A DNA stretch of 64,000 nt from Eubacteriaceae bacterium ES3. Its GTDB lineage: Bacteria > Bacillota > Clostridia > Eubacteriales > Eubacteriaceae. The translations under genes were made by a program, and so were the position numbers. The notes under the pieces were generated by a model, which saw only the letters and a program-made list of their open reading frames with translations, ran no database searches and was not told where the DNA came from. Location: the NCBI GenBank assembly GCA_030586155.1, contig CP130741.1:2598680-2662679 (forward strand), given 5' to 3'. Positions 1 to 64,000 of the stretch are shown here, one piece after another. Each line of letters opens with the position of its first letter. Positions within the stretch are counted from its first letter, which is position 1.

Positions 1-129
1 ATCCGTTTACTGGGTGCGCTGCTTATGGAACAGGATGAAAAATGGTCTTCCGGCAGAAAATATCTGGATATGCAGGATTACTATGAATTTTTAAAAGAAC
101 AGACGGCTGCTGTTTCATCAGCAGCCTAG
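1..129 (+). CDS. IS256-family transposase, C-terminal fragment
   Basis: The window opens inside a reading frame whose last 42 codons can be read, ending in TAG at 127-129. The segment RLLGALLMEQDEKW followed by GRKYLDM is the characteristic C-terminus of Mutator/IS256-type DDE transposases. The catalytic residues lie outside the window, so activity cannot be judged. The gene sits directly upstream of a phage-type antirepressor missing its N-terminus, which fits an insertion into that gene. The family call is from recognition of the C-terminal motif only. Confidence 0.85.
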   Translation: MRLLGALLMEQDEKWSSGRKYLDMQDYYEFLKEQTAAVSSAA

Positions 130-172
130 TTAAACCCACCGAGGTTTTTACACACTATTTTGGACTTGACTT
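1..172 (+). mobile_element. Right end of an IS256-family insertion sequence
   Basis: After the transposase stop there are about 40 bases of non-coding sequence, including TTTTTACACACTATTTTGGA at 147-166, which resembles IS256-family terminal repeats. From about 165 onward the sequence is in frame with the truncated Bro-N gene. The exact end and the target duplication cannot be fixed without the left end. Confidence 0.65.
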
Positions 173-200
173 TAAAAATGTCAGAGATAATATAGCCAGA

Positions 201-851
201 ATGAATGAAAAACAAGTGGTTAAACTGACAAATTCTAATGTCGGGATTACCGACTTTAGAAAACTCCACAACACTGGTGAAAACTTCTTGACCGAATCAG
301 GAGTTTATAAACTAATTTTTAAATCCCATAAGCCAGACGCGGAAAAGTTCCAGGACTGGGTGACAGATGAGGTATTGCCAGCAATCAGGAAACACGGGGC
401 ATATATGACAGAAGAAAAAATACAAGAGGCCTTATTAGATCCGGACACGATCATTACATTGGCCATGCAGTTAAAAGAGGAACGTAAAGAAAAGGCTAGA
501 ATGCAATCTAAGATTGACCAGGATAAACCCATGGTTAATTTAGCCATTGCAGTAACAGCCAGCAATAAATCTATTGAAATTGGTGATTTGGCTAAGATCC
601 TGAAGCAAAATGGCATAGATACAGGTCAGAATAGACTTTTCGATTTGCTACGGAAGAAAGGTTATTTAACCAAGTCAAAAGCAAAAGAAAACAGTCTGCC
701 TACACAACGCAGCCTTCAAATGGGGATACTTGAAATAGCATTTATCCCATATACTCGAAGAGATGGGATAAAGGATACCTATAAAAAACCCATGGTTACG
801 GTAAAAGGGCAGCAATACTTTATTAATAAATTTCTGGGGGATAATTCATAA
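201..851 (+). CDS. Phage antirepressor (Bro-N/KilAC type), 5'-truncated by IS
   Basis: Phage antirepressors of this kind bind repressor or DNA to switch phage genes. The first third carries the second half of a Bro-N domain (FLTESGVYKLIF, then KFQDWVTDEVLPAIRKHGAY). The rest looks like a KilAC/ANT-type C-terminal domain (IGDLAKILKQNGIDTGQNRL, then VTVKGQQYFINKFLG). The same frame is open upstream back to about 165 and encodes FKNVRDNIARMN, which also fits Bro-N, but the expected first 30-40 residues are replaced by the IS end. The ATG at 201 has no good Shine-Dalgarno and is simply the first methionine left. Probably a broken gene, or expressed only from an IS-borne promoter. Confidence 0.8.
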   Translation: MNEKQVVKLTNSNVGITDFRKLHNTGENFLTESGVYKLIFKSHKPDAEKFQDWVTDEVLPAIRKHGAYMTEEKIQEALLDPDTIITLAMQLKEERKEKARMQSKIDQDKPMVNLAIAVTASNKSIEIGDLAKILKQNGIDTGQNRLFDLLRKKGYLTKSKAKENSLPTQRSLQMGILEIAFIPYTRRDGIKDTYKKPMVTVKGQQYFINKFLGDNS

Positions 852-1605
852 ACCGGCAGCCAGGGAAACTATTCCAGACTACCAGTAAAAACCTGTTTAA
901 ATCGCTGCCTGTTATTTGATAAGCTAAAAGAATCGTCTGAAAAATTCAACTATCATATGAGGGGTGGTCTCCTCACGATCCAGAATAGCTTGTCACCGAT
1001 CCACACTGGCGGGCAACACGCGCGAGGGGGCGAATTTTCCACGCTATCATATTTCGTCTTAAAACCGCATCCTTTAGGCGTTTTAGCACAGCAAAACAGT
1101 TGCCAAAAAGCATAAGGTTAGGTCAAGGTAAAAATATTATTTTCTGGAACATTAAGAACGAGATAAAAAGCAGAAGAGGACACCACCAGCCCCCACTATT
1201 CCAGTATTGTAGATTGAACCGGCTATTGCATAGGGTTCCCAATTTGCACGCACATCATAATTTTGACTTTTTTATTTTGATTTTTAGAAAAAAAGCAAGC
1301 GCCTTTAAAATCATGGTAGTACATGAAAAGACTTTTGAATCTCACTGAATAAACCGGCAAACACCAAGCCCCCCACCATTTTAATAAGAGTTCAGAAATT
1401 ATGAGCATTGGGCTGGGTTTCCTCTTCCAACTATGCGATTCTGGGTAATTTTTTTTGACCTGACTATTTATTGCCAAATATTAAAGCCCCAGCAGATGCC
1501 AGGGCTCTATAAACAGTATTCGTTTAGTGTTTGCATATCAGAATAAACCATAACAGCCGTTATAATTCTGTTTTCATCACCTTTCATCTTCAGATAGGCA
1601 TTGAA
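852..1605. other. Gene-poor stretch
   Basis: About 750 bases without a convincing gene. Short open frames here (for example 1223-1477 minus) lack family features and ribosome binding sites. A GC-richer patch at 960-1050 differs from the AT-rich surroundings and may be a relic of another insertion, but I cannot name it. A weak hairpin (AGCCC...GGGCT, 1484-1508) could end the minus-strand transcript of the DUF2442 gene. Confidence 0.5.
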
Positions 1606-1905
1606 TTAAGCTTCTTTGATTTCTGTAAATACAACACTTTCTTTATAAAGTGTTTCCGGTGCGATATCCACATCACCATTGCACCAGGTAACCGTGTCAA
1701 AATCGATTTGTACATCATTGAAAACAGCTGGATTTTTTAAAGGCTGAAATGCTGAAAGCTCCAACAAGTGGGTTGCATCATAAATTTTTCGCTCACCGGT
1801 GGAAAAGGTTAATAATAACTGATAGCCTTGAAGAGGCTTTACACCGGTTACCGTCACCATGTCGGCAGGTTTCCCGGCATACAAAATCCCATCTACTTCA
1901 TACAT
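1606..1905 (-). CDS. DUF2442 domain protein
   Basis: A protein of about 99 residues with the typical DUF2442 layout: a small beta-rich N-terminal half (LLTFSTGERKIYD), then FQPLKNPAVFNDVQID and the C-terminal GDVDIAPETLY. The ATG at 1905 is preferred over the one at 1914 because AAAGGA lies at the right distance upstream. It follows the DUF4160 gene by 17 bases. DUF4160/DUF2442 genes commonly occur as pairs and have been suggested to be toxin-antitoxin-like; no biochemical role is established, so function here is open. Confidence 0.8.
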   Translation of the reverse strand: MYEVDGILYAGKPADMVTVTGVKPLQGYQLLLTFSTGERKIYDATHLLELSAFQPLKNPAVFNDVQIDFDTVTWCNGDVDIAPETLYKESVVFTEIKEA

Positions 1906-1922
1906 TGCAATCATCCTTTCTT

Positions 1923-2207
1923 TTATTTCAGAGGCAATATTTTATCAAAATGCTCACTTTTTACCGCCTGATTCCATGCCCTATATACTTCCTCTTCCCT
2001 AAGTGCCAACCACCCAACAAGTATTTTAAACTGCTTTTTAGGGATACTACCGGCCAATAATTCACCATCAAGAGATACAACAGCTTTATAATCTCCATAT
2101 TTAATATGAACATGGGGTTTGTAATGCTGGCCAACATCATTAAAGCGCAAATACACAAATATACCAGCAAAATTACATAATTCCGGCACCTTATCAGCTC
2201 CATTCAT
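1923..2207 (-). CDS. DUF4160 domain protein
   Basis: A 94-residue protein matching DUF4160: GIFVYLRFNDVGQHYKPHVH, with the conserved H-x-PHVH segment, then a KAVVSLDGELLAGSIP turn and a helical C-terminus (LREEEVYRAWNQA). It forms a two-gene unit with the downstream DUF2442 gene. No clear ribosome binding site precedes the first ATG and TATAAT sits just upstream, so it may be leaderless or start elsewhere. Function unknown; the pairing is the main clue. Confidence 0.8.
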   Translation of the reverse strand: MNGADKVPELCNFAGIFVYLRFNDVGQHYKPHVHIKYGDYKAVVSLDGELLAGSIPKKQFKILVGWLALREEEVYRAWNQAVKSEHFDKILPLK

Positions 2208-2285
2208 AATTATATTTTTATTATTGATGTAATCATAGCATATACCGATTTCATTTACTCATCCTTAACAGTTATGAAACTTCAA

Positions 2286-2684
2286 TCATGCAATGTGGAG
2301 TTTTTCCATTAAGGCCTCTTGTAGAACCTGCGAAAAATTGACATTGCTTTCCAGTGCTGCATCATTAAGCCAGGAAGGAATAGTAAGAGTCTTTTTTACA
2401 GCTCTGGAATCAGTTTTTCTTTTATAGGCGTTCATATCAAATTCAATGACCACTAAAAATTGCCCCTCTTCCAGTTTAATATCTTGGGGCTTCGAAGCCG
2501 TGGGAATCTCCTCTTTATTATCCTCTATATAGGACAAAACAAGTCCCAAAGCATCAAAGGCCATTTCATAAGCATGATCCATGGTATCACCACAGGTATT
2601 ACACCCGGGAATATCAGGGAAAAACACGGAAAAGCCTCCATCCTCTTCAGGAATAAAAACAGCCGGATAAAATAATTTTTTCAT
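2286..2684 (-). CDS. hicB: HicB-type antitoxin
   Basis: This is the antitoxin of a type II HicAB module; HicB proteins bind and block HicA and repress their own promoter. The N-terminal half is the HicB-like RNase-H-type fold (YPAVFIPEEDGGFSVFFPDI, then PGCNTCGDTMDHAYEMA). The C-terminal 40 residues (TLTIPSWLNDAALE then VNFSQVLQEAL) look like a ribbon-helix-helix DNA-binding part. The start at 2684 is chosen because GGAGGG lies 9 bases upstream. It follows hicA after 30 bases in the same transcript. Part of the mobile element, where such modules often act in maintenance. Confidence 0.9.
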   Translation of the reverse strand: MKKLFYPAVFIPEEDGGFSVFFPDIPGCNTCGDTMDHAYEMAFDALGLVLSYIEDNKEEIPTASKPQDIKLEEGQFLVVIEFDMNAYKRKTDSRAVKKTLTIPSWLNDAALESNVNFSQVLQEALMEKLHIA

Positions 2685-2714
2685 TTCTTTTCCCTCCACT
2701 ACGGACTTACCAGC

Positions 2715-2903
2715 CTATTTCAGACCAGCATCTTTCAGTATTTGTTGTTCAATTCCCTTTTTAAGGTCTTTTGAGTGATAAGGTACAGTAGTTCTCTTGT
2801 CAGTCTCAGGATTAACAAAGAATTTATGTGAGCCATTTTGACGAACTTCAATGAATCCATTTTTCTTAAGCAGTTTTATCATTTCATTTGGTGTCATCGG
2901 CAT
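2715..2903 (-). CDS. hicA: HicA-type toxin (mRNA interferase)
   Basis: HicA toxins are about 60-residue dsRBD-fold ribonucleases that cleave mRNA. The protein reads KLLKKNGFIEVRQNGSHKFF, with the catalytic histidine in the GSHKFF motif intact, and ends in a typical LKKGIEQQILKDAGL helix. The start at 2903 (MPMTPNEM) has GAGGAG upstream at suitable distance; an earlier in-frame GTG at 2921 overlaps that site. First gene of the hicAB unit, directly downstream of an operator-containing promoter. Confidence 0.9.
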   Translation of the reverse strand: MPMTPNEMIKLLKKNGFIEVRQNGSHKFFVNPETDKRTTVPYHSKDLKKGIEQQILKDAGLK

Positions 2904-2935
2904 CGTTCTATTTCTCCTCACCTTATCTCAACTAT

Positions 2936-2964
2936 ATTATAGCACGTATTAATACGTATATCAA
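2936..2964 (-). promoter_or_regulatory. hicAB promoter with palindromic operator in the spacer
   Basis: On the minus strand TTGATA (2964-2959) and TATAAT (2941-2936) are separated by exactly 17 bases. The spacer holds the perfect 14-base palindrome ACGTATTAATACGT (2944-2957). A symmetric site between -35 and -10 is the expected place for autorepression by the HicAB complex. Confidence 0.8.
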
Positions 2965-3020
2965 GTTATTTGCTTTTTATAAGCTATGAAAATTAAAGGC
3001 GTATTTAATGCAACGCTCAT

Positions 3021-3208
3021 AAATCGTTTTTAAGCAATTTTATTTTTACCCTAAATAAGATTACCTGTTAAACCGGCCATTTAACACCTGACCCGCTCTG
3101 GTCAATATTTTTATGAAAAAAGAAGAGGTTTCCCCTCTCCGATTGTAATTTGTTTGCTGGTTGCTTGCAACACTATTATAACCTGCTGCTTTAATCACTG
3201 AACCGCTG
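3021..3208 (-). repeat. Direct repeat unit 1 with terminator-like hairpin
   Basis: This roughly 188-base unit is repeated at 3263-3448 with a period near 241 bases. The core (about 3112-3168) is identical between copies and the flanks are diverged. On the minus strand the core contains an AGAGG...CCTCT hairpin followed by a T-run (3140-3116), as in an intrinsic terminator. An open frame through it (3061-3255 minus) is not preserved in the second copy, so I treat the unit as non-coding. Confidence 0.75.
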
Positions 3209-3262
3209 TCTCCTCTTGCGGATAATTCACTATACCACCGTGCGTAGAAAAACAAAGCCCGT

Positions 3263-3448
3263 AAATCGATTTTGAGCGGTTTTATTTTTAAGTCTGAACT
3301 TACTTGTTAAACCGGCCATTTAAACCCTGCCCCGCTCTGGTCAATAATTTGCATGAAAAAAGAAGAGGTTTCCCCTCTCCGATTGTAATTTGTTTGCTGG
3401 TTGCTTGCAGCACTATTATTAACCGCTGCTTAAATCACTAATCCGCTG
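3263..3448 (-). repeat. Direct repeat unit 2 with terminator-like hairpin
   Basis: Second copy of the unit at 3021-3208, with the same hairpin and T-run on the minus strand (3380-3356). It lies just downstream of the XRE regulator gene and may terminate its transcript. Stop codons interrupt the frame that is open in copy 1. Confidence 0.75.
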
Positions 3449-3485
3449 GCATCTCTTCCAGGTATTCCACAAATTAGCGGGGCTT

Positions 3486-3728
3486 CTATTGTTTTTCCGG
3501 ATTTCTTAAATCATCGGTAGTAAGGGATATTTTCACATCTTCGTCAACATCAAAATATAATTTGCACCCTAAAAAGTCACTTATGTTTATCAGATCATCA
3601 GCCGAGAAACTACCTCTTGTAAATTTGTTTCTCATCGATTGGGGAGTAATACCTAAATGTTCGGCCAAATCCTTATTCTTTACTCCTTTTAACTGCAATA
3701 ATGATTTTATTTTATCAGATACAGACAT
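3486..3728 (-). CDS. XRE/Cro-type helix-turn-helix regulator
   Basis: An 80-residue DNA-binding protein. The N-terminal 60 residues form a lambda-repressor-like HTH: KIKSLLQLKGVKNKDLAEHL then GITPQSMRNKFTRG, where ITPQSMRNK is the recognition helix. There is a short acidic tail and no separate dimerization or peptidase domain. The GGAGGT ribosome binding site is strong. It is divergent from the gene run starting at 3893, and two identical 15-base sites flank the promoter between them, so it most likely represses that promoter. It probably acts as the lysogeny- or maintenance-type repressor of the element. Confidence 0.85.
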   Translation of the reverse strand: MSVSDKIKSLLQLKGVKNKDLAEHLGITPQSMRNKFTRGSFSADDLINISDFLGCKLYFDVDEDVKISLTTDDLRNPEKQ

Positions 3729-3800
3729 TTAAAGCACCTCCTTCATACTGGCATTTTATCATCAAATGAAGTATAAAGCAATCAATTTTTATACATTAAT

Positions 3801-3869
3801 ACTCAATTAGATGTATTTTATCATTGACATAGTAACTTGTGTGATGTATAATATACTCAATTAGATGTA
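3801..3869 (+). promoter_or_regulatory. Consensus promoter bracketed by two 15-base operators
   Basis: TTGACA (3824-3829), a 17-base spacer and TGTATAAT (TATAAT 3847-3852) make a near-perfect extended -10 promoter. ACTCAATTAGATGTA occurs twice, at 3801-3815 just upstream of -35 and at 3855-3869 over the expected start of transcription. A strong promoter held between two identical sites next to a divergent HTH gene is the layout of a repressor-controlled early promoter. Confidence 0.85.
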
Positions 3870-3892
3870 CTTTGTTGAAAGGATAACCGAAA

Positions 3893-4309
3893 ATGTATAA
3901 CCGTTCAGAGATTGTAAGAACCGCCAATAAGCTGGCCACTACCGGATTAAGCAAAAGCCAGGCATTTAAAAGAGCCTGGGCACTGGCAAAAGGACAAACC
4001 CTTTACGTTAAAGGCGTGACCAAAGGCAACAGACAAACAGCACTTGACCACATCAAGAAATACCAGCCTGAAGAAGTTTCCTTTTCCCTGGTCAAAAATT
4101 CAGCCGATTACTTTGAAGATAACACTCTGGAAGTGATCGCCACCATTAACGAAAAATCTTACTGTGTTGGCTATTTGCCCTCTTCCACCTCTGAACTACT
4201 ATCAAAGGTATTGGAATATGGAACAGCCTTAAAAAGCCAATTAAAGCAGATTGTTGGCGGTAATGGCTTATATTACGGGCTGCGGATTAACGCCCAAATG
4301 ATCGCATAG
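3893..4309 (+). CDS. Element protein with HIRAN-like C-terminal domain
   Basis: 138 residues. The N-terminus is basic and helical (SKSQAFKRAWALAKG). The C-terminal part (FSLVKNSADYFEDNTLEVIA then CVGYLPSSTSELL) resembles a HIRAN domain, a small DNA-end-associated module marked by a VGYLP segment, though the match is by eye. It is the first gene behind the operator-flanked promoter, with AAAGGA as ribosome binding site, and so is likely an early gene of the element. The role of such stand-alone proteins is not established. Confidence 0.6.
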   Translation: MYNRSEIVRTANKLATTGLSKSQAFKRAWALAKGQTLYVKGVTKGNRQTALDHIKKYQPEEVSFSLVKNSADYFEDNTLEVIATINEKSYCVGYLPSSTSELLSKVLEYGTALKSQLKQIVGGNGLYYGLRINAQMIA

Positions 4310-4343
4310 GAAGAGGCCACACCTCTTCCGGAAAGGAAGGAAA

Positions 4344-4616
4344 ATGCTAAATAAGGCACAAGTACAGGAGTTATTTGAAAAAGAAGCCGTTTTATTTGGT
4401 GAAACAGATGGCGTACTAATTGAAAGAGCTATTGAACTGTTTGGCGAAAAAGCCACAGACTACGCACAAAAACCACAAACAGGTTGGTATAACGGTTTTG
4501 GCGTTGGTAACTTTACCGCATATTATTTAACATTAACGGGATTTATGCGGGCTGCCAGCTGGGCTAATGTTGCTGAAATCAGAGATAACAAGAAATTAAC
4601 GAAGAATGAGGAATAA
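4344..4616 (+). CDS. Hypothetical element protein, 90 aa
   Basis: I do not recognise a family. The protein starts with an acidic helical segment (QVQELFEKEAVLFGE), then an aromatic- and glycine-rich middle (GWYNGFGVGNFTAYYLTL), and ends in a charged tail. AAGGAAGG precedes the ATG. It sits 34 bases after the HIRAN-like gene and 3 bases before the next gene, so it is clearly co-transcribed. Confidence 0.6.
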   Translation: MLNKAQVQELFEKEAVLFGETDGVLIERAIELFGEKATDYAQKPQTGWYNGFGVGNFTAYYLTLTGFMRAASWANVAEIRDNKKLTKNEE

Positions 4617-4619
4617 TGC

Positions 4620-4832
4620 ATGGATTACATTTTTTTAGTTAGATTTAAACCAATAGAAGACGGCGGTTGCATTTTTCAAATTGAGGTTATTACACCTACA
4701 CAGGAAGATGCGGTTTCAAAAGCTACACAAATAATTAAGAGGCGTGAATTATACAACACACATAATCTTGAAACTATTAAAGTAGTTGGTGTGGTCAACT
4801 ATAAACAAGGCTATACCTTCAGATGTGAATGA
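4620..4832 (+). CDS. Hypothetical element protein, 70 aa
   Basis: Unrecognised. The pattern of alternating hydrophobic residues (MDYIFLVRFKPIEDGGCIFQ then VITPTQEDAVSKATQIIK) suggests a small alpha/beta fold with a beta-hairpin and a helix. GAGG lies 8 bases before the ATG, overlapping the end of the preceding gene, which supports translation. Fourth-quarter residues VVGVVNYKQGYTF look like a final beta strand. Confidence 0.55.
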   Translation: MDYIFLVRFKPIEDGGCIFQIEVITPTQEDAVSKATQIIKRRELYNTHNLETIKVVGVVNYKQGYTFRCE

Positions 4833-4847
4833 CGAAAGGATTAAAAA

Positions 4848-5006
4848 ATGAAACGTAAACAGAAAACTATCTGGGCTTATCTTAATGGCCGTAAGCTGGT
4901 TGATGTCGTCCAGGCAGCACTTGACAATAATATGACTGTTGAAGAGGTTAAAGCTCTCCTGATCCGGGAGAATCCAACCGATATCATTACCTTTAAAACC
5001 ATATAA
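4848..5006 (+). CDS. Small hypothetical protein, 52 aa
   Basis: An open frame of 53 codons with AAAGGA 6 bases upstream of the ATG and 15 bases after the preceding gene. The product is basic at the N-terminus (MKRKQKTIWAYLNGRKLVDV) with a helix rich in acidic residues (NNMTVEEVKALLIRE). Unrecognised; accepted because of the ribosome binding site and operon position. About 180 bases without a gene follow. Confidence 0.5.
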   Translation: MKRKQKTIWAYLNGRKLVDVVQAALDNNMTVEEVKALLIRENPTDIITFKTI

Positions 5007-5185
5007 AGAACAGATAACAAACTAAACCTATTGTAGCCATTAATGGTGTACTGATTAAACACAGCCTGATAATTTGTAACAAGGCCGTTTAATCCCTGTT
5101 GGTGAAGGTGCTGCACCATTATTAATTAAGTTCAGACATACCAGGACAAGCCAAAATATAAATAATTATAGAAAGAGGTACGGAA

Positions 5186-5353
5186 ATGAAGCAAACATTA
5201 TTAGCTAGGTACAACGAGTTAAACGGAATGAAGCGGGAGATTGAAACACATATGGCTATTTATTGGCCATTCACCAATAAAACAGCGATTAAATTAAAGC
5301 TGGTCACCAATGAAATGGCATGGATAGAAGAGGCATTAAAGGCCATGAAATGA
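5186..5353 (+). CDS. Small hypothetical protein, 55 aa
   Basis: An open frame of 56 codons preceded by GAAAGAGGT. The product is mostly helical (LLARYNELNGMKREIETHM) with a tryptophan-containing middle. Its TGA overlaps the ATG of the next gene (ATGA at 5350-5353), a sign of translational coupling. Unrecognised. Confidence 0.55.
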   Translation: MKQTLLARYNELNGMKREIETHMAIYWPFTNKTAIKLKLVTNEMAWIEEALKAMK

Positions 5354-5583
5354 ACAAGAAGAGGCGATTAAAACTATTAAGCCGGGTTATTCAGGATAAA
5401 AAGGATTTAATGCAGTCCTTTATAAGCTATGAAGTAGCTGACTTAATCCTTCATGAAGTCTATGGAATTGCTGACTATTCTTTAAAAGCCGGTGACTTAA
5501 CCGGCACAGAATATGACAACCTCATTAAAGATATTGAAAAGTATCACGCTGATTATATTAGCGAACTGGAAGAGGAGGAATAA
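5350..5583 (+). CDS. Hypothetical element protein, 77 aa
   Basis: The start at 5350 is chosen over the in-frame ATG at 5320 because it overlaps the stop of the previous gene as ATGA and gives the compact basic start MNKKRRLKLLSR. The rest is acidic and helical (LTGTEYDNLIKDIEKYHADY), ending in ELEEEE. Unrecognised. Possibly a small regulatory or DNA-associated protein; that is a guess from composition only. Confidence 0.55.
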   Translation: MNKKRRLKLLSRVIQDKKDLMQSFISYEVADLILHEVYGIADYSLKAGDLTGTEYDNLIKDIEKYHADYISELEEEE

Positions 5584-5585
5584 AC

Positions 5586-5924
5586 ATGAGCCAGTTTAGA
5601 AAGATTTGTACACAAATAGGTAATGACAGTCTATTAGCACTATTTGAAAACACCGTAGCAAGAAAAGATTTTGAAGTTATGGCCGAATATATCGAAATTA
5701 TTGATAAATTCGATGAATTATTAGCCCAAATTGAGCATAAAAACATAAGATACGGCATAGAAGAAATAAATTCTAACTGTGTAAATATTGCAATGTATCA
5801 GGGTTTTGTTTTAGGCTTTAATGAAGCGGTAAGCCTGTTAACTGGCGGTTTAAAAGACATTCAGGGCGGGGGTATCAAAAACTTAGACGGCCCCGTCACG
5901 GTCGCGATCCCTAAGAACACGTGA
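5586..5924 (+). CDS. Hypothetical element protein, 112 aa
   Basis: Preceded by a strong GAGGAGG that lies in the last codons of the upstream gene, and separated from it by 2 bases. The first 70 residues look helical; the last 25 (GGLKDIQGGGIKNLDGPVTV) are glycine-rich and disordered. Unrecognised family. Confidence 0.55.
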   Translation: MSQFRKICTQIGNDSLLALFENTVARKDFEVMAEYIEIIDKFDELLAQIEHKNIRYGIEEINSNCVNIAMYQGFVLGFNEAVSLLTGGLKDIQGGGIKNLDGPVTVAIPKNT

Positions 5925-6003
5925 ACGAAAATCCCGAAATTTGGGGTAAGGGGGGGTATAAAATAAAGTATTCCGGTTATTTATTATTCAGAGGAGGTAA
6001 AAA

Positions 6004-6288
6004 ATGGCAAGAAGCATATTAATAAACGATGATATTCTTAATGAAACAGAATTAGCAATTTCAGATATGTCACAAAACATTAGTAAAGCAAACTGTGTGC
6101 TTCTAGATATGCTGGAAAATTATTTTGACTATCTATTAGATGAATCAAAAGGAATTGAGGCATTAAAAAAGGAACACGAAAAAGAAGGAATAAGAGCTAA
6201 TATTGTTTATGATTACATTTTTGCTTGTGAAAAGCAGTTGAAGACTATTGAGAAATTTTCAAAAATTATACGTTCTACACGACGATAG
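6004..6288 (+). CDS. Hypothetical element protein, 94 aa
   Basis: Preceded by GAGGAGGT at good spacing. The protein is almost entirely helical with heptad-like hydrophobic spacing (SKANCVLLDMLENYFDYLL, then CEKQLKTIEKFSKIIRS), so it may form a helical bundle or coiled coil. Last gene of the plus-strand run; a clear terminator follows. Unrecognised. Confidence 0.6.
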   Translation: MARSILINDDILNETELAISDMSQNISKANCVLLDMLENYFDYLLDESKGIEALKKEHEKEGIRANIVYDYIFACEKQLKTIEKFSKIIRSTRR

Positions 6289-6296
6289 CATAACCA

Positions 6297-6331
6297 AGAA
6301 ACCGCCATTCAAAACGAAAGGCGGTTTTTAT
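6297..6331 (+). terminator. Intrinsic terminator
   Basis: An AAACCGCC...GGCGGTTTTTA stem-loop directly after the last plus-strand gene of the element. The A-run on the other side means it can also serve the convergent sigma-factor gene. Confidence 0.8.
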
Positions 6332-6344
6332 ATTATGCTGCAAA

Positions 6345-7118
6345 TTACAAGCCAAAGAGACTGTTTAAGCTATCCATTAATTCCCTTTCCTCTTCAAAGC
6401 TCAATTTAGGTTGCTTAACTGTTTGTGAAGTTTCTTTCAGAATCTGCTTATTTACCACCAGTGCTTTAACTTTCTGAGTATGCACCTCTTCTATATATTC
6501 CTCTTCGTATTTCTCCATCAAATCCCTGCCAGCGTTGGACTTTCTGATCCGGCGCAAGCCTTTTACATTTAATTGGCGGGTGCGCTCGCCTGAAATGCCG
6601 TATATCTCGCCTATTTCTTTTAAACTGTATTCATGGCCATTCAGACCATTATTTAAAATAAGCACGTTTTTAATCCGGTCATGTGGTTTAAATACCGTGT
6701 CCAGGACGGAAAATAAATCTTTGCGTAAATTTAACCGGTCTAATTCCTCTTCAGCAAGACTATAAGCATTAAAAGCCCGGACATCTTCAAGAACATCCTC
6801 CAGGCAGGTATTTTCTGCACCTGGTATCAAATCGCTGGAGCTGACAAGGTGGCAGAGTTCGCTTTGAGGGTCTTTTCTATCCTTCCATGGCGTGGAATAT
6901 CTTAAGCCCCTTGAAATATGCCCTTTGATAGCCACACCGGCATAAGTGGAGAATTTCACACCATAATCAGGATCGAACCCTTTAACGGCTTCCATAAGGC
7001 CAATATTACCAAGCTGCATTAAATCGTCCATATCCAGGTAAGACACTTCACATAAAGTATGGTAATGCTTGGCCAGATGATAAACCATCCCCTGGTTCTT
7101 TTCGACAATCTCACCCAT
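6345..7118 (-). CDS. Sigma-70 family factor of the mobile element (5' end frameshifted)
   Basis: Sigma factors of this size direct RNA polymerase to selected promoters. Region 2 is visible (MVYHLAKHYHTLCEVSYLDM, then DLMQLGNIGLMEAVKGFDP and KFSTYAGVAIKGHISRGLRY), as is region 4 (SLKEIGEIYGISGERTRQLN). A lysine- and glutamate-rich tail follows. The best ribosome binding site (GGAGG) precedes an ATG at 7168 that encodes MTNEELVRAFSEGDK, but this frame leaves the sigma frame at a run of four A near 7122-7125. One extra A would give a continuous DKNAMGEIVEKNQG. A weaker internal start at 7118 (AAGGTGAT upstream) could still make a shortened protein. Confidence 0.8.
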   Translation of the reverse strand: MGEIVEKNQGMVYHLAKHYHTLCEVSYLDMDDLMQLGNIGLMEAVKGFDPDYGVKFSTYAGVAIKGHISRGLRYSTPWKDRKDPQSELCHLVSSSDLIPGAENTCLEDVLEDVRAFNAYSLAEEELDRLNLRKDLFSVLDTVFKPHDRIKNVLILNNGLNGHEYSLKEIGEIYGISGERTRQLNVKGLRRIRKSNAGRDLMEKYEEEYIEEVHTQKVKALVVNKQILKETSQTVKQPKLSFEEERELMDSLNSLFGL

Positions 7119-7398
7119 GGCATTTTATCACCTTCAGAAAAAGCCCTAACCAATTCCTCATTAGTCATGAATTTTCCTCCGTTTTTATTTGATTATATCA
7201 TTAAAACGGCTTTAATAAAGCATTTAAAAACCCCGACCTTGGCGACTATTTGGCGACTGTTTATAATTTTTTGAAGATTTTTCATTGTTTTTTATGAAGC
7301 TTCATAAAAAGATAGCAATGTAGAATGGCTTATTATTGGGAAATATCAAAACTATGAAAGTTCATGCATTTTCATTGAATTTACTGGCAGTCAGAAGG

Positions 7399-7428
7399 CC
7401 AGGGGTTCAAGTCCCCTCATCTCCACCA
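7399..7428 (+). other. Attachment site: duplicated 3' end of a tRNA or tmRNA gene
   Basis: A T-stem and loop (AGGGG, TTCAAGT, CCCCT at 7401-7417), a seven-base acceptor strand CATCTCC, a discriminator A and CCA (7426-7428) form the 3' end of a tRNA-like gene. No 5' acceptor strand (expected GGAGATG or a wobble variant) lies upstream, so it is a fragment. Such 3' fragments mark the far end of elements that integrate into tRNA or ssrA genes. Its orientation places the element to the left. Confidence 0.75.
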
Positions 7429-7443
7429 TATTATAATCATACA

Positions 7444-7474
7444 GGACAGCCTATTAGAGGCTGTCTTTTTTTAT
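7444..7474 (+). terminator. Intrinsic terminator behind the tRNA/tmRNA fragment
   Basis: GACAGCCT, a five-base loop, AGGCTGTC and seven T. It probably belonged to the tRNA-like gene before integration. Confidence 0.85.
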
Positions 7475-7519
7475 TGTCTACAGATCAAAAGAAGTTAGCC
7501 CCCTCTAAATAGGCGATTA

Positions 7520-7559
7520 TTTTAATAAAAAATAATACCCGATAACAAAAGTTATCGGG
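7520..7559 (-). terminator. Intrinsic terminator of the PqqD-like gene
   Basis: The nine-base stem CCCGATAAC/GTTATCGGG (7538-7559) is followed on the minus strand by a T-rich stretch. It lies about 90 bases after the stop codon at 7650. Confidence 0.75.
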
Positions 7560-7649
7560 CTCAAAGAAATGTTCCAGTTAATATTTTCCCATAAGCATCA
7601 CAACCAATAACCTTGGGTTATCCGTATTTACCTATATGAGTTCCAAGAT

Positions 7650-7940
7650 TTAAGCCACAACATCCACAATATTGCCATTAATCAGTCTGGCCAGGAATTC
7701 ATAAACATCAGCTTCCGCGTCATCAATATCCAAATTTTTCTTTTGAGCCAATGCGTTTATCAACTCGTCAACCGACATTCCCTTTTCCAATTGAGCCCAT
7801 AAATAAACAAATGCACCATTTAAAGCCGTCAAACCGGAAACAGATCCATTGTTATAATCGTTTTTAGAAAAAATCCAGTATTCTCCTGCAAACTCGTTCA
7901 AAAAATATTCCTCTTTTATTGATACAGATTTAATTTTCAT
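7650..7940 (-). CDS. PqqD-family protein (RiPP recognition element), orphan
   Basis: 96 residues with the PqqD/RRE layout: N-terminal beta strands (YWIFSKNDYNNGSVSGLTAL), then NGAFVYLWAQLEKGMSVDEL and a winged-helix-like helical half. RRE domains bind leader peptides of ribosomally made peptides and present them to modifying enzymes such as radical SAM proteins. No radical SAM enzyme, precursor-like short peptide or peptidase lies within several kb on either side, so the partner is elsewhere or lost. It stands alone with its own terminator just outside the integrated element. Family assignment is good; the role here is unknown. Confidence 0.75.
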   Translation of the reverse strand: MKIKSVSIKEEYFLNEFAGEYWIFSKNDYNNGSVSGLTALNGAFVYLWAQLEKGMSVDELINALAQKKNLDIDDAEADVYEFLARLINGNIVDVVA

Positions 7941-8198
7941 TTTAATTTCTCTCCAATTTGTGGTGTAATTACTAACATTTATAATAATTCATAATATATA
8001 ACATGTTTTTTACATTATATCACATATTTTTTTGATTAAATACTTAAACTTCTTAGACCTTTTAGATTAAACTACAACTATCCCAACTTTTACATACTAA
8101 GTACTGACAATTGACTTTTAAAAAATTTTGTTAGAAATGAGTAAATAGTCCAACTTAGGTTTATATAATTATAACTACAAAATGAAAGAGAGTATATT

Positions 8199-9176
8199 AT
8201 GAAAGCTGTTTTATGGACAAAATACGGCTCACCTGACAGTCTAGAATTAAAAGAAATCACAGAACCCGTACCGAATAAAAACGAAGTCTGCATACGCGTA
8301 TATGCAACGACTGTGGTTGCGGGAGACTGTGAAATGAGAAGCTTGTCATTATCCTTCTTGCTGAGTACGATGGTGCGGCTGATGAACGGCGTAACATCAC
8401 CCAAACGATTCCAACTTCTGGGACAGGAGTTTTCCGGTGAAATAGATTCCATTGGCAGTGACGTTTCACAATTTAAAGTCGGAGATAAAGTTTTCGGAGC
8501 TACCGGTTTCGGACATGGTACCTACTCAGAATACATTTGTCTGCCAGAAGATTCTCCGGACGATGTGTTCATTAAAAACCCTGCTCAACTTTCATTTGAT
8601 ACCGCTGCTGCTTTGGCAGTGGGTTCACTTGAAGCATTGCATTTCCTGCGTCAAGCCAATATTAAAAGACATGACACCATATTAATAAACGGTGCAGGCG
8701 GAAGTATCGGCACAGCCGCCGTTCAATTAGCCAAAATATTCGGTGCCGAGGTTACCGCTGTTGACAAATTGGAAAAGCTACCAATGCTGCAATCCATAGG
8801 TGCCGACCATATAATTGATTATAAGCACAATGATTTTAGCGACAAACATTATGATATCATTTTCGATATTCCTGGAAAAACACCCTACAAACGCTTAATC
8901 CAGTCTTTGAAACCAGGCGGTTTAATCCTGCTTGCCAATCCCAATTTTGCTACAAAGCTTCGTTCTCTTATAGCGCAGATCCTAAGTAATAAAAAAACTT
9001 TTATGTCTACATCCAGGCGTAGCAGGAATGACCTGATCTATATCAGATCTCTGGTGGAAAGCCAAAAATTTTATCCGGTCATCGATCAGTATTTTACCCT
9101 TGAGCAAATGGCCGAAGCCCATCGGTATGTCGATTCAGGACAGAAACAGGGCAATGTCGTGATCACTGTCTGCTAG
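8199..9176 (+). CDS. Zinc-free MDR oxidoreductase (quinone reductase-like)
   Basis: A medium-chain dehydrogenase/reductase of 325 residues, probably an NADPH-dependent quinone or enone reductase. The N-terminal GroES-like domain (MKAVLWTKYGSPDSLELKE) is followed by a Rossmann domain with the nucleotide loop NGAGGSIGTAAVQLAK. The zinc-binding cysteine cluster of alcohol dehydrogenases is absent, which points to the quinone-oxidoreductase branch. GAKVFGATGFGHGTYSEY-like residues (GDKVFGATGFGHG) match the family's substrate pocket region. Single-gene unit with a GAAAGAGAG ribosome binding site. The substrate cannot be told from sequence. Confidence 0.85.
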   Translation: MKAVLWTKYGSPDSLELKEITEPVPNKNEVCIRVYATTVVAGDCEMRSLSLSFLLSTMVRLMNGVTSPKRFQLLGQEFSGEIDSIGSDVSQFKVGDKVFGATGFGHGTYSEYICLPEDSPDDVFIKNPAQLSFDTAAALAVGSLEALHFLRQANIKRHDTILINGAGGSIGTAAVQLAKIFGAEVTAVDKLEKLPMLQSIGADHIIDYKHNDFSDKHYDIIFDIPGKTPYKRLIQSLKPGGLILLANPNFATKLRSLIAQILSNKKTFMSTSRRSRNDLIYIRSLVESQKFYPVIDQYFTLEQMAEAHRYVDSGQKQGNVVITVC

Positions 9177-9245
9177 TAAATCAGTCGTAGCACCACTGTA
9201 CTTCTGACTTCCAAACAATCTGCAATTCAGTTGTCTAGAAATTAC

Positions 9246-9274
9246 TTGACGACCATTATTTTGCATTTTACTAT
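9246..9274 (+). promoter_or_regulatory. Candidate promoter of the uvsE-carotenoid operon
   Basis: TTGACG (9246-9251) and TACTAT (9269-9274) are 17 bases apart. This would start a transcript near 9281 with a leader of about 140 bases before the UV endonuclease gene. Confidence 0.5.
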
Positions 9275-9424
9275 ATAAACAATATTGAATTATAACATAT
9301 AATTAGACTAATCATCCTTTGAGATCAGTAACGGCGAACTGTCAGAAAACAGCTCGAACCTTAGTTGAATACCAAACAGATTTTATTTAATCGTTATACC
9401 ATTTTATGAAAGGTCGTTAGATTT

Positions 9425-10678
9425 ATGAGAATCGGATATTCAGGACTTGCCATTGCCCTTCCAGACAGCGGTATGATAAAAAATAAACTAAATAGTGTTA
9501 ACACTGAACAATTCTTGTCACTGATGGAACATAATTTATCAGCACTTGAAAGGCATATTACTTATAATGCGAAAAACAATATTCCTTTATTTATGATTTC
9601 CTCTGAACTGATTCCTTTTACGCCAGATATTAACCTGGATCTTTGCTGGCAAAAAATATTTTCAGAAAAGCTTTATCAACTTGGTCAAAAGATCTTTCGT
9701 TCAGATATGCGTTTATTTCTACAAGCAAGCCCATATGCTGCGTTGAATTCTAAAGATTCAGACGTTCATTTCAATAACGTTAAACAGCTGAACAACCTGA
9801 CTCAGCTATTTGATAAATTGGGCTTAAGACCCGAAAATAAAATTTTTCTTTATCCAGGCGGTAGTCATGATGATAAGTCCCTATCGATTAAACGCTTCGC
9901 AAAGCGCTGTAGAGACTTAGAACCAACCATTAAAAAGCATTTGATCATTAAAAACGATACTCAATTTTTTAATATTGAAGATGCTTTATCCTTCTCTTCA
10001 ATCGTTGGCATACCAGTTGTTTATGATAATCTGCATAATCTATTAAATACTGCTGACAAAAAAAAGGACGATGCTGACTGGATCAAACTGTGTGCCGATA
10101 GTTGGGGCGAAAATGATGGTCCTCAGACTATCTATTATGGTCAACCCCTTTCTGATAAGCCACCAGGCACACTTTCAGGAGTGCTCCAAATCGCACCCTT
10201 TCTAAAGTTCTATCAAACCCTTCCAGACCAGCAGATTGATATTATCCTCGAAGCAAGTGATAGAAACCTTTCTGTGCTAAAATGTCTGCATTGTACCAAA
10301 GAAATGGGTATTAGCAGCCTGGAAACCGAATGGGCACGTTATAAATACCTGATCCTTGAGCATTCTCCTGATGCTTATCAACAAATCCGACAACTGTTAA
10401 AAAACAAGCATAGCTACCCTGCTCTGAAAATGTACCAGATCATTGAAGATGCTTTAGACTTACCCGTTTCTTCCGGAAATGCAATAAATGCGGCTCAACA
10501 TATTTGGGGATATTTTAAAAACCGAGCTTCTTCATCTGAAGGCAAACATATCCAAACGATACTTGAGCAGTTCTCTGCCGGTAAACTAGGTCTCGATGAG
10601 ATTAAAAAGGAACTATTGAAACTCGCCGAGAAATACCAGGTAAATTATCTTTTAAACGGCTATTATTTCTATCTGTAA
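9425..10678 (+). CDS. uvsE: UV damage endonuclease (UvdE family)
   Basis: UvdE enzymes nick DNA 5' to UV photoproducts and abasic sites, starting light-independent repair. The N-terminus MRIGYSGLAIAL and the segment NNIPLFMISSELIPFTPDI match the UvdE TIM-barrel start. Metal-binding motifs follow, including FLYPGGSHDDKSL with its histidine, HLIIKNDTQFF in the place of the usual IEND, and VVYDNLHN with aspartate and histidine. At 417 residues it is longer than Thermus-type UvsE; the extra C-terminal 110 residues are helical. The expected glutamate of IEND reads KND here, a change worth checking. It precedes the carotenoid genes by 118 bases, suggesting a shared light-stress theme. Confidence 0.85.
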   Translation: MRIGYSGLAIALPDSGMIKNKLNSVNTEQFLSLMEHNLSALERHITYNAKNNIPLFMISSELIPFTPDINLDLCWQKIFSEKLYQLGQKIFRSDMRLFLQASPYAALNSKDSDVHFNNVKQLNNLTQLFDKLGLRPENKIFLYPGGSHDDKSLSIKRFAKRCRDLEPTIKKHLIIKNDTQFFNIEDALSFSSIVGIPVVYDNLHNLLNTADKKKDDADWIKLCADSWGENDGPQTIYYGQPLSDKPPGTLSGVLQIAPFLKFYQTLPDQQIDIILEASDRNLSVLKCLHCTKEMGISSLETEWARYKYLILEHSPDAYQQIRQLLKNKHSYPALKMYQIIEDALDLPVSSGNAINAAQHIWGYFKNRASSSEGKHIQTILEQFSAGKLGLDEIKKELLKLAEKYQVNYLLNGYYFYL

Positions 10679-10796
10679 TGATGCCAAACCGATAAGTATT
10701 TTACAGGCAAAATGTAAAATTCAAGCTATATTTTCTTTAATCATTCATTACAAACATTTTAAAACGATTTTAGCTTGTACATCAAGGAGGTCAAAA

Positions 10797-12374
10797 GTGA
10801 AATATGATGTAGTTGTAGTTGGAGGAGGTTTGGCCGGGTTAACAAGTGCTGCCTATCTGAGTAAATCCGGTGTTAAAACATTGCTTATTGAGAAAAATAA
10901 TAAAACCGGCGGTTTAGTTAATAGCTTCTGGCATCAGGGCTTTTCCTTTGATGCTGGAATTAGAGCTTTTGAAAACTCTGGTATCTTATTTCCAATGCTG
11001 CGAAGTTTAAATATTGATATAGAATTTGTCAAAAACCCGATATCTATAGGTGTCAGGAATCAGTGGACAAAATTGGATCGCAGTAATGCCTTGACTGACT
11101 ACACTAAAATGTTAAAAAATCTATTTCCAAATAACACCGAGGATATTACCCTTATTGCAGAGCAAATAAAAAAGGCAATGCATTATATGAATGTCATTTA
11201 TGGTATTGATAATCCCCTTTTTCTCGATAAGATTAATGACTTAAACTATATTATTAAGACACTGCTGCCTTGGATGCTTCGCTACCAGATTAACATTAGT
11301 CGAGCGGTTAGGCTGGATGAACCTATTTATTCCTACCTCAAACATTTTACTGACAATGATAAGTTAATCGATATAATTGCCCAGCACTTTTTTAAAGCTA
11401 CACCAAGTTTTTTTGCCTTAAGTTACTTTAGTATTTATCAGGACTATCACTATCCGGCCGGTGGAACAGGAACCCTCGCGCAAAAAATCACTGATTACAT
11501 CATTCAGGCAGGCGGCAGTGTCTTATGTGACAACTGCGTTACTGTAATTTATCCGCAAAAACATGAAATAATGCTATCAAATGAAAGCAAAATAAATTAT
11601 CAAAAGCTTATCTGGGCCGCTGATCAGAAAACGCTCTACGAAATTATGCGTGGTAACCAAACTTCCCAAGTTGAAACACAACGGGCAATAGTTGCCCGCA
11701 GCTCCGGTGGAGATTCCATTCTAACGCTTTTCATTGGTGTAAATCTCAGTAAAGAGTATTTTTTAAACAGCTGTGGCCCTCATGCTTTTTATACGCCTGA
11801 TACATTAGGCCTTTCTGCATTACCCTGCTGGCAGCAAAGTTCAAAAAAAAGCCCTGACGAGTTGCTTAATTGGCTAAACAATTTTTTTGAAAGAACAACT
11901 TACGAAATTTCATGCCCAGCCATTCATGACGACACTCTTGCACCGCCTGGAAAAACCGGACTAATAATCAGTACATTAATCGATTATAATATGGTTAAGT
12001 TTTTTTCTGATATCGGACAATATGAGTTTTTCAAGCAACATTGTATTAGATTAATCACGAAAGTTCTTGAACAATCCTTATTTAAAAACTTAAGGGAACG
12101 GATAATATTTTCTCTCTGTTCTACCCCTTTAACAATTGAACGGGAAACAAAAAATACAGAGGGTGCTATAACAGGTTGGGCATTTACTAACCATCAAATT
12201 CCCGCTGAAAACCGTTTACCTAAAATCGCCAATTCTATTTTAACGCCAATAAACGATATTTATCAATGTGGACAATGGACTTTTAGTCCATCGGGTCTGC
12301 CAATTTCAATACTCACCGGAAAATTGGCAGCCGATGCAGCGACTAAGAAGCTTATGGGTAAACATCATGATTAG
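10797..12374 (+). CDS. Phytoene-desaturase-like FAD oxidoreductase (CrtI/CrtN/CrtP family)
   Basis: A 525-residue flavoprotein of the carotenoid desaturase/oxidase family. The N-terminal dinucleotide loop VVVGGGLAGLTSAAYLSKSG and the following IEKNNKTGGLVNSF are diagnostic. The C-terminal FAD-binding motif is YQCGQWTFSPSGLPISILTG. The GTG start at 10797 has a perfect AAGGAGG. Its stop overlaps the next gene by 8 bases. The neighbours are CrtQ- and CrtO-like, so it may act as desaturase or as terminal oxidase (CrtP role) on a C30 carotenoid. In Staphylococcus aureus these genes act in staphyloxanthin synthesis; no phytoene/dehydrosqualene synthase (CrtM) is in this window. Confidence 0.8.
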   Translation: MKYDVVVVGGGLAGLTSAAYLSKSGVKTLLIEKNNKTGGLVNSFWHQGFSFDAGIRAFENSGILFPMLRSLNIDIEFVKNPISIGVRNQWTKLDRSNALTDYTKMLKNLFPNNTEDITLIAEQIKKAMHYMNVIYGIDNPLFLDKINDLNYIIKTLLPWMLRYQINISRAVRLDEPIYSYLKHFTDNDKLIDIIAQHFFKATPSFFALSYFSIYQDYHYPAGGTGTLAQKITDYIIQAGGSVLCDNCVTVIYPQKHEIMLSNESKINYQKLIWAADQKTLYEIMRGNQTSQVETQRAIVARSSGGDSILTLFIGVNLSKEYFLNSCGPHAFYTPDTLGLSALPCWQQSSKKSPDELLNWLNNFFERTTYEISCPAIHDDTLAPPGKTGLIISTLIDYNMVKFFSDIGQYEFFKQHCIRLITKVLEQSLFKNLRERIIFSLCSTPLTIERETKNTEGAITGWAFTNHQIPAENRLPKIANSILTPINDIYQCGQWTFSPSGLPISILTGKLAADAATKKLMGKHHD

Positions 12375-13464
12375 ACCTATCATTGAATTCTTAATTGCCA
12401 TCGGCGGGTTGGCCGTAACGCCTATTCTCTTTTACCACTTCCCAAAATTACCACCCAAAAAAAGCAGCCATATTGAATTCCCACTGCTTTCCATTATTAT
12501 ACCAGCACGAAATGAAGAACATTCGTTACCCTTACTACTTAAGGATCTTCAAGATCAATCCTTTGCTCTGTTTGAAATTATTTGTGTCGATGACAACTCC
12601 ACTGACTTAACGGCACATACAGCCAAAAACTTTTCAGTGCCTGTCCTTTCTTTACATAATAAGCCCGATGACTGGGCAGGCAAGTGCTGGGCTTGCCAAA
12701 ATGGCGCTAATGCCGCCAGCGGTGATTTACTTTTATTCATCGATGCTGATGTCCGCCTTGGTCAAGACGCCATCTATCGACTGTTACAAGCATATTGCGA
12801 TTGCAACATCCCCATTTCAGTTCAGCCTTTTCATATCCTTGAAAAGAATTATGAGCAACTTTCAATGTTTTTTAATTTTATCCAGCTCGCTGCTAATGGG
12901 ACAACACTAAAAAATCCCAGTGCAACAGGTCTTTACGGGCCAATCATTCTAATTTCTCGATCTGATTATAAGAAAATCGGTGGACATGAAAGTGTCAAAC
13001 AAAGTGTTGTAGAAGATATGGCTCTAGCTAACCGCCTCAAAGAATCAAACATTCCCTATAAAGTTTTTGTCGGAGATCATGAGCTGGCTTTTCGAATGTA
13101 TGGGACTGGGATTAAAAATCTATTTCAGGGCTGGACCAAAAACATAGCTACTGGCGCAGCCAATACCCCTATTGACTTGCTGATAATGGTGTTTTTGTGG
13201 ACGACTTCGGTCATTTCCACCCCTGTCCATATTTTGTTATCAGCAATTAGCGCTAAATATTTTTTAATGCTGATTTATACTCCGTTGTATATTACATGGG
13301 TATTTTTATTGAATTTCTACGCAAAAAAAATTGGTCTGTTTAAGCTCTGGGCAATCATTTTCTTTCCCATTCCGCTGGCTACCTTTATTCTCATATTTGC
13401 TATATCCGGTTTTAAAAAAATCTTAGGTTTCAAAGTCACCTGGAAAGAACGTTCAATTAAATAG
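12367..13464 (+). CDS. CrtQ-like glycosyltransferase family 2, membrane-bound
   Basis: Start at 12367 (MIRPIIEFLIAIGG) because it overlaps the previous stop as ATGATTAG; the longer open frame from 12268 is out of register with any ribosome binding site. The GT2 core is clear: LLSIIIPARNEEHSL, then IICVDDNSTD and DLLLFIDADVRLG (the DxD metal site), with a later QGWTKN motif. There is one N-terminal and several C-terminal membrane segments. The family includes 4,4'-diaponeurosporenoate glycosyltransferase, which attaches glucose to a carotenoid acid. Position between a desaturase and a CrtO-like acyltransferase supports that role. Confidence 0.75.
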   Translation: MIRPIIEFLIAIGGLAVTPILFYHFPKLPPKKSSHIEFPLLSIIIPARNEEHSLPLLLKDLQDQSFALFEIICVDDNSTDLTAHTAKNFSVPVLSLHNKPDDWAGKCWACQNGANAASGDLLLFIDADVRLGQDAIYRLLQAYCDCNIPISVQPFHILEKNYEQLSMFFNFIQLAANGTTLKNPSATGLYGPIILISRSDYKKIGGHESVKQSVVEDMALANRLKESNIPYKVFVGDHELAFRMYGTGIKNLFQGWTKNIATGAANTPIDLLIMVFLWTTSVISTPVHILLSAISAKYFLMLIYTPLYITWVFLLNFYAKKIGLFKLWAIIFFPIPLATFILIFAISGFKKILGFKVTWKERSIK

Positions 13465-13473
13465 GAGATTCAT

Positions 13474-13965
13474 ATGCAAATAATTTTCTTACCACCCAAC
13501 CTGACTATTGCACTTTGTTTTATTTTATGGCCAGTGATACAAATCACTGCCGCAATTATATGTTTTAACTTACCTGATCAACTTTTTTATCCGACAAACT
13601 TCTTTTTTAAGTCTTATAGTTTTGAAAATTACGGTTATTTATATAATCAGCTTTTTATGGTCAGAAAATGGAAACACCTCCTGCCGGATGGTGGAATGGT
13701 TTGGAAAAAAAAAGGATTCAAAAAAAAACACCTCGATAATTTTTCTAAAGGAAATCTCAACCGATTTCTTATTGAATCTGCACGAGGTGAACTGACTCAT
13801 TGGCTGGCTATTTTGCCATTTTGGATTTTCGGACTATTTACTCCAGCTTATGTTGTCTGGATTATGCTCATTTACTCTTTAGCTGTCAATTTACCATGTA
13901 TTATCGTTCAACGCTATAATCGCCCACGCATTTTGCGGCTACTTAACGGAAAATATCACAACTAA
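13474..13965 (+). CDS. CrtO-like glycosyl-carotenoid acyltransferase
   Basis: A 163-residue membrane protein resembling the acyltransferase that esterifies glycosyl-4,4'-diaponeurosporenoate in staphyloxanthin synthesis. Features are WKHLLPDGGMVWKKKGF, NRFLIESARGELTHW (with the conserved E-x3-H region) and the C-terminal QRYNRPRILRLL, with hydrophobic helices at both ends. AGGAG precedes the ATG, 9 bases after the glycosyltransferase gene. Last gene of the operon. Confidence 0.8.
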   Translation: MQIIFLPPNLTIALCFILWPVIQITAAIICFNLPDQLFYPTNFFFKSYSFENYGYLYNQLFMVRKWKHLLPDGGMVWKKKGFKKKHLDNFSKGNLNRFLIESARGELTHWLAILPFWIFGLFTPAYVVWIMLIYSLAVNLPCIIVQRYNRPRILRLLNGKYHN

Positions 13966-14436
13966 TCTTCAGAGACCATTATTAAGTATTACTTGTCAGG
14001 AATCACAGAATCGTTCAGGTTCTTTTCTATATATCTTCGCATTCACTTTATTTATCAAGACTGCTTTTCAATGCTTATATTAACTCATCACCTACAACTG
14101 ATGTCCAGGCTTTCAGAGACAAAATCAAAACCTTCGACAGCAACAAGGCCCAAATCCTTTTTCCTTTTACAATAATTTTCATAGCTCTCCTGCTCCATAT
14201 ATTGCATAAAAAAAGTAACGTCTCCGTTACCTGATGATTATATGCATAAAAATATTGCACATCCTTTCCAAGTACGGGTGGCACATTCGTTTCCTCCTGT
14301 ACCAATAGATTCCCAGTTCGTAGACTAATTCCTTAGAAACTGAGAATTCGGATGTTTGTTACCTAATATATGTTAATATGTTTAAAAGAAGTGTTGCGAA
14401 AACTTTTAACTACAGACTAACATATCTCTGCTTTCT
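13966..14436. other. Gene-free stretch, possible relic
   Basis: About 470 bases with no gene I can support. On the minus strand between about 14330 and 14080 several short pieces in different frames look protein-like (for example GNLLVQEETNVPPVLGK and KDLGLVAVEGFDFVSES). They are broken by stops and shifts, so a decayed gene is possible but not identifiable. Confidence 0.3.
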
Positions 14437-15609
14437 TCACACTTCCGCCAATTGCTTGATCTTTATCCTGTTTTTTTCCCGATACATTTTATCTTCAGCC
14501 TTTTTAAAAACCTCATAAATTGATTGCTCTTCCTCGGTAATCATTTCACAACCAAAAGAAATCGATAAGGGCATCCCTGCCACGCTCTCACTCTGAGCCG
14601 ATTGGCTCATCGCTTCAATCCTGTCCTCAGCATCTTTCTGACTGGTCCTGGGCATAATCACAACAAATTCATCACCACCCAGTCGTGCAGCCACATCATC
14701 TTTGAGACAGTGTCTGTCAATAATATCCGCGATTTTTTTAAGCAGTTCATCACCGGCAATATGACCGACTGTATCATTTAAGTATTTCAAGCCGTTTACG
14801 TCCCCTAAAAGCAGTGCCAGGGGCAGATTTTCCGGACGATTCAAGCGAGAAAGAGACTCTTCATAATAACGACGGTTATACATCCCGGTTAAAAAATCAT
14901 GATAAGAAAGATACAGGATTTCTTCTTGTTTTTCGACATTCTCTTTGATCATCTGCTTTTGCAGATAATTTTTGTAAGCTAAGTTGGAAAGCTGATTGGC
15001 AATGGTATACAAAAAACGGGCAATACGGTTAAATTGCTCTTCGCTCATCTGCGGCACCTCATTAAAAGCTGCCACCATCTCGTCTTCATCTGCCCCAATT
15101 TCTCGGGCATAGGCAGCCAGATGCTCAGAATGGACACTTTCATCACGAACCTGACCAATCAGCCAGTTGGCCACATGTTTATCTCCCACCGTAATGGCCG
15201 CTCCGGCGTCCCATAAGCCGCCGCTTAAGCAGCGTTTAACATTTGGCCCGTCAGCACTATAAGCTCCAATTACCGCATCAGATTTATAACAGTTCTTTCT
15301 TCCCTTTTCGGTTTTACGAATGATACCTCTGCAAAGCCTTGTAAAATTGGAAGGTACCGTAATCGGAGTTCCATCGACATGGGTAATTACAGATGCAACT
15401 CCTGTGGCTTCAGCGAATTCCTGCTGCAGTTTCTGAATATCAGCTAAATCAAAAAGTTCATTAAAGTCAATATTATCCACAATTGGCTGGTCTATCTGAA
15501 TGTTATCCAATAGATTTTGTCTTTCATCTAAAAGTTGGTGAGTCTCGGTAGGCAGTTTGTTTTTTTTGTTATTTATTTTTGAATATCCCAAATCGTTCTT
15601 ATTTTTCAT
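14437..15609 (-). CDS. PocR-domain diguanylate cyclase (GGDEF)
   Basis: A soluble two-domain signalling protein. Residues about 50-215 form a PocR ligand-sensing domain (FNELFDLADIQKLQQEFAEA, SVITHVDGTPI, with the conserved cysteines in LCRGII, GRKNCY and VKRCLSGG). Residues about 235-390 form a GGDEF domain with DFLTGMYNRRYY and an intact RLGGDEF active site, so it should make cyclic di-GMP. No RxxD inhibitory site is present five residues upstream of GGDEF. PocR domains are known to sense small diols or hydrocarbon-derived ligands, which would suit an organism using 1,2-propanediol. Monocistronic; convergent with the carotenoid operon. Confidence 0.9.
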   Translation of the reverse strand: MKNKNDLGYSKINNKKNKLPTETHQLLDERQNLLDNIQIDQPIVDNIDFNELFDLADIQKLQQEFAEATGVASVITHVDGTPITVPSNFTRLCRGIIRKTEKGRKNCYKSDAVIGAYSADGPNVKRCLSGGLWDAGAAITVGDKHVANWLIGQVRDESVHSEHLAAYAREIGADEDEMVAAFNEVPQMSEEQFNRIARFLYTIANQLSNLAYKNYLQKQMIKENVEKQEEILYLSYHDFLTGMYNRRYYEESLSRLNRPENLPLALLLGDVNGLKYLNDTVGHIAGDELLKKIADIIDRHCLKDDVAARLGGDEFVVIMPRTSQKDAEDRIEAMSQSAQSESVAGMPLSISFGCEMITEEEQSIYEVFKKAEDKMYREKNRIKIKQLAEV

Positions 15610-15835
15610 CGCTTTTCCAATCTACGAGAAGTATTATTACAACCATTAAAAATGAAATCAGTACTTTAAAAATTTTAACAGTCGCTTCATTTCTTTAGTC
15701 AGAACCATTTTTCATTTATGTTTTATTGAAAAAATACAGCACTTTTCATCATTGTTGAGTTTTTAGCTTTTATTATTAGTATTTACCCATAATTTAATAA
15801 TAAATTACCAAAATTCACATTAATTCTTTCAACAT

Positions 15836-15870
15836 AAAAAAAACCGATAAAACCTTATTAGTTTTATCGG
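15836..15870 (-). terminator. Intrinsic terminator of the ATP-grasp operon
   Basis: The ten-base stem CCGATAAAAC/GTTTTATCGG is followed by eight T on the minus strand, about 25 bases after the stop at 15895. Confidence 0.9.
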
Positions 15871-15894
15871 CTGCCGGCAAATAAAAATTAGCTG

Positions 15895-16818
15895 CTATTT
15901 TAAAGAAGCTTTTCGTCTGGCTGTCTCTTTCATAATTTCTTTCAAGATCTCAATCAAAGGATTGTTTTCCCGGCTGCCAGCGGATTCTTTTGAATAGGTC
16001 AGCCCGGTCATGGAGTTAGCTTCACAGATATAATAAGTATTATTTTCTCCCATTAAAAAATCGACACTGCCAAAATATATATCTAACAGTGCGGCCACTT
16101 CTTCAGCGACCTTGATCACCTCCAGGGGCGGAGTCAAAAACTGAAGCTCACCACCCTGAGAAAGGTTTGATTTAAAAGCATCTCCATTATCTCTAATATA
16201 TGCCTGGGAATATTTTCTGCCCGCCAGCATGATCCTTAAATCCCTGCCGCGAGAGGCCTGAATACATTCCTGAATGAGAATTTCATCATCGTAGGCTCCG
16301 GCCCCCATAATATCCAGAATATTTTTCAATTCCTCGCTGCTTTTAACCATAATCACGCCTTTACCCTTACTGCCGTGCATGACTTTTACAACACAGGGGA
16401 AGCCAATTGCTTTTTCTACATAATCAGTTTCCAGGGTCTCCGTTAACAAAAGTGTTTTAGGAAAAAGAATGTTTTTACTTGATGACGCAATTTTCTGAAA
16501 AGTACGCAGTTTATCGGATGTATTTTTTAAACTTTCCAGACTATTGACACAAAAGACCTCTTGCCCTTCAAGCATTGTAAGAACTGCCTGGCTATGATAA
16601 TTGTTACCGCCAAAAAAAGCAGATAAACAAAAATCCGGCACTGGCAATTCCCGGTCACCAACTTGAATTCCATCAATTTTTTCAGGACTGCATAGGACCT
16701 GAACCTTCTGGATATCAACCAGTTCAATATCCAGCTCCATTTTTTTGATCAAGCCCACTATCATCTGAATCGAGGGATCATCGATCGTTTTCTGATTAAG
16801 TAACAGCCAACCTTTCAT
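15895..16818 (-). CDS. ATP-grasp ligase, RimK-like (paralogue 2)
   Basis: A 307-residue ATP-grasp enzyme; this fold joins a carboxylate to an amine or thiol through an acyl phosphate. The glycine-rich loop CVVKVMHGSKGKGVIMVKS, the segment ILIQECIQASRGRDLRIM and the metal-binding YICEANSMTGLTYSKES are visible. Proline in the usual N-x-x-G turn is replaced by threonine here. Start at 16818 because ATG overlaps the previous stop as ATGA and GGAAGG lies upstream. It is a tandem duplicate of the next gene, with about the same length and motif spacing. RimK/LysX-type enzymes add amino acids to carboxyl groups; the substrate here is unknown. Confidence 0.85.
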   Translation of the reverse strand: MKGWLLLNQKTIDDPSIQMIVGLIKKMELDIELVDIQKVQVLCSPEKIDGIQVGDRELPVPDFCLSAFFGGNNYHSQAVLTMLEGQEVFCVNSLESLKNTSDKLRTFQKIASSSKNILFPKTLLLTETLETDYVEKAIGFPCVVKVMHGSKGKGVIMVKSSEELKNILDIMGAGAYDDEILIQECIQASRGRDLRIMLAGRKYSQAYIRDNGDAFKSNLSQGGELQFLTPPLEVIKVAEEVAALLDIYFGSVDFLMGENNTYYICEANSMTGLTYSKESAGSRENNPLIEILKEIMKETARRKASLK

Positions 16819-17717
16819 TTCGCTTCCTTCCATACCGGCACTGGTCTTTGAGCCACTGCTTTTACAATTTTTTTAAATACCGATTCCACATCAAAGGCGA
16901 CCCCTGGCATGGCATTTGCTTCACAAAGATAAAAATTGCCTTCTTCGCCAAAGAGAAAATCCACAGTTCCCACCGCTATTCCCATAAGCTTTGCAACTTT
17001 TTCGGCTGTTTCAATCAGTTCTGCCGGCGGATTAAATTCGACTTTTTTACCGCCTTTGGCAATGTTTGAACGGAAACTTTCGTCATTTTGTCTGATAAAA
17101 GCGGTTTCGAACTCACCATCAATCAAAACAATCCGAATGTCTCTGCCGCTGGAGGTCATAATACACTCCTGTATAATAATTTCATCCGCACACTTTCCTG
17201 CCATGGTCATATTCATCAATGTATCACATTCTTTTTCCGAGTTGACCAGAACCACACCCAGACCTTTACTGCCATGCATGACTTTCATAACTACCGGATA
17301 ATCAAACTGACTGGAGATAAATTCAGGGGTTGTTTTATCAGTTACCAGAACAGTTTTGGGGAATTTTACGCCTGCAATCTCTTTAACTACTTTCTGATAG
17401 ACCAGCAGTTTATCATCCACGCTCTGTATACATTCCCAGTTATTAATGCAAAATACCCCCAGGGACTCCAGCATCACCAGAACTGATTGGGCATGATAGT
17501 TTTTTTCGTTAAAAAAAGCGGCAATCACGTAATCGGGCACCATCTTCTTTTCATCTCCCACATAGACCATCCCATCCGGGGAATCTTCGCAAACGACCTG
17601 GATATCCAAAGGATTAACAAGTTCCAGATCAATGTTTCTCTCCTTGACGACCTTCATGATTTTCACGATTGACGGATCTTCCATTTTTTGGGGATTTCTT
17701 AATAACCAGCCTTTCAT
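16815..17717 (-). CDS. ATP-grasp ligase, RimK-like (paralogue 1)
   Basis: A 300-residue ATP-grasp protein starting MKGWLLRNPQKMEDPSI, nearly the same start as its neighbour. The ATP loop is VVMKVMHGSKGLGVVLVNS and the C-terminal metal site is CEANAMPGVAFDVES. The start at 17717 is set by AAGGAGTG seven bases upstream. It is translationally coupled to paralogue 2 by an ATGA overlap, and a heterodimer or two successive ligation steps are both plausible. A gap of about 140 bases with a small hairpin separates it from the ABC exporter genes upstream, so it may have its own promoter or be part of one long transcript. Confidence 0.85.
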   Translation of the reverse strand: MKGWLLRNPQKMEDPSIVKIMKVVKERNIDLELVNPLDIQVVCEDSPDGMVYVGDEKKMVPDYVIAAFFNEKNYHAQSVLVMLESLGVFCINNWECIQSVDDKLLVYQKVVKEIAGVKFPKTVLVTDKTTPEFISSQFDYPVVMKVMHGSKGLGVVLVNSEKECDTLMNMTMAGKCADEIIIQECIMTSSGRDIRIVLIDGEFETAFIRQNDESFRSNIAKGGKKVEFNPPAELIETAEKVAKLMGIAVGTVDFLFGEEGNFYLCEANAMPGVAFDVESVFKKIVKAVAQRPVPVWKEAK

Positions 17718-17859
17718 TGTACACTCCTTAAATTTTATTTTATGCAAATTTATAACATCTAATCTGGTTTTTATCGCATCTTATCTTTCTGATAAGACTC
17801 GAAAAACCATATCAGATTAAGATATTTTTCCAGAATAAAATAATACTGTTATCGCTACT

Positions 17860-19629
17860 CTAATGATCAGATGCTGACAAATATAGATTGGCATAATAGC
17901 CGTCTTTTGCCATCAGAACATCGTGACTGCCTACTTCTTTAATGTCTCCCTCCATCATAAAAATAATCTGATCAGCATTTTTAATGGTAAAAAGCCGGTG
18001 AGCTATGATAAAAGTCGTTTTTCCTTCCATCATGTCTTCCATCGCTTTAGTAATTAAAAGCTCTGTTCTGGTATCTACTGATGAAGTGGCCTCATCAAGA
18101 ATTAAGACGCCAGGGTCGGCAATAATCGTTCTGGCAATCGCCAGAAGCTGGCATTCTCCTTCAGATAGGCTGGTGAAATCGCCTCCTATCAGGGTATCGT
18201 ACCCCAACGGCAGTTTTTTAATAAACTCGTGACATTGGGCTTTTTGTGCAGCAGCAACGATTTCTTCCCGGCTTGCACCAGTTTTCCCATAACCGATATT
18301 TTCAGCAATGGTTCCGTCAAACAGCCAGGTATCCTGGAGGACCATCCCAAAGGCTGACCTTAGATTGCTGCGGGTTAAGTGCTGGATATTTTTATCTTCC
18401 AGACAGATTTTCCCGCTATCAATCTCATAAAATCGCATCAGCAGGTTAACCAGGGTGGTTTTACCGGCACCGCTGGGACCAACCACCGCCATCACCTGAC
18501 CAGGGCTGGCTTTCAGCGAAACATCATGAAAAAGCGTTCGCTCTGGTACATAGCCAAATTCGACATGAGAAAACTCAATATTTCCTTCAATTCGGGAAAG
18601 CTCAAGAGCATCGGAAGCCTGATCAGCCCTTTCCTCATCATTTTTCAGAAAATCGAGAATCCGTTCGGCTGCTGCGGCTCCTGCCTGAATGTTGTTAAAA
18701 TTGTTGGATATGGATGCAATAGGCGTGGCAATATTATTCGCATAAATCAGAAAGGCCTGAATGCCCCCAATGGTAAAAGTGCCATTCACCACGAAAATCC
18801 CACCGGCAACACAAATGGCAATATAGCCAAGATTATTAACCAACTTCATTAGCGGCGACGTCAGACCAGAAAAAAATCTGGACGACAAATAGGACTTGAA
18901 AAATCGCTGATTAATCTTTTCAAACCGTTCAGAAGCTTCGTCTTCGTAGTTAAAAGACTTGACAATCAGATGACCGCCATATACTTCTTCAATCAAACCG
19001 TTTAAATCCCCCAACTCCCTTTGCTGCCTGCGAAATAGCACCTGAGTTTTTTTTGTAATCAGCCTTAATATTAAAAACGAAACTGGCAGAACGACCAGAA
19101 AAATCAGGCTGAGCTTGATAGACAATATAAACATCATAACGATAATCCCGATTATTGTCGTTCCCTGCACCAGAATCTGCGTCGCATTGCCTTCCAACGC
19201 TCCTGACAGGGTGGAACAATCGTTGGTCACCCGTGAAAGCAGGTCTCCGCGCTCACAGGAATCCAGATAATTTAGGGGCAATCGATTCAGCTTCTCCTGA
19301 ATTTCTTCCCGCAGCCTTTTAATCATCAGCTGGGACAAGAAACTGGTCTTTCTGGTTGCATACCAGGTAAAAGCGGCACTAAAAAAATATAATACTACCA
19401 GAATAACAGCCTGTCTGCCAATCAGGGCAAAATCAACATCTAAACCCTGCGAAACGGAATCAGCCAAACTGTTGGTGATATTTTTGGTGAAGATCGGTGC
19501 CAGGATGGTAAAGATTGTCGACATAACCAGCGACAGCCCAACCAGCATTAACAAATGCTTTTCATAGCGCAGATACTTAAAAAGTCTGGCAATGACTTCT
19601 TTAAAACTTAACTTTCTTGTCTTTTTCAT
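17860..19629 (-). CDS. ABC exporter half-transporter, subunit B
   Basis: A type IV ABC exporter half of 589 residues: six membrane segments in the first 320 residues, then a nucleotide-binding domain. Walker A is GPSGAGKTT and Walker B is VLILDEATSSVD with the catalytic glutamate. The signature motif is LSEGECQLLAIAR instead of LSGGQ. It overlaps its partner by one base (TGATG), so the two form a heterodimer. In such pairs one ATP site is degenerate; here it would combine this signature with the partner's Walker B. It lies between the GH3 and ATP-grasp genes, so it may export the product of that cluster. Confidence 0.9.
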   Translation of the reverse strand: MKKTRKLSFKEVIARLFKYLRYEKHLLMLVGLSLVMSTIFTILAPIFTKNITNSLADSVSQGLDVDFALIGRQAVILVVLYFFSAAFTWYATRKTSFLSQLMIKRLREEIQEKLNRLPLNYLDSCERGDLLSRVTNDCSTLSGALEGNATQILVQGTTIIGIIVMMFILSIKLSLIFLVVLPVSFLILRLITKKTQVLFRRQQRELGDLNGLIEEVYGGHLIVKSFNYEDEASERFEKINQRFFKSYLSSRFFSGLTSPLMKLVNNLGYIAICVAGGIFVVNGTFTIGGIQAFLIYANNIATPIASISNNFNNIQAGAAAAERILDFLKNDEERADQASDALELSRIEGNIEFSHVEFGYVPERTLFHDVSLKASPGQVMAVVGPSGAGKTTLVNLLMRFYEIDSGKICLEDKNIQHLTRSNLRSAFGMVLQDTWLFDGTIAENIGYGKTGASREEIVAAAQKAQCHEFIKKLPLGYDTLIGGDFTSLSEGECQLLAIARTIIADPGVLILDEATSSVDTRTELLITKAMEDMMEGKTTFIIAHRLFTIKNADQIIFMMEGDIKEVGSHDVLMAKDGYYANLYLSASDH

Positions 19630-21365
19630 CAGGATTCCTCCTTACTTTCAGCATAAGCCTGGGATCGGAGAATCTCCTGATAAACCTGGCAGGTCCCGGC
19701 AAGTTCTTCATGCCGACCCTGACCCACCAATAAACCATCGTCAAGGACTATAATCTTATCGGCATCCTTTATTGTAGAGATCCGCTGGGCGACAATAATC
19801 ATCGTACGGTTTTCAAAAGCCTGTCTGATGTTTTTTCGCACACCTGCATCAGTTTTAAAATCAAGAGCTGAAAAGCAGTCATCAAATAAAGTAACTGGTG
19901 CTTTTTTGACCAGGGCCCGAGCAATACTCAAGCGTTGACGCTGGCCGCCGGACAGGTCTTTGCCGCCCTGGGTGATTAATGACTCAATCCCCCCTTCTCT
20001 GGGGCTGACAAATTCCATGGCCCAAGCCAGTTCAAGTGCTTCTTCAATTTCAAAGTCAGTTGCTTCTTTTTTTCCAACCCGTATATTATCTGAAATTTTC
20101 CCCCCTAATAAAACCGATTCCTGGGGCGCATATCCAATTTTTTCACGCAAGCCTTGCTGTTTTAAATCTCTGATATTAATATCATCAATTAAAATCGCAC
20201 CCTCAGTCACCTCATAGAGCCGCAACAACAGATTAATAAGGGTCGTTTTCCCGGACCCGGTCGCTCCGATAATAGCCGTCGTTTTTCCGGCTTCAGCTGT
20301 AAAGCTGATACCTGATAAAACCTTTCGTTCTGCACCCGCATAGCCAAAGTCAACATTGCGAAATTCAATCTTTCCCTTAACCAGTCCCAGATCAACCGGA
20401 TTTTGACTGTCTTCGATCGATAAAGGCGCATCCAGAACCGCCTTAACACGAGCTGCCGAAACTTCTGCTTTGGGATATGCCATTAACAGAACAGAAACCA
20501 GACTTAAAGATGACATAAACATCAGTACATACTGGATGAATACCATCAGGTCACTGATATCGACAACCTTCTGCTGGATTTCAATGGAACCCAGCCAATA
20601 AATTACTACCATAGTGATGTTCATCATCAGCTGCATCAGGGGTGAAAAGAACGCTACTGCATAACTGGCTTTTACTGCTGCATCCATCCCCTCCTGATTG
20701 GCCACGCCAAATTTCTCAGTTTCATAAGCCTGACGGTTAAAGGCACGAATGGCTCTCACTCCGGTCAGTTTTTCTTTCATTAAGAGATTAATCCGATCAA
20801 CTCTCTTCTGCATGACCTGAAATAAAGGCATACTGCGCCTGGTTGTCATAGCAATAATGATGCTGGTCACCATAAAAGCGGTGAGGAGTATCAGCGTTAG
20901 GAGCACATTTTCACGAAAAGCCATGATTAATGCCCCGACCCCGGTAATCGGAATTAAGAGCAGAGACCTCAGTCCGTTGATGACCACAATTTGCATCTGG
21001 GTTGCATCAGTCGTAGATCGGGTTAATAAGGTTGCCGCCCCAAAGTTATTAAAATCACTCTGAGAAAAGTTCTTGACTTTATCAAACACGTCAGCCCGAA
21101 TTCGACTGGTGAAAGAAGCGGTCACATAGGCAGAAAAATAGGAGGAAGCAACCATGCAAACGGCCGCAACAATTGAAACCAAAAGCATATCCCTGCCGCT
21201 TTTTAAGATCACCTGAGTATTTCCTGTAGCTACACCATTTTGGACGATATTTCCCATCATGACCGGAAGATATAACTGACAGGCGGCCTGGCTCAAAACA
21301 AAAACAAAAACTAGAATCATCTGGAGACGATAATCCTTTAAATAGCGCATTAATAAACCAAACAT
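19629..21365 (-). CDS. ABC exporter half-transporter, subunit A
   Basis: A 578-residue exporter half with N-terminal membrane domain and C-terminal ATPase. Walker A is GATGSGKTT, the signature LSGGQRQRLSIAR is canonical, but Walker B reads VTLFDDCFSALD with aspartate in place of the catalytic glutamate. This is the complement of the partner's defects and typical of heterodimeric exporters of the TM287/288 or BmrCD kind. Start at 21365 (TGATG overlap with the GH3 stop, AAGGAG upstream) rather than the GTG three bases earlier. Substrates of such exporters range from drugs to peptides and lipids. Confidence 0.9.
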   Translation of the reverse strand: MFGLLMRYLKDYRLQMILVFVFVLSQAACQLYLPVMMGNIVQNGVATGNTQVILKSGRDMLLVSIVAAVCMVASSYFSAYVTASFTSRIRADVFDKVKNFSQSDFNNFGAATLLTRSTTDATQMQIVVINGLRSLLLIPITGVGALIMAFRENVLLTLILLTAFMVTSIIIAMTTRRSMPLFQVMQKRVDRINLLMKEKLTGVRAIRAFNRQAYETEKFGVANQEGMDAAVKASYAVAFFSPLMQLMMNITMVVIYWLGSIEIQQKVVDISDLMVFIQYVLMFMSSLSLVSVLLMAYPKAEVSAARVKAVLDAPLSIEDSQNPVDLGLVKGKIEFRNVDFGYAGAERKVLSGISFTAEAGKTTAIIGATGSGKTTLINLLLRLYEVTEGAILIDDINIRDLKQQGLREKIGYAPQESVLLGGKISDNIRVGKKEATDFEIEEALELAWAMEFVSPREGGIESLITQGGKDLSGGQRQRLSIARALVKKAPVTLFDDCFSALDFKTDAGVRKNIRQAFENRTMIIVAQRISTIKDADKIIVLDDGLLVGQGRHEELAGTCQVYQEILRSQAYAESKEES

Positions 21366-23050
21366 CACAACTCCTTATCCAGCAGGGCAAAGAAGAACTT
21401 CTCTTTAATCAGGGTGTCTATTACCCGAACCGGCTTTAACTGGTTGCCGGAAATTCCACGCATGATCATCAGATCACGATACAGGGCGTAAGTTTCTTCC
21501 TGTACAATAGCCAGTTCAGTATGACTTAGTACACCAGCTTTAATTTTCTTGGCAATTGAAGGGTTTGCAATATTCAGTTTTTCTTCCATCACAGCCTGGG
21601 CTTCCTCCCTTTTTGCAAATGGAATTGGCTTTTCGGTTTCCAGAACGATCGTATAGCGGCCCGGCGAAACATTGATATTGGCAAAAACGCTAAAATCCAC
21701 TAATGCACACCCCACATCTTTGGAAAACTCGGTAACTGCCCAGGAAATACATTCCTCAGTTGTCTTTTCGCCAGCGATACTGACCATCTGATTCAGGCGG
21801 TAAACAAACTGAATTTTGGGACTTTTTTTATTCCATCCCACCACCCTAATTACATCTTTTATTCGATAGCGGTAAAATCCCGATGTGTTGGTTAAAACAA
21901 TTTCATAATCCTTACCCACCTCTAACTCATCAAGAGTTAAGGTTTTTAATGGGTCCGCATCTTCGCCAACTGGGATAAATTCATAAAAAGCTGAATCTGG
22001 AATAAGCGTAAACTCCTGGGATTCCATTTCGGTACAAATCGCCATAATCGATTCCGAGGCAGCATAAACGCTAAAATAAATTGGAATATTACCCAGATAA
22101 TCTCGCATCTTATCTGTATAAACAGCAAAGCCCCCACTGCCAATAGCAAAAATAAAGCTTAAATTTGGCCATATCCGCGGAATAATTGGCGAATCAAAAC
22201 CTTGCGAAAAAATTTTTCGAAGGGCTTTAGCTCTAGACGGCTCGGGTTTTATTTTTTTGAGCAACTGATTGCGAACTGTATCTGATATTTTAATTTGTGG
22301 GTCTATGATTCCCTTTTCGATATCACTGACAAGCAATTCCCAGTTTGCTTCAAGATATTTCATCAGATCAGAAAGTGCCGTCATAAAGGCCGATCCCATA
22401 AAAGACAGGTCTTCTTCCAATAGGGCAAAACGCAGATGAACATATTTGGCATCCATGATTTCCTGCGGAAATACGATCTCATTTGGTGAAGTGAACATCA
22501 GCGGCAGGAAATTTTTCAACGTATAAATGGCCCGTCCGGAAATTGAACCGGCAAAAAGGCCGCCAGGTAAATTTTCGAATTTGATTTCCATCAGATTAAG
22601 ACCGCGGTGGCGGTTCCAACTCCCCTTAAGGGCATCGTTAATCACACTGAAACTGAATTCACTGGCATACTGCTGATATAAATCCACTGTTTTCTGGGAA
22701 ACAGGTATTTTCTTGGGATTATCAACACTGCCAGAGGTCAGTGCATAGTGTACAATCGGTTCCGACGTTAACAGATTAGCTTCTCCATGATTGACCATCC
22801 GCTCGATATACGAATAATAATCGTCGTAGGTAGAAAATGGCACTTTTTCACGATAGTCTTTCAGACTCTGGATATTCTTAAAGTCATACTTTTCTCCATA
22901 TTCTGTAGACTCATTACTTCTGATTAAATTCATCAGCAGTTCTTTATTCTTTTCACCAGCTTCTTCAACCAGTTCATCAAAGCGGTTTCTTTTCTTTTTT
23001 CCATGTCTTATTTTCAGTCCATAAACCTGTTTAGTGATAAACTTCCTCAT
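21365..23050 (-). CDS. GH3-family acyl-adenylating protein (paralogue 2)
   Basis: A 561-residue protein of the GH3 superfamily, known in plants as enzymes that adenylate a carboxylic acid (auxin, jasmonate) and join it to an amino acid. Visible motifs are the ATP loop ALTSGSVDNPKKIPVS (usually SSGTT-like), SVYAASESIMAI for motif 2 and SGFYRYRIKDVIRVVGW for motif 3. The N-terminal domain includes YREKVPFSTYDDYYSYI, usual for GH3. Start at 23050 with GAAGGGTGG upstream. Bacterial members are widespread but little studied. Replacement of the Thr-Thr pair by Ser-Val in motif 1 may affect activity. It is coupled to the ABC exporter by overlapping stop and start. Confidence 0.85.
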   Translation of the reverse strand: MRKFITKQVYGLKIRHGKKKRNRFDELVEEAGEKNKELLMNLIRSNESTEYGEKYDFKNIQSLKDYREKVPFSTYDDYYSYIERMVNHGEANLLTSEPIVHYALTSGSVDNPKKIPVSQKTVDLYQQYASEFSFSVINDALKGSWNRHRGLNLMEIKFENLPGGLFAGSISGRAIYTLKNFLPLMFTSPNEIVFPQEIMDAKYVHLRFALLEEDLSFMGSAFMTALSDLMKYLEANWELLVSDIEKGIIDPQIKISDTVRNQLLKKIKPEPSRAKALRKIFSQGFDSPIIPRIWPNLSFIFAIGSGGFAVYTDKMRDYLGNIPIYFSVYAASESIMAICTEMESQEFTLIPDSAFYEFIPVGEDADPLKTLTLDELEVGKDYEIVLTNTSGFYRYRIKDVIRVVGWNKKSPKIQFVYRLNQMVSIAGEKTTEECISWAVTEFSKDVGCALVDFSVFANINVSPGRYTIVLETEKPIPFAKREEAQAVMEEKLNIANPSIAKKIKAGVLSHTELAIVQEETYALYRDLMIMRGISGNQLKPVRVIDTLIKEKFFFALLDKEL

Positions 23051-23062
23051 TCTGACCACCCT

Positions 23063-24724
23063 TCACGAAAAAATGTCTGCGCCATCCGGCATTTTTTCAA
23101 TTATTGTTTTTAACTTAGTCTGGTTGACATTTTTCCCCGGCATCACCGCCCGTCTGATTTTAGCGTTTCGATAACCATTTACCATCCGACTAACAACGAC
23201 TGGCTGCAGAATGTTATTCTTTCGCAGATTATCATAAACTGAGTTTTTATGTCTCAGCTGGTCTTCAAGTGCAAGCTCATATTTTTTTGTTTCAAAGCCT
23301 TCGTCCTGAGACTCGATGAAAAACTGCAGGTGCGAGCTGTTTATCATGACTTCGTAGAAATGGATGCCCATTCGACAGGATTCACTAACCGCTTCCAGGA
23401 CCTGATCCAGTTCAAACACAAAAATGTTGTGGTCATTCACCGTCACTTTTTCCGCAGATTTAGATAAAAACTCAAGTCTTGGCATCTTGCCTTTAATCTC
23501 TTTAACCCAGACAAGATCCTTTAAATTGTAACGATAAAGTCCTGAGTAAGTGGTGATGATAAGTTCATATGCTTTTTTTTCTTCCAGCTCATGCAAAAGT
23601 TTGGTTTTCGTTTGACCAGGCGGCAGGAACTCAAAAAAATAACCAAAATCCGCAAAAGGACCGGCTGGATCCCCTACCTGATCGGGGATATTAAATTTTC
23701 CTTCACTGGCGCCGTAACCCCATTCCAGAAACTTTATCTGCTCCGGCATCCGGCATTTAAAACTCCGGGCCACCCGCCCGGTACTGGAAGACAGCCAGCA
23801 AGCCACTACTGAAAATTTGGGCCAGATTTTTAAAATCGGGTATTTTTCTCCTCCTTCAAATGCCTGCCTAATCATCTGAGCCCGGTCGGGGTCAGGTAAA
23901 AGCTGTTTTTCCAAGGCCACTCGCAACTCAATAGGAATCGCCTGCTTTGAGGAAAAGTTGCCTTCAGCAATTGCTTCAGAAAGTTCGCTGAACCGGTCCG
24001 TGCTCTGGTCAAGAAGCAGCTCAAAATGAGCAATGTTACTGGCAACTACCCCCACCAGATTTTCCTCTTTCAACATATAAAACATAACCAGATAATCACT
24101 TACTTCATTGCTTAAGTCTTTAGCCAGCAGCAGTTCCATTGGCAGAACCATTTTTTTGAGCAATTCCGGCGGCAGATCAGAAGCCGCCTGCCCCGATGCC
24201 GAACCAATCCTGATGCCGGACTTTGTGACTCCGTAGTCTGACGAATTGGCAATGGCCAGAACCCTGGCATCAGGTTCCATCACTTCTTTTGCCATCATCA
24301 TCATTTTAATCGCTCTGTTCTTGGAAACCAGGGCCTTTACCACACTTCCCAACTGGCTTTCCGGAAACAGTTTCGGAGTTCCCGTTGTTCCACTGGTCGC
24401 AATAAACTGGCTGACAGCACCAGAAAAAAGCAGATCACGGCTTCCCTGGTCAGTAATTTCTGTAATCATTTGATGATAATCGGAATATTCACTGATCGGT
24501 ACCGTCTTTTGAAAATCAGTTACTGTTCCGATTTTTTCAAACTGATACCGTTTACCTATTGTTGTTTGGGCTGATTGCTGTAAAATATCCAAAAGCACCT
24601 GACTCTGGATATTTTGGGGTTCCTGCAAAGCATGTTCTATCCAGGCAAAGGCCTGCTGATCAGGTAGGCAGGCAATTTTTTCAGGGTTTAAAAACCCTAC
24701 TTCATGCTGTTCTTTTTTTTCCAT
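23063..24724 (-). CDS. GH3-family acyl-adenylating protein (paralogue 1)
   Basis: A 553-residue GH3 protein with the canonical ATP loop FIATSGTTGTPKLFPES near residues 108-122, motif 2 EWGYGASEGKFNIP and motif 3 YSGLYRYNLKDLVWV. The start of the domain (FQKTVPISEYSDYHQMI) is also typical. It is the first gene of the minus-strand cluster, 13 bases before the second GH3 gene; the ATG at 24724 has GAGGT upstream. Expected reaction: ATP-dependent adenylation of an acyl acid, then transfer to an amine or thiol. The two GH3 copies differ in motif 1, so they may act on different acids or one may be regulatory. Substrate unknown. Confidence 0.88.
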   Translation of the reverse strand: MEKKEQHEVGFLNPEKIACLPDQQAFAWIEHALQEPQNIQSQVLLDILQQSAQTTIGKRYQFEKIGTVTDFQKTVPISEYSDYHQMITEITDQGSRDLLFSGAVSQFIATSGTTGTPKLFPESQLGSVVKALVSKNRAIKMMMMAKEVMEPDARVLAIANSSDYGVTKSGIRIGSASGQAASDLPPELLKKMVLPMELLLAKDLSNEVSDYLVMFYMLKEENLVGVVASNIAHFELLLDQSTDRFSELSEAIAEGNFSSKQAIPIELRVALEKQLLPDPDRAQMIRQAFEGGEKYPILKIWPKFSVVACWLSSSTGRVARSFKCRMPEQIKFLEWGYGASEGKFNIPDQVGDPAGPFADFGYFFEFLPPGQTKTKLLHELEEKKAYELIITTYSGLYRYNLKDLVWVKEIKGKMPRLEFLSKSAEKVTVNDHNIFVFELDQVLEAVSESCRMGIHFYEVMINSSHLQFFIESQDEGFETKKYELALEDQLRHKNSVYDNLRKNNILQPVVVSRMVNGYRNAKIRRAVMPGKNVNQTKLKTIIEKMPDGADIFS

Positions 24725-25188
24725 CACAACCTCATTCTGTTGACAAAATTCCTTAAACCATAAACTAACACTTTGAAATATAAATATGTAAATTTTTTAG
24801 CAACATTCCCTTAGAAAATGTATAAGCATGTATTATAACCAATGTTTATTCGTATCATAGCACAGAGCTTCCATGAACACAATTCTAATGAACCAAAAAA
24901 AGATTAAGCCTCTCTTTTTTTACAATTCCGTTACGTTCTATTTACATTATATGAGGCGTATGATAAAATTAGGATAATTCATTTTATAGCCGGATGACAT
25001 CTTTTCCTTCTTATAAAATGTGTTCTGAAATTTCACTCCGTTCATTAAATATTATTTAATGAAACTAGCTGGAAATCTTTTAAATGCAAAAGTAAATCTT
25101 TATTTACAATAAAAACTACGCAATATTATTGATACTGCCATTAAATTTAAAAAATTAATTGTCTTATAAATAATAGAAAGGAAGCATA
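24725..25188. other. Divergent intergenic region with a perfect dyad
   Basis: About 460 AT-rich bases between the GH3 cluster and the surface-protein gene. A TATAAT on the minus strand (24951-24946) is a candidate -10 for the GH3 cluster but has no good -35. A run with A-tract, seven-base spacer and T-tract at 24894-24923 looks like a weak hairpin. No gene is visible. Confidence 0.5.
25041..25063. promoter_or_regulatory. Perfect 10-base inverted repeat
   Basis: TTCATTAAAT and ATTTAATGAA are separated by three bases. The site lies about 125 bases before the surface-protein start, inside the divergent region, so it could be a regulator binding site for one or both transcripts. No T-run follows, so it is not a terminator. 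Confidence 0.4.
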
Positions 25189-27495
25189 ATGAAAAAACAA
25201 TCCGTCGTTACAAGTATTATCATCATATTAGTCATTCTATCATCGGTTGCTTTTTTTCGCGGCTGCGAAATCAATCTGTCATCAGACACCATAACATATG
25301 ATGAATCTGGCACCTTCAGTGATGAGGCTGCTTATGAATCAGGAGAAATTAACACTCCCGAAGTAACGATTGAAAACGCCACTTTTTCAGGAACCCTTAC
25401 TATAACTGATGCTGTCACTGAAGGAACAATCACCTTGAATAATACTGTTGTTGCCGATGAACTCATCGTCAATGGAGCCGAAAGCGTTTATTTAAATGGT
25501 GGAACCTATAAAAACATTACTTTAAATAATGAGAATGTCAAACTCGTTCTGTTAGGCGATGCTAAAGTTACCAATTTAAACGGTAAATCTGCATCATCAA
25601 TTGTTGTCACCGAAGAAAGTTCGATCACCAGCCTGACTATCGCTAAAGGGGCAAAACGTTCAACAATTACCACTCAGAATAAAGGGAAAATTGCTAGCCT
25701 GCAAATTAAATCTCCGGCCGACGTTATTCTAAATACCAGTGCCAATACAGTAACATTTGGTGCTGAAGCTAGTGGTTCAACTTTTGTAAATAACGCCGTC
25801 ATTAAAAAAATTCAGGTTGAAACTAAAATGACCTTAAGTATTAATGCTAATGTGGATACCTTAATTGTTACTGCCAATGGTGAAGGAACAGTGGTTACCA
25901 TGAATAACAATGCTGTTATCACTAATTTAGGAATTGAAAAACCCATTGAAATAAAGGGCAGCGGAGCGGTAACCAATGCCACACTGCCTGATGAATCCTA
26001 TTTATCCGGTACGATAACACCTCAAAATATCAGCATTTCAGGGAAACCTGTTGTCAGTGATCCCAGCGGCGGTTTAATGGTTACTCCAACCATTTCACTC
26101 CCCACCACCGACAATACTGTTTCTGATTTAAGTGTTCTTCCAGAGAGCGACAACTGGGTCAGCGACAGTATTATAAACTCTGACTATGAAAGTGGCTCTC
26201 CGACAACCGAACCCGATCCAACGCCAATATCACCAAGCGAACCATCTACTGTAGCAGTTACCGGAGTCAGCCTTTCACCGACAGAAGTTACCTTAACACG
26301 CGGTACTTCTCAGGTGCTCACAGCAACAGTCTCACCTTCTGATGCCAGCAATAAAGCAGTCGCCTGGTCGTCTTCAAACCGTTCAGTTGCAGTTGTTGAC
26401 AATGGAATTGTCACACCAAAAGGAAATGGTACAGCGACTATTACTGTTACGACAGTAGACGGTAGTAAAACCGCGACCTGCCAGGTTACAGTCAAAACAA
26501 AAATCACTGCTGTGACCTCAATTAAAGGCATAACAACCAGTAACAACAGCATTTCAGACTTGATTGCTTACGGCGAAAATTACTCGCTGCCAGCAACAGT
26601 TCTTGTAAAAGGCTATGATGATGAAAGCTTTGACTGTCCGGTCACCTTCAGTCCTGCCAGTGTTGATTCGACCAAAACAGGTGAAACAACTTATATTGGA
26701 ACCCTGAATCCACCATCAGGTTATGTCAATACTGATGATATTACCGCCAAAATTCAAATAACGGTTGGTGCCAGACCGGTGATTACTGTCAGCTCTACGC
26801 CAACAGAAGAAGAAATCGCTCTTGGCGATACACCTTCAGAACTAAGTATAAAAGCCAGCGTAACCGAGGGTAAAATTCTAACTTATACCTGGTATTATAA
26901 ACGCAGTGCTTCTGCTGATTTAATACTGATTCCTGACGCAACGGGATCCACTTATCAGCCATCAAGCTTTGACACCGCCATACCCCTTCAATATTATGTG
27001 AAGATTTCAGCTGATCAGGCTGAATCGGTAACGACTCTAGCCGGCACTGTAACAGCGTTAAGTGAAGTAACCGATGAGCTCCCCGATAGCGCTGATGAAC
27101 TATCGGAAGATCCTACGGTGGATAACCAATCGACTTCTGAAACCCCTGTGATCGTCACCCAACCAGCTGATCAGTTGCTTTCTGAGACGGAGACGACTGT
27201 AACCGTCGAAGCCCTGGTATCTAAAGGCACCCTGACCTATCAATGGTATCAATCGCAGGTCAACTCCAGTCAAGGTGGAATGGCAATCGATGGCGCTACA
27301 GATGCTACCCTGATAATCGATTCTCAGCTCCTTACAGATGTCACTTATTATTATGTGATTATCACCAATACCGAATCAGGGCTCCTGCCAAGTCAGTCGC
27401 TCAGCCGGGTCGCCTGTATTACTCCGACAGTACTCAATCTTAGTATTGAGACGATGACCCCTGATGCACTTAACCGCCCGGCACTTAACAGATAA
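25189..27495 (+). CDS. Secreted surface protein with beta-repeat region and Ig-like domains
   Basis: A 768-residue exported protein. Residues 6-26 form a hydrophobic signal or anchor. Residues about 55-285 are strongly Thr/Asn/Val-rich with repeated short strands (EGTITLNNTVVADELIVNG, LNGGTYKNITLNNENVKLVL), suggesting a beta-solenoid. A Big2-type domain follows (VTGVSLSPTEVTLTRGTSQV ... VAWSSSNRSVAVVDNG, about 350-430), then two Ig-like modules (LTYTWYYKRS and LTYQWYQSQ with their strands, about 545-630 and 665-755). There is no LPxTG or S-layer homology motif, so it is probably held by its N-terminus. GAAAGGAAG precedes the ATG. Likely cell-surface adhesion or matrix role; the target is unknown. 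Confidence 0.8.
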   Translation: MKKQSVVTSIIIILVILSSVAFFRGCEINLSSDTITYDESGTFSDEAAYESGEINTPEVTIENATFSGTLTITDAVTEGTITLNNTVVADELIVNGAESVYLNGGTYKNITLNNENVKLVLLGDAKVTNLNGKSASSIVVTEESSITSLTIAKGAKRSTITTQNKGKIASLQIKSPADVILNTSANTVTFGAEASGSTFVNNAVIKKIQVETKMTLSINANVDTLIVTANGEGTVVTMNNNAVITNLGIEKPIEIKGSGAVTNATLPDESYLSGTITPQNISISGKPVVSDPSGGLMVTPTISLPTTDNTVSDLSVLPESDNWVSDSIINSDYESGSPTTEPDPTPISPSEPSTVAVTGVSLSPTEVTLTRGTSQVLTATVSPSDASNKAVAWSSSNRSVAVVDNGIVTPKGNGTATITVTTVDGSKTATCQVTVKTKITAVTSIKGITTSNNSISDLIAYGENYSLPATVLVKGYDDESFDCPVTFSPASVDSTKTGETTYIGTLNPPSGYVNTDDITAKIQITVGARPVITVSSTPTEEEIALGDTPSELSIKASVTEGKILTYTWYYKRSASADLILIPDATGSTYQPSSFDTAIPLQYYVKISADQAESVTTLAGTVTALSEVTDELPDSADELSEDPTVDNQSTSETPVIVTQPADQLLSETETTVTVEALVSKGTLTYQWYQSQVNSSQGGMAIDGATDATLIIDSQLLTDVTYYYVIITNTESGLLPSQSLSRVACITPTVLNLSIETMTPDALNRPALNR

Positions 27496-27501
27496 CTAAA
27501 C

Positions 27502-27552
27502 AAAGCCTGCAGGCAGAATTGTCTTTTGACTTTCCTGCCTGCAGGCTTTTTA
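27502..27552 (+). terminator. Strong intrinsic terminator
   Basis: AAGCCTGCAGGCA pairs with TGCCTGCAGGCTT around a 20-base loop and is followed by TTTATTATT. It may also stop the convergent lipoprotein operon. Confidence 0.9.
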
Positions 27553-27567
27553 TTATTACAATACTAT

Positions 27568-29010
27568 TTACTTATTATATATAATATATGGAACAAGCAT
27601 ATCTTCATAACAAATTCGGCCGTGTGTGCCCCCACCTTCTATTTCGTGCAACCCATGATCAGCCGTAATAATAACCGTTCCCGAAAAACTCTCAACCAAT
27701 GTTTCAACCATTTGATCGATTTGTAGAATTTGCTCAAAATTTTCTTGTGAATAAGGCCCATAAGTCGTTGCATCATCGTCGATGCTATGGAAGTGAGTAA
27801 AAATAAGCTCTTTGTTTTCACCAATAGCAGTTTGTGTATTCTTAAACACATTGCCATCCTGAATTTCTTCAGTGACCGAAAGAACCGGTTCAACTGAAGT
27901 ATTAAGCATCTTTGTATCGCCTTCTATATATGCTGGACTTTTACCCATTTGGATAGCTTTTTCAAAAATATCCTGGCCGTTAAAATCCATTGTTTCACGA
28001 TCGTGAACACCGTTGATATCCGGATTCTCGCCAGTTAGCATTGCTGCCAACCCAACCGGGGAAATAGGTGGATAAACAACCAGCGCTTTCTGAACTGGCA
28101 ATGTAGACATGAAAGGCAGCATATTTTTTTCTTGAGCTGCATTAAACATCTCCCAACCTAATCCATCCAGCTCGATAACCAAAACATTATTTCCTTTTTC
28201 CAGCTGATAGGCTGTATCAGATGCAACATCAGTAATTGAAAACAGGGGCGGATCACTTAAAACTCCAACCACATCTTCAATAACTGTTTTATCCGATGCC
28301 GTGTAACTTAGAGCCGTATCAGTGATTTCAAAATAACTTTCATCGGTAACTTTGTCAAAACAGGAACTGCCATCTTGTCCAAAAACAACAATCTCTTTTT
28401 CAAAAGTCAATAAATCAGTGGGGAGTATCATTCGATGCGTGGTGTACACCGTCACCTCCTGATTATTAATTTCCGATTGACCTTCGAATACGCGTTTCTC
28501 AAAATAGCCCTGGAGAAATAAATTCCCTACTGTCGTACTGCGGAAACCGCTTTGGTCTTCTATTCCAATGGCCATCTCATCGCTGTCCAAATCGGTTGTA
28601 ATCACCACTATATTTCTGAGATTCTTAACCTGACTGGAAATCGGATGATTTTCTGTAATAATCTCCCAGTCATACTGGCTGCTATAGCTGATATAACAAT
28701 CAGACAAATCCTGACCGCTGATTTTAGAGCTTAGTCCATCCTGGCCGATAAACAATAGATCATATTCATCAGCTCTTGGTTTTGCTTGGGCTATTACATC
28801 TTCAAGGGCAATCGCGGTATAATTTTGTCCATCTTTTGTAACCTTTTGGATCGGATAATCAAGTATTTTATTGACCGTTAATGGCGCCTCGATATCACCC
28901 AGCACTTCAAAACTGTATTCAAGTTCAATCCCCAGTGGCTGATACTGGCAACCAGATAGCAGGGTGCTGATAAAAAGCACTGCTAACAATATTTGCGCCC
29001 ATCGCTTCAT
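27568..29010 (-). CDS. Lipoprotein: operon-specific domain fused to a phosphodiesterase
   Basis: A lipoprotein of about 480 residues, start at 29010 (MKRWAQILLAVLFISTLLSG, lipobox LLSGC). The first half (ALEDVIAQAK, then FIGQDGLSSKISGQDL) is a copy of the small domain shared by the other exported proteins of this operon. The second half is an alkaline-phosphatase-superfamily phosphodiesterase: VLVIELDGLGWEMF with the first metal aspartate, PPISPVGLAAMLTGENP with the likely nucleophile serine, THFHSIDDDATTYGP and VIITADHGLHE with metal ligands. It acts outside the membrane, perhaps hydrolysing a nucleotide or cofactor pyrophosphate such as FAD or a pterin dinucleotide before uptake; that substrate is inference. 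Last gene of the operon. Confidence 0.8.
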   Translation of the reverse strand: MKRWAQILLAVLFISTLLSGCQYQPLGIELEYSFEVLGDIEAPLTVNKILDYPIQKVTKDGQNYTAIALEDVIAQAKPRADEYDLLFIGQDGLSSKISGQDLSDCYISYSSQYDWEIITENHPISSQVKNLRNIVVITTDLDSDEMAIGIEDQSGFRSTTVGNLFLQGYFEKRVFEGQSEINNQEVTVYTTHRMILPTDLLTFEKEIVVFGQDGSSCFDKVTDESYFEITDTALSYTASDKTVIEDVVGVLSDPPLFSITDVASDTAYQLEKGNNVLVIELDGLGWEMFNAAQEKNMLPFMSTLPVQKALVVYPPISPVGLAAMLTGENPDINGVHDRETMDFNGQDIFEKAIQMGKSPAYIEGDTKMLNTSVEPVLSVTEEIQDGNVFKNTQTAIGENKELIFTHFHSIDDDATTYGPYSQENFEQILQIDQMVETLVESFSGTVIITADHGLHEIEGGGTHGRICYEDMLVPYIIYNK

Positions 29011-29011
29011 G

Positions 29012-30364
29012 CTACACCTGAGGTTTAATGTATAATAAACCTTTAACTGACTGTGCCTGATCCTGCCCGTCAAAGACACAGTTTACACCATCATCAGAAA
29101 GAACTAAAATTCCTTTTTTAAGTTCTTCAAGACTTATTTCCACCGAATAACCATCTGCCCCTGTTAAAACATACTGTTCTGACTGGACAACGCTAAGATC
29201 TGTAAAAATGGTATCAATCAATACGCCACTATCTCCATTAAGTGTCGTTTCGCCGTATTTATTTTGGGCTTCTTTCACACTTAAAATCGTTGTATCACCA
29301 ACTTTGTTATAGAGCATATCTTTCATCCGCATTCCTTCAGGTAGATCAGGACCAATAAACATGGGTGCATTCTCACCGGTTATCTTAATATATTGGCTGG
29401 AATAAGTGTCAAATTCTTCGTTTCGGGACCACCCATCCGCTCCGGCTACTTCCACCGTATTCGCATTAAGATTACCGGTTTGTTCTAATAATTGGGCCGT
29501 TGTAATCGCCTGATCAATTGAATCATAATACTTGTAATCTTCAATATCGCATAAAGTCACGGCTGTTTCCAGCAATGCCAGATTTGCTGTTGCGATGTTT
29601 TCAACCGCTCCCTTAATTTCTATCTGATTTAAAAATTTAACCCAGTACATTGCCCGTTCTTCGGGAATGACGGTTCGCAGATCAACAGCCTCACCATTAA
29701 TTTCATAAGCAATAATGACATCCCGTGTTGTTAACACTTCTTTTGGTACTTCGATAGCATAGCCATCCGTTGCGGTTAAAACAATTGCATCAAAGTTTTT
29801 TTGTGATGCTCCATATTCGGCCAGAATGTCTTCCAGTTTAACACCTTTCCCGGTTGTTGGCGTTTCTGTCCCGCTGGCATCCACTGAAATCGCATCAAAC
29901 TCTACCGGAGTCATGGCTTTTATCTCATCTCCGGTAATTATTTTATCCTCCGCTAAACCAGTGATCAAAATTTCCTGTCCATCTGTTGATTCTGCCACTG
30001 ATGTATAGCCTAATTCAACCGGATCAACACCAGCATCGGTCACACACTGAGCAACAGCTCCGATAATCCCTCGGCTGGTCAGGGTTGCCCCACTAACTGC
30101 ATCGACATCCAAACGCTGGCTTTCGAGAATCAGACCCGGCATTCCTTCAACTGCCTTTGTCGCATATTCCAGATCATCCTGATGATTAACCACTTCGATT
30201 GATTCAATTTTATCGTCAGTAAAAGTTACTTCTACTCGAATAGGGCCATTTTTTCCCTGTGCTGATCCCACATAGCTTCCGGCTTCATAAGCAATCTGAT
30301 TTGAACAGGCCGTTAGTATCATCAATCCCAAGGCTGCAACAATCATAAATATAGTCTTTTTCAT
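29012..30364 (-). CDS. FMN-binding lipoprotein with two copies of the shared domain
   Basis: A 450-residue lipoprotein (lipobox ILTAC, Cys20). Residues about 28-115 form an FMN-binding domain with DAVSGATLTSRGI, the ApbE target motif in which the second threonine (about residue 96) carries covalent FMN. Two copies of the operon's small domain follow (VKLEDILAEYGA ... TATDGYAIEVPKE and MRMKDMLYNK ... TGADGYSVEISLEE). The start at 30364 is favoured by AGGGAGAG. Such flavinylated lipoproteins carry electrons outside the cell membrane. No ApbE transferase gene is present in the window. It sits between two other proteins of the same family. Confidence 0.85.
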   Translation of the reverse strand: MKKTIFMIVAALGLMILTACSNQIAYEAGSYVGSAQGKNGPIRVEVTFTDDKIESIEVVNHQDDLEYATKAVEGMPGLILESQRLDVDAVSGATLTSRGIIGAVAQCVTDAGVDPVELGYTSVAESTDGQEILITGLAEDKIITGDEIKAMTPVEFDAISVDASGTETPTTGKGVKLEDILAEYGASQKNFDAIVLTATDGYAIEVPKEVLTTRDVIIAYEINGEAVDLRTVIPEERAMYWVKFLNQIEIKGAVENIATANLALLETAVTLCDIEDYKYYDSIDQAITTAQLLEQTGNLNANTVEVAGADGWSRNEEFDTYSSQYIKITGENAPMFIGPDLPEGMRMKDMLYNKVGDTTILSVKEAQNKYGETTLNGDSGVLIDTIFTDLSVVQSEQYVLTGADGYSVEISLEELKKGILVLSDDGVNCVFDGQDQAQSVKGLLYIKPQV

Positions 30365-30388
30365 TTCCACTCTCCCTCGTCTTATTAT

Positions 30389-30895
30389 CTAAGAAATTTC
30401 GATTTCCATTAAATATTTGGTCCAGTTTTGTTTAAAGCTCTCATTTTTTACCACAATATAGAAACAATCCTGGTCCTCATAAGTTAAAAGTTCTCCGTCC
30501 ATTTCAAAAGTTAAAAAGAGTTTTTCTGAATCGTCCAGGTCTTCTTTACTATAAACCTTTGAAAATCCGTCAAATGAAGTGCACTGAATCGAGGTGATTC
30601 CGTCAACATCTACACCCGCCTGTACAAGAATATCTTTTAATAGAACCCCTGTATGCACGTTGGTCTCTGGATCTTCCCCACTCTTTCCCTGAGTGGTTTC
30701 AAAACTGACTAAGGCTGCCTCATTCATGATACTTTCATCAATCGTCCATTCCTGACCATCAGCAGTAAGTACACGCAGCTGGGCATTTCCCGAAAAAGCC
30801 AAATCAGCTCCCGAACCTTCTGCATCGGTCACACTGCAACCAATACATAAAAAAGCAACCATCATGAGCCCTAAAAACAATAATCTTTTTTTCAT
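30389..30895 (-). CDS. Small lipoprotein of the shared-domain family
   Basis: A 168-residue lipoprotein (MKKRLLFLGLMMVAFLCIGC, lipobox LCIGC). The mature part is one copy of the shared domain: HTGVLLKDILVQAGVDVDG, SFDGFSKVYSKEDLDD and LTFEMDGELLTYEDQ, ending in a strand FLMEIEIS-like tail. The fold resembles the oxidoreductase molybdopterin-binding (SUOX-like) domain in its LLKDIL-DGY pattern, but no cofactor cysteine is seen. Follows the ECF permease gene by 43 bases. Likely a binding protein or redox partner on the cell surface. Confidence 0.7.
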   Translation of the reverse strand: MKKRLLFLGLMMVAFLCIGCSVTDAEGSGADLAFSGNAQLRVLTADGQEWTIDESIMNEAALVSFETTQGKSGEDPETNVHTGVLLKDILVQAGVDVDGITSIQCTSFDGFSKVYSKEDLDDSEKLFLTFEMDGELLTYEDQDCFYIVVKNESFKQNWTKYLMEIEIS

Positions 30896-30938
30896 TTCAT
30901 ATCTCCATTCTTTTTTAAAAACTATTTATTTCTCTATT

Positions 30939-31667
30939 TCAGACTGCAATTGAAACGTAAAAAATACTTATTAAAACCGAAGCAATCATCACCGCATAAT
31001 CATAAGGTTTTAAGGTCAACACCAAATATTCCACTCGCCGATCATAGGCGCCAAAAGCTCTGGCTTCCATTGCAATCGAAATTTCTTCAGCGTGTTTAAG
31101 AGACGACATAATAATCGGGGTAATCAGGTAAACATAAATTTGTGTTTTTTTGCCGATTGGGATCTTTTTTAAATCAACCCCCTTAAGCTGAAGGGCCACG
31201 ATTGAATCCTGAAATTCTTCGGTAAAAATCGGAATAAATCGAAGCGATAAGGCCGTCATAAAGGCAATTTTATAAGGTACTTTCCACTGAACCAGAGCCT
31301 GAATGGTATCCCGATAATTAGAGGTTGACATAATCACACCTGATGTCATAATCACAACCATTCGAATAAAGGTTTGAACACCCAGATTAATCCCTTTTTG
31401 GGTCAAAATCGGTATACTGCCAATCTCCAAAATGATATTTGTATCAGGCGTAAAAATACTTTGAATTAGTGAAATCGTCAAAAGCAAGATTAGAATCCTT
31501 CGATATCGCCTTATTAAAGCCAGTAATTTTACGCCCATTAAAAGTGCACAAGCAATGGCGATTAAACCGATCCCGATTACAAAATAAAGATTATTGACAA
31601 TTAAAACCATAGAGGTAAGACATAGCACTAAAATAATTTTTGCTCTCGGATCCAGTTTAGCAGCCAT
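30939..31667 (-). CDS. ecfT: ECF transporter transmembrane coupling protein EcfT
   Basis: The scaffold that links the two ECF ATPases to the substrate-binding S component in energy-coupling-factor importers. The protein has several hydrophobic helices and the EcfT coupling helix motif ISIAMEARAFGAYDRR, with the AR-A type arginine motif that contacts the ATPases. LDPRAKIILVLCLT at the start is typical of the CbiQ/EcfT family. Start at 31667, overlapping the ATPase stop by 11 bases with GGAAGGA upstream. Gene order S-A-A-T is that of a dedicated (group I) ECF module. Confidence 0.88.
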   Translation of the reverse strand: MAAKLDPRAKIILVLCLTSMVLIVNNLYFVIGIGLIAIACALLMGVKLLALIRRYRRILILLLTISLIQSIFTPDTNIILEIGSIPILTQKGINLGVQTFIRMVVIMTSGVIMSTSNYRDTIQALVQWKVPYKIAFMTALSLRFIPIFTEEFQDSIVALQLKGVDLKKIPIGKKTQIYVYLITPIIMSSLKHAEEISIAMEARAFGAYDRRVEYLVLTLKPYDYAVMIASVLISIFYVSIAV

Positions 31668-32322
31668 TCTCAACAATCCTTCCATCTTCCATTTTAATCA
31701 CACGATCAGCCTGATCTTTTATAAATTGCTGATCATGGGAAATTACTGCAATACCAGTCCCATCATTTTTAAGCTCCTGAAGAAACAGATACAATTCATT
31801 TTTTCGATCCCGATCAAGTCCAGAAGACGGTTCATCAAGGATTAGATAACCCGGTTGCTGAGCTAATACTGCCGCCAGCACTAAACGCTGTTTTTCACCT
31901 CTGCTTAAACGCATCGGTACTTTATCTTTTAAATGCGTCAGTTTAAAACACTCGAGCAGAGCTTCAGCCGTTTTAAGCGCCACTTTCTTTTCGACCCCTT
32001 TTATTTCCAGAGGAAAGATTATTTCGTCCAAAACAGTGACTGCAAAAAGCTGACGATCCGGATTCTGAAAAACATATCCGATCTTTGATCCCCGCTGCCA
32101 CAACTTTAAATCGTTACCATCTACATTATCAATAGTTATCTTCCCGGAATCAGGAACAAATATTCCCATAACCAGCTTACCCAGAGTCGTTTTCCCAGAG
32201 CCGTTATTACCTGAAATACAGGTTATTTCTCCACGTTTCAGACTTAGATCAATTTCTTTTAAGCCAAATTTTCCTTTAGGATATGTATAGGTGATTTTTT
32301 CAAGTCTAATGTAATCTTCCAT
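31657..32322 (-). CDS. ecfA: ECF transporter ATPase (first)
   Basis: A 221-residue ABC ATPase. Walker A is GNNGSGKTT, followed by the Q-loop GYVFQNPDRQLFAVTV that is typical of ECF ATPases. The signature is LSRGEKQRLVLAAVLAQQ and Walker B is YLILDEPSSGLD. Start at 32322 (MEDYIRLEKI) because GAGAGG lies six bases upstream. Paired with the next ATPase, it forms the heterodimeric motor of the importer. Confidence 0.9.
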   Translation of the reverse strand: MEDYIRLEKITYTYPKGKFGLKEIDLSLKRGEITCISGNNGSGKTTLGKLVMGIFVPDSGKITIDNVDGNDLKLWQRGSKIGYVFQNPDRQLFAVTVLDEIIFPLEIKGVEKKVALKTAEALLECFKLTHLKDKVPMRLSRGEKQRLVLAAVLAQQPGYLILDEPSSGLDRDRKNELYLFLQELKNDGTGIAVISHDQQFIKDQADRVIKMEDGRIVENGC

Positions 32323-32354
32323 ATCCATCCTCTCAGTCCCAATAATCTTTCACT

Positions 32355-33044
32355 TTATAAAGTCCCTGAGTATGGACTCAGTCGTCCATTTTTTAAAACC
32401 AAAATACGATCTGCAATTTCCATATTGTCAAAATCATGCTCCGCCATCAAAATTGAATGACCCTCTTTCTTTAATTGCAAAATTACCTTTTTTATTCTTT
32501 CACACCCCTCATAATCAATCTGTGAAAGTGCTTCGTCAAATAACAAAATTTTTGGTTTCATACTCAAAACCGACGCAAGGGCAATTAACTGTTTTTGACC
32601 ACCCGAAAGATTATTAGGAGATTCATATCGGTACCGACTCATCCCTACTAAGTCAAGCATCTCTTCTATCCGTTTGCCTGTCTCTTGGCGCTCAATACAT
32701 AGATTTTCCGGCCCAAAAGCGACTTCTGCTTCAATGGTTGGTGAAAACAACTGATTATCGGGCTCCTGAAAGACAATCCCCACATTTTTAGCTAATTGAG
32801 GCGTATCCAAAGAAAAAATGGACTGTCCTGAGAGTTCAATATGTCCTTCGATTTGTCCCTTAATCGTTTTAGGAATAATTCCGGCAAGAATATGACAAAG
32901 CGTACTTTTTCCGCAACCGGAATGACCGGCAATAGCCAGAATTTCATTTTCTTCTAAGTCAAAACTTAAATCATGTAAGATATTCGTTTTTTCTCCAGCA
33001 TATCTAAAATATAATTCCCGAACTTCAATTACATTGATGATAAT
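32355..33044 (-). CDS. ecfA: ECF transporter ATPase (second), start disrupted
   Basis: An ABC ATPase with Walker A GHSGCGKST, Q-loop VGIVFQEPDNQLFSPTI, signature LSGGQKQLIALASVL and Walker B ILLFDEALSQID. The frame is open from the stop at 32355 up to a TAG at 33056, but this stretch contains no ATG or GTG at the expected place; the first codons read I-I-I-N-V-I-E-V. Upstream in the other frame lies GTG GAA CAG GAA (33070) leading into six G. One more G would join them as MEQENSKGG followed by the ATPase. Either an ATT/ATC start, a frameshift in the G-run, or a sequencing error. The coordinates give the open frame without that correction. Confidence 0.8.
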   Translation of the reverse strand: MIINVIEVRELYFRYAGEKTNILHDLSFDLEENEILAIAGHSGCGKSTLCHILAGIIPKTIKGQIEGHIELSGQSIFSLDTPQLAKNVGIVFQEPDNQLFSPTIEAEVAFGPENLCIERQETGKRIEEMLDLVGMSRYRYESPNNLSGGQKQLIALASVLSMKPKILLFDEALSQIDYEGCERIKKVILQLKKEGHSILMAEHDFDNMEIADRILVLKNGRLSPYSGTL

Positions 33045-33075
33045 CCCCCCTTGCTATTTTCCTGTTCCACCCGTC

Positions 33076-33699
33076 CTAGTCCTTTTTTGCGATCTCATTT
33101 TCTTCCTCAGGATCACCACTTAATCGAATATCATCTTCCGCCACAATTTCCTGATCTTTAAAATAGCCAAATTTTTTCAACTGACTTGCGATAGCATAGG
33201 CCAGCAAACCTCCCAATCCACCGGATAAAGAGGCCAGGCACAATGTCAGTAAGAGGGGAACTAGGGGTAATCTGAAAAACACAAAGTTTACACCAAAGCT
33301 GCCCAGAACATTGGCTATAACCCCTGCCCCAAAGCTAGCACCTTTTGTATATTTATATTTTCCCAGAATCAAATAAAGCAGTTCTACGCCAATCCCCGGC
33401 ATCAGATAGGTAACGATACTCATAATTCCATGCGAACCCATTGTTCCTGTAATAATAACTAAAATAGTCTGTATTAGACAGACCAGTAATGCTGCCCCGG
33501 TTTTTCTGACCAGCAATGCCGCCAGAACAATGAACAGCATATAGATTCCTCCGGAAATTGATCCTCCCGGAATGAAAAGCGGCCCGGTAATGATATGAAC
33601 CAGGGGAACTAAGACCACTTTTACGGCAATTCCCAGTGCCGCCATCATTGAAATAGTCACTAAATCCAATAAAGTCAGCTTTTCAAATACCTTTTTCAT
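33076..33699 (-). CDS. ECF transporter substrate-binding component (S component), unknown vitamin
   Basis: A 207-residue membrane protein with about six helices, beginning LTLLDLVTISMMAALGIAVK, with FIPGGSISGGIYMLFIVLAA and GTMGSHGIMSIVTYLMPGIG. This pattern resembles the YkoE-like S components. S components fix the substrate of ECF importers. YkoE relatives take up thiamine precursors, but the neighbours (MobB-like GTPase, flavinylated lipoprotein) point instead to a pterin- or flavin-type cofactor; the substrate is not decided by sequence. The C-terminal 30 residues are acidic. AAGGAGGT precedes the ATG, and the gene overlaps the kinase-like gene by 17 bases. Confidence 0.8.
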   Translation of the reverse strand: MKKVFEKLTLLDLVTISMMAALGIAVKVVLVPLVHIITGPLFIPGGSISGGIYMLFIVLAALLVRKTGAALLVCLIQTILVIITGTMGSHGIMSIVTYLMPGIGVELLYLILGKYKYTKGASFGAGVIANVLGSFGVNFVFFRLPLVPLLLTLCLASLSGGLGGLLAYAIASQLKKFGYFKDQEIVAEDDIRLSGDPEEENEIAKKD

Positions 33700-34384
33700 A
33701 TCCAGACCTCCTTTTTTTGATGTTTGCCAGCTCTTTTTCCCTGGCCCTTATCACACTCTCAAATTCGACATCAATATTTGCTTTAATATATATTTCCAAA
33801 TCCTTGACCAAGGTCTTCTTCCATTTCGTATTGCTTGGTGCATAGGTTAAAATAAACGCTAAAAACCGCCCAAAATCCACAGAGAAATCTTCTTCTCTCG
33901 TATCTTCAAAGTCAATCGCAACGACACTATCCTGGTATAGTAAAAAATTTCGAAGATTAATGTCATAAAAGGCCAGTCCAGTCTCTACATGAAAAGATTC
34001 CAACAAGTCAATCACTTTTGTAAAGGGTAACAGGATATCTTGAGCAATAAAAGCACTATTCTTAAACACTATTTCTTCATTTTGCGGCTCTACTTCTTCT
34101 AAAAATTCGCAAAGCGTTCTGGCATTAATATATTCGTAGAGCAATACATTTTGATTGCGACCATAAAATTTGACTGTCTTAATTTTTTTATCATTTAAAG
34201 CATTAAGCGTTTTTAATTCCTGTTCCAGCCCTTTAAGACTTGCAAATTCTTTCATAATCGCGCGACAATCCCAGTCGTCTTTTACCAGGTGAATTAAAGA
34301 AACCTGATTTTTTTTACTGTTATACTTTTTCAGTGTTGAATATGATCCGGATTCGTAAGCCTGCATCACTGTTTTATTCATCAT
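33683..34384 (-). CDS. Small kinase-like protein
   Basis: A 233-residue protein with a reduced protein-kinase-like fold. The catalytic loop reads LAFYDINLRNFLL (like HxDxxxxN, with Asp and Asn), and VVAIDFEDTREED stands where DFG would be. An N-terminal VSLIHLVKDDWDCRAIMKEF could hold the ATP-binding lysine, and VLLYEYINARTLCEFLEE is the hinge. It resembles the Kdo/RIO/phosphotransferase side of the superfamily more than Ser/Thr kinases. Overlaps both neighbours (MobB-like upstream, S component downstream), so tightly co-expressed. It may phosphorylate the imported small molecule; this is inference. Confidence 0.65.
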   Translation of the reverse strand: MMNKTVMQAYESGSYSTLKKYNSKKNQVSLIHLVKDDWDCRAIMKEFASLKGLEQELKTLNALNDKKIKTVKFYGRNQNVLLYEYINARTLCEFLEEVEPQNEEIVFKNSAFIAQDILLPFTKVIDLLESFHVETGLAFYDINLRNFLLYQDSVVAIDFEDTREEDFSVDFGRFLAFILTYAPSNTKWKKTLVKDLEIYIKANIDVEFESVIRAREKELANIKKRRSGYEKGI

Positions 34385-35135
34385 TATTTAAGTTTCCGAT
34401 ATGGATCTTAATATCGGCATCTGTCTGGTAACCTTCCAGTTCTGACACCACACTAAGGACAGCATTTCGGATCAGTTTCTGCACAAAAGGCACCATCACA
34501 ACATTTTGATCGTTGATTTTTAAACTTACCCCATCATTTTTGAGCGGGCAATCACTTCGTTTGACTTCCTTCGCTACAATTTTTTGACAGAAACCGGCAC
34601 AATCGGTATTGCAAAGGCCGCAGCATTTCTTTGAATAACCTGGCAGTAATTCAAAAGCGTTTTCCTGTACCAAATCTACCAGATAATTGGGATCCTTTAG
34701 GCAATTTACAATTTTAATCCCCTTGTATTCATCGTAGTTTTCTGCCAGTACTCCAGAAAAGGCAAAAACCGTTTCGTCCCATCGTTCGTCAAGACCTTTA
34801 AAATCGTGACCGGTCACAATTTTAGGGATTGCCGGATCATTAACCCCTTCTAAAATCACATAGTCATAATCATAATGTGAAAGCACCTGGCGAATCGGCA
34901 GTTTTTCCTGATATAAAATATCTGTTTCATACATTCCCAAAGCCGTCACCAACTGGGATCCAGCCTGCCTATGGCGAAAGGTATTGGTTCCGGCCTGATC
35001 GATTTCAAATTCTTCATAATGAATTTCTTTTACCGAACCAACCGAGTAGCCCCGCTTTCTTAAGCCACCAATAATTGTTTCAACCACTGTCGTTTTTCCT
35101 GAAAGGGTCAAGCCCCTGACAGATATTACTTTCAT
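34374..35135 (-). CDS. MobB-like GTPase with cysteine-rich C-terminal part
   Basis: The N-terminal 170 residues match MobB, the GTP-binding helper of molybdopterin-dinucleotide synthesis: Walker A GLTLSGKTT at residues 8-16, GSVKEIHYEEFEIDQAGTNT and YDYVILEGVNDPAIPKIV. A cysteine-rich stretch follows (KKCCGLCNTDCAGFC and a later DCPL), able to hold an Fe-S cluster or zinc, then a short C-terminal domain (KIHIGNLNNDE end). No MobA is nearby. Start at 35135, 24 bases after the previous gene. Its place in an importer operon suggests a role in handling a pterin-type cofactor, which is inference. Confidence 0.8.
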   Translation of the reverse strand: MKVISVRGLTLSGKTTVVETIIGGLRKRGYSVGSVKEIHYEEFEIDQAGTNTFRHRQAGSQLVTALGMYETDILYQEKLPIRQVLSHYDYDYVILEGVNDPAIPKIVTGHDFKGLDERWDETVFAFSGVLAENYDEYKGIKIVNCLKDPNYLVDLVQENAFELLPGYSKKCCGLCNTDCAGFCQKIVAKEVKRSDCPLKNDGVSLKINDQNVVMVPFVQKLIRNAVLSVVSELEGYQTDADIKIHIGNLNNDE

Positions 35136-35159
35136 TTCTGCCCCCTCATTTGAATGACT

Positions 35160-35681
35160 TTATTCAAAGCTAATCTCCATTAAGAATTTGCAATTTCTTA
35201 AACTAAAGGTTTCACCTGTGATAACAATTTCCATTGGGCCTGTTCCTCCCGAAGATTTGTCGGTATTCTCAATCCCATCACGCTCATAGATTAAATAAAC
35301 CTTATCAGCCTCTATTTCTTCCGTAGTACCAGCCGAAACATATCCGTCAAGGGCTTTGTAGGTAACCGCCTGATAGGATTCGTAGTCAAAACCTGCCCTA
35401 TCAAGAGCATCTTTTAACAAGACGCCGCCGAAAACAACATCTTCCTGGCCTGTACTGGTATTTAATCCTTCATCGATCAAAACCTTTGGCATTGCCTTTA
35501 TATCTTCTAACTGCAACTGGGCCAAAGTAAGATCACCGACGGTTATAATTACAGTTTCTTGCCCTAAGGAGGCTAAGCGCTCTTCCGTCTGATTTTTGTT
35601 AATTCCAATCAGTACTGCCGATGAAATCGCCAAAACAAGAATCACAATCGGCAGAATCCATTTTTTCTTATTTTTGTCCAT
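35160..35681 (-). CDS. Membrane-anchored protein of the shared-domain family
   Basis: A 173-residue protein with one N-terminal membrane anchor (KKWILPIVILVLAISSAVLI) and an outside domain. It has the operon pattern VVFGGVLLKDALDRAGFD, KALDGYVSAGTTEEIEADK and the closing strand FLMEISFE. Start at 35681 (MDKNKKKW) with AAGGT upstream; longer starts are less likely. Related by eye to the proteins at 30389-30895 and 35905-36447. Follows a partial terminator, so it may be made at a lower level than the first gene. Confidence 0.7.
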   Translation of the reverse strand: MDKNKKKWILPIVILVLAISSAVLIGINKNQTEERLASLGQETVIITVGDLTLAQLQLEDIKAMPKVLIDEGLNTSTGQEDVVFGGVLLKDALDRAGFDYESYQAVTYKALDGYVSAGTTEEIEADKVYLIYERDGIENTDKSSGGTGPMEIVITGETFSLRNCKFLMEISFE

Positions 35682-35860
35682 CACCGTTACCTTTTCTCCA
35701 TCATGTCTCATTTTTATACAAAGACGTTTCACCTCATTTAAAAATAGGCTCTACCTGCTAAAATTCTGTTCTTCTTTTAGCTAAACAACTCGTTTAAACC
35801 ACAGTTGCAGATAAAAGAGAACTTGAAAATTTTTATGCTCGATAAAGCCTTTTAAGACAC

Positions 35861-35896
35861 GAAAAGAAAGGAGGCAAATTGCTTTGCATCCTTTCT
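35861..35896 (-). terminator. Terminator or attenuator after the first operon gene
   Basis: GAAAGGATGCAAA and TTTGCCTCCTTTC pair with one mismatch and are followed by TTTTC on the minus strand. It would give extra transcript for the first lipoprotein and partial read-through into the rest. Confidence 0.65.
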
Positions 35897-35904
35897 AAAT
35901 TAAA

Positions 35905-36447
35905 TTATTTTACTACAGTCATTTTTGAAAGCCCCTGAACCCAAGAGCCTGCACCTTTGCTTCCAGTCACAACACTGATTAATGCTTCACCATCGAGCGA
36001 AACCGTCAATAATGAATCCTCAGCTTCAACTGTTGCTGGCTCATAATCTTTAGTATATCCGTCTGAAGCTTCCATTGTAATAGCAGTATAATCAGTAATC
36101 CCCAGAGTTGCAATGACATCTTTTAATAAATATCCCTCAAAGGTTCCGCCTGATTCTGTTCCATCTTTTTTGGTTAAGATAATAGTCTGCTCTACCAGTG
36201 AAAGATCTGCAAGGTCTGCCTGAGTAAACTCAGTCATGCCATCAACACCCTCCAGGGCAATTGTAAATTCAGCTGTACTTGCCTGACTCGAATCAGAGCT
36301 TTCCTCTGCTGCAGTTGTATCATCAGCTGTTGTTTCTGTTGTTGCAGTCGTGTCATCACTGGCCGTTTCTGCATCTTGTGAACTACATCCGGCAAAAGAA
36401 AATACTAATGCCATTACCATTACCAATACTAATAAATACCTTTTCAT
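35905..36447 (-). CDS. Abundant-type lipoprotein of the shared-domain family (first gene)
   Basis: A 180-residue lipoprotein: MKRYLLVLVMVMALVFSFAG with lipobox FAGC, then a Ser/Thr/Asp-rich linker of about 45 residues, then the shared domain (TFEGYLLKDVIATLGITDY, MEASDGYTKDYEPATVE, LLTVSLDGEALISVV). Start at 36447 because GGAGG lies 7 bases upstream; the longer open frame runs into the leader RNA. First gene of the operon, directly behind the candidate riboswitch and followed by a terminator-like hairpin, an arrangement usual for binding lipoproteins needed in excess over their transporter. Confidence 0.75.
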   Translation of the reverse strand: MKRYLLVLVMVMALVFSFAGCSSQDAETASDDTTATTETTADDTTAAEESSDSSQASTAEFTIALEGVDGMTEFTQADLADLSLVEQTIILTKKDGTESGGTFEGYLLKDVIATLGITDYTAITMEASDGYTKDYEPATVEAEDSLLTVSLDGEALISVVTGSKGAGSWVQGLSKMTVVK

Positions 36448-36505
36448 TCTTTCCTCCAAATTCTTTTTGAGACAAACAATTATCCCAACGGCAGAAAGAA
36501 CGTCC

Positions 36506-36535
36506 AAAAAATAAAAAAGTTTAGACAAGCTAAAC
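36506..36535 (-). terminator. Leader terminator upstream of the lipoprotein/ECF operon
   Basis: On the minus strand GTTTAG, a five-base loop and CTAAAC are followed by TTTTTTATTTTTT. It lies before the first gene, so it must act as an attenuator. The sequence TCTAAAC in its 3' arm (36525-36519) is identical to the 5' strand of the aptamer-closing stem. Confidence 0.8.
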
Positions 36536-36554
36536 CCACAAATTATTCCTCAGA

Positions 36555-36641
36555 TCTAAACGTTTACCTTTCCAATGTGGGAGATCCTGCTGTTTCCGGC
36601 AAAACCCTAACGTTTTACTTTTCATGCCTGTTAGGTTTAGA
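36555..36641 (-). promoter_or_regulatory. Candidate riboswitch aptamer in the operon leader
   Basis: A closing stem TCTAAAC (36641-36635) with GTTTAGA (36561-36555) encloses about 70 bases. Inside, CCTAAC (36635-36630) and GTTAGG (36611-36606) can pair. An 11-base inverted repeat, GAAAAGTAAAA with TTTTACTTTTC (36623-36613 and 36650-36640), competes with or forms a pseudoknot over this stem. The 3' closing strand can pair either with its aptamer partner or with the identical sequence in the terminator, giving a classic on/off switch. I could not match it to a known class from memory (TPP, cobalamin, FMN, Moco, THF, preQ1 checked by consensus). Confidence 0.65.
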
Positions 36642-36686
36642 AAAGTAAAATTCAGTAATTATTCATTCCATATTCAATTAATATTT

Positions 36687-36715
36687 ATTATATTAATTCA
36701 TAACTATCATGTCAA
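36687..36715 (-). promoter_or_regulatory. Consensus promoter of the lipoprotein/ECF operon
   Basis: On the minus strand TTGACA (36715-36710) and TATAAT (36692-36687) are separated by exactly 17 bases. The transcript would start near 36680 and run through the aptamer and attenuator before the first ATG at 36447. Confidence 0.9.
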
Positions 36716-36775
36716 CTATAAAAATCCTGTTATAAACCCAAATTTTACTTAATTACGCATCTTAGAAGTTGCATA

Positions 36776-36807
36776 AAGAAAAGAGTCAGCTATAGCAGCT
36801 GACTCTT
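36776..36807 (-). terminator. Intrinsic terminator of pyc
   Basis: An AAGAGTCAGCT/AGCTGACTCTT stem followed by TTTCTTT on the minus strand, about 45 bases after the pyc stop codon. Confidence 0.85.
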
Positions 36808-36851
36808 TGGAGAAAATAAGTCTTAACTCTAATCAGAATTTTGTTTAAATC

Positions 36852-39800
36852 CTAGTCCAGTTCTACAATCAATTCACCGGTCTGAACACTCTGACCTTCT
36901 GATACATAAATTCGTTTTACTACTCCGTCTCCGGCTGCAACCATCTCAGTTTCCATCTTCATGGCTTCTACGATTACCAGAGCCTGATTGGTTTTTACTT
37001 CATCACCTTCGTTCACCAGAACTTTTAAAACTGTTCCTGGGATAGCCGAACCAACCTGTTTATTATTCTTGGGATCCGCTTTTAACATAGTCGTTTTCTG
37101 TTTTGCTGTCAGACTGCGTTTATCCTCAACATAAATTTCCCGTCTGAAACCATCCACTTCAAACATTACTGGGCACATCCCCTCATCATTAGGCATCCCC
37201 ACATTTACCAGTTTGATTAAGAAACGTCGACCTTCAGACATTTCAACCTCGGCTAATTCACCCTTTTTAAGACCAAAGAAGAAAGTATGACTATCCATTC
37301 GCATGAAATCGCCAAAATCCTGTAAGAATTCTACATAATCCTTCATTACTTTTGGATAAAGCGCTACACTTAGAACTTCTCTGTCATCCAATTCATAATT
37401 ATATTCATCCAGATACTGTTTTTTAATTGCATCAAAATCTTCATCTGGCAGGAGGGTTCCCGGTCTTACAGTAATTGGTTCAACGCCTTTTAAAACAATA
37501 TTCTGAAGTTCCTTATCAAAGCCACCTTCCGGCTGACCGATCATTCCTTTAAAATAATCAACTACTGAGTCAGGATAGGCCAGATCTTTACCTTTAGTTT
37601 TGATATTTTCCGCTGTCAGTTCATTCTGCACCATAAAGATAGATAAATCTCCCACAGTTTTAGAAGAAGGTGTAACTTTAACAATATCGCCCAGCATCAG
37701 ATTAGCTTCCAGATATTTATCCTTAACTTCTCTGAACTTATGACCCAGGCCAAAGCTTTCAACCTGTGCCCTTAGGTTAGAATACTGTCCACCTGGAATC
37801 TCATACTTGTAGATTTCTGTGGAACCAGATTTTAGTTCCGATTCAAACTGACCGTATACCTGACGAGTTGTTCCCCAGTAATCTGATAAAATCTGAAGAC
37901 TGTCTTCATCGAGCATTGAATCTCGATCGGTATTCTTCAGGGCCGCCACAATCGAGTTAAGTGCCGGTTGTGAAGTTAAACCACTGACACCATTCAAGGC
38001 TGCATCAGCAATATCAGCTCCAGCCAGACTTCCAAACAGAACCGTTGCCACACCATTCCCGGTTGTATCGTGAGTATGGAGATGAATTGGCATTTTAGTT
38101 TCCTGTTTTAAGGCTTCCACCAGTTTTTTTGCAGCAATAGGTTTTAATAGCCCAGACATATCTTTAATGGCCAGGATATGTGCTCCGGTTTTTTCAATTT
38201 CTTTAGCCATTCGCACATAATAGTCCAGATTGTATTTTGTTTTTGAACTATCTAATATATCACCCGTATAGCAGATAGAAACTTCTGCTACTTTGTCGGT
38301 TTTTAGTACTTCTTCGATGGAAATTTTCATCCCTTCCATCCAGTTTAAAGAGTCAAAGATTCTAAATACATCGATTCCGCTTTTAGCTGCCTGTTGAACA
38401 AAGGCTCGAATCACGTTATCCGGGTAGTTCTTGTAACCAACTGCGTTCGCTCCCCGCAGTAGCATCTGGAATAAAACATTAGGAATCCGTTCTCTTAGCT
38501 CATCCAGTCGTCGCCATGGCGATTCTTTCAGGAATCGATAGGCAACGTCATAGGTTGCTCCCCCCCACATTTCAAGAGCATATAAATCAGGTACCAGCTC
38601 AGCAGTCTGTCGGGCAATTTTAATCATGTCACGGCTTCTGACTCGGGTGGCTGCAATCGACTGATGAGCATCACGCAGGGTTGTATCACATAAAAGTAGC
38701 TTATTCTGGCTTTTAATCCATTTTACCAGACCATCTGGTCCCTGTTCATCCAAAATCTGTTTTGTTCCAGATTGCGGTACTCCGCCTTTTAATTCTGGAA
38801 TATAGGGTTCATCAAAGTCCGGTTTATTACCAAAGGTTTCGTTAACAATGATATTTCCCAAATAACGCAGAACATTGCTTTCTTCACTTACCTGGTCAGC
38901 AATATTAAATAGTTCCGGATGATCATCAATAAATTTAGTATCGCAATCGCCACCAATAAATTTAGGATGCTGCAAAACGTTAATTAAAAAGTCCTTATTA
39001 GTATGTACGCCTTCAATATCCATCTCTTTTAAGGCGCGTACCGCTTTTCGACGTGCATCTTCAAAATTTCTGGAAAAGGCAGTACTTTTAACCAATAAAC
39101 TGTCATAGTATGGCGTAATTTCAGCCCCTGTAAAACCATTACCGCCATCCAATCGAATACCAAAACCGCTACCGGTCCGGTAAACATCAATGCGGCCAGT
39201 ATCAGGCATAAAATGATTGTTAGGATCTTCTGTCGTAATTCGGCACTGAATAGCAGTTCCACGCGAAACAATAGCATCCTGAGAAGGGATTCCCACTTCT
39301 GGAGAATCCAGGGCTAAGCCTTGTGCGATAAGAATCTGGGACTGAACCAAATCAATTTCTGTCACCAGCTCGGTAACTGTATGCTCAACCTGAATTCGCG
39401 GGTTCATTTCAATAAAGTAATGGTCTCCGTTTTTATCAACCAAAAACTCAATCGTTCCGGCATTTCTATAATTTACAGACTTGGCTAGCTTCAGGGCATC
39501 CTGGCAAATAGCCTGGCGTTGCATATCATTAATGCTTAATGAAGGGGTAAACTCAACAATTTTCTGGTGCCGTCTCTGAATTGAGCAATCTCTTTCAAAG
39601 AGATGAACAACGTTACCATAGTTATCCCCGAGAATCTGAACCTCGATATGCTTGGGTTCTTCCAAATATTTTTCAACAAAAATTGTCCCATCACCAAAAG
39701 CTTTAGTTGCTTCACTTGTTGCTGAATGAAACTCTTTTAAGAGGTCTTTTTCTGAATGTACGATTCGCATACCACGTCCGCCACCGCCAGCTGCAGCTTT

Positions 39801-40280
39801 TAAAATTATCGGATAACCGGCCTTTTCTGCAAATTCTATGGCCTCTGAATCAGAGGTAATTGGTTTTTCAACCCCAGGAATTGTGGGAACATTAACACTT
39901 TTTGCCACAATTTTAGACTGAATCTTATCGCCCATTTTCTCCATCATCTCGTGGGTTGGACCGATAAAGACAATTCCTTCCTCTTCACATTTTTTGGCAA
40001 AAATAGGATTTTCTGCTAAAAATCCGTAACCAGGGTGAATTGCATCCACTTCCTTTTTCTTGGCCAGGGTAATAATCTTATCCATATCCAAATAAGCTTC
40101 TACCGGTCCGTTTGTTCCTGAAATCAGGTAGGATTCATCTGCCTTGGTTCGAAACAGGGATAACTGATCTTCCTGGGCGTAAATCGCCACAGTATGGATT
40201 CCCAGCTCCTGGCAGGCTCTAATAATTCTTATCGCTATCTCGCCGCGATTGGCAATTAATACTTTGTTAAATTTTTTCAT
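36852..40280 (-). CDS. pyc: Pyruvate carboxylase
   Basis: The full-length single-chain enzyme (1142 residues, normal for the family) that makes oxaloacetate from pyruvate, bicarbonate and ATP. Residues 1-450 are the biotin carboxylase (VLIANRGEIAIRIIRACQEL; ATP loop AAAGGGGRGMRIV). From about 540 the carboxyltransferase barrel starts (LLCDTTLRDAHQSIAATRVR, and HLHTHDTTGNGVA with metal histidines). The last 75 residues are the biotin carrier domain with VEAMKMETEM, whose lysine is biotinylated. No frameshift. Monocistronic with its own terminator. In acetogens it links pyruvate made from acetyl-CoA to C4 intermediates. Confidence 0.97.
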   Translation of the reverse strand: MKKFNKVLIANRGEIAIRIIRACQELGIHTVAIYAQEDQLSLFRTKADESYLISGTNGPVEAYLDMDKIITLAKKKEVDAIHPGYGFLAENPIFAKKCEEEGIVFIGPTHEMMEKMGDKIQSKIVAKSVNVPTIPGVEKPITSDSEAIEFAEKAGYPIILKAAAGGGGRGMRIVHSEKDLLKEFHSATSEATKAFGDGTIFVEKYLEEPKHIEVQILGDNYGNVVHLFERDCSIQRRHQKIVEFTPSLSINDMQRQAICQDALKLAKSVNYRNAGTIEFLVDKNGDHYFIEMNPRIQVEHTVTELVTEIDLVQSQILIAQGLALDSPEVGIPSQDAIVSRGTAIQCRITTEDPNNHFMPDTGRIDVYRTGSGFGIRLDGGNGFTGAEITPYYDSLLVKSTAFSRNFEDARRKAVRALKEMDIEGVHTNKDFLINVLQHPKFIGGDCDTKFIDDHPELFNIADQVSEESNVLRYLGNIIVNETFGNKPDFDEPYIPELKGGVPQSGTKQILDEQGPDGLVKWIKSQNKLLLCDTTLRDAHQSIAATRVRSRDMIKIARQTAELVPDLYALEMWGGATYDVAYRFLKESPWRRLDELRERIPNVLFQMLLRGANAVGYKNYPDNVIRAFVQQAAKSGIDVFRIFDSLNWMEGMKISIEEVLKTDKVAEVSICYTGDILDSSKTKYNLDYYVRMAKEIEKTGAHILAIKDMSGLLKPIAAKKLVEALKQETKMPIHLHTHDTTGNGVATVLFGSLAGADIADAALNGVSGLTSQPALNSIVAALKNTDRDSMLDEDSLQILSDYWGTTRQVYGQFESELKSGSTEIYKYEIPGGQYSNLRAQVESFGLGHKFREVKDKYLEANLMLGDIVKVTPSSKTVGDLSIFMVQNELTAENIKTKGKDLAYPDSVVDYFKGMIGQPEGGFDKELQNIVLKGVEPITVRPGTLLPDEDFDAIKKQYLDEYNYELDDREVLSVALYPKVMKDYVEFLQDFGDFMRMDSHTFFFGLKKGELAEVEMSEGRRFLIKLVNVGMPNDEGMCPVMFEVDGFRREIYVEDKRSLTAKQKTTMLKADPKNNKQVGSAIPGTVLKVLVNEGDEVKTNQALVIVEAMKMETEMVAAGDGVVKRIYVSEGQSVQTGELIVELD

Positions 40281-40467
40281 TTACTCTTTCCACTTTCTAT
40301 CATTCATATCATGCACTTCGTGAAGTCTTGCCATCTAGATATTTTTTCTATTATATAAAAAAGTCCGCAAATTTAAAAGTCTTTTTTGCAATTTTATGCT
40401 AAATTTTAGTTGTTTTGCAAACTGTGCACTTTTCGCTCAAATTCATCGCCATTTATATGAATATTGT

Positions 40468-40653
40468 TTATTTCTTCTCACTTTTGTGACGTTCTTCTTG
40501 AATTTTCTTTTCAAGTTCTTTAAAACCATATCGTCTTTCTGTCTCGTCTTCCAGCTTCTGATTGTCTGAAAAATAATTTTTACTGAGCTTTGACACGATC
40601 AGATAACCTGGAATTACAATGAACAGAACAATAATAAACATTGATAAATCCAT
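40468..40653 (-). CDS. Small single-pass membrane protein
   Basis: 61 residues: a membrane helix (MFIIVLFIVIPGYLIVSKL) followed by a charged helix (RRYGFKELEKKIQEERHKSE). It begins one base after the chorismate mutase stop, with GAGGCGG upstream, so it is the last gene of the shikimate operon. No known family recognised; probable operon passenger of unknown role. Confidence 0.6.
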   Translation of the reverse strand: MDLSMFIIVLFIVIPGYLIVSKLSKNYFSDNQKLEDETERRYGFKELEKKIQEERHKSEKK

Positions 40654-40654
40654 G

Positions 40655-40939
40655 TCAATTTTCCGCCTCTTTTTGTGCTAACCAGCCTTTTTGAAAGACT
40701 TTACTGGACGCCATCATTTCCTTGAGGACTTTTTCGTAAGCTTGTCTATATTCCTGATTTTTTAGTTTTTCTGCATTAGCTTGCAGTACTTGCTCTTCCC
40801 GTTCAGGATCAAAGACATTTTCCTGATGTTTGTATTTATATTCAATGATTTCTCTTACACAGTCCATTCTTTTTTCAAAGAGAACGCGCATTTCATCATC
40901 AATTTCATCTACCTTTTTGCGAATTGATTCCAAACTCAT
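40655..40939 (-). CDS. Chorismate mutase (AroQ class)
   Basis: A 94-residue all-helical chorismate mutase that converts chorismate to prephenate for Phe and Tyr. The AroQ pattern SLESIRKKVDEIDDEMRVLF, then EKRMDCVREIIEYKYKHQ and DPEREEQVL is clear, with the active-site Arg, Lys and Glu in place. Start at 40939 with a perfect AGGAGG; the longer open frame overlaps aroC needlessly. Follows aroC by 8 bases. Stand-alone, not fused to prephenate dehydratase. Confidence 0.88.
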   Translation of the reverse strand: MSLESIRKKVDEIDDEMRVLFEKRMDCVREIIEYKYKHQENVFDPEREEQVLQANAEKLKNQEYRQAYEKVLKEMMASSKVFQKGWLAQKEAEN

Positions 40940-40947
40940 TTTTCCTC

Positions 40948-42027
40948 CTAAATTAATAAATCTACCAGACATATAGATAAGGCCGCTTCTACAACCGGAA
41001 AGGCTCTTAAGACTACACATGGATCATGTCGTCCTTCAATTTTCATCATCGTATTTTCCATTGTCGCCAGGTTAATGGTTTTTTGTTCTTTTCCAATACT
41101 GGGTGTGGGTTTTAATGCCACCTGGAAAACGATTGGCATGCCATTACTGATCCCTCCGTTGATCCCACCATTATAATTGGTTTCAGTCTGCACCCGATTC
41201 TCTTTAATCGAAAATGCATCGTTAACTTGGGACCCCTGTTTGGTGGTTATATCAAAGCCCAGTCCAAAGCTAACACCTTTAACCGCTGGTATTGAAAAAA
41301 GAAGAGCAGCCAAACGGCTTTCTACCGATTCAAAAAAGGGATCGCCCAATCCCGGCAACATATTGACTGCGAATCCTTCAATAATTCCACCAACCGAATC
41401 TTCCTCTGCTTTAGCCTTTCGGATTTGTTCAAGCATCGGTTCTTCAGATGCTTGTGTAAAAACAGGAAAAAGAGGATTTTTGATTAAACTTTCAAACTCT
41501 TCATAATCAGAAATAGACGGCCTAATGGGGTCCTTTATTTCCTTAATAGAAATAATTCTACTGCCGATTTTTAAGCTTGGTGCCATCTCTTTTAAAACCT
41601 GTCTGGCAACCGCTCCGGCAAAAACCAGCGGTGCTGTAACACGAGCGGAAAAATGTCCTCCACCCCGATAATCCTGATAACCACCATAACGTATACTGGC
41701 CGTATAATCAGCGTGACCCGGACGCATCAAATCTTTCGTTTTCTCATAGTCCTTCGAGCGGGTATTTTCATTGAGTATCACTCCGGCAATCGGAGTTCCC
41801 GTTGTCCGACCATTAAATACTCCACTTAAGATTTTAATCTGATCGCCCTCTTTACGCGGTGTAGCCAGTTCTTTTCCTTTAGCAGCCCGTCGATTTAGTT
41901 CATACTGGATTGCTTCAAGATCAATGGGAATACCTGAAGGAACCCCGTCAATAACCGCGCCAATTCCTTCACCATGTGATTCACCGAATAAAGAAACCTT
42001 GAATTTATTCCCCCAGATCGAGCTCAT
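40948..42027 (-). CDS. aroC: Chorismate synthase
   Basis: The last shikimate enzyme: anti-elimination of phosphate from EPSP with reduced FMN. Family signatures are GESHGEGIGAVIDGVPSG near the start, RPGHADYTASIRYG and GGISNGMPIVFQVALKPTPS. 359 residues, usual length. Start at 42027 with GGGAGGTGAG; it overlaps the end of aroA by 23 bases, so translation is coupled. Confidence 0.96.
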   Translation of the reverse strand: MSSIWGNKFKVSLFGESHGEGIGAVIDGVPSGIPIDLEAIQYELNRRAAKGKELATPRKEGDQIKILSGVFNGRTTGTPIAGVILNENTRSKDYEKTKDLMRPGHADYTASIRYGGYQDYRGGGHFSARVTAPLVFAGAVARQVLKEMAPSLKIGSRIISIKEIKDPIRPSISDYEEFESLIKNPLFPVFTQASEEPMLEQIRKAKAEEDSVGGIIEGFAVNMLPGLGDPFFESVESRLAALLFSIPAVKGVSFGLGFDITTKQGSQVNDAFSIKENRVQTETNYNGGINGGISNGMPIVFQVALKPTPSIGKEQKTINLATMENTMMKIEGRHDPCVVLRAFPVVEAALSICLVDLLI

Positions 42028-43306
42028 GAATCTCACCTCCCAGGAATTTAAAGTCATCCCAGAAATGAGGATAGGATTTATTCACCGCATCCGCACCGGA
42101 AAGCGTAATAGCTGATTCTGACATCATTGAAGCGATTGCTACAGCCATAGCGATCCGATGGTCATTATGACTGGATACCGTGTTGCCGGTCAGGTTCTCA
42201 ACATTCTCAATAATCAGGCCGTCTTCTGTTTCTTTTACCTTGCCACCTAATTTATTTAAAAAGTCGGCAGTTGCCATCAGACGATCAGATTCCTTGAACC
42301 GCAATCGCTCACCATTGATAATCCGCGTTTGACCTTTGCTGAAAGATGCCAAAACGGCCAAAATTGGAACCAGATCCGGGCACTGGGAGACATCAATTAC
42401 GATTCCTTTTGTCTTGGCCGGTTCAACCAGCAGCCCTTCTTCAAGAATATCAATCTGACCGCCCATTTTTTTTATAATTTCAGCAATTACCTTGTCGCCC
42501 TGGGCTGAGTTAAGATTCAAATCCCGACAACGTATTTCATTGCCAATACTGCCGGCAACCATCCAAAAGGCGCCTTGGGAAAAGTCACCTTCAACCCGAA
42601 AATCTCTGGCCTGATACTTCTGATTGCCTTTAATTAAAAAATTGCGATAACGATCATTGATTATTTCTATCCCAAATTTTTGCAGTATTTCCAGGGTGAT
42701 ATCAATATAGGGTTTAGATTCAAGTGACGAGGTTAAATGAATTCGTGAATTGCCAGGTAATAGGGGCAAAGCAAACATCAGACCCGTAATAAATTGCGAA
42801 CTGACACCGCCATCCAATGAATAAACACCGGGTTTAAGTTTTCCTTTAACGGAAAGGGGCAGTTCACTTCCTTCTTCGAGTCGTGACCATACAATCTCTT
42901 TTTCATCGAAAATTTTATAATAGGGTTCCATCGGCCGTTCTGTCAAACGACCTTTACCAGTGATGAATGCTTCTTCTTCCTGCAGCAAAACAATTGGAAT
43001 AATAAAACGCAGGGTAGATCCCGATTCATTACACTCCAGTTCTTTATGCTTTAATAGTACATCAGGATTGCCATCAACTATTAATGTGAACCGATGGTCT
43101 TCCTCTTCCTTATAGGCAATTGAAGCCCCAAAGTTTTCCATGATTTTGCAGGTCGCAATCATATCCTGTGACATCAAGACATTTGTGATGGTACTTCGCC
43201 CTTTTGCCAGAGCGGCAGAAATAATCGCCCGATGACTAACACTTTTAGACGGTGGAATCTGTATCACACCGGTCAGCTTATGAGGCTCAATTTTTAATAT
43301 TTTCAT
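42005..43306 (-). CDS. aroA: EPSP synthase
   Basis: Joins shikimate 3-phosphate and phosphoenolpyruvate. The 433-residue protein has PPSKSVSHRAIISAALAKG at the start, the NESGSTLRFIIPIVLL loop and LRFKESDRLMATADFL near the end, with active-site Lys, Arg and Asp/Glu residues retained. Between aroB and aroC; AAAGGAG precedes the ATG. Which glyphosate class it belongs to cannot be said with certainty from motifs alone. Confidence 0.96.
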   Translation of the reverse strand: MKILKIEPHKLTGVIQIPPSKSVSHRAIISAALAKGRSTITNVLMSQDMIATCKIMENFGASIAYKEEEDHRFTLIVDGNPDVLLKHKELECNESGSTLRFIIPIVLLQEEEAFITGKGRLTERPMEPYYKIFDEKEIVWSRLEEGSELPLSVKGKLKPGVYSLDGGVSSQFITGLMFALPLLPGNSRIHLTSSLESKPYIDITLEILQKFGIEIINDRYRNFLIKGNQKYQARDFRVEGDFSQGAFWMVAGSIGNEIRCRDLNLNSAQGDKVIAEIIKKMGGQIDILEEGLLVEPAKTKGIVIDVSQCPDLVPILAVLASFSKGQTRIINGERLRFKESDRLMATADFLNKLGGKVKETEDGLIIENVENLTGNTVSSHNDHRIAMAVAIASMMSESAITLSGADAVNKSYPHFWDDFKFLGGEIHELDLGE

Positions 43307-43321
43307 CTGTGCTCCTTTTCT

Positions 43322-44389
43322 TTAGCGAAATAACTCAATCGCCTGATCTTTTTGAATTTTAACAATCTGAGCCTTTCCAATTTTTTCCAGCGCACAAATG
43401 TGCAAAGCATTGTTTTCAAATTTTTTATCTGTAAACAGAATCTCCTGAACTTTTTCAAGCGGCATTTTAGGTAGCTTAGTTGGTAGCCCGTAATTTTCCA
43501 GAAGGGCAACAATTTGATCATAGGTCCCAGCCTGGGTGATCCCCTCAGCTTCAGTTTTCCTGGTAATCTCGGCCATGCCGATCGCAACCCCTTGTCCATG
43601 AGAATATTTTTTATACTTATAGAAAGTTTCGACCACATGTCCAATCGTATGCCCAAAATTTAAAATCCGTCTAAGGCCCTGTTCATGTTCGTCTGCTTCA
43701 ACAACAGTTTTTTTGATGGCACAGCATTTTTCAATAATTTCTTCCATGTCATCAATCAAATCCTCGTGATAAGAATAACCCATCAATTTGACAAATAGAC
43801 TCTGACTTTTAATACAACCATATTTTATGACTTCGCCCATTCCGTCCATCAGATAATGATCATCAAGCGTGTCTAAAAATAAAGGATCAATGATTACCGC
43901 TTCCGGCTGATGAAAAGCACCTACCAGATTTTTTCCGGCATCCAGATCAATCCCAACTTTTCCTCCCACACTGCTATCGACCTGAGCCAGGAGAGAAGTT
44001 GGCACCTGGATAAAATCAATTCCACGCAGATAAGTGGCCGCACAAAAACCGCCCAAATCACCAACTACACCGCCGCCTAAGGTTAGAATTGCATCTTTTC
44101 GGGTTACATTGCATTCAACCAGTTCTTCATAAATATCTGAAACCTGACTCAGACACTTACTTTCTTCTCCAGCCGGTATCACAATACTATAAACTTTCGG
44201 ACCAGCAGCCCGCACCTGTCTTTCCATATCTGCCAGGTATTTTTTAGCCACATTTTTATCGGTAATAATTACCACCTTATTGTAAGGGGCAAACAGTGTT
44301 TTCATCGAAGCAATCCGGTCTTTTATCCCTTTTTCTATTAAAATGGGATAGTGATGAGAGCTGCTTGTTTCGCATAGTAATTCCTTCAT
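43322..44389 (-). CDS. aroB: 3-dehydroquinate synthase
   Basis: The second shikimate step: NAD- and metal-dependent cyclisation of DAHP. The NAD-binding LGGGVVGDLGGFCAATYLRG and QVPTSLLAQVDSSVGGKVGI are canonical, as are the metal ligands in RRILNFGHTIGHVVE. 355 residues, normal. First gene of the aroB-aroA-aroC-chorismate mutase operon; AAGGAG lies eight bases before the ATG. aroD, aroE and aroK are not in the window. Confidence 0.97.
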   Translation of the reverse strand: MKELLCETSSSHHYPILIEKGIKDRIASMKTLFAPYNKVVIITDKNVAKKYLADMERQVRAAGPKVYSIVIPAGEESKCLSQVSDIYEELVECNVTRKDAILTLGGGVVGDLGGFCAATYLRGIDFIQVPTSLLAQVDSSVGGKVGIDLDAGKNLVGAFHQPEAVIIDPLFLDTLDDHYLMDGMGEVIKYGCIKSQSLFVKLMGYSYHEDLIDDMEEIIEKCCAIKKTVVEADEHEQGLRRILNFGHTIGHVVETFYKYKKYSHGQGVAIGMAEITRKTEAEGITQAGTYDQIVALLENYGLPTKLPKMPLEKVQEILFTDKKFENNALHICALEKIGKAQIVKIQKDQAIELFR

Positions 44390-44500
44390 TAAAAAGCTCC
44401 TTCATAATCTTAGGCTCTATTATATCATAAGCCCTTAGTCTCAAACAAGGACAAGTGTCCGCTCAATAAGGATAATTTTCTCGTTCAATTACATTACAAT

Positions 44501-44528
44501 ATGAATGAAAACCCGCAAGATGCGGGTT
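44501..44528 (-). terminator. Intrinsic terminator of the BMP-type ABC operon
   Basis: An AACCCGCA/TGCGGGTT stem with a three-base loop, followed by TTCATTC on the minus strand. The stem overlaps the stop codon of the last permease gene. Confidence 0.75.
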
Positions 44529-45456
44529 ATCTGTCTTCCTTAAAATAGTTTCTTCCCAGCCAGGCTGGTTCTTTTGAGTTGCCACTTTTTTTCATCGAGG
44601 TAAATAACAGCACAAATACCGTCGCCAGATATGGCAGGGCATCAAAAAGATAAATGGAAACCGGCAGATTGTACTGTTGCAGCCAGTAACCAGCAATATC
44701 GAGGGCTCCGAAAAAATAAGCCCCAACCATTGCCCGAATAGGATTCCACGTCGCAAAGATAACCAATGCTACCGCTATCCAACCGCGTCCGCCAACTACG
44801 TTTACCGGCAGGATACTGATATAAACCAGGGATAGAAAGGCTCCGCCCAAACCACTCAAGGCACCGGAGAGAGCGATATTAAAATATTTATATCGATCTA
44901 CCGAAATCCCACTGGCATCAGCTGCTGCCGGATTTTCACCAACCATTCGTGTGTGGAGTCCCCATTTAGTTTTATAGAGATAAATGAAAACCAGAACTAC
45001 TAAAAGGTAGGAAAAATATACATAAATACTTTGATTAAAAAATACTTCGCCAAGCACCGGTATTTTCGATAGCCCAGGAAATGGAACTGGTGCAAAAAAA
45101 TTAGTGATCGCTTCCGGTACTTTTTTCCCAATGTAGTTTTTCCCGAAAAAAGTGGCAAATCCTGTTCCAAAGATACTCAAGGTCAAACCGGTGACAATCT
45201 GATTAGCTTTAAAGGTCACTGTCAGGAGGGCGTATATAAGCGCCCCAGCCATCCCCGCCAAAGCTGCGCAGAGAATTGCCACATAAGGATTTCCTGAGAC
45301 AAAACCGGCAATAAAACCAATCACTGCCCCCATTTGCATCATTCCTTCAACCCCAAGATTGGTATGCCCAACTTTTTCCGATATAATCTCACCAAGAGTT
45401 GCAAAAAGCAGGCAGGTTCCCGCTCTGACTGAAGCACTTAAGAAATATAGAAACAT
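44527..45456 (-). CDS. BMP-type ABC importer permease 2
   Basis: A 309-residue inner-membrane permease of the nucleoside/simple-sugar (NupQ/YufQ-like) family, with about eight hydrophobic helices. Family marks include GEIISEKVGHTNLGVEGMMQ near the start and VGENPAAADASGISVDRYKY, the loop contacting the ATPase. Overlaps permease 1 by one base. Works with the lipoprotein, ATPase and permease 1 to import a nucleoside or purine. Confidence 0.9.
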   Translation of the reverse strand: MFLYFLSASVRAGTCLLFATLGEIISEKVGHTNLGVEGMMQMGAVIGFIAGFVSGNPYVAILCAALAGMAGALIYALLTVTFKANQIVTGLTLSIFGTGFATFFGKNYIGKKVPEAITNFFAPVPFPGLSKIPVLGEVFFNQSIYVYFSYLLVVLVFIYLYKTKWGLHTRMVGENPAAADASGISVDRYKYFNIALSGALSGLGGAFLSLVYISILPVNVVGGRGWIAVALVIFATWNPIRAMVGAYFFGALDIAGYWLQQYNLPVSIYLFDALPYLATVFVLLFTSMKKSGNSKEPAWLGRNYFKEDR

Positions 45457-46520
45457 CAGGCCACCTCCTCTTTGTGCCGATCAGATACAATCTGATACTG
45501 GATAATAAATTCACTGGCCAGAATAAAAAATAGAATCGTTCCCTGGATCATCTCTGCCACCGACCCGGGTATCTGGAAAGCCGTTTGAATGTAAGAAGCT
45601 CCCTGTAAGAGGACTCCGAAGGCAAACGAATTAATTACAATAAAAGGAACTTTTAAACCTGAAAGCCAGGCAACAATAATCGCTGTAAATCCAAGTCCAC
45701 CGGTAATTTCAGTGGTTAAGGTTCCACTGACGCCAGTAGATTGAATCATCCCCACTAATCCGCAAAGACCACCGCTTATTACCGCTGCTGTAAGAATTGT
45801 TTTCTTGACATTAATGCCGATATAACGGGCAGTGTTTTCACTCTCACCCAGGACTGTTATTTCAAATCCAATTTTTGAGCGATTCATAAAATAATACATG
45901 ACCAAAACTATAACAACCGCAAAGACGACACTTAAATTAAAACCATGAGTTTCCGGCAGCAAGGCGTTTTCCGGGAAATTTGCGATCTTGGGCATCCCGT
46001 TAGCTGCAGGATCTTTCCAGAAATCGTACTGCAGGGCTGTCACTATCGTTAAGGCAATATAATTAAGCATCAGCGTAAAGAGCGTTTCATTAGTTCCAAA
46101 ATTAGCTTTAAAAAAAGCTGGTATTAGAAGCCAAACAGCGCCGGCAGCAAAGGCTGCCAAAGCGGTTAAAAAAAGCATAAACGGCAGCGGCAGATCAGGC
46201 AAAAATCTGACAACAGCAGCCGCACCAACGGCTCCCATCAAAAATTGACCTTCCGCCCCAATGTTCCAGAACCGCATCTTAAAGGCAACCATTACCCCTA
46301 GAGAAAGAATCATAAGCGGTACCATTTTTTCAATTGTTGCAGCAAATCGGTAAAGACTTCCGAAACAGCCTTGAACAATTCCAATATAGAGTTCCAGCGG
46401 ATTGGCCTTAGCAAACAGTACAAAAATTGAAGAAACTGCCAAGGCGGCTAACACAAAGCCAATCCTAATTAATAACTTCTGCCGCGGCTTAGGTTCGTCT
46501 CTCTTAATAATATGATACAT
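45456..46520 (-). CDS. BMP-type ABC importer permease 1
   Basis: A 354-residue permease (NupP/YufP-like). Marks are MRFWNIGAEGQFLMGAVGAA, FGTNETLFTLMLNYIALT and the coupling loop VLGESENTARYIGINVKKT. It overlaps the ATPase gene by one base and permease 2 by one base, showing one transcript. Confidence 0.9.
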   Translation of the reverse strand: MYHIIKRDEPKPRQKLLIRIGFVLAALAVSSIFVLFAKANPLELYIGIVQGCFGSLYRFAATIEKMVPLMILSLGVMVAFKMRFWNIGAEGQFLMGAVGAAAVVRFLPDLPLPFMLFLTALAAFAAGAVWLLIPAFFKANFGTNETLFTLMLNYIALTIVTALQYDFWKDPAANGMPKIANFPENALLPETHGFNLSVVFAVVIVLVMYYFMNRSKIGFEITVLGESENTARYIGINVKKTILTAAVISGGLCGLVGMIQSTGVSGTLTTEITGGLGFTAIIVAWLSGLKVPFIVINSFAFGVLLQGASYIQTAFQIPGSVAEMIQGTILFFILASEFIIQYQIVSDRHKEEVA

Positions 46521-48043
46521 TACTGTCCACCTTCTTCCGTAACCCCTGACATCAGTAAGCCAATCGCTTCTTTGGTTGTGACCTTTGGATCAACAATCCC
46601 TGTAACCCGACCTTCGCAAAGCACTAAAACCCGATCACACAGACTCATTAATACATCCAGGTCTTCACCAACATAAAGAATTGGTTTCATCTTCTTTTTC
46701 TGTTCATTCAAAAGGTCATATATAATCTGAGATGAACCAACATCCAAGCCTCTGGTGGCGTAGGCAGTAAGTAACAACTTGGGATTCAACTGAATTTCTC
46801 TTCCTAACAATACTTTTTGAATATTTCCCCCAGACAAAAGACTAACCGCATGATTTTCAATTGCCGGTGTTACGACATTGAGCTTTTCCACCAGTTTCTC
46901 AGCTTTTTCCCGGGACTGTGTTTTGGAAATACTTAATCCTTTGTTACTTCGATAATCTTTTAAAAGAACGTTATCAATGATATCCATGGACGAAACCAGG
47001 CCCATCCCCAATCGATCTTCCGGCACAAAACTCAAACTGACGCCCAAGTCGTGAATGGCTTCGGGATTTTTTCCCATAATACTTTCCCCATTAAACAGAA
47101 TATCCCCTGATTTTAAGGGATAAAGACCAGCAATCCCTTCACAAAGCTCTTTTTGACCGCTACCGGCAATTCCTGCAACCCCAAGGATCTCTCCTTCATG
47201 GATATCAAAACTGACCTTATTGAGAACAGCAACCTTATTTCGGTCATAGGCAGTAATCTCTTTTACCTCAAGACTCTTTCTGCCGCGTTCAACCTTAACA
47301 TAAGGTACATTAAGCTCCATCACATCACCGACCATCAGACCGGCCAGCTCCTGCGCATCTGTTTCTTCTTTATTGACAGTCTGTACTGTCCGGCCTTTTC
47401 GCATGATGGTAATCCGATCGCTGATGGCCATAACCTCTTCCAGTTTATGCGTGATTATGATCACTGAACACCCCTTTGCTACCATTTTTTTAATGATACC
47501 AAAAAGATTTTCAATCTCTTGCGGGGTTAATACTGCCGTAGGCTCATCGAGAATTAAAATATCCGCGCCACGATACAGTACTTTGAAAATTTCCAGGCTT
47601 TGTTTTTCGGCCACAGACATTTCCCTAACCTTCTTGGCCAAATCAATATCCATCCCAAAACTTTTATTCAATTCCCCCATTTCATCTGAAATCTTCTTCC
47701 GATTCATAAAAGGTGTAATCTTCTGGCTGCCAGCTGCAACATTTTCCAGGGCAGTAAACACATCCACCAGTTTATAATGTTGAGGCAGCATCCCAATCCC
47801 CATACTCAATGCACTTTTAGGGTTTGGTATTCTGACGCTTTGGTCCTTTATTTCAATGGTTCCGCTATCCGGCATATAGATACCTGACAAAACATTCATC
47901 AGTGAACTTTTGCCGGCACCATTTTCTCCCAGTATGGCATGGACCTCACCTTTCTTTAAAGAAAATTCCACATGATCCAGGGCTTTGACTTTCCCGAAAG
48001 ATTTCGTGATATTTTTCATCGTTACCACATACTCGTTGTTCAT
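46520..48043 (-). CDS. BMP-type ABC importer ATPase (double)
   Basis: A 507-residue protein with two fused ABC modules, as in sugar- and nucleoside-type importers (NupO/YufO). The first module has GENGAGKSS, the signature MSVAEKQSLEIFKVLYRG and ILILDEPTAVLT. The second has GIAGSGQKE in place of a perfect Walker A, LSGGNIQKVLLGREI and LLLTAYATRGLD, where Asp and Glu of Walker B read TA. So only the first site should be fully catalytic, as is common in this family, though loss of Asp in the second Walker B is more than usual. AGGAG precedes the ATG. Confidence 0.92.
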   Translation of the reverse strand: MNNEYVVTMKNITKSFGKVKALDHVEFSLKKGEVHAILGENGAGKSSLMNVLSGIYMPDSGTIEIKDQSVRIPNPKSALSMGIGMLPQHYKLVDVFTALENVAAGSQKITPFMNRKKISDEMGELNKSFGMDIDLAKKVREMSVAEKQSLEIFKVLYRGADILILDEPTAVLTPQEIENLFGIIKKMVAKGCSVIIITHKLEEVMAISDRITIMRKGRTVQTVNKEETDAQELAGLMVGDVMELNVPYVKVERGRKSLEVKEITAYDRNKVAVLNKVSFDIHEGEILGVAGIAGSGQKELCEGIAGLYPLKSGDILFNGESIMGKNPEAIHDLGVSLSFVPEDRLGMGLVSSMDIIDNVLLKDYRSNKGLSISKTQSREKAEKLVEKLNVVTPAIENHAVSLLSGGNIQKVLLGREIQLNPKLLLTAYATRGLDVGSSQIIYDLLNEQKKKMKPILYVGEDLDVLMSLCDRVLVLCEGRVTGIVDPKVTTKEAIGLLMSGVTEEGGQ

Positions 48044-48066
48044 CTTTTCTCCTACCTGACATAGAG

Positions 48067-48092
48067 CGGACAGAGTCCAGGGACTCTGTCCG
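48067..48092 (-). promoter_or_regulatory. Very stable intercistronic hairpin
   Basis: The 12-base inverted repeat CGGACAGAGTCC/GGACTCTGTCCG lies between the lipoprotein and ATPase genes. On the transcribed minus strand the T-run is on the 5' side, so it is not a normal terminator; it more likely protects the 3' end of the lipoprotein message from decay. Confidence 0.65.
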
Positions 48093-48106
48093 AAAAAAGT
48101 CTTTTG

Positions 48107-49204
48107 TTACTCTAGTGTACCAACTACATTGTCAACAAACCAGTCCATGCTAAGCTGGGCTTCGTCTGTCATAGCTGATCCTTCTGGTACAATAACTGTT
48201 CCAGACTGATCTTTTAATTCACCAGCAAAAATAACCAGATCGCCTGAACGAATCGCCTGTTCTGCCGTTTCAACCTCAGCAATCGCTGCTCCTGATACCA
48301 GTGAAGTCATATCGTCCAGATAAACAATACCATCATTCATGCCACCCCAATAAGAGCCAGTTGTCCATGTACCGTCGATAACTGCCTGGACGCGATCGAT
48401 ATAATATCCGCTATAATCCCAAAGTGGTGCAGTCAGGTAAACTTCCGGCATGGTTTCAGCTGCGCTTAAGTCATAACCGATTGAATAAATGCCTGCTTCC
48501 TTAGCCGCTTCCATCGTCGCTGTTGAATCCTGATGCTGAGCGGTTACATCACAACCTTGCTGAATCAGCGCTTCTGCAGCTGCTTTTTCGGCTGTCGGAT
48601 CGTACCAGGTATTAGTCCAGGATACTAAAACTTCTGCATCCGGATTAACTGACTTAACACCTAAAGCAAACGCATTAATTCCACGAATAACTTCAGGAAT
48701 TGGCATCGCTGCTACATAGGCAATTTTATTGGTTCTGGTTGTCATTCCCGCAACAATCCCTGATAAATATCGAGGTTCTTCAATCTTACCAAAATAGGTT
48801 GCCATATTATCAGAAGTCATGTAACCAGAGCAGTGTTCGAATTTTACATCCGGGAATTCTTCAGCTGCTTCAGCCATCCCTTCCATAAATCCGTAGCTGG
48901 TTCCAAAAATAATAGTTGCTCCCTGATCGACCATGTCTCTGATTGTAGAAACAACTTCACTTTTTTCTTCGGCTACATTTTCCTTGATGATCGTTTCCAC
49001 TTCACCGTTAAAATGTTCTACCATTTTAGCGCGACCTTCATCATGTACCTGAGACCAGCCACCATCATCCACTGGACCAACATAAATAAATCCGGCTACT
49101 ACTTTTTCAGTTTCTTCTTCAGAGCTTCCACCTGAAGAACAGCCTGCCAGCGTACCGACAACCATAATCAGCACCAGCATAACAATCCCTAATTTCTTTT
49201 TCAT
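48107..49204 (-). CDS. BMP-family substrate-binding lipoprotein (nucleoside/purine)
   Basis: A 365-residue lipoprotein of the basic membrane protein (Med/BmpA/PnrA) family, which binds purine nucleosides. Signal and lipobox are at the start (MLVLIMVVGTLAGC). Family marks are GFIYVGPVDDGGWSQVHDEG, IIFGTSYGFMEGMAEAAEEF and GYMTSDNMATYFGKIEEPRY. Start at 49204 with AAGGAGG. First gene of the operon, followed by a stabilising hairpin. The window also encodes a uracil/xanthine permease, so purine or pyrimidine scavenging is a consistent theme. Confidence 0.9.
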   Translation of the reverse strand: MKKKLGIVMLVLIMVVGTLAGCSSGGSSEEETEKVVAGFIYVGPVDDGGWSQVHDEGRAKMVEHFNGEVETIIKENVAEEKSEVVSTIRDMVDQGATIIFGTSYGFMEGMAEAAEEFPDVKFEHCSGYMTSDNMATYFGKIEEPRYLSGIVAGMTTRTNKIAYVAAMPIPEVIRGINAFALGVKSVNPDAEVLVSWTNTWYDPTAEKAAAEALIQQGCDVTAQHQDSTATMEAAKEAGIYSIGYDLSAAETMPEVYLTAPLWDYSGYYIDRVQAVIDGTWTTGSYWGGMNDGIVYLDDMTSLVSGAAIAEVETAEQAIRSGDLVIFAGELKDQSGTVIVPEGSAMTDEAQLSMDWFVDNVVGTLE

Positions 49205-49258
49205 TTCCATCCTCCTTAAAATTTGACAACCTTTTTCTTTCAGCTGTCTACCCTGTTT

Positions 49259-49287
49259 ATTTTATCGAAAAAATGTTAAAAAATCAA
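49259..49287 (-). promoter_or_regulatory. Candidate promoter of the BMP operon
   Basis: TTGATT (49287-49282) and TAAAAT (49264-49259) on the minus strand are 17 bases apart and about 55 bases before the start codon. Confidence 0.5.
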
Positions 49288-49478
49288 TCTTTTATACGTT
49301 AATCCGCCATATTACTTCGTGATTTCTCTTGCTTTTGCCCGGCTAATTCGATATGATAATTAATAACATCTATATGTATAGCCTTCGTTGCCAACATCGT
49401 AATCGAATTCAGATAACATCGACACCCATTTTTAAAATTTATTCATATTTCATCCAACTAAAGAAAGGAGTGTTCCAT

Positions 49479-50126
49479 TTGAAAAAAGAAAAAAAGGCAA
49501 AAAAATCAGCAAAAGAAAAAAAATCACCGGACAAGGAAAGTAGAAAAAAGAAAATTGCTGCTTCTAAAAAAAGTGAACCCGTCCACAAAAGCGATACTGC
49601 TATTCAAACATCTCAGGCAAATCAGGAAATGGAGGCTAAATCGGGCGCAGAAGTCGCCCCATCAGAACTTCTCATCCTAATGAAAAAGGCAGCTGAAAGT
49701 TATCAAAACATTATAACCGCACCGCTGGATTTTTTAATCAATGACCAGGACACTGAGCTGTTTCCTTCTGAACTGAAAACACTGGAAATAATCGGTGAAA
49801 TGTCCGGCATCAACCTTACCCAACTATCCATCGAGTTGGATATTTCAAAAAGCGCTGTTTCCAAATGCACCGGTAAAATGCTGGAAAAAGATTTAATTAA
49901 CAAAACCCCTTCACCAACCAATGTCAGACAGGTTCAGTTTTCTCTGACTGAATCAGGAAAGCTTATTTTCGATCAGTATCAGGATCTGCAAAATAACCTG
50001 TTTAAACCCCTATATAAATCTTTTGAATCGTTAAATCCTGATGACAATTTAAAATTGCAGTCTTTTCTTGAATCAATCGCAGAGAACCTAACGGAAATCG
50101 AAGCCGGTTTGACTACTGTCTCCTGA
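49479..50126 (+). CDS. MarR-like winged-helix regulator with lysine-rich N-terminus
   Basis: 215 residues from a TTG start at 49479, chosen because AAAGGAG lies eight bases upstream; the longer open frame from 49353 has no ribosome binding site. Residues 1-35 are almost all lysine, serine and glutamate (disordered, DNA- or RNA-contacting). Residues about 70-180 form a MarR wHTH: LKTLEIIGEMSGINLTQLS, LDISKSAVSKCTGKMLEKDL and the wing NKTPSPTNVRQVQFSLTESG. Divergent from the BMP importer, which it may control. The basic tail is unusual for MarR proteins. Confidence 0.8.
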   Translation: MKKEKKAKKSAKEKKSPDKESRKKKIAASKKSEPVHKSDTAIQTSQANQEMEAKSGAEVAPSELLILMKKAAESYQNIITAPLDFLINDQDTELFPSELKTLEIIGEMSGINLTQLSIELDISKSAVSKCTGKMLEKDLINKTPSPTNVRQVQFSLTESGKLIFDQYQDLQNNLFKPLYKSFESLNPDDNLKLQSFLESIAENLTEIEAGLTTVS

Positions 50127-50154
50127 AATATCTGAGTAAATCTTTTTATATTGG

Positions 50155-50202
50155 CACAGCAGTTTATTGACTGACTAACATCAATAAACTGCTGTGTTTT
50201 TA
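50155..50202 (+). terminator. Intrinsic terminator of the MarR-like gene
   Basis: CACAGCAGTTTATTGA pairs perfectly with TCAATAAACTGCTGTG around a ten-base loop, followed by TTTTTAA. One of the strongest hairpins in the window. Confidence 0.9.
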
Positions 50203-50297
50203 ACTGGAACAATTATTTGGCAAGCTTTTTCAATCACCAATCATATCCCTTTTTCAAGACTAAACAGCCACTAATGATTGCCAGCAACCACATCCTT

Positions 50298-50894
50298 TTA
50301 TTTCGCAAAATAGTATCCCTTTAGCCCGATTTCAGCCCAATGACCACCTTCAGCTTCTTCAATACTCATGGATAGAGGACATAAATACGGGCTACCTTCT
50401 TCCAGTGCCTGAATAAAATCCAATATTTGTGCCTGTTTTCCAGCAACCGTTAAATCTATCGAAAAACTATAAAGTGCTTGACCCTCAGGGTTGTTCAGAT
50501 TAATAGTTTGACTGGAAAAATCATTTTCCGTCACGATGGTTTCATCACCAAATAGTGCAGTCAGGAGTCGTACCCCAGATTTTTCTGCCGCTTTATTAAC
50601 ACTCTGGTAATAAAGCGTCTGGTCCTTTTCTGCAGGAATCCGTTCATTATAGCCTTTTAATTTTAGAACCACTTCATTTAATTCATCAAGATAAGCTTCT
50701 TCCGTAAGATCTCCCTGATAAGCAGCCGCAATCCGCTCTTTATTCCCAATCAAAACCCTGTTGTTTTTTATCTCGACAACTTCGGGATAGACAAATACTG
50801 CTATGCATAAAATGAAAATAACACCAATAAACAGCCATTTCTTCAGTTGCTCAGACCGAAGCTTCTTATTAAACAACAGACTCCACCCTATCAC
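50298..50894 (-). CDS. PilO-like assembly protein
   Basis: About 198 residues with one membrane helix (LKKWLFIGVIFILCIAVFVY) and an outside part that begins with coiled helix and ends in a ferredoxin-like fold (LYSFSIDLTVAGKQAQILDF then FIQALEEGSPYLCPLSMSIE), as in PilO of type IV pili. Start uncertain: GTG at 50894 just after the pilN stop, or TTG at 50876 with GGGTGG upstream. Last gene of the cluster. It should join PilN and PilM in the alignment complex. Confidence 0.65.
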   Translation of the reverse strand: MIGWSLLFNKKLRSEQLKKWLFIGVIFILCIAVFVYPEVVEIKNNRVLIGNKERIAAAYQGDLTEEAYLDELNEVVLKLKGYNERIPAEKDQTLYYQSVNKAAEKSGVRLLTALFGDETIVTENDFSSQTINLNNPEGQALYSFSIDLTVAGKQAQILDFIQALEEGSPYLCPLSMSIEEAEGGHWAEIGLKGYYFAK

Positions 50895-50898
50895 CTTT

Positions 50899-51435
50899 TC
50901 ATTCAAACACCATAATAAATTCCCACAAATCCTGATTCGTATCATCTCCCAGACGCTCGACACTAAGTATTTGAGCGTCTGATAAGCCTGTTTCTTTGAC
51001 AATCTTTTCAGCTATTCCGACTATCTCTTCCTGTTTTTTTGTCTGTCCTGTAATTTTTATGGCCTCTCCTGTCAAATCCAGCCGAATCAATGCCGAATCT
51101 GACGAAAACTGCTTATAAATAGTCTGAACCGTTTCTGAAACTGACACGTCCCGCTGAACAAGCCAATCGATTAATTTTTCATAATAAATCAGATTCATCT
51201 TCTGGGTTTCCAGATTTTCATAGACCACAGTCATCTGGCTATTATTTTCAAGCTGCATATCAAGATCGTCGATTGTATCTTGTGCTACAATATTAGCACT
51301 TTTAAATCCCGTCAATATCAAAATAAAACTCAAAAGGACATATATCTCCGGTAAAAATTTCTTTATCAACCTGCGCCATTTTTCTTTTAGATACTGTTCC
51401 TCACGAGAAACAATTAGATTCATATCCTTTTTCAA
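50899..51435 (-). CDS. PilN-like assembly protein
   Basis: A 178-residue bitopic membrane protein: a short inside segment, a membrane helix (EIYVLLSFILILTGF), a coiled region and a C-terminal ferredoxin-like domain (IRLDLTGEAIKITGQTKKQE, GLSDAQILSVERLG). The N-terminus MNLIVSREEQYLKEKW stands where PilN proteins carry the PilM-binding segment (INLLP), here altered to MNLIV. Lies between pilM and pilO. Confidence 0.65.
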   Translation of the reverse strand: MKKDMNLIVSREEQYLKEKWRRLIKKFLPEIYVLLSFILILTGFKSANIVAQDTIDDLDMQLENNSQMTVVYENLETQKMNLIYYEKLIDWLVQRDVSVSETVQTIYKQFSSDSALIRLDLTGEAIKITGQTKKQEEIVGIAEKIVKETGLSDAQILSVERLGDDTNQDLWEFIMVFE

Positions 51436-51462
51436 TATATCCCCCGTATTTCTTAGCAGTTC

Positions 51463-52386
51463 TCAGGCCAGCAAGCCTGATATTCCCAGCGAAAATATCC
51501 CCAGCGATGTCTGAGAAACCCCTTCTAAACCAGCAACCTGTTCAGCAAGCAAATCCCTGTTATTCACCAGTTCCCATTTAGGATGATCGTCAAACCAAAC
51601 ACGAATTCCCGGACTAAGACTTCCACCACCAACAAGACATAATAAACTTTTTTCCCGTTCCCTTTTATCCTGAAACAGTCTGAGCTGATTTTCCATTGTT
51701 CTCACAATTAGCGACAGGTTTTCTGAAAATGATAAGGACAAATCTGGATTTAGTTCCAGGTAATTTATCAAAAGCCCATTTCGAAACTGATATAAAGAAG
51801 CTTTTGAATAACCCAAATCCAGAAGTAATATATGTTTAAGCGCATTTTGTTTGAAAAGTTTTCCCATTCCGATAAATTGCGGTAAAACTTTGCTGACTTT
51901 TAGCCCCCCAGCTTTAAACAAAGACTGGCAGTTTCTGATAAGTGTTTGTTCTGCAAAAACACTGACCACATCAATATTTTTTTCTTCGACACCAAGCTGT
52001 TCAAAAACCTCCACCCGTTCTTCGGCCAAATAATCATAATGCCATTTCTTTCCATGTTCCAACTTCAATTTTTTCATTTTCCAGTAAATGATATCTTCCA
52101 GCTGTGTTTTTGAAACAGGCTTCATACTAAACGTTTCGATGATTATTGAGGAATCTTTTAATAAAAAATTTATTTGATCCCCTCGCCGATAATCATCAAA
52201 ACAATTTGACAAAAGCTCAATCTGCTCTTTACTCTTATATAAGAATAACTTATCTTTACACAGCGCTCTATCCTGATACGTCCCTTCTATTTCAGGGATT
52301 CCCGCAGGAGTCTTTAGTGCTTTAACTATTTTTGCAGATTCTTCCCCAATATCAACCGTCCAGATATAATTACTCCTAAAACTCAT
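51463..52386 (-). CDS. PilM-like actin-fold protein
   Basis: A 307-residue cytoplasmic protein with the actin/PilM layout: phosphate-1-like VDIGEESAKIVKALKT at the start, ILLLDLGYSKASLYQFRNG as the second phosphate loop, and LLCLVGGGSLSPGI as the adenosine motif. It binds the N-terminus of PilN and couples the pilus machine to its cytoplasmic motors. In the usual order pilM-pilN-pilO. Confidence 0.8.
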   Translation of the reverse strand: MSFRSNYIWTVDIGEESAKIVKALKTPAGIPEIEGTYQDRALCKDKLFLYKSKEQIELLSNCFDDYRRGDQINFLLKDSSIIIETFSMKPVSKTQLEDIIYWKMKKLKLEHGKKWHYDYLAEERVEVFEQLGVEEKNIDVVSVFAEQTLIRNCQSLFKAGGLKVSKVLPQFIGMGKLFKQNALKHILLLDLGYSKASLYQFRNGLLINYLELNPDLSLSFSENLSLIVRTMENQLRLFQDKREREKSLLCLVGGGSLSPGIRVWFDDHPKWELVNNRDLLAEQVAGLEGVSQTSLGIFSLGISGLLA

Positions 52387-52387
52387 C

Positions 52388-52813
52388 CTAGTGCTCCATC
52401 TTCCAGAAAAAATTTATGATCACCGGTTCTTCTTCCTCCGTTACCTCAACATTGAGGGTGAACTTTTTTTTATAACCGCCATATTCGCTGATAACCTCAC
52501 CGTCAAAGCGGTTTTCTGCAGTTCTTAAAATATGATATGAAAAAACTCCCCCGTTGGGATCTGAAACCCCAGAAGCGACAATCTCATCCCCTCCGCTTTC
52601 AATCTCAGACTTAACAATTTCCAATGCATTTGTCCCTGTCAGTAAACATAATTCATAATTTCTGCACTCCATATTAGCTTCATATTCCTGAAGCTGTTGG
52701 GCAAGTAAAAAGGATGCGGCTGTCAGTAAAAGTGAAAGCAGCACCAGTACAACCGGCAATGCATAGCCATTTATATCCTTAGCTGATGCTTTCAATTTTT
52801 TTCCCATGCTCAA
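52388..52813 (-). CDS. PilX/GspK-like minor pseudopilin
   Basis: 141 residues with a type III signal-like start, NGYALPVVLVLLSLLLTAAS, but no Glu at position 5 after the glycine (proline instead), as in GspK/PilX-type tip proteins. The rest is beta-rich and ends near a Trp-containing tail. TTG start at 52813 with GAGGAG seven bases upstream, overlapping the previous gene. Confidence 0.6.
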   Translation of the reverse strand: MSMGKKLKASAKDINGYALPVVLVLLSLLLTAASFLLAQQLQEYEANMECRNYELCLLTGTNALEIVKSEIESGGDEIVASGVSDPNGGVFSYHILRTAENRFDGEVISEYGGYKKKFTLNVEVTEEEEPVIINFFWKMEH

Positions 52814-53279
52814 TAAGAATCTCCTCTGTTTCCATCTTATCAGTCAGCCTATAAGTTATTTCAATAAATTCTTCATTTTCCGGGGAAAACTTTATTGAAA
52901 AGGATTGAAAACCTCTTTCAAACTGACTGGTCCCGCCCAATCCGATACTTACGAGATTATTATCGGTCGTCTTTCGATACTTGTATCGCATGATCGTACT
53001 GCCACTGAGACTGTAGCGATTATAATAATCAGGCGTTTCCAGATCCTGCAAATAAAGGATGCCGCCTTTATCATAAATCACCTCCGACTGATAGACCTGT
53101 TTTTTAAAATAAACACTCATCATCCGTTCAATATAGCTATCCTGACGTTCTGAACTATCTGCATCTTCAAGTCTGTTTACCAGGTATAAGCCTGGCAGAA
53201 TGGCCGAAAAAACCAGTCCCAGAACCATTAACGCAGTAATTACTTCAATCAGGGTCATTCCCTTCTGATTGCTCTTCAC
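52779..53279 (-). CDS. Minor pseudopilin (GspJ/PilW-like)
   Basis: About 166 residues, GTG start at 53279 with GGGAG upstream. Class III prepilin start KG|MTLIEVITALMVLGLVFS with the conserved Glu5, followed by a beta-rich head (GTSQFERGFQSFSIKFSPEN). Size and head resemble GspJ/PilW. Needs a prepilin peptidase, not present in the window. Confidence 0.7.
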   Translation of the reverse strand: MKSNQKGMTLIEVITALMVLGLVFSAILPGLYLVNRLEDADSSERQDSYIERMMSVYFKKQVYQSEVIYDKGGILYLQDLETPDYYNRYSLSGSTIMRYKYRKTTDNNLVSIGLGGTSQFERGFQSFSIKFSPENEEFIEITYRLTDKMETEEILIEHGKKIESIS

Positions 53280-53280
53280 A

Positions 53281-53652
53281 CTAACTCCCATAGTAATTAA
53301 TAAAGAAATGATTCTCTGTCTTGCGCTGATCTTCCACTTCGATAATCCAATAGTTTTCAGCATCGGCAATCCCGATTCCTACCAGTTTATAATCAGGATA
53401 TTCCATTTCCAGAAAGCGGACGATCTTATCCTGATCAGCAATCCGCTGCCCGTCCAATTCTTTTCTAATCCCATCACTCAAACTGTTTATTTCCATTGCT
53501 TCCTCAAAGACTATTGCCGACCGAAATTGTGATTCAAGCAGAAGGCCTAAAAAAGAAAGCAAAAGCAGCATCCCTGCAGATGTAATAGCAATTGCCACAA
53601 TCCCTTCCAAAAGCGTAAATCCCTTTTCAGACATGACTCTGATTTTATTCAT
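53281..53652 (-). CDS. Minor pseudopilin (GspI/PilV-like)
   Basis: 123 residues from the ATG at 53652 (GGAAGGA upstream). Start MSEKG|FTLLEGIVAIAITSAG with Glu5, a long hydrophobic helix and a short C-terminal head, which is the size and look of GspI/PilV. Overlaps the next upstream gene by 8 bases. Confidence 0.7.
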   Translation of the reverse strand: MNKIRVMSEKGFTLLEGIVAIAITSAGMLLLLSFLGLLLESQFRSAIVFEEAMEINSLSDGIRKELDGQRIADQDKIVRFLEMEYPDYKLVGIGIADAENYWIIEVEDQRKTENHFFINYYGS

Positions 53653-54106
53653 TGATGTAAATCCTTCCGTTTGCCACCTGAATGGTAATTTCACGGGTTA
53701 AATCCGAATACTTTCGATTAGTCATAATAATTTTTCCGCCCTTGGATACCGTTCCTGCCGCATACAAAGTTAAAGATTGAGCGCCAAAAAAATTACCGGA
53801 AAAATTGATATGATCAGTTTTAATCAGTTGACTGTGAACAATACGGTCTTTGGTAAAGACAAGATATACACCGCTCGACAAAAAACTAAGTTTTCTGGGC
53901 GCATTATCCATCATCGCCTGATTTTGCGACTCCAGAATCAGGTAGTAAACATCTTCACACTCCTGATTAAATACCCTTTTCTCCATGCCCTTCTGCAGAC
54001 CAGAACTACCAGCCGTCAAAAAGACTACAGCACCAGTCAAAATCACCAGTACAACCAGCAATTCATAGATACTGTAGCCGTTTTCACTCTTGAGTTGATT
54101 AATCAT
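53645..54106 (-). CDS. Minor pseudopilin (GspH/FimT-like)
   Basis: A 153-residue prepilin-like protein: ENG|YSIYELLVVLVILTGAVV with Glu5, then QNQAMMDNAPRKLSFLSSG and a beta-rich C-terminal half (LYAAGTVSKGGKIIM), as in GspH/FimT. Second gene of the pseudopilin run. Confidence 0.7.
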   Translation of the reverse strand: MINQLKSENGYSIYELLVVLVILTGAVVFLTAGSSGLQKGMEKRVFNQECEDVYYLILESQNQAMMDNAPRKLSFLSSGVYLVFTKDRIVHSQLIKTDHINFSGNFFGAQSLTLYAAGTVSKGGKIIMTNRKYSDLTREITIQVANGRIYINE

Positions 54107-54125
54107 TCTACTACCTGTTGCTCAC

Positions 54126-54488
54126 TCATGTTGATGTGACTTCCTGACGTTCAATGATATGCTCAGTGACATCATAAAAAAATTTGTACTCCTTCTCATT
54201 AGCAGTTTCGATGGATTCCTGCTGAATCAGACCTTCATCATGAAGCACTTCAATCAGGCCGTCAAAATCTGTCACGCCGGAAGGATATTCACCCTTTTCA
54301 ATGCGATAAAGTTCCAGTGCACTCTCAACAATCCGGATATTGGTTTCATCCGTCTTTTTCTGCGAATTTTCAATAACTGTCAGAAACCTGGGGACGGCAA
54401 CACTGGCCAGAAGTCCCAGTATCACAAGCACAACCATCAGTTCAGCCAGAGTAAACCCTTTATTCTCTCTGAACATATCAGTGACCAT
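54126..54488 (-). CDS. Major-type pseudopilin (GspG/PilA-like)
   Basis: A 120-residue prepilin with the classic start NKG|FTLAELMVVLVILGLLAS and SVAVPRFLTVIENSQKKTDE, then a short head including LELYRIEKGEYPSGVTDFDG, characteristic of GspG. It is the first gene of the cluster (GGGAG before the ATG). The ATPase, platform protein and peptidase that normally sit upstream are absent; the upstream neighbour after a terminator is an unrelated DUF308 gene. Confidence 0.8.
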   Translation of the reverse strand: MVTDMFRENKGFTLAELMVVLVILGLLASVAVPRFLTVIENSQKKTDETNIRIVESALELYRIEKGEYPSGVTDFDGLIEVLHDEGLIQQESIETANEKEYKFFYDVTEHIIERQEVTST

Positions 54489-54604
54489 AAAAAATCTCCC
54501 TTTCCTTTTCTATCATTATAACGCTAACAATTAATAAAAAAAGATAATTTTTTGTTTTTATTCAATTTATTAAAGGTATTTTCCATCTTTAACACTTTTT
54601 AATA

Positions 54605-54638
54605 CAAAAGGCTGGATACTCGCGTACCCAGCCTTTTG
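54605..54638 (-). terminator. Intrinsic terminator of the mop regulon genes
   Basis: A CAAAAGGCTGG/CCAGCCTTTTG stem at the end of the DUF308 gene (stop at 54640), with a moderate T-rich tail on the minus strand. Confidence 0.7.
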
Positions 54639-54639
54639 C

Positions 54640-55254
54640 TTATTCGATATGATAATCATCGTAGCCTTTTTTAGCTTTTTTTATTTCTTTATAGTTTTTT
54701 CTCATACTAAAAGACTGCAGGGCCAGGAAAAAGCCGCTGATGCCTAAAACGATACCCAGTAACAAGCCATAAAAGTCCATCTGTCCCGAAGGATTAAAGA
54801 GCGAAAATATGCCAAAAGCCAAGAGCATCACTCCGATAACTATTTTGACAATTGCACCAGACCCCGTGTTGTTTCGCGATGACCCAAGTAAAAGCACCCC
54901 GGAAAAAAGAGCTGCAATCCCAATAATAACAATAAAAAATTTGATCATGGTACTGGTAAATAATAAAAAGATTGCCGCCACAACCAGATCAAATATCCCC
55001 CGTCCCAGACTGGCTCCCATAGTCGTCTGATATTTAGACTTGTATACAAAATAGGTAATCAGATACATGATTCCCATAAAGCCACGATATACTCCAAAAA
55101 GCTTAACCATAAAAAGCAGTGCAAATTGACGTTCAAACAGAGTAATACCACAAATAATCATCAAGCACAGGCCATCAAGAAGCATTAGCCACCAGCGACC
55201 ATAAGCTCTTTCCAGAATATCAGTCCCATAAGTTTTTACTTTCTCAGTTCTCAT
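54640..55254 (-). CDS. DUF308 (HdeD-like) membrane protein
   Basis: A 204-residue protein with six hydrophobic helices in three pairs (WWLMLLDGLCLMIICGITLF, GIFDLVVAAIFLLFTST, GVMLLAFGIFSLFNPSG), the DUF308/HdeD repeat pattern. The start at 55254 overlaps the previous stop as ATGA with GGAGGAA upstream. Function unknown in this family beyond acid stress in enterics. Co-transcribed with the C_GCAxxG_C_C gene. Confidence 0.75.
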   Translation of the reverse strand: MRTEKVKTYGTDILERAYGRWWLMLLDGLCLMIICGITLFERQFALLFMVKLFGVYRGFMGIMYLITYFVYKSKYQTTMGASLGRGIFDLVVAAIFLLFTSTMIKFFIVIIGIAALFSGVLLLGSSRNNTGSGAIVKIVIGVMLLAFGIFSLFNPSGQMDFYGLLLGIVLGISGFFLALQSFSMRKNYKEIKKAKKGYDDYHIE

Positions 55255-55685
55255 GCTTCCTCCATTCGGGTAACTACCCGTTCCAGAACCAGACCAGCCC
55301 GGCATTTAACACCATCACAAGCCGTAATTTCGTCCCGGTATTTGGCCTTGATCACATCACAATCCAATGTTGTGAATTCTTTTTCAAATTCCTCAACCAA
55401 AAATTTAGCTGCCATCTTAATCTCCTTCATATCCGTGGGGCGATCCTTAGCATACATGGCTCCCAGACCAGCTAGGGCACCAGAAAACGCACCACAAACC
55501 TTTTCGGAATAAAAACCACCGCCAAAACCCTGAATCAATTTAAAGGCTTCTCCTGGTAAATTCAGATTGTAGGCTTCATTTGCAGCTGCAAGCAGAACTT
55601 CCGAACAACACATATGATACTGCTCTTTCAGTTCATCCGGTGCATCACTGCCCACCTGATTATACTTTTCAACCAACGTTTCCAT
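55251..55685 (-). CDS. C_GCAxxG_C_C family redox protein
   Basis: A 144-residue cysteine protein with the family pattern: MCCSEVLLAAANEAYNL, then FGGGFYSEKVCGAFSGALAGL and later TLDCDVIK and CDGVKCRAGLVLE cysteines. Members are thought to be redox-active or metal-binding partners of anaerobic oxidoreductases. AGGAGG precedes the ATG. It lies just behind the sigma-54 activator gene in the mop region, hinting at a link with that enzyme. Confidence 0.85.
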   Translation of the reverse strand: METLVEKYNQVGSDAPDELKEQYHMCCSEVLLAAANEAYNLNLPGEAFKLIQGFGGGFYSEKVCGAFSGALAGLGAMYAKDRPTDMKEIKMAAKFLVEEFEKEFTTLDCDVIKAKYRDEITACDGVKCRAGLVLERVVTRMEEA

Positions 55686-55722
55686 TTTATCCTCCTGGCT
55701 TTTTAATTAAACTATTGCATAA

Positions 55723-57648
55723 TTACTGTTCAATGTCAATTTCATATTTCTTTATTTTACTGTATAGGGTATTTCGTTGAATCCCCAATGCCTGGGCCGA
55801 TTTTGTAATATTGCCTTCATATAATTTCAGAACCCGAGCCAGATGAATCCTTTCCATATGCTCCAGCGACAGGTCTTCAACCTTTTCCAGGCCGACCAAA
55901 AAGCTGTCGTTCATCAGATTTTGGGAAAAATCATAACTTTCAAAACCGCCGCCCTTATTTCTTGAACTTTTAAAATAATGATAAGGAAAATCTTCAGTAT
56001 TGACAATCAGCTCAGCAATATTTTCCAGTTCTCTGATGTTCCCCGGCCAGGTATAGGAGGTCAGAATTTTTAATTCTTCGTCATTTAACGCAATCGGTAC
56101 CTTGTCATATTTGATCGCCGTATTCTTAAGAAAATAATAGAAAAGCTGTAAAATATCTTCTTTTCGTTCCCGCAAAGGAGGTAAAAATAAGGGCAGGACG
56201 TTTAGCCGATAAAAAAGATCTTTGCGAAAACGCCCCAGAGCAACTTCTTTCTTAAGATCCTTGTTGGTCGCAGCAATAATCCTGACATCGATCGGAATGG
56301 CTTTATGGCTGCCAATCCTGGTGATTACACTTTCCTGCAAAACCCGCAAGAGCCTGGTTTGCATGTCGATCGGCATTTCACCAATTTCATCAAGCATAAT
56401 CGTCCCTTTATTGGCTTCTTCAAATTTTCCAATATTTCCGCCCTTTTTCGCTCCAGTATAAGCACCATCCTCATAGCCAAACAATTCCGCCTCAATTAAC
56501 TGATTGGGAATGGCTCCGCAATTAAGTGCAACAAACGGACCGTCAACCCGTTTACTGAAATTATGAATGGACTGAGCAAAAACCTCTTTTCCAGTTCCAC
56601 TCTCCCCCATGATCAGAATTGTTGAACGATTTCCAGCAATTTTTTTTGCATATTCAACAGTCCGACGAAAATTAACCTCTTCACCCATAATCTTGTCAAA
56701 TGTATAATAAGGGGATACCATCATGTGTTTTTTATTGTTTTTTTCTTCTCTTAAAACAAAGACAATCTCGATACTATCATCCTGAGGATTATAGATAGGA
56801 CTGGCCATCATCTGACAGAGAAAACGATTCTTCAAGGCTCTAATGTTGACGATTCTGCTGACATTTTTTTCCTGTTCAATCCCTTCTCTGATTTCATCCC
56901 ACTCCTCAATCAGTTCTGAAATATTGTTGCCGATCATTTTACGCTGCCGATTTCCAAATAAGTCCATGGCCTGCTGATTATATATTTTTATATTACCATT
57001 GATATCCGCAGTTACAATCGCCACAGGCATCGAATTGAATATCGTTTTTATATGCTTGTTAGTCATATTCTGTAGTTTGTTATAGGCTTTAAATTTAAGC
57101 ATTTCTTCGATCGCATTAGAAGCAGCAGTTACCATTCCCAACGTATGAGGATGAACTGAATCCGAATAACCGGTTAAATCTAAAACACCAATCAGATTTC
57201 CGTTGACATCCTTAATCGGTGCCCCTGAACAAGTCCAGCGGTGATAGGCCTTGATAAAATGATCCTTGCCGGATAACTGAATCGGCGATCTGGATTTAAT
57301 AACCAGAGACATGGCGTTGGTTCCAATATTTTCCTCATTCATATAAGCTCCCGCCACCATCTTCAGATCAAAAGCCTCGGATAGAATTTTTTCATCCCCG
57401 ATGGCATTTAAAATACAGCCCTCCCTATCAGTTAACAAAACAAAAAAATGATCGCCTTTCACAATGCTCATTAAATGTTCCATATAAGGAGATGCAGTCA
57501 AAATCAGGTCTCTATTTTCCGCAAATTTTGCCTGTAATTCAGTATGTTCTATAATTTTCCGACTGGAAATACGTTCTTCATTGAGTCCCAGTTTTTCACA
57601 TCGTTCCCGTGATTTTTTTATCAATTCCTGAAATCTGTTTCTATTCAT
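55723..57648 (-). CDS. Sigma-54-dependent activator (AcoR-like: GAF-PAS-AAA-Fis)
   Basis: A 641-residue enhancer-binding protein. The N-terminal GAF-like region has LTDREGCILNAIGDE and RWTCSGAPIKDVNGNLIGVL, as in AcoR. A PAS domain is at about 205-315 (VTADINGNIKIYNQQAMDLF). The AAA domain has Walker A GESGTGKE and the sigma-54-contacting GAYTGA, with IMLDEIGEM as Walker B. A Fis HTH ends the protein (NITKSAQALGIQRNTLYSKI). It overlaps xdhC as ATGA. It most likely activates the sigma-54 promoter found upstream of the mop gene in response to an aldehyde, ketone or related ligand. Confidence 0.92.
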   Translation of the reverse strand: MNRNRFQELIKKSRERCEKLGLNEERISSRKIIEHTELQAKFAENRDLILTASPYMEHLMSIVKGDHFFVLLTDREGCILNAIGDEKILSEAFDLKMVAGAYMNEENIGTNAMSLVIKSRSPIQLSGKDHFIKAYHRWTCSGAPIKDVNGNLIGVLDLTGYSDSVHPHTLGMVTAASNAIEEMLKFKAYNKLQNMTNKHIKTIFNSMPVAIVTADINGNIKIYNQQAMDLFGNRQRKMIGNNISELIEEWDEIREGIEQEKNVSRIVNIRALKNRFLCQMMASPIYNPQDDSIEIVFVLREEKNNKKHMMVSPYYTFDKIMGEEVNFRRTVEYAKKIAGNRSTILIMGESGTGKEVFAQSIHNFSKRVDGPFVALNCGAIPNQLIEAELFGYEDGAYTGAKKGGNIGKFEEANKGTIMLDEIGEMPIDMQTRLLRVLQESVITRIGSHKAIPIDVRIIAATNKDLKKEVALGRFRKDLFYRLNVLPLFLPPLRERKEDILQLFYYFLKNTAIKYDKVPIALNDEELKILTSYTWPGNIRELENIAELIVNTEDFPYHYFKSSRNKGGGFESYDFSQNLMNDSFLVGLEKVEDLSLEHMERIHLARVLKLYEGNITKSAQALGIQRNTLYSKIKKYEIDIEQ

Positions 57649-58712
57649 AATATCCTCAGTTGGCTATAAAATTTTTCTTGTCTTCTCCGCAGACCAATTA
57701 ACTCTGCACTGATACTGACCGCTATCTCTTCTGGGGTTTCGCCCTCAATTGCCAGACCTACCGGACAATGGACCCTTTGTAAATCTTCGTACTCAAAGCC
57801 TCTTTCAAGCATATTCTGAAATACTTTGTTGCGCTTAATTTTACTCCCCATCATCCCAATATATTTTGCCGAGCTGGCAAGAACCTGGGCCAAAACCTCC
57901 TGGTCATCTTGATTTCCTCTGGTCATCACCAGAACAAAGGAGTGATCATCGATAGGCAAATAATCATTCAGCACTTCATAAGATGGCAAATAAACAACCT
58001 CATCCACTTTGGGGAAGCGGTTTCGGTTTGCAAATTCCGGCTGTTCATCAACAATTACCACATAAAAATCCAGTAATTTACAAAGTTCCGCCAGCACCTG
58101 TCCAATATATCCGGCACCAAAAATGAACACTTTTTCATTTAAAAAATAGGGCTCTACAAAATAATGTTCTTCAAAAAAAAACGCTCCCCGAAACTTCATC
58201 TCATTAAAATCACGCATGATAGGCAACAATTTCTCATAGAAGTCATCATTCTCCTCGCCATAGAAACCAGTCTGTGTACAGATCCATTTTCGCTGATGGA
58301 CCGGATTAATCCCAGGAATCTCAGAAATCATTAAAAAATTCTTCTTTTCGTTCAATAAATGACCAATTTCTCGATAATACAAACCGGTTTCCTGGTCAAT
58401 TATATCACAATATTCAAAAAAAACTTCAATTTCTCCACCACAAAATTCACCAGTTCCATTAATACAGTTTTCAGAAAATGAAATTTTCTCAATTGCATCC
58501 ATGCGAGTCTTAAAAATCCGTGCAGCCATCTGTTTTATCTGCGCATCCACCAGCCCCCCGCCAAATGATCCTTCCAAGGTCAGATTTTCCCGAATAATCA
58601 TCTTCCGACCTGAACGGATCGGTCCCGGTCCAGTTTTTCTAAGCACCGTCGCGATGACCAGTGTCTCATTTCGGTCCAAAATTTTACTGATTTTTTCGAC
58701 TATTTTTTTCAT
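57645..58712 (-). CDS. XdhC/CoxI-family maturation protein
   Basis: A 355-residue chaperone of molybdenum hydroxylases; XdhC proteins bind the molybdenum cofactor, help its sulfuration and insert it. The N-terminal XdhC/CoxI domain (VLRKTGPGPIRSGRKMII, GGGLVDAQI) is followed by the Rossmann domain (VFIFGAGYIGQVLAELCKLL, VVIVDEQPEFANRNRFP) and the conserved YIGMMGSKIKRNKVF. GAGGAG precedes the ATG. Between mop and its regulator. Confidence 0.9.
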   Translation of the reverse strand: MKKIVEKISKILDRNETLVIATVLRKTGPGPIRSGRKMIIRENLTLEGSFGGGLVDAQIKQMAARIFKTRMDAIEKISFSENCINGTGEFCGGEIEVFFEYCDIIDQETGLYYREIGHLLNEKKNFLMISEIPGINPVHQRKWICTQTGFYGEENDDFYEKLLPIMRDFNEMKFRGAFFFEEHYFVEPYFLNEKVFIFGAGYIGQVLAELCKLLDFYVVIVDEQPEFANRNRFPKVDEVVYLPSYEVLNDYLPIDDHSFVLVMTRGNQDDQEVLAQVLASSAKYIGMMGSKIKRNKVFQNMLERGFEYEDLQRVHCPVGLAIEGETPEEIAVSISAELIGLRRRQEKFYSQLRIL

Positions 58713-58730
58713 AACTCCTCGTTTCCAAGC

Positions 58731-58772
58731 AGTTTAGATAAGAAAAGACTGATTACTTTTTTTATCTAAACT
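58731..58772 (-). promoter_or_regulatory. Intercistronic hairpin between mop and xdhC
   Basis: AGTTTAGATAA pairs with TTATCTAAACT across 20 bases. No T-run follows on the minus strand, so it may stabilise the mop message or partly separate expression. Confidence 0.55.
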
Positions 58773-58839
58773 GTTTTATCTTTAAGCAGGACAAGGGGGC
58801 AATGAAATCACTGTCCCTCTCAGTCCCGTTTTTAAAATT

Positions 58840-61563
58840 TTACATTGCTTTTAAACCTTCCAGTACTTTTTCAGGATATGCCGGCAGGTGTGTAATTCTA
58901 ACACCACAAGCATTATAAATAGCATTAATAATCGCTCCATGTGGACAGGACAATGGCATTTCTCCTGAACCAGAAGCGCCATATGGTCCCAAAGGTCTTG
59001 GTGTTTCCTGATGGATTAAGACAATTTCATCGGGTACGTCTTTAATATTTGGAATACCACATCCATTAAGCGTCGTATGTTTTTTCAGGTCTTCAAAATC
59101 CTCACTCAGCGCCAAACCTATCCCCTGTGTCAAACCGCCGTATAACTGTCCATCAAGAACCAGTTTATTGGTAATGGTTCCACAGTCTGATACCAACGTC
59201 AGTTTATCAACGTTTGTTTTTCCTGTAGTTGTGTCAACCGCTACTTCCGCCAGCAGTACCCCATACATATAAGAAGCAAAAGGGTCCCCCTGACCGGTTT
59301 CTACTGAAGGTGCCGTTTTAGGTGCAGTCCATTTACCGTCATGTTTTAAAGGAATATTTTCAGCCACCATTTCATCGAAGCTTCTATAAGTTCCATCTTC
59401 TTTGATCATCGCTGCCAATAAATTTTCACAGGCCGCTTTGGTCGCATTTCCAGTAACCACATTTGATCGGCTTCCGCCAGCTGGTCCACTATTTGGAGTC
59501 CGACGCATATCGTTCATTATCAGTTTGATATTTTCCGGTTTAATTCCTATTGGACGCAGGGTTTCGTATGCAAAAGTAAGGGTTCCCATATCAGCACCCT
59601 GGCCATGATCTTCCCATGAGTTACCAATGGTCACACCGGTCTCAGTCAACTCTGCCCAGGCTTCTGATGAATCTGGACCATCAAGACCACATCCATAAAT
59701 ATTTAAAGAAATTCCAACTCCATATTTAATGTCGCCGCCCTCTGCGTTTCTATCTTCAGCCTTTTTCTTCGCTTCCTGATAAATCGGTCTGATTTTATCA
59801 ATTGCCTGCGGCAGCGCAATAACGTCCGGTTCACACCCCGTAGGTGTTGTTGCCCCTTCACGGTATACGTTCTTATAACGTAATTCCAGCGGATCTTCGC
59901 CGATTTTTTCTGCCAGCATATCAATTAATACTTCTGATGGGAATAAAGCCTGCGGTGATCCATACCCTCTAAATGCTGCTGCCCAGGCATGATTAGTTGC
60001 AACTGTTCTTCCTTTTCCGCGAATATTCGGAATATCATATCCGGCACCGGCAAACTGAGAACCACGTGTAGTAACCAGGTCGCCAAATTCACAATAAGGA
60101 CCATGATCAACTGACCAGTCCGCTTCCATGGCTTTAATCATGCCGTTTTCATCAGCACCAAATTTGATCGATGTCCAGAAAGGTGCTCGTTTGCCGGTAT
60201 AGGTAATCTGCTGATACATATTGAATTCCAAAAATACCGGTCGTTTTGTAATAAAAGCAGCAACCCCCAGCAGAGCTTCATTGGTTGGGCTGAATTTATA
60301 TCCAAAAGTGGCGCCGGTCGGATTCTGAACGATAAAGTATTTATTCGGGTCAACCCCAATCCCTTCAGCGGTCATCAACTGGTGGAAGTGGATAGCAATT
60401 GATTTGGAATGAACAATCAGGTTATCTTCTTCATCCATATACGCAAATCCTACATCTGGCTCTAAAGGTAGATGCGGCTGACGCCCAACATAGAAGTCCT
60501 CTTCAACCACATAAGGCAAGGCTTCCATCATTGGTGCAGTCTCTTCTCCTTTAATGGTTCCCGCTTCAAAATAAACGTTTGGTGTTCCTGGATGGATTTC
60601 AACAGCATCATCTGCCATGGCTTCCGGAGCGCTCATATACGGGGTTAATTCTTCAATTTCAACAACCACTTTTTCAGCAGCTGCTTCTGCCTGTTCTGGC
60701 GTATCAGCCAGGACCATAGCAATAGCATCTCCAAACTGGAAGATTTTTTTATCATTAAGAATCGGTCGTTCCTTTCCATCACCCTTGTTTTGCGGGAAGG
60801 CCAGTCCATTAATACGGTTGGTTCCTGGTACATCTTTAGCGGTAATAACCTTAAAGACACCTGGCATTTTTTCAGCCTCTGTTTTATCAACTGAAATAAT
60901 GTTAGCATGAGAAACGGTAGCCTGTACCAGTTTAATATGTAAAGTATCAGCTGGTAATTTAAGACCCTGATCAGCGCCAAAGTCCCATGTTCCGGTTACT
61001 TTGGCAACTGCACTCGGACGAACAACAGAAGAACCCATCATGGAATCCCCTTCTTTAAGTTCCACCCAAAGGTCTTCCTTGGTGATTTCCCCCCGCATTA
61101 ACTTAGCAGCATCCATAACCGCATCGACGATTGGAATATAACCAGTACAACGACATAGGTTTCGATGTTTCTGGAACCAGTCACGAACTTCTTCCCGCGT
61201 TGGATTAATATTTTCATCTAGCAGCACTTTTGCTGAGACAATAAATCCTGGTGTACAAAAACCACATTGAGCAGCTCCCCGCACCATCCATGCTAATTGT
61301 AATGGATGTAGATTTTCTTTCGTCCCAACACCTTCGATGGTAATGATTTCCGCACCATCTGGTACTCTTTTCAGCTTTGTCACACAGGAACGAACAACTT
61401 TTCCGTTCAAAATAACTGAACAGGTTCCACATTCCCCTTTACCACAACCAACCTTAGTACCGGTCAGGCCAACCTGACGGCGAATCACCTGTGCTAAAGT
61501 TGTTTCCGGACTGATAATCAAAGATTGTTCAATACCATTAATCAATAGAGTTTTCTTTTCCAC
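58840..61563 (-). CDS. mop: Aldehyde oxidoreductase, Mop type (molybdenum hydroxylase)
   Basis: A 907-residue single-chain enzyme, the same length and domain order as Desulfovibrio gigas aldehyde oxidoreductase, which oxidises aldehydes to acids without a flavin subunit. Residues 1-75 hold a plant-type 2Fe-2S centre (GCGKGECGTCSVILNG plus VVRSCVTK). Residues 80-155 hold the second one (GAAQCGFCTPGFIVSAK and NLCRCTGYIPIVDAVMD). The rest binds the molybdopterin cytosine dinucleotide (GRQPHLPLEPDVGFAYM, AFRGYGSPQALFPSE) and ends with the catalytic glutamate in GASGSGEMPLSCPHGAI. GTG start with AGGAGG. Preceded by a sigma-54 promoter and followed by xdhC. Confidence 0.93.
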   Translation of the reverse strand: MEKKTLLINGIEQSLIISPETTLAQVIRRQVGLTGTKVGCGKGECGTCSVILNGKVVRSCVTKLKRVPDGAEIITIEGVGTKENLHPLQLAWMVRGAAQCGFCTPGFIVSAKVLLDENINPTREEVRDWFQKHRNLCRCTGYIPIVDAVMDAAKLMRGEITKEDLWVELKEGDSMMGSSVVRPSAVAKVTGTWDFGADQGLKLPADTLHIKLVQATVSHANIISVDKTEAEKMPGVFKVITAKDVPGTNRINGLAFPQNKGDGKERPILNDKKIFQFGDAIAMVLADTPEQAEAAAEKVVVEIEELTPYMSAPEAMADDAVEIHPGTPNVYFEAGTIKGEETAPMMEALPYVVEEDFYVGRQPHLPLEPDVGFAYMDEEDNLIVHSKSIAIHFHQLMTAEGIGVDPNKYFIVQNPTGATFGYKFSPTNEALLGVAAFITKRPVFLEFNMYQQITYTGKRAPFWTSIKFGADENGMIKAMEADWSVDHGPYCEFGDLVTTRGSQFAGAGYDIPNIRGKGRTVATNHAWAAAFRGYGSPQALFPSEVLIDMLAEKIGEDPLELRYKNVYREGATTPTGCEPDVIALPQAIDKIRPIYQEAKKKAEDRNAEGGDIKYGVGISLNIYGCGLDGPDSSEAWAELTETGVTIGNSWEDHGQGADMGTLTFAYETLRPIGIKPENIKLIMNDMRRTPNSGPAGGSRSNVVTGNATKAACENLLAAMIKEDGTYRSFDEMVAENIPLKHDGKWTAPKTAPSVETGQGDPFASYMYGVLLAEVAVDTTTGKTNVDKLTLVSDCGTITNKLVLDGQLYGGLTQGIGLALSEDFEDLKKHTTLNGCGIPNIKDVPDEIVLIHQETPRPLGPYGASGSGEMPLSCPHGAIINAIYNACGVRITHLPAYPEKVLEGLKAM

Positions 61564-61642
61564 GACTATTCCTCCTGGATTATATTGATGAAAATTAAAT
61601 CTTAAATTTCTTTATTCAATTTTCATTTGCTCAATTTAAAGA

Positions 61643-61658
61643 TGCAATATTTATGCCA
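61643..61658 (-). promoter_or_regulatory. Sigma-54 (-24/-12) promoter of mop
   Basis: On the minus strand TGGCAT, five bases, TTGCA: the GG and GC are exactly ten bases apart as sigma-54 requires. It lies about 80 bases before the mop start. The perfect palindrome CAATCGATTG at 61706-61715, about 50 bases further upstream, is a candidate activator site. Confidence 0.85.
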
Positions 61659-61831
61659 AACATATCTATTTCACACCACACTACTCCTAAAACAACTTAC
61701 TAAATCAATCGATTGGCCTTGTTAAGGGGATCTCTTTTAGAATATTCCAATTAAAATAAGCATATATTATTTATAATTCTTGTTGAATTTTCAATCAAAA
61801 AATCCCATTTGCTCAAAGTTCGTACTTCAAC

Positions 61832-61880
61832 AAAAAATAAAAGCTCAATATCCGAACATTTGTTCGTTTATTGAGCTTTT
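61832..61880 (-). terminator. Intrinsic terminator of the nucleoid-associated protein gene
   Basis: AAAAGCTCAATA pairs with TATTGAGCTTTT, with an inner CGAAC/GTTCG stem, and is followed by ATTTTTTG on the minus strand. Confidence 0.85.
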
Positions 61881-61947
61881 ATGCTGGAATAATTCAATTT
61901 TGATAAACACTTATTCTAATTATGTGATTTTTTCAAGCACTTTTCTG

Positions 61948-63000
61948 TTATTTCATATTGAGCAAGGCTATATTCTTGATCATTACCGAGATTGTTCCAT
62001 CCGGATTGTTCTTAAACTCAATAACCTCATCTCTTTTAAGCTGTTCAAGAGGAATGGAGATTTCAATTCCAGTATCAGTTATGAATTTTTGCTTTTTATA
62101 AAGCTTCTTCTCAAGGTTGGCACTCACTTTAACCTTATCTTCATAAAGACCGTTCTGTAGAACACCCTGTCTGAACTTTTCCTTGACCAGTTCATCCTGC
62201 ATGAAAACAGAATCCGCAATCTGTTCAACATCAAGCTCAGAACTTGATTCGTAATTTTCAACCAGGGCTTCTTTCATTTGGTTCATTTTCTCATAACTAC
62301 CAGAGTATTCGGACTCAATGACTTTTTTTGCCGTTTTTTCAACGATCTCATAAGCACTTTTTTCTGAAATGCCTTCTTCGCAGAATAGTATCTGTTTCGA
62401 CCAGTAAAACTCTTTCTGATTGTTAATCAGGTATTTCTTTTCTTTCAGCAGCAAATGGCCAGTCGATAAATTGATAATCACAAATTCGTCCAGTCTTTGC
62501 CTTTCGGTAGGTAAGACACAGGGCTGCACCAAAATATCATTGTAAAAGCCTTTTTCGGTATCAACATAATGGATATAGCCTTGCTTATAATTAAATTTAA
62601 GGATTGCCAGGAATTTTTCAAATCCCCGTTCAAAATCAATAAAGATTAGATCCGCCGATGGTATATCCACATGTTCTACCATTACATCAAAAACCGACTG
62701 AGCAATTTCTGAGCTGATTCGTATCAAGGCCTCAGACTTTTTGTATTCTTCAACCGTTTTTTGAAAACCGCTGCCCTCGAGAAAGAGGGTGTGTTTAATT
62801 TCCGAATCTTTTAGCGATTTTTCCAAATGCTTTAAGAGATAATCACCTACTCCTTCGCCAATATTTAAAAACATTTCCGATAACACCGGAATTCCCGCAT
62901 TAGTGTCAAGGATATGCATAACTGCCTTATTAATCCTGATATCCCTATCCGGTGCCAGGACGATCTCTTCGTTTATTTCTTCAAATATTTCTTCTTCCAA
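61948..63000 (-). CDS. Nucleoid-associated protein (NdpA/YejK family)
   Basis: About 350 residues of the 37-kDa nucleoid-associated protein family. Marks are INKAVMHILDTNAGIPVLSE near the start, SADLIFIDFERGFEKFLAIL, and KFNYKQGYIHYVD. Such proteins coat the nucleoid or act in defence-like contexts, and their biochemistry is poorly known. TTG start at 63000 chosen because GGAG lies six bases upstream; a TTG at 63012 lacks a site. Monocistronic with a strong terminator. Stands between the permease and the mop region without clear link to either. Confidence 0.8.
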   Translation of the reverse strand: MEEEIFEEINEEIVLAPDRDIRINKAVMHILDTNAGIPVLSEMFLNIGEGVGDYLLKHLEKSLKDSEIKHTLFLEGSGFQKTVEEYKKSEALIRISSEIAQSVFDVMVEHVDIPSADLIFIDFERGFEKFLAILKFNYKQGYIHYVDTEKGFYNDILVQPCVLPTERQRLDEFVIINLSTGHLLLKEKKYLINNQKEFYWSKQILFCEEGISEKSAYEIVEKTAKKVIESEYSGSYEKMNQMKEALVENYESSSELDVEQIADSVFMQDELVKEKFRQGVLQNGLYEDKVKVSANLEKKLYKKQKFITDTGIEISIPLEQLKRDEVIEFKNNPDGTISVMIKNIALLNMK

Positions 63001-63107
63001 ATCGGACTCCAATCGACAAAAATATTAGGCTTAACTTTTAGCCCGATATATGCAGTAAAATAAATTCACAAAGAACACAGGACAGTTTTTTAACTGTTTA
63101 CCTGTAT

Positions 63108-64000
63108 TTAAGGCTGATCGTACAAGTGTTCCTCAGAATCGTTAGTCAGTTTCATCCGATCCAACACATAAAAAATCAGACTTAAAACCATTCCCACAAC
63201 TGTCGCCAATACCATACCACTTAACTGAATACTGCCAAAGGTTAGTGATACACCAGAAAGTCCGACGACAAAAACAACTGAGGTTAAGGCCAGATTTCGT
63301 GACTTCCCATAATCAACCTGCGAATCAACAAGAATACGTATCCCAGAAGCTCCGATCATTCCATAGAGCAGAAATGATATTCCACCAATTACTGCACCGG
63401 GAATGGTTGAAATCAGCATCGACAGTTTTCCCACAAAGGAACAGATAATGGAAATAATTGCTGCTCCGGCAATTACCCGCACACTGTAGACTTTTGTAAC
63501 CGCCATAACCCCAATGTTTTCACCATAGGTAGTCGTCGGTACCGAACCGATCAGGCCGGAAATCATGGTTGAAAAATTATCCGCAAACAGGGAGCGATGC
63601 AGTCCCGGATCTTTAATCAGGTCTCGGCCGATAACTTTTCCCGTGACAATCTGATGCCCAATATGTTCTGAGGTAATAACCAGCAGAACCGGAAGGATGA
63701 TGACAATTGCACTCGGATCAAACTGTGGCAGCTGAAAGTTCGGTAAAGAAAACCATGGTGCATCCGCCACAGTTGCAAAACTCTCCGCTCCGACAACACC
63801 TGTTACCAGGGCTGTTAAATAACCTGCCACAATTGCAATCAGGATTGGAATAACTGATAGGAACTTTTTAAATACCACCGAACCAAAGACAGCAAAGCCA
63901 AGTGTCACCATAAAAACAGTCACGTTATTAGGATCGATTGCCGTCACAATCTGCTCATAAAGTCCCGATGCTTCATCTAAAACATAGGAGGTCTGGGTCA
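63108..64000 (-). CDS. uraA: Uracil/xanthine permease (NCS2 family), N-terminus outside window
   Basis: An incomplete gene; the frame is open to the window end, giving 297 residues. NCS2 proton symporters import uracil or xanthine. Marks are LLVITSEHIGHQIVTGKVIG, RDLIKDPGLHRSLFADNFS and SVPTTTYGENIGVMAVTKVY, of which the last holds the substrate-binding segment of UraA. The C-terminal LDRMKLTNDSEEHLYDQP tail is cytoplasmic. UraA-like features favour uracil, but the motif alone does not exclude xanthine. Confidence 0.9.
   Translation of the reverse strand, partial: TQTSYVLDEASGLYEQIVTAIDPNNVTVFMVTLGFAVFGSVVFKKFLSVIPILIAIVAGYLTALVTGVVGAESFATVADAPWFSLPNFQLPQFDPSAIVIILPVLLVITSEHIGHQIVTGKVIGRDLIKDPGLHRSLFADNFSTMISGLIGSVPTTTYGENIGVMAVTKVYSVRVIAGAAIISIICSFVGKLSMLISTIPGAVIGGISFLLYGMIGASGIRILVDSQVDYGKSRNLALTSVVFVVGLSGVSLTFGSIQLSGMVLATVVGMVLSLIFYVLDRMKLTNDSEEHLYDQP

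Follow-up and report, generated by a model that had tools for sequence, protein, structure and literature searches.

An operon-like run of 11 minus-strand genes (36447 down to 27568) was found in a 64,000-nucleotide stretch of contig CP130741.1 from Eubacteriaceae bacterium ES3 (the window), behind a riboswitch of the Moco/Tuco class. This P3-lacking Moco/Tuco riboswitch probably represses an operon for the capture and import of pre-formed Moco/Tuco or a close molybdopterin form. The operon is likely to be a riboswitch-controlled importer of the Mo/W cofactor, and the cofactor would be a new substrate for ECF transporters. The riboswitch class itself is known; the gene set under its control looks new.

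Identification of the leader RNA

The leader and the operon lie on the minus strand. The leader comprised the following features (positions of the window).

36687-36715, minus strand: sigma-70 promoter, TTGACA-17-TATAAT, 12/12 consensus matches
36551-36667, minus strand: Moco/Tuco riboswitch aptamer, P3-lacking subtype, RF01055 at 57.3 bits (cut-off 36)
36555-36561, minus strand: GTTTAGA, putatively used both by the outer extension of P1 and by the antiterminator (sequence, constrained folds)
36506-36535, minus strand: attenuator, A/U-rich hairpin and T tract (sequence and folds; unflagged by the terminator scan)

The promoter and the leader of about 230 bases described in an earlier note on this DNA are both real. 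A promoter scan returned TTGACA-17-TATAAT at 36715-36687, and approximately 233 bases separate the ATG at 36447 from a presumed transcription start near 36680, a guess from the -10 box. The earlier note had proposed a new riboswitch class, for which the visible alternative pairings and nothing besides could be cited, and had named a match to a known class as the finding that would speak against it. The search against Rfam models that it called for gave RF01055 (Moco/Tuco riboswitch) on the minus strand at 36667-36551 with 57.3 bits, and homologous leaders likewise matched well over the cut-off of 36. The claim of a new class therefore fails, and its probability is considered negligible. The E-value over the whole window was 4.1e-11, which places the structured leader far above chance, and the alignment was full-length (model positions 1-135).

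The aptamer is, with near certainty, a member of the known class RF01055. Stem P2 with its tetraloop receptor and stem P4 with its GAAA tetraloop were both present, with the CUAA and GGAAAC segments aligned to RF01055. The P3 columns of the model were mostly deleted, which assigns the RNA to the P3-lacking subtype, still a member of the class. An 11-base inverted repeat (TTTTACTTTTC/GAAAAGTAAAA) noted previously is real and constitutes P2. The pseudoknot suggested with it was rejected: it is missing from the RF01055 consensus, and the CUAA/UUAG complementarity is missing in several relatives' leaders. Family membership supports, in kind, Moco/Tuco as the predicted ligand class; the P3-lacking subtype was associated with the tungsten cofactor by Regulski et al. 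2008 (PMC2408646, in the part available). Four RF01055 matches were found in the organism's own genome, two of them inside the window.

The covariation test over leaders of homologous operons, also proposed in the earlier note, used 28 leaders from 27 sources, namely 26 homologous loci of the ECF S component gene (S) plus the window's own (L003); L056 contributed two leaders. For 18 of 24 predicted pairs, one or more of the 28 leaders had both bases replaced with pairing retained, in an alignment fitted to the analysis' own model, itself built partly from the same leaders. P2 and P4 both covaried. The P3 region was reduced to a few bases in 27/28 leaders, and L091 has P3.

Predicted switching mechanism

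The earlier note had read TCTAAAC both as the 5' strand of an aptamer-closing stem and as the 3' arm of a terminator, with GTTTAGA able to pair with either. These letters are present on the minus strand (TCTAAAC at 36641-36635 and 36525-36519; GTTTAGA at 36561-36555) and the switching logic held up; the 5' partner did not, the P1 extension taking the place of the first TCTAAAC. The closing stem is P1 (UUACU/GGUAA). The CUAA of the first TCTAAAC (36641-36635) falls in the P2 region of the aptamer and supplies no closing-stem strand. When P1 was imposed on the fold, UGAAU (36665-36661) extended the stem outward by pairing with GUUUA of the GTTTAGA segment, which is therefore common to P1 and the antiterminator. 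A closing stem formed by TCTAAAC/GTTTAGA was tried and rejected; it breaks P2 and gave -30.6 kcal/mol, 6.6 worse than P1 plus the terminator (-37.2 kcal/mol).

The attenuator consists of the hairpin GTTTAG-cttgt-CTAAAC followed by T6AT6 (36535-36506). This A/U-rich hairpin was not flagged by the terminator scan. Constrained folding gave -37.2 kcal/mol for P1 with the attenuator hairpin, -37.0 kcal/mol for GTTTAGA paired to the hairpin's TCTAAAC, and -31.4 kcal/mol for P1 and the antiterminator together. The unconstrained minimum of the leader was -39.1 kcal/mol, with the hairpin formed and the aptamer not. The modelled competition between P1 and the antiterminator fits a repressing switch, by small energy margins. 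Promoter, aptamer, hairpin and T tract were shared by the four nearest homologs (G021, G023, G030, G035); the antiterminator letters differed.

From these pairings, repression rather than activation by the leader RNA is inferred. When the cofactor is plentiful it would bind the aptamer, P1 would close, the P1 extension would hold GTTTAGA, and the attenuator hairpin would stop transcription. When the cofactor is scarce, GTTTAGA would pair with the hairpin's TCTAAAC and transcription would continue. The previous suggestion, a repressing transcriptional riboswitch through which the ligand of a vitamin-type importer controls the importer genes behind it, is upheld in kind by the covariation, by the Moco/Tuco family and by an importer that lies beside Moco genes and occurs in genomes without detectable Moco synthesis; its exact strands were partly wrong.

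Genes of the operon

Gene families were assigned by profile, alignment and fold matches. Lipoprotein and anchor assignments were made by visual reading of N-termini.

35905-36447, minus strand: SUOX-fold lipoprotein 1; PF00174 19.5 bits, under the cut-off of 24; in the A2 alignment
35160-35732, minus strand: SUOX-fold secreted protein 2, membrane-anchored, with an uncertain start codon; PF00174 16.9 bits, under cut-off; in the A2 alignment
34374-35135, minus strand: MobB-like protein with a cysteine-rich tail; PF03205 68.2 bits; PRK14494-type NCBIfam models below their cut-offs
33683-34384, minus strand: Rio/Bud32/APH-like kinase; conserved K45, E56, D141-x-N-x-x-N-F and D158; profile and fold matches, Pfam below cut-off
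33076-33699, minus strand: ECF S component, PF09819 (YkoE-type); 55.9 bits, cut-off 25.2
32355-33053, minus strand: ECF ATPase 1; PF00005 105.3 bits; open frame, no ATG/GTG/TTG before the Walker A motif
31657-32328, minus strand: ECF ATPase 2; PF00005 103.5 bits; ECF_ATPase models
30939-31685, minus strand: ECF T component, CbiQ type; PF02361 97.1 bits
30389-30895, minus strand: SUOX-fold lipoprotein 3; PF00174 22.2 bits, just under the cut-off of 24; AlphaFold2 model with PruR/SUOX fold matches
29012-30370, minus strand: FMN_bind and SUOX-domain lipoprotein; PF04205 55.6 and PF00174 39.1 bits, both above cut-off
27568-29079, minus strand: type I phosphodiesterase-like lipoprotein; PF01663 56.5 bits

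The operon thus holds a complete ECF set of S component (PF09819), two ATPases (PF00005) and T component (PF02361). In ECF ATPase 1 the Walker A motif is intact; translation may begin at a rare codon (ATT or ATC), or the sequence may contain a small error. The K, E, D-x-N-x-x-N-F and D residues of the kinase are conserved, and its model (pLDDT 92.7) resembled Rio1, PRPK and methylthioribose kinase.

SUOX-like proteins

The run encodes four secreted proteins assigned to the sulfite-oxidase (SUOX) fold. PF00174 exceeded its cut-off in the FMN_bind protein only, and the other three SUOX-like proteins scored 16.9 to 22.2 bits vs 24. Thirty SUOX-like proteins, chosen by hand from 23 sources and aligned, were checked against Pfam, and all 30 matched PF00174 at E <=0.01. 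The SUOX-like profile matched the pterin-binding protein PruR (7kom, E 1.8e-8) and sulfite oxidases; the iterated SUOX and phosphodiesterase (PDE) profiles grew over three rounds, so distant members are possible. For a SUOX-like protein modelled with AlphaFold2 (pLDDT 86.5, pTM 0.76) the best Foldseek match was again PruR 7kom (E 3.7e-7). Invariant residues of the alignment were G83 and D109. Just 1/30 proteins had a cysteine in the segment preceding the T-G motif, which argues against enzyme activity; that this is the place expected for the metal-ligating cysteine was read from the alignment, and the position lies beyond what was aligned in the sulfite-oxidase matches. Outside the lipobox, no alignment column had cysteine in more than 8/30.

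PruR (PDB 7kom, 7kos; PMC13259868, in the part available) is likewise a secreted protein of about 170 residues with a SUOX fold and no conserved Mo-ligating cysteine. The SUOX-like proteins here differ in that they adjoin an importer and occur in several copies per operon, whereas PruR pairs with a DcpA-type regulator; no DcpA or sensor-kinase gene was found within the run 36447-27568. According to the same part of PMC13259868, PruR binds small pterins and is probably too small for Moco.

Recurrence of the cluster in Bacillota

The S gene was detected in 6/67 genomes of the order (E <=1e-5), 5/19 genomes of the genus, and 47/398 genomes of the phylum (E <=1e-12). Clusters related to the operon recur in Bacillota. 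Same-strand neighbours within 8 kb of S were counted over 55 loci: SUOX-like 42, EcfA 41, EcfT 39, MobB 35, kinase 25 and PDE 21. A Moco riboswitch lay at most 6 kb upstream of S in 25/55 loci and in one (L076) of three further S loci (L076, L082, L094), giving 26/58. PDE-type or kinase neighbours were missing in various combinations from 29/55 loci (34 without PDE, 30 without kinase); the proposed roles of the PDE and the kinase are therefore the weakest of the proposal. Distant S homologs often lacked the neighbours counted here and may differ in substrate.

Further Mo-related genes were found at individual loci. MoeA lies between MobB and the kinase in L053 and, by its MoeA_N match, in the equivalent gene of L059. 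A MobA-like gene lies two genes after S in L091. In L056 the cluster is directly preceded by a binding-protein-dependent transporter that has a riboswitch of its own in front, and in G447 MoaA, MoaC and MoeA lie 11-16 kb upstream of the cluster. FMN_bind domains were present in or beside the cluster, and ApbE flavin transferases were nearby in L062 and L064.

Separately, a molybdopterin-oxidoreductase gene, a P3-bearing Moco riboswitch, and S, SUOX-like and MobA-like genes stand side by side in L091 8893-10647 with G312:C2:9890-11167; G312 lacks MoaA/MoaC/MoeA. In three genomes, riboswitches far upstream of S were seen before long genes of SUOX-like type, whose products reach about 1,200 residues.

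L115 9086-9204 (minus strand), L119 6024-6142 (plus strand), L116 2559-8498 (plus strand): riboswitch/long SUOX-like loci in G081, G200, G396

Carriers without detectable Moco synthesis

Together, the 47 carriers from the phylum-wide sample and 5 additional ones from the order gave 52 S-bearing genomes. MoaC was found in 33 of these, the MoaA C-terminal domain in 34 and MoeA in 33; MoaE, a poor marker here (10/52), was not used. MoaA, MoaC and MoeA were all undetected in 18/52, spread over ten families. Completeness reaches 90% or more in thirteen of these and is below 90% in five (G266, G363, G406, G415, G459); G161 and G377 are single contigs. G291, with no MoaC match, was kept outside the 18 as it has MoeA and a MoaA near a contig end, and was taken as an assembly gap; G060 lacks MoeA and was also left outside, having MoaA and MoaC. 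The window's own organism has all three.

Genes for Moco/Tuco-type enzymes were present in 18/18 of these genomes (PF00384 in 14, AFOR_N in 15, MoCoBD_2 in 10). PF00384 also includes proteins without Moco. An in-frame TGA, expected of selenocysteine formate dehydrogenases, was found in nine of the 14 PF00384 genomes. For G377 and G420 the enzyme evidence is one AFOR_N gene each.

A riboswitch lay within 2.3 kb upstream of S in 13/18 (G075, G161, G225, G250, G275, G312, G317, G348, G377, G394, G415, G420, G459). RF01055 was confirmed by Rfam in 12/12 submitted loci of those 13, and in 8/13 the S-linked riboswitch was the sole RF01055 match counted in the genome. In the other five (G090, G102, G266, G363, G406) no riboswitch was found upstream of S: G102 and G406 have one before a SUOX-like gene elsewhere, G363 has one approximately 9 kb downstream of S, and none was found in G090 or G266. 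A sensor of the cofactor has been kept, before a transporter, where cofactor synthesis is undetected, and cofactor import is the best explanation. Since MoeA was likewise undetected, the metal should already be in place in the form taken up. Cells without detectable MoaA/MoaC/MoeA probably import the cofactor, apparently metal-loaded.

Among the 398 phylum genomes, searched for the riboswitch with stricter filters, 42 had riboswitch and S, 5 S only, 178 riboswitch only and 173 neither (p 2e-7, phylogeny ignored). S was present in 17/29 riboswitch genomes without MoaC vs 25/191 of the other riboswitch genomes (p 3e-7, phylogeny ignored; one of 264 MoaC matches was below cut-off). A rule that riboswitch genomes without MoaC always carry S was rejected, as 17/29 do and 12 do not (S at E 1e-12). 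These twelve, with the riboswitch and neither MoaC nor S, are G170, G175, G219, G262, G265, G315, G337, G346, G383, G385, G400 and G422; possible reasons are a different importer, a pathway that has diverged, or gaps in the sequence.

Proposed function and alternatives

In the proposed pathway, the secreted SUOX-fold proteins would bind the pterin cofactor outside the cell and the phosphodiesterase-like lipoprotein may trim its nucleotide forms. The ECF transporter (S, two A, T) would carry the cofactor in; inside, the kinase and the MobB-like protein may add a phosphate back to it, bind it or convert it. A more specific version is favoured slightly over its negation: dedicated bacterial import and salvage of the mature, metal-loaded Mo/W cofactor under Tuco-type riboswitch control, with cysteine-less SUOX receptors outside, an ECF carrier, trimming by the phosphodiesterase outside and restoration of the phosphate by the Rio/Bud32-like kinase inside. 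Lineages that appear to have lost MoaA/MoaC/MoeA would then keep their W and Mo enzymes as cofactor auxotrophs.

The importer might instead take up a compound that still lacks the metal, either a precursor or a product of trimming (molybdopterin, cPMP or a dephosphorylated form), and the metal would be added inside. The presence of the Mo insertase MoeA inside the L053 cluster and in the equivalent gene of L059 speaks for this, as does the recurrence of phosphodiesterase (21/55) and kinase (25/55) in the cluster. Metal loading by the known route would, however, be impossible in the 18/52 carriers without detectable MoeA, MoaA and MoaC, since MoeA is missing there, and a metal-free substrate is considered rather unlikely. 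Import of another vitamin-like compound (thiamine, HMP as by YkoE, or another pterin), with only an indirect riboswitch link to Moco demand, is less probable still. The operon shares with YkoE-type ECF transporters (thiamine/HMP) the S-component Pfam family, PF09819, to which 24/25 aligned members belong, and has its own A, A and T genes; the sole PDB relative of the S component by sequence is YkoE, an HMP/thiamine permease (5edl, E 0.01-0.03), and small pterins are bound by PruR (PMC13259868, in the part available). The similarity to YkoE is nevertheless marginal (E 0.01 by sequence, 0.029 by profile), and Rfam reported no TPP riboswitch in the window or in the homologous loci scanned, where the Moco riboswitch was found instead; a thiamine transporter is therefore not favoured. 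The neighbours are moreover Moco-related (MobB, MoeA, MobA-like and SUOX-fold proteins), and import of another vitamin would leave the Moco/Tuco enzymes of 18 genomes without a cofactor source.

A role of the operon in maturing or serving redox proteins outside the cell (SUOX-domain flavoproteins), with the ECF transporter supplying flavin or a similar compound, is very improbable. Such a role would suit the FMN_bind domains and the ApbE genes near L062 and L064, but the riboswitch is of the Moco and not the FMN type, the S family is not of the riboflavin type by Pfam, only the one SUOX-like protein in 30 has the cysteine before the T-G motif, and the carriers without MoaA/MoaC/MoeA would be unexplained.

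Relation to known systems

The leader shares with the RF01055 riboswitch of Regulski et al. 2008 (PMC2408646) the covariance model, the GAAA tetraloop, the P2/P4 architecture and the P3-lacking subtype. Its hairpin-type expression platform is also described there for some members. The targets given in the available part of that article are Moco synthesis, molybdate transport and Moco-using enzymes, and none of them is a cofactor importer. Two P3-lacking RNAs precede 'putative sulphite oxidase' genes in S. wolfei (same source); these are possibly the same SUOX-like genes.

Moco is usually regarded as something every cell has to synthesize for itself. A search of the open-licence PMC literature gave, among the matches listed, no bacterial Moco importer by title or abstract. 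In their available parts, the categories of PMC3766115 include Moco synthesis and Mo/W transport and no Moco uptake, PMC13259868 states that the passage of pterins across membranes is unknown, and PMC12282271 raises a possible role of some T11SS outer-membrane proteins in taking up cobalamin or molybdopterin. Dietary Moco use in C. elegans (PMC9793310) likewise involves pre-formed external Moco, and how Moco is harvested and crosses membranes is a question posed in that work. That system is from an animal and no carrier is identified in the part available, whereas the operon here offers candidate transporter genes. Queuosine salvage by QrtT/QueK/QueL under a PreQ1 riboswitch (PMC11477304, in the part available) similarly combines a riboswitch, an ECF S component and trimming enzymes, and differs in ligand, families and chemistry. 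If cofactor import is correct, the operon provides a concrete transporter, receptor and regulator for Moco uptake. Anaerobes that are auxotrophic for Moco and rely on neighbouring cells would then be expected, and an S-component family and the PruR-like proteins of Bacillota would acquire a function.

Other features of the window

The second RF01055 match of the window lies at 14245-14365 on the minus strand (64.5 bits) and is followed by a terminator-like hairpin at 14232-14213. Only short same-strand ORFs come after it, before genes on the opposite strand. It may be an orphan or antisense-acting riboswitch; Moco examples of the latter are given in PMC9943018 (part available). On the plus strand at 8199-13965, putative oxidoreductase, carotenoid-desaturase-like, glycosyltransferase and acyltransferase-like genes were noted from translations read by eye.
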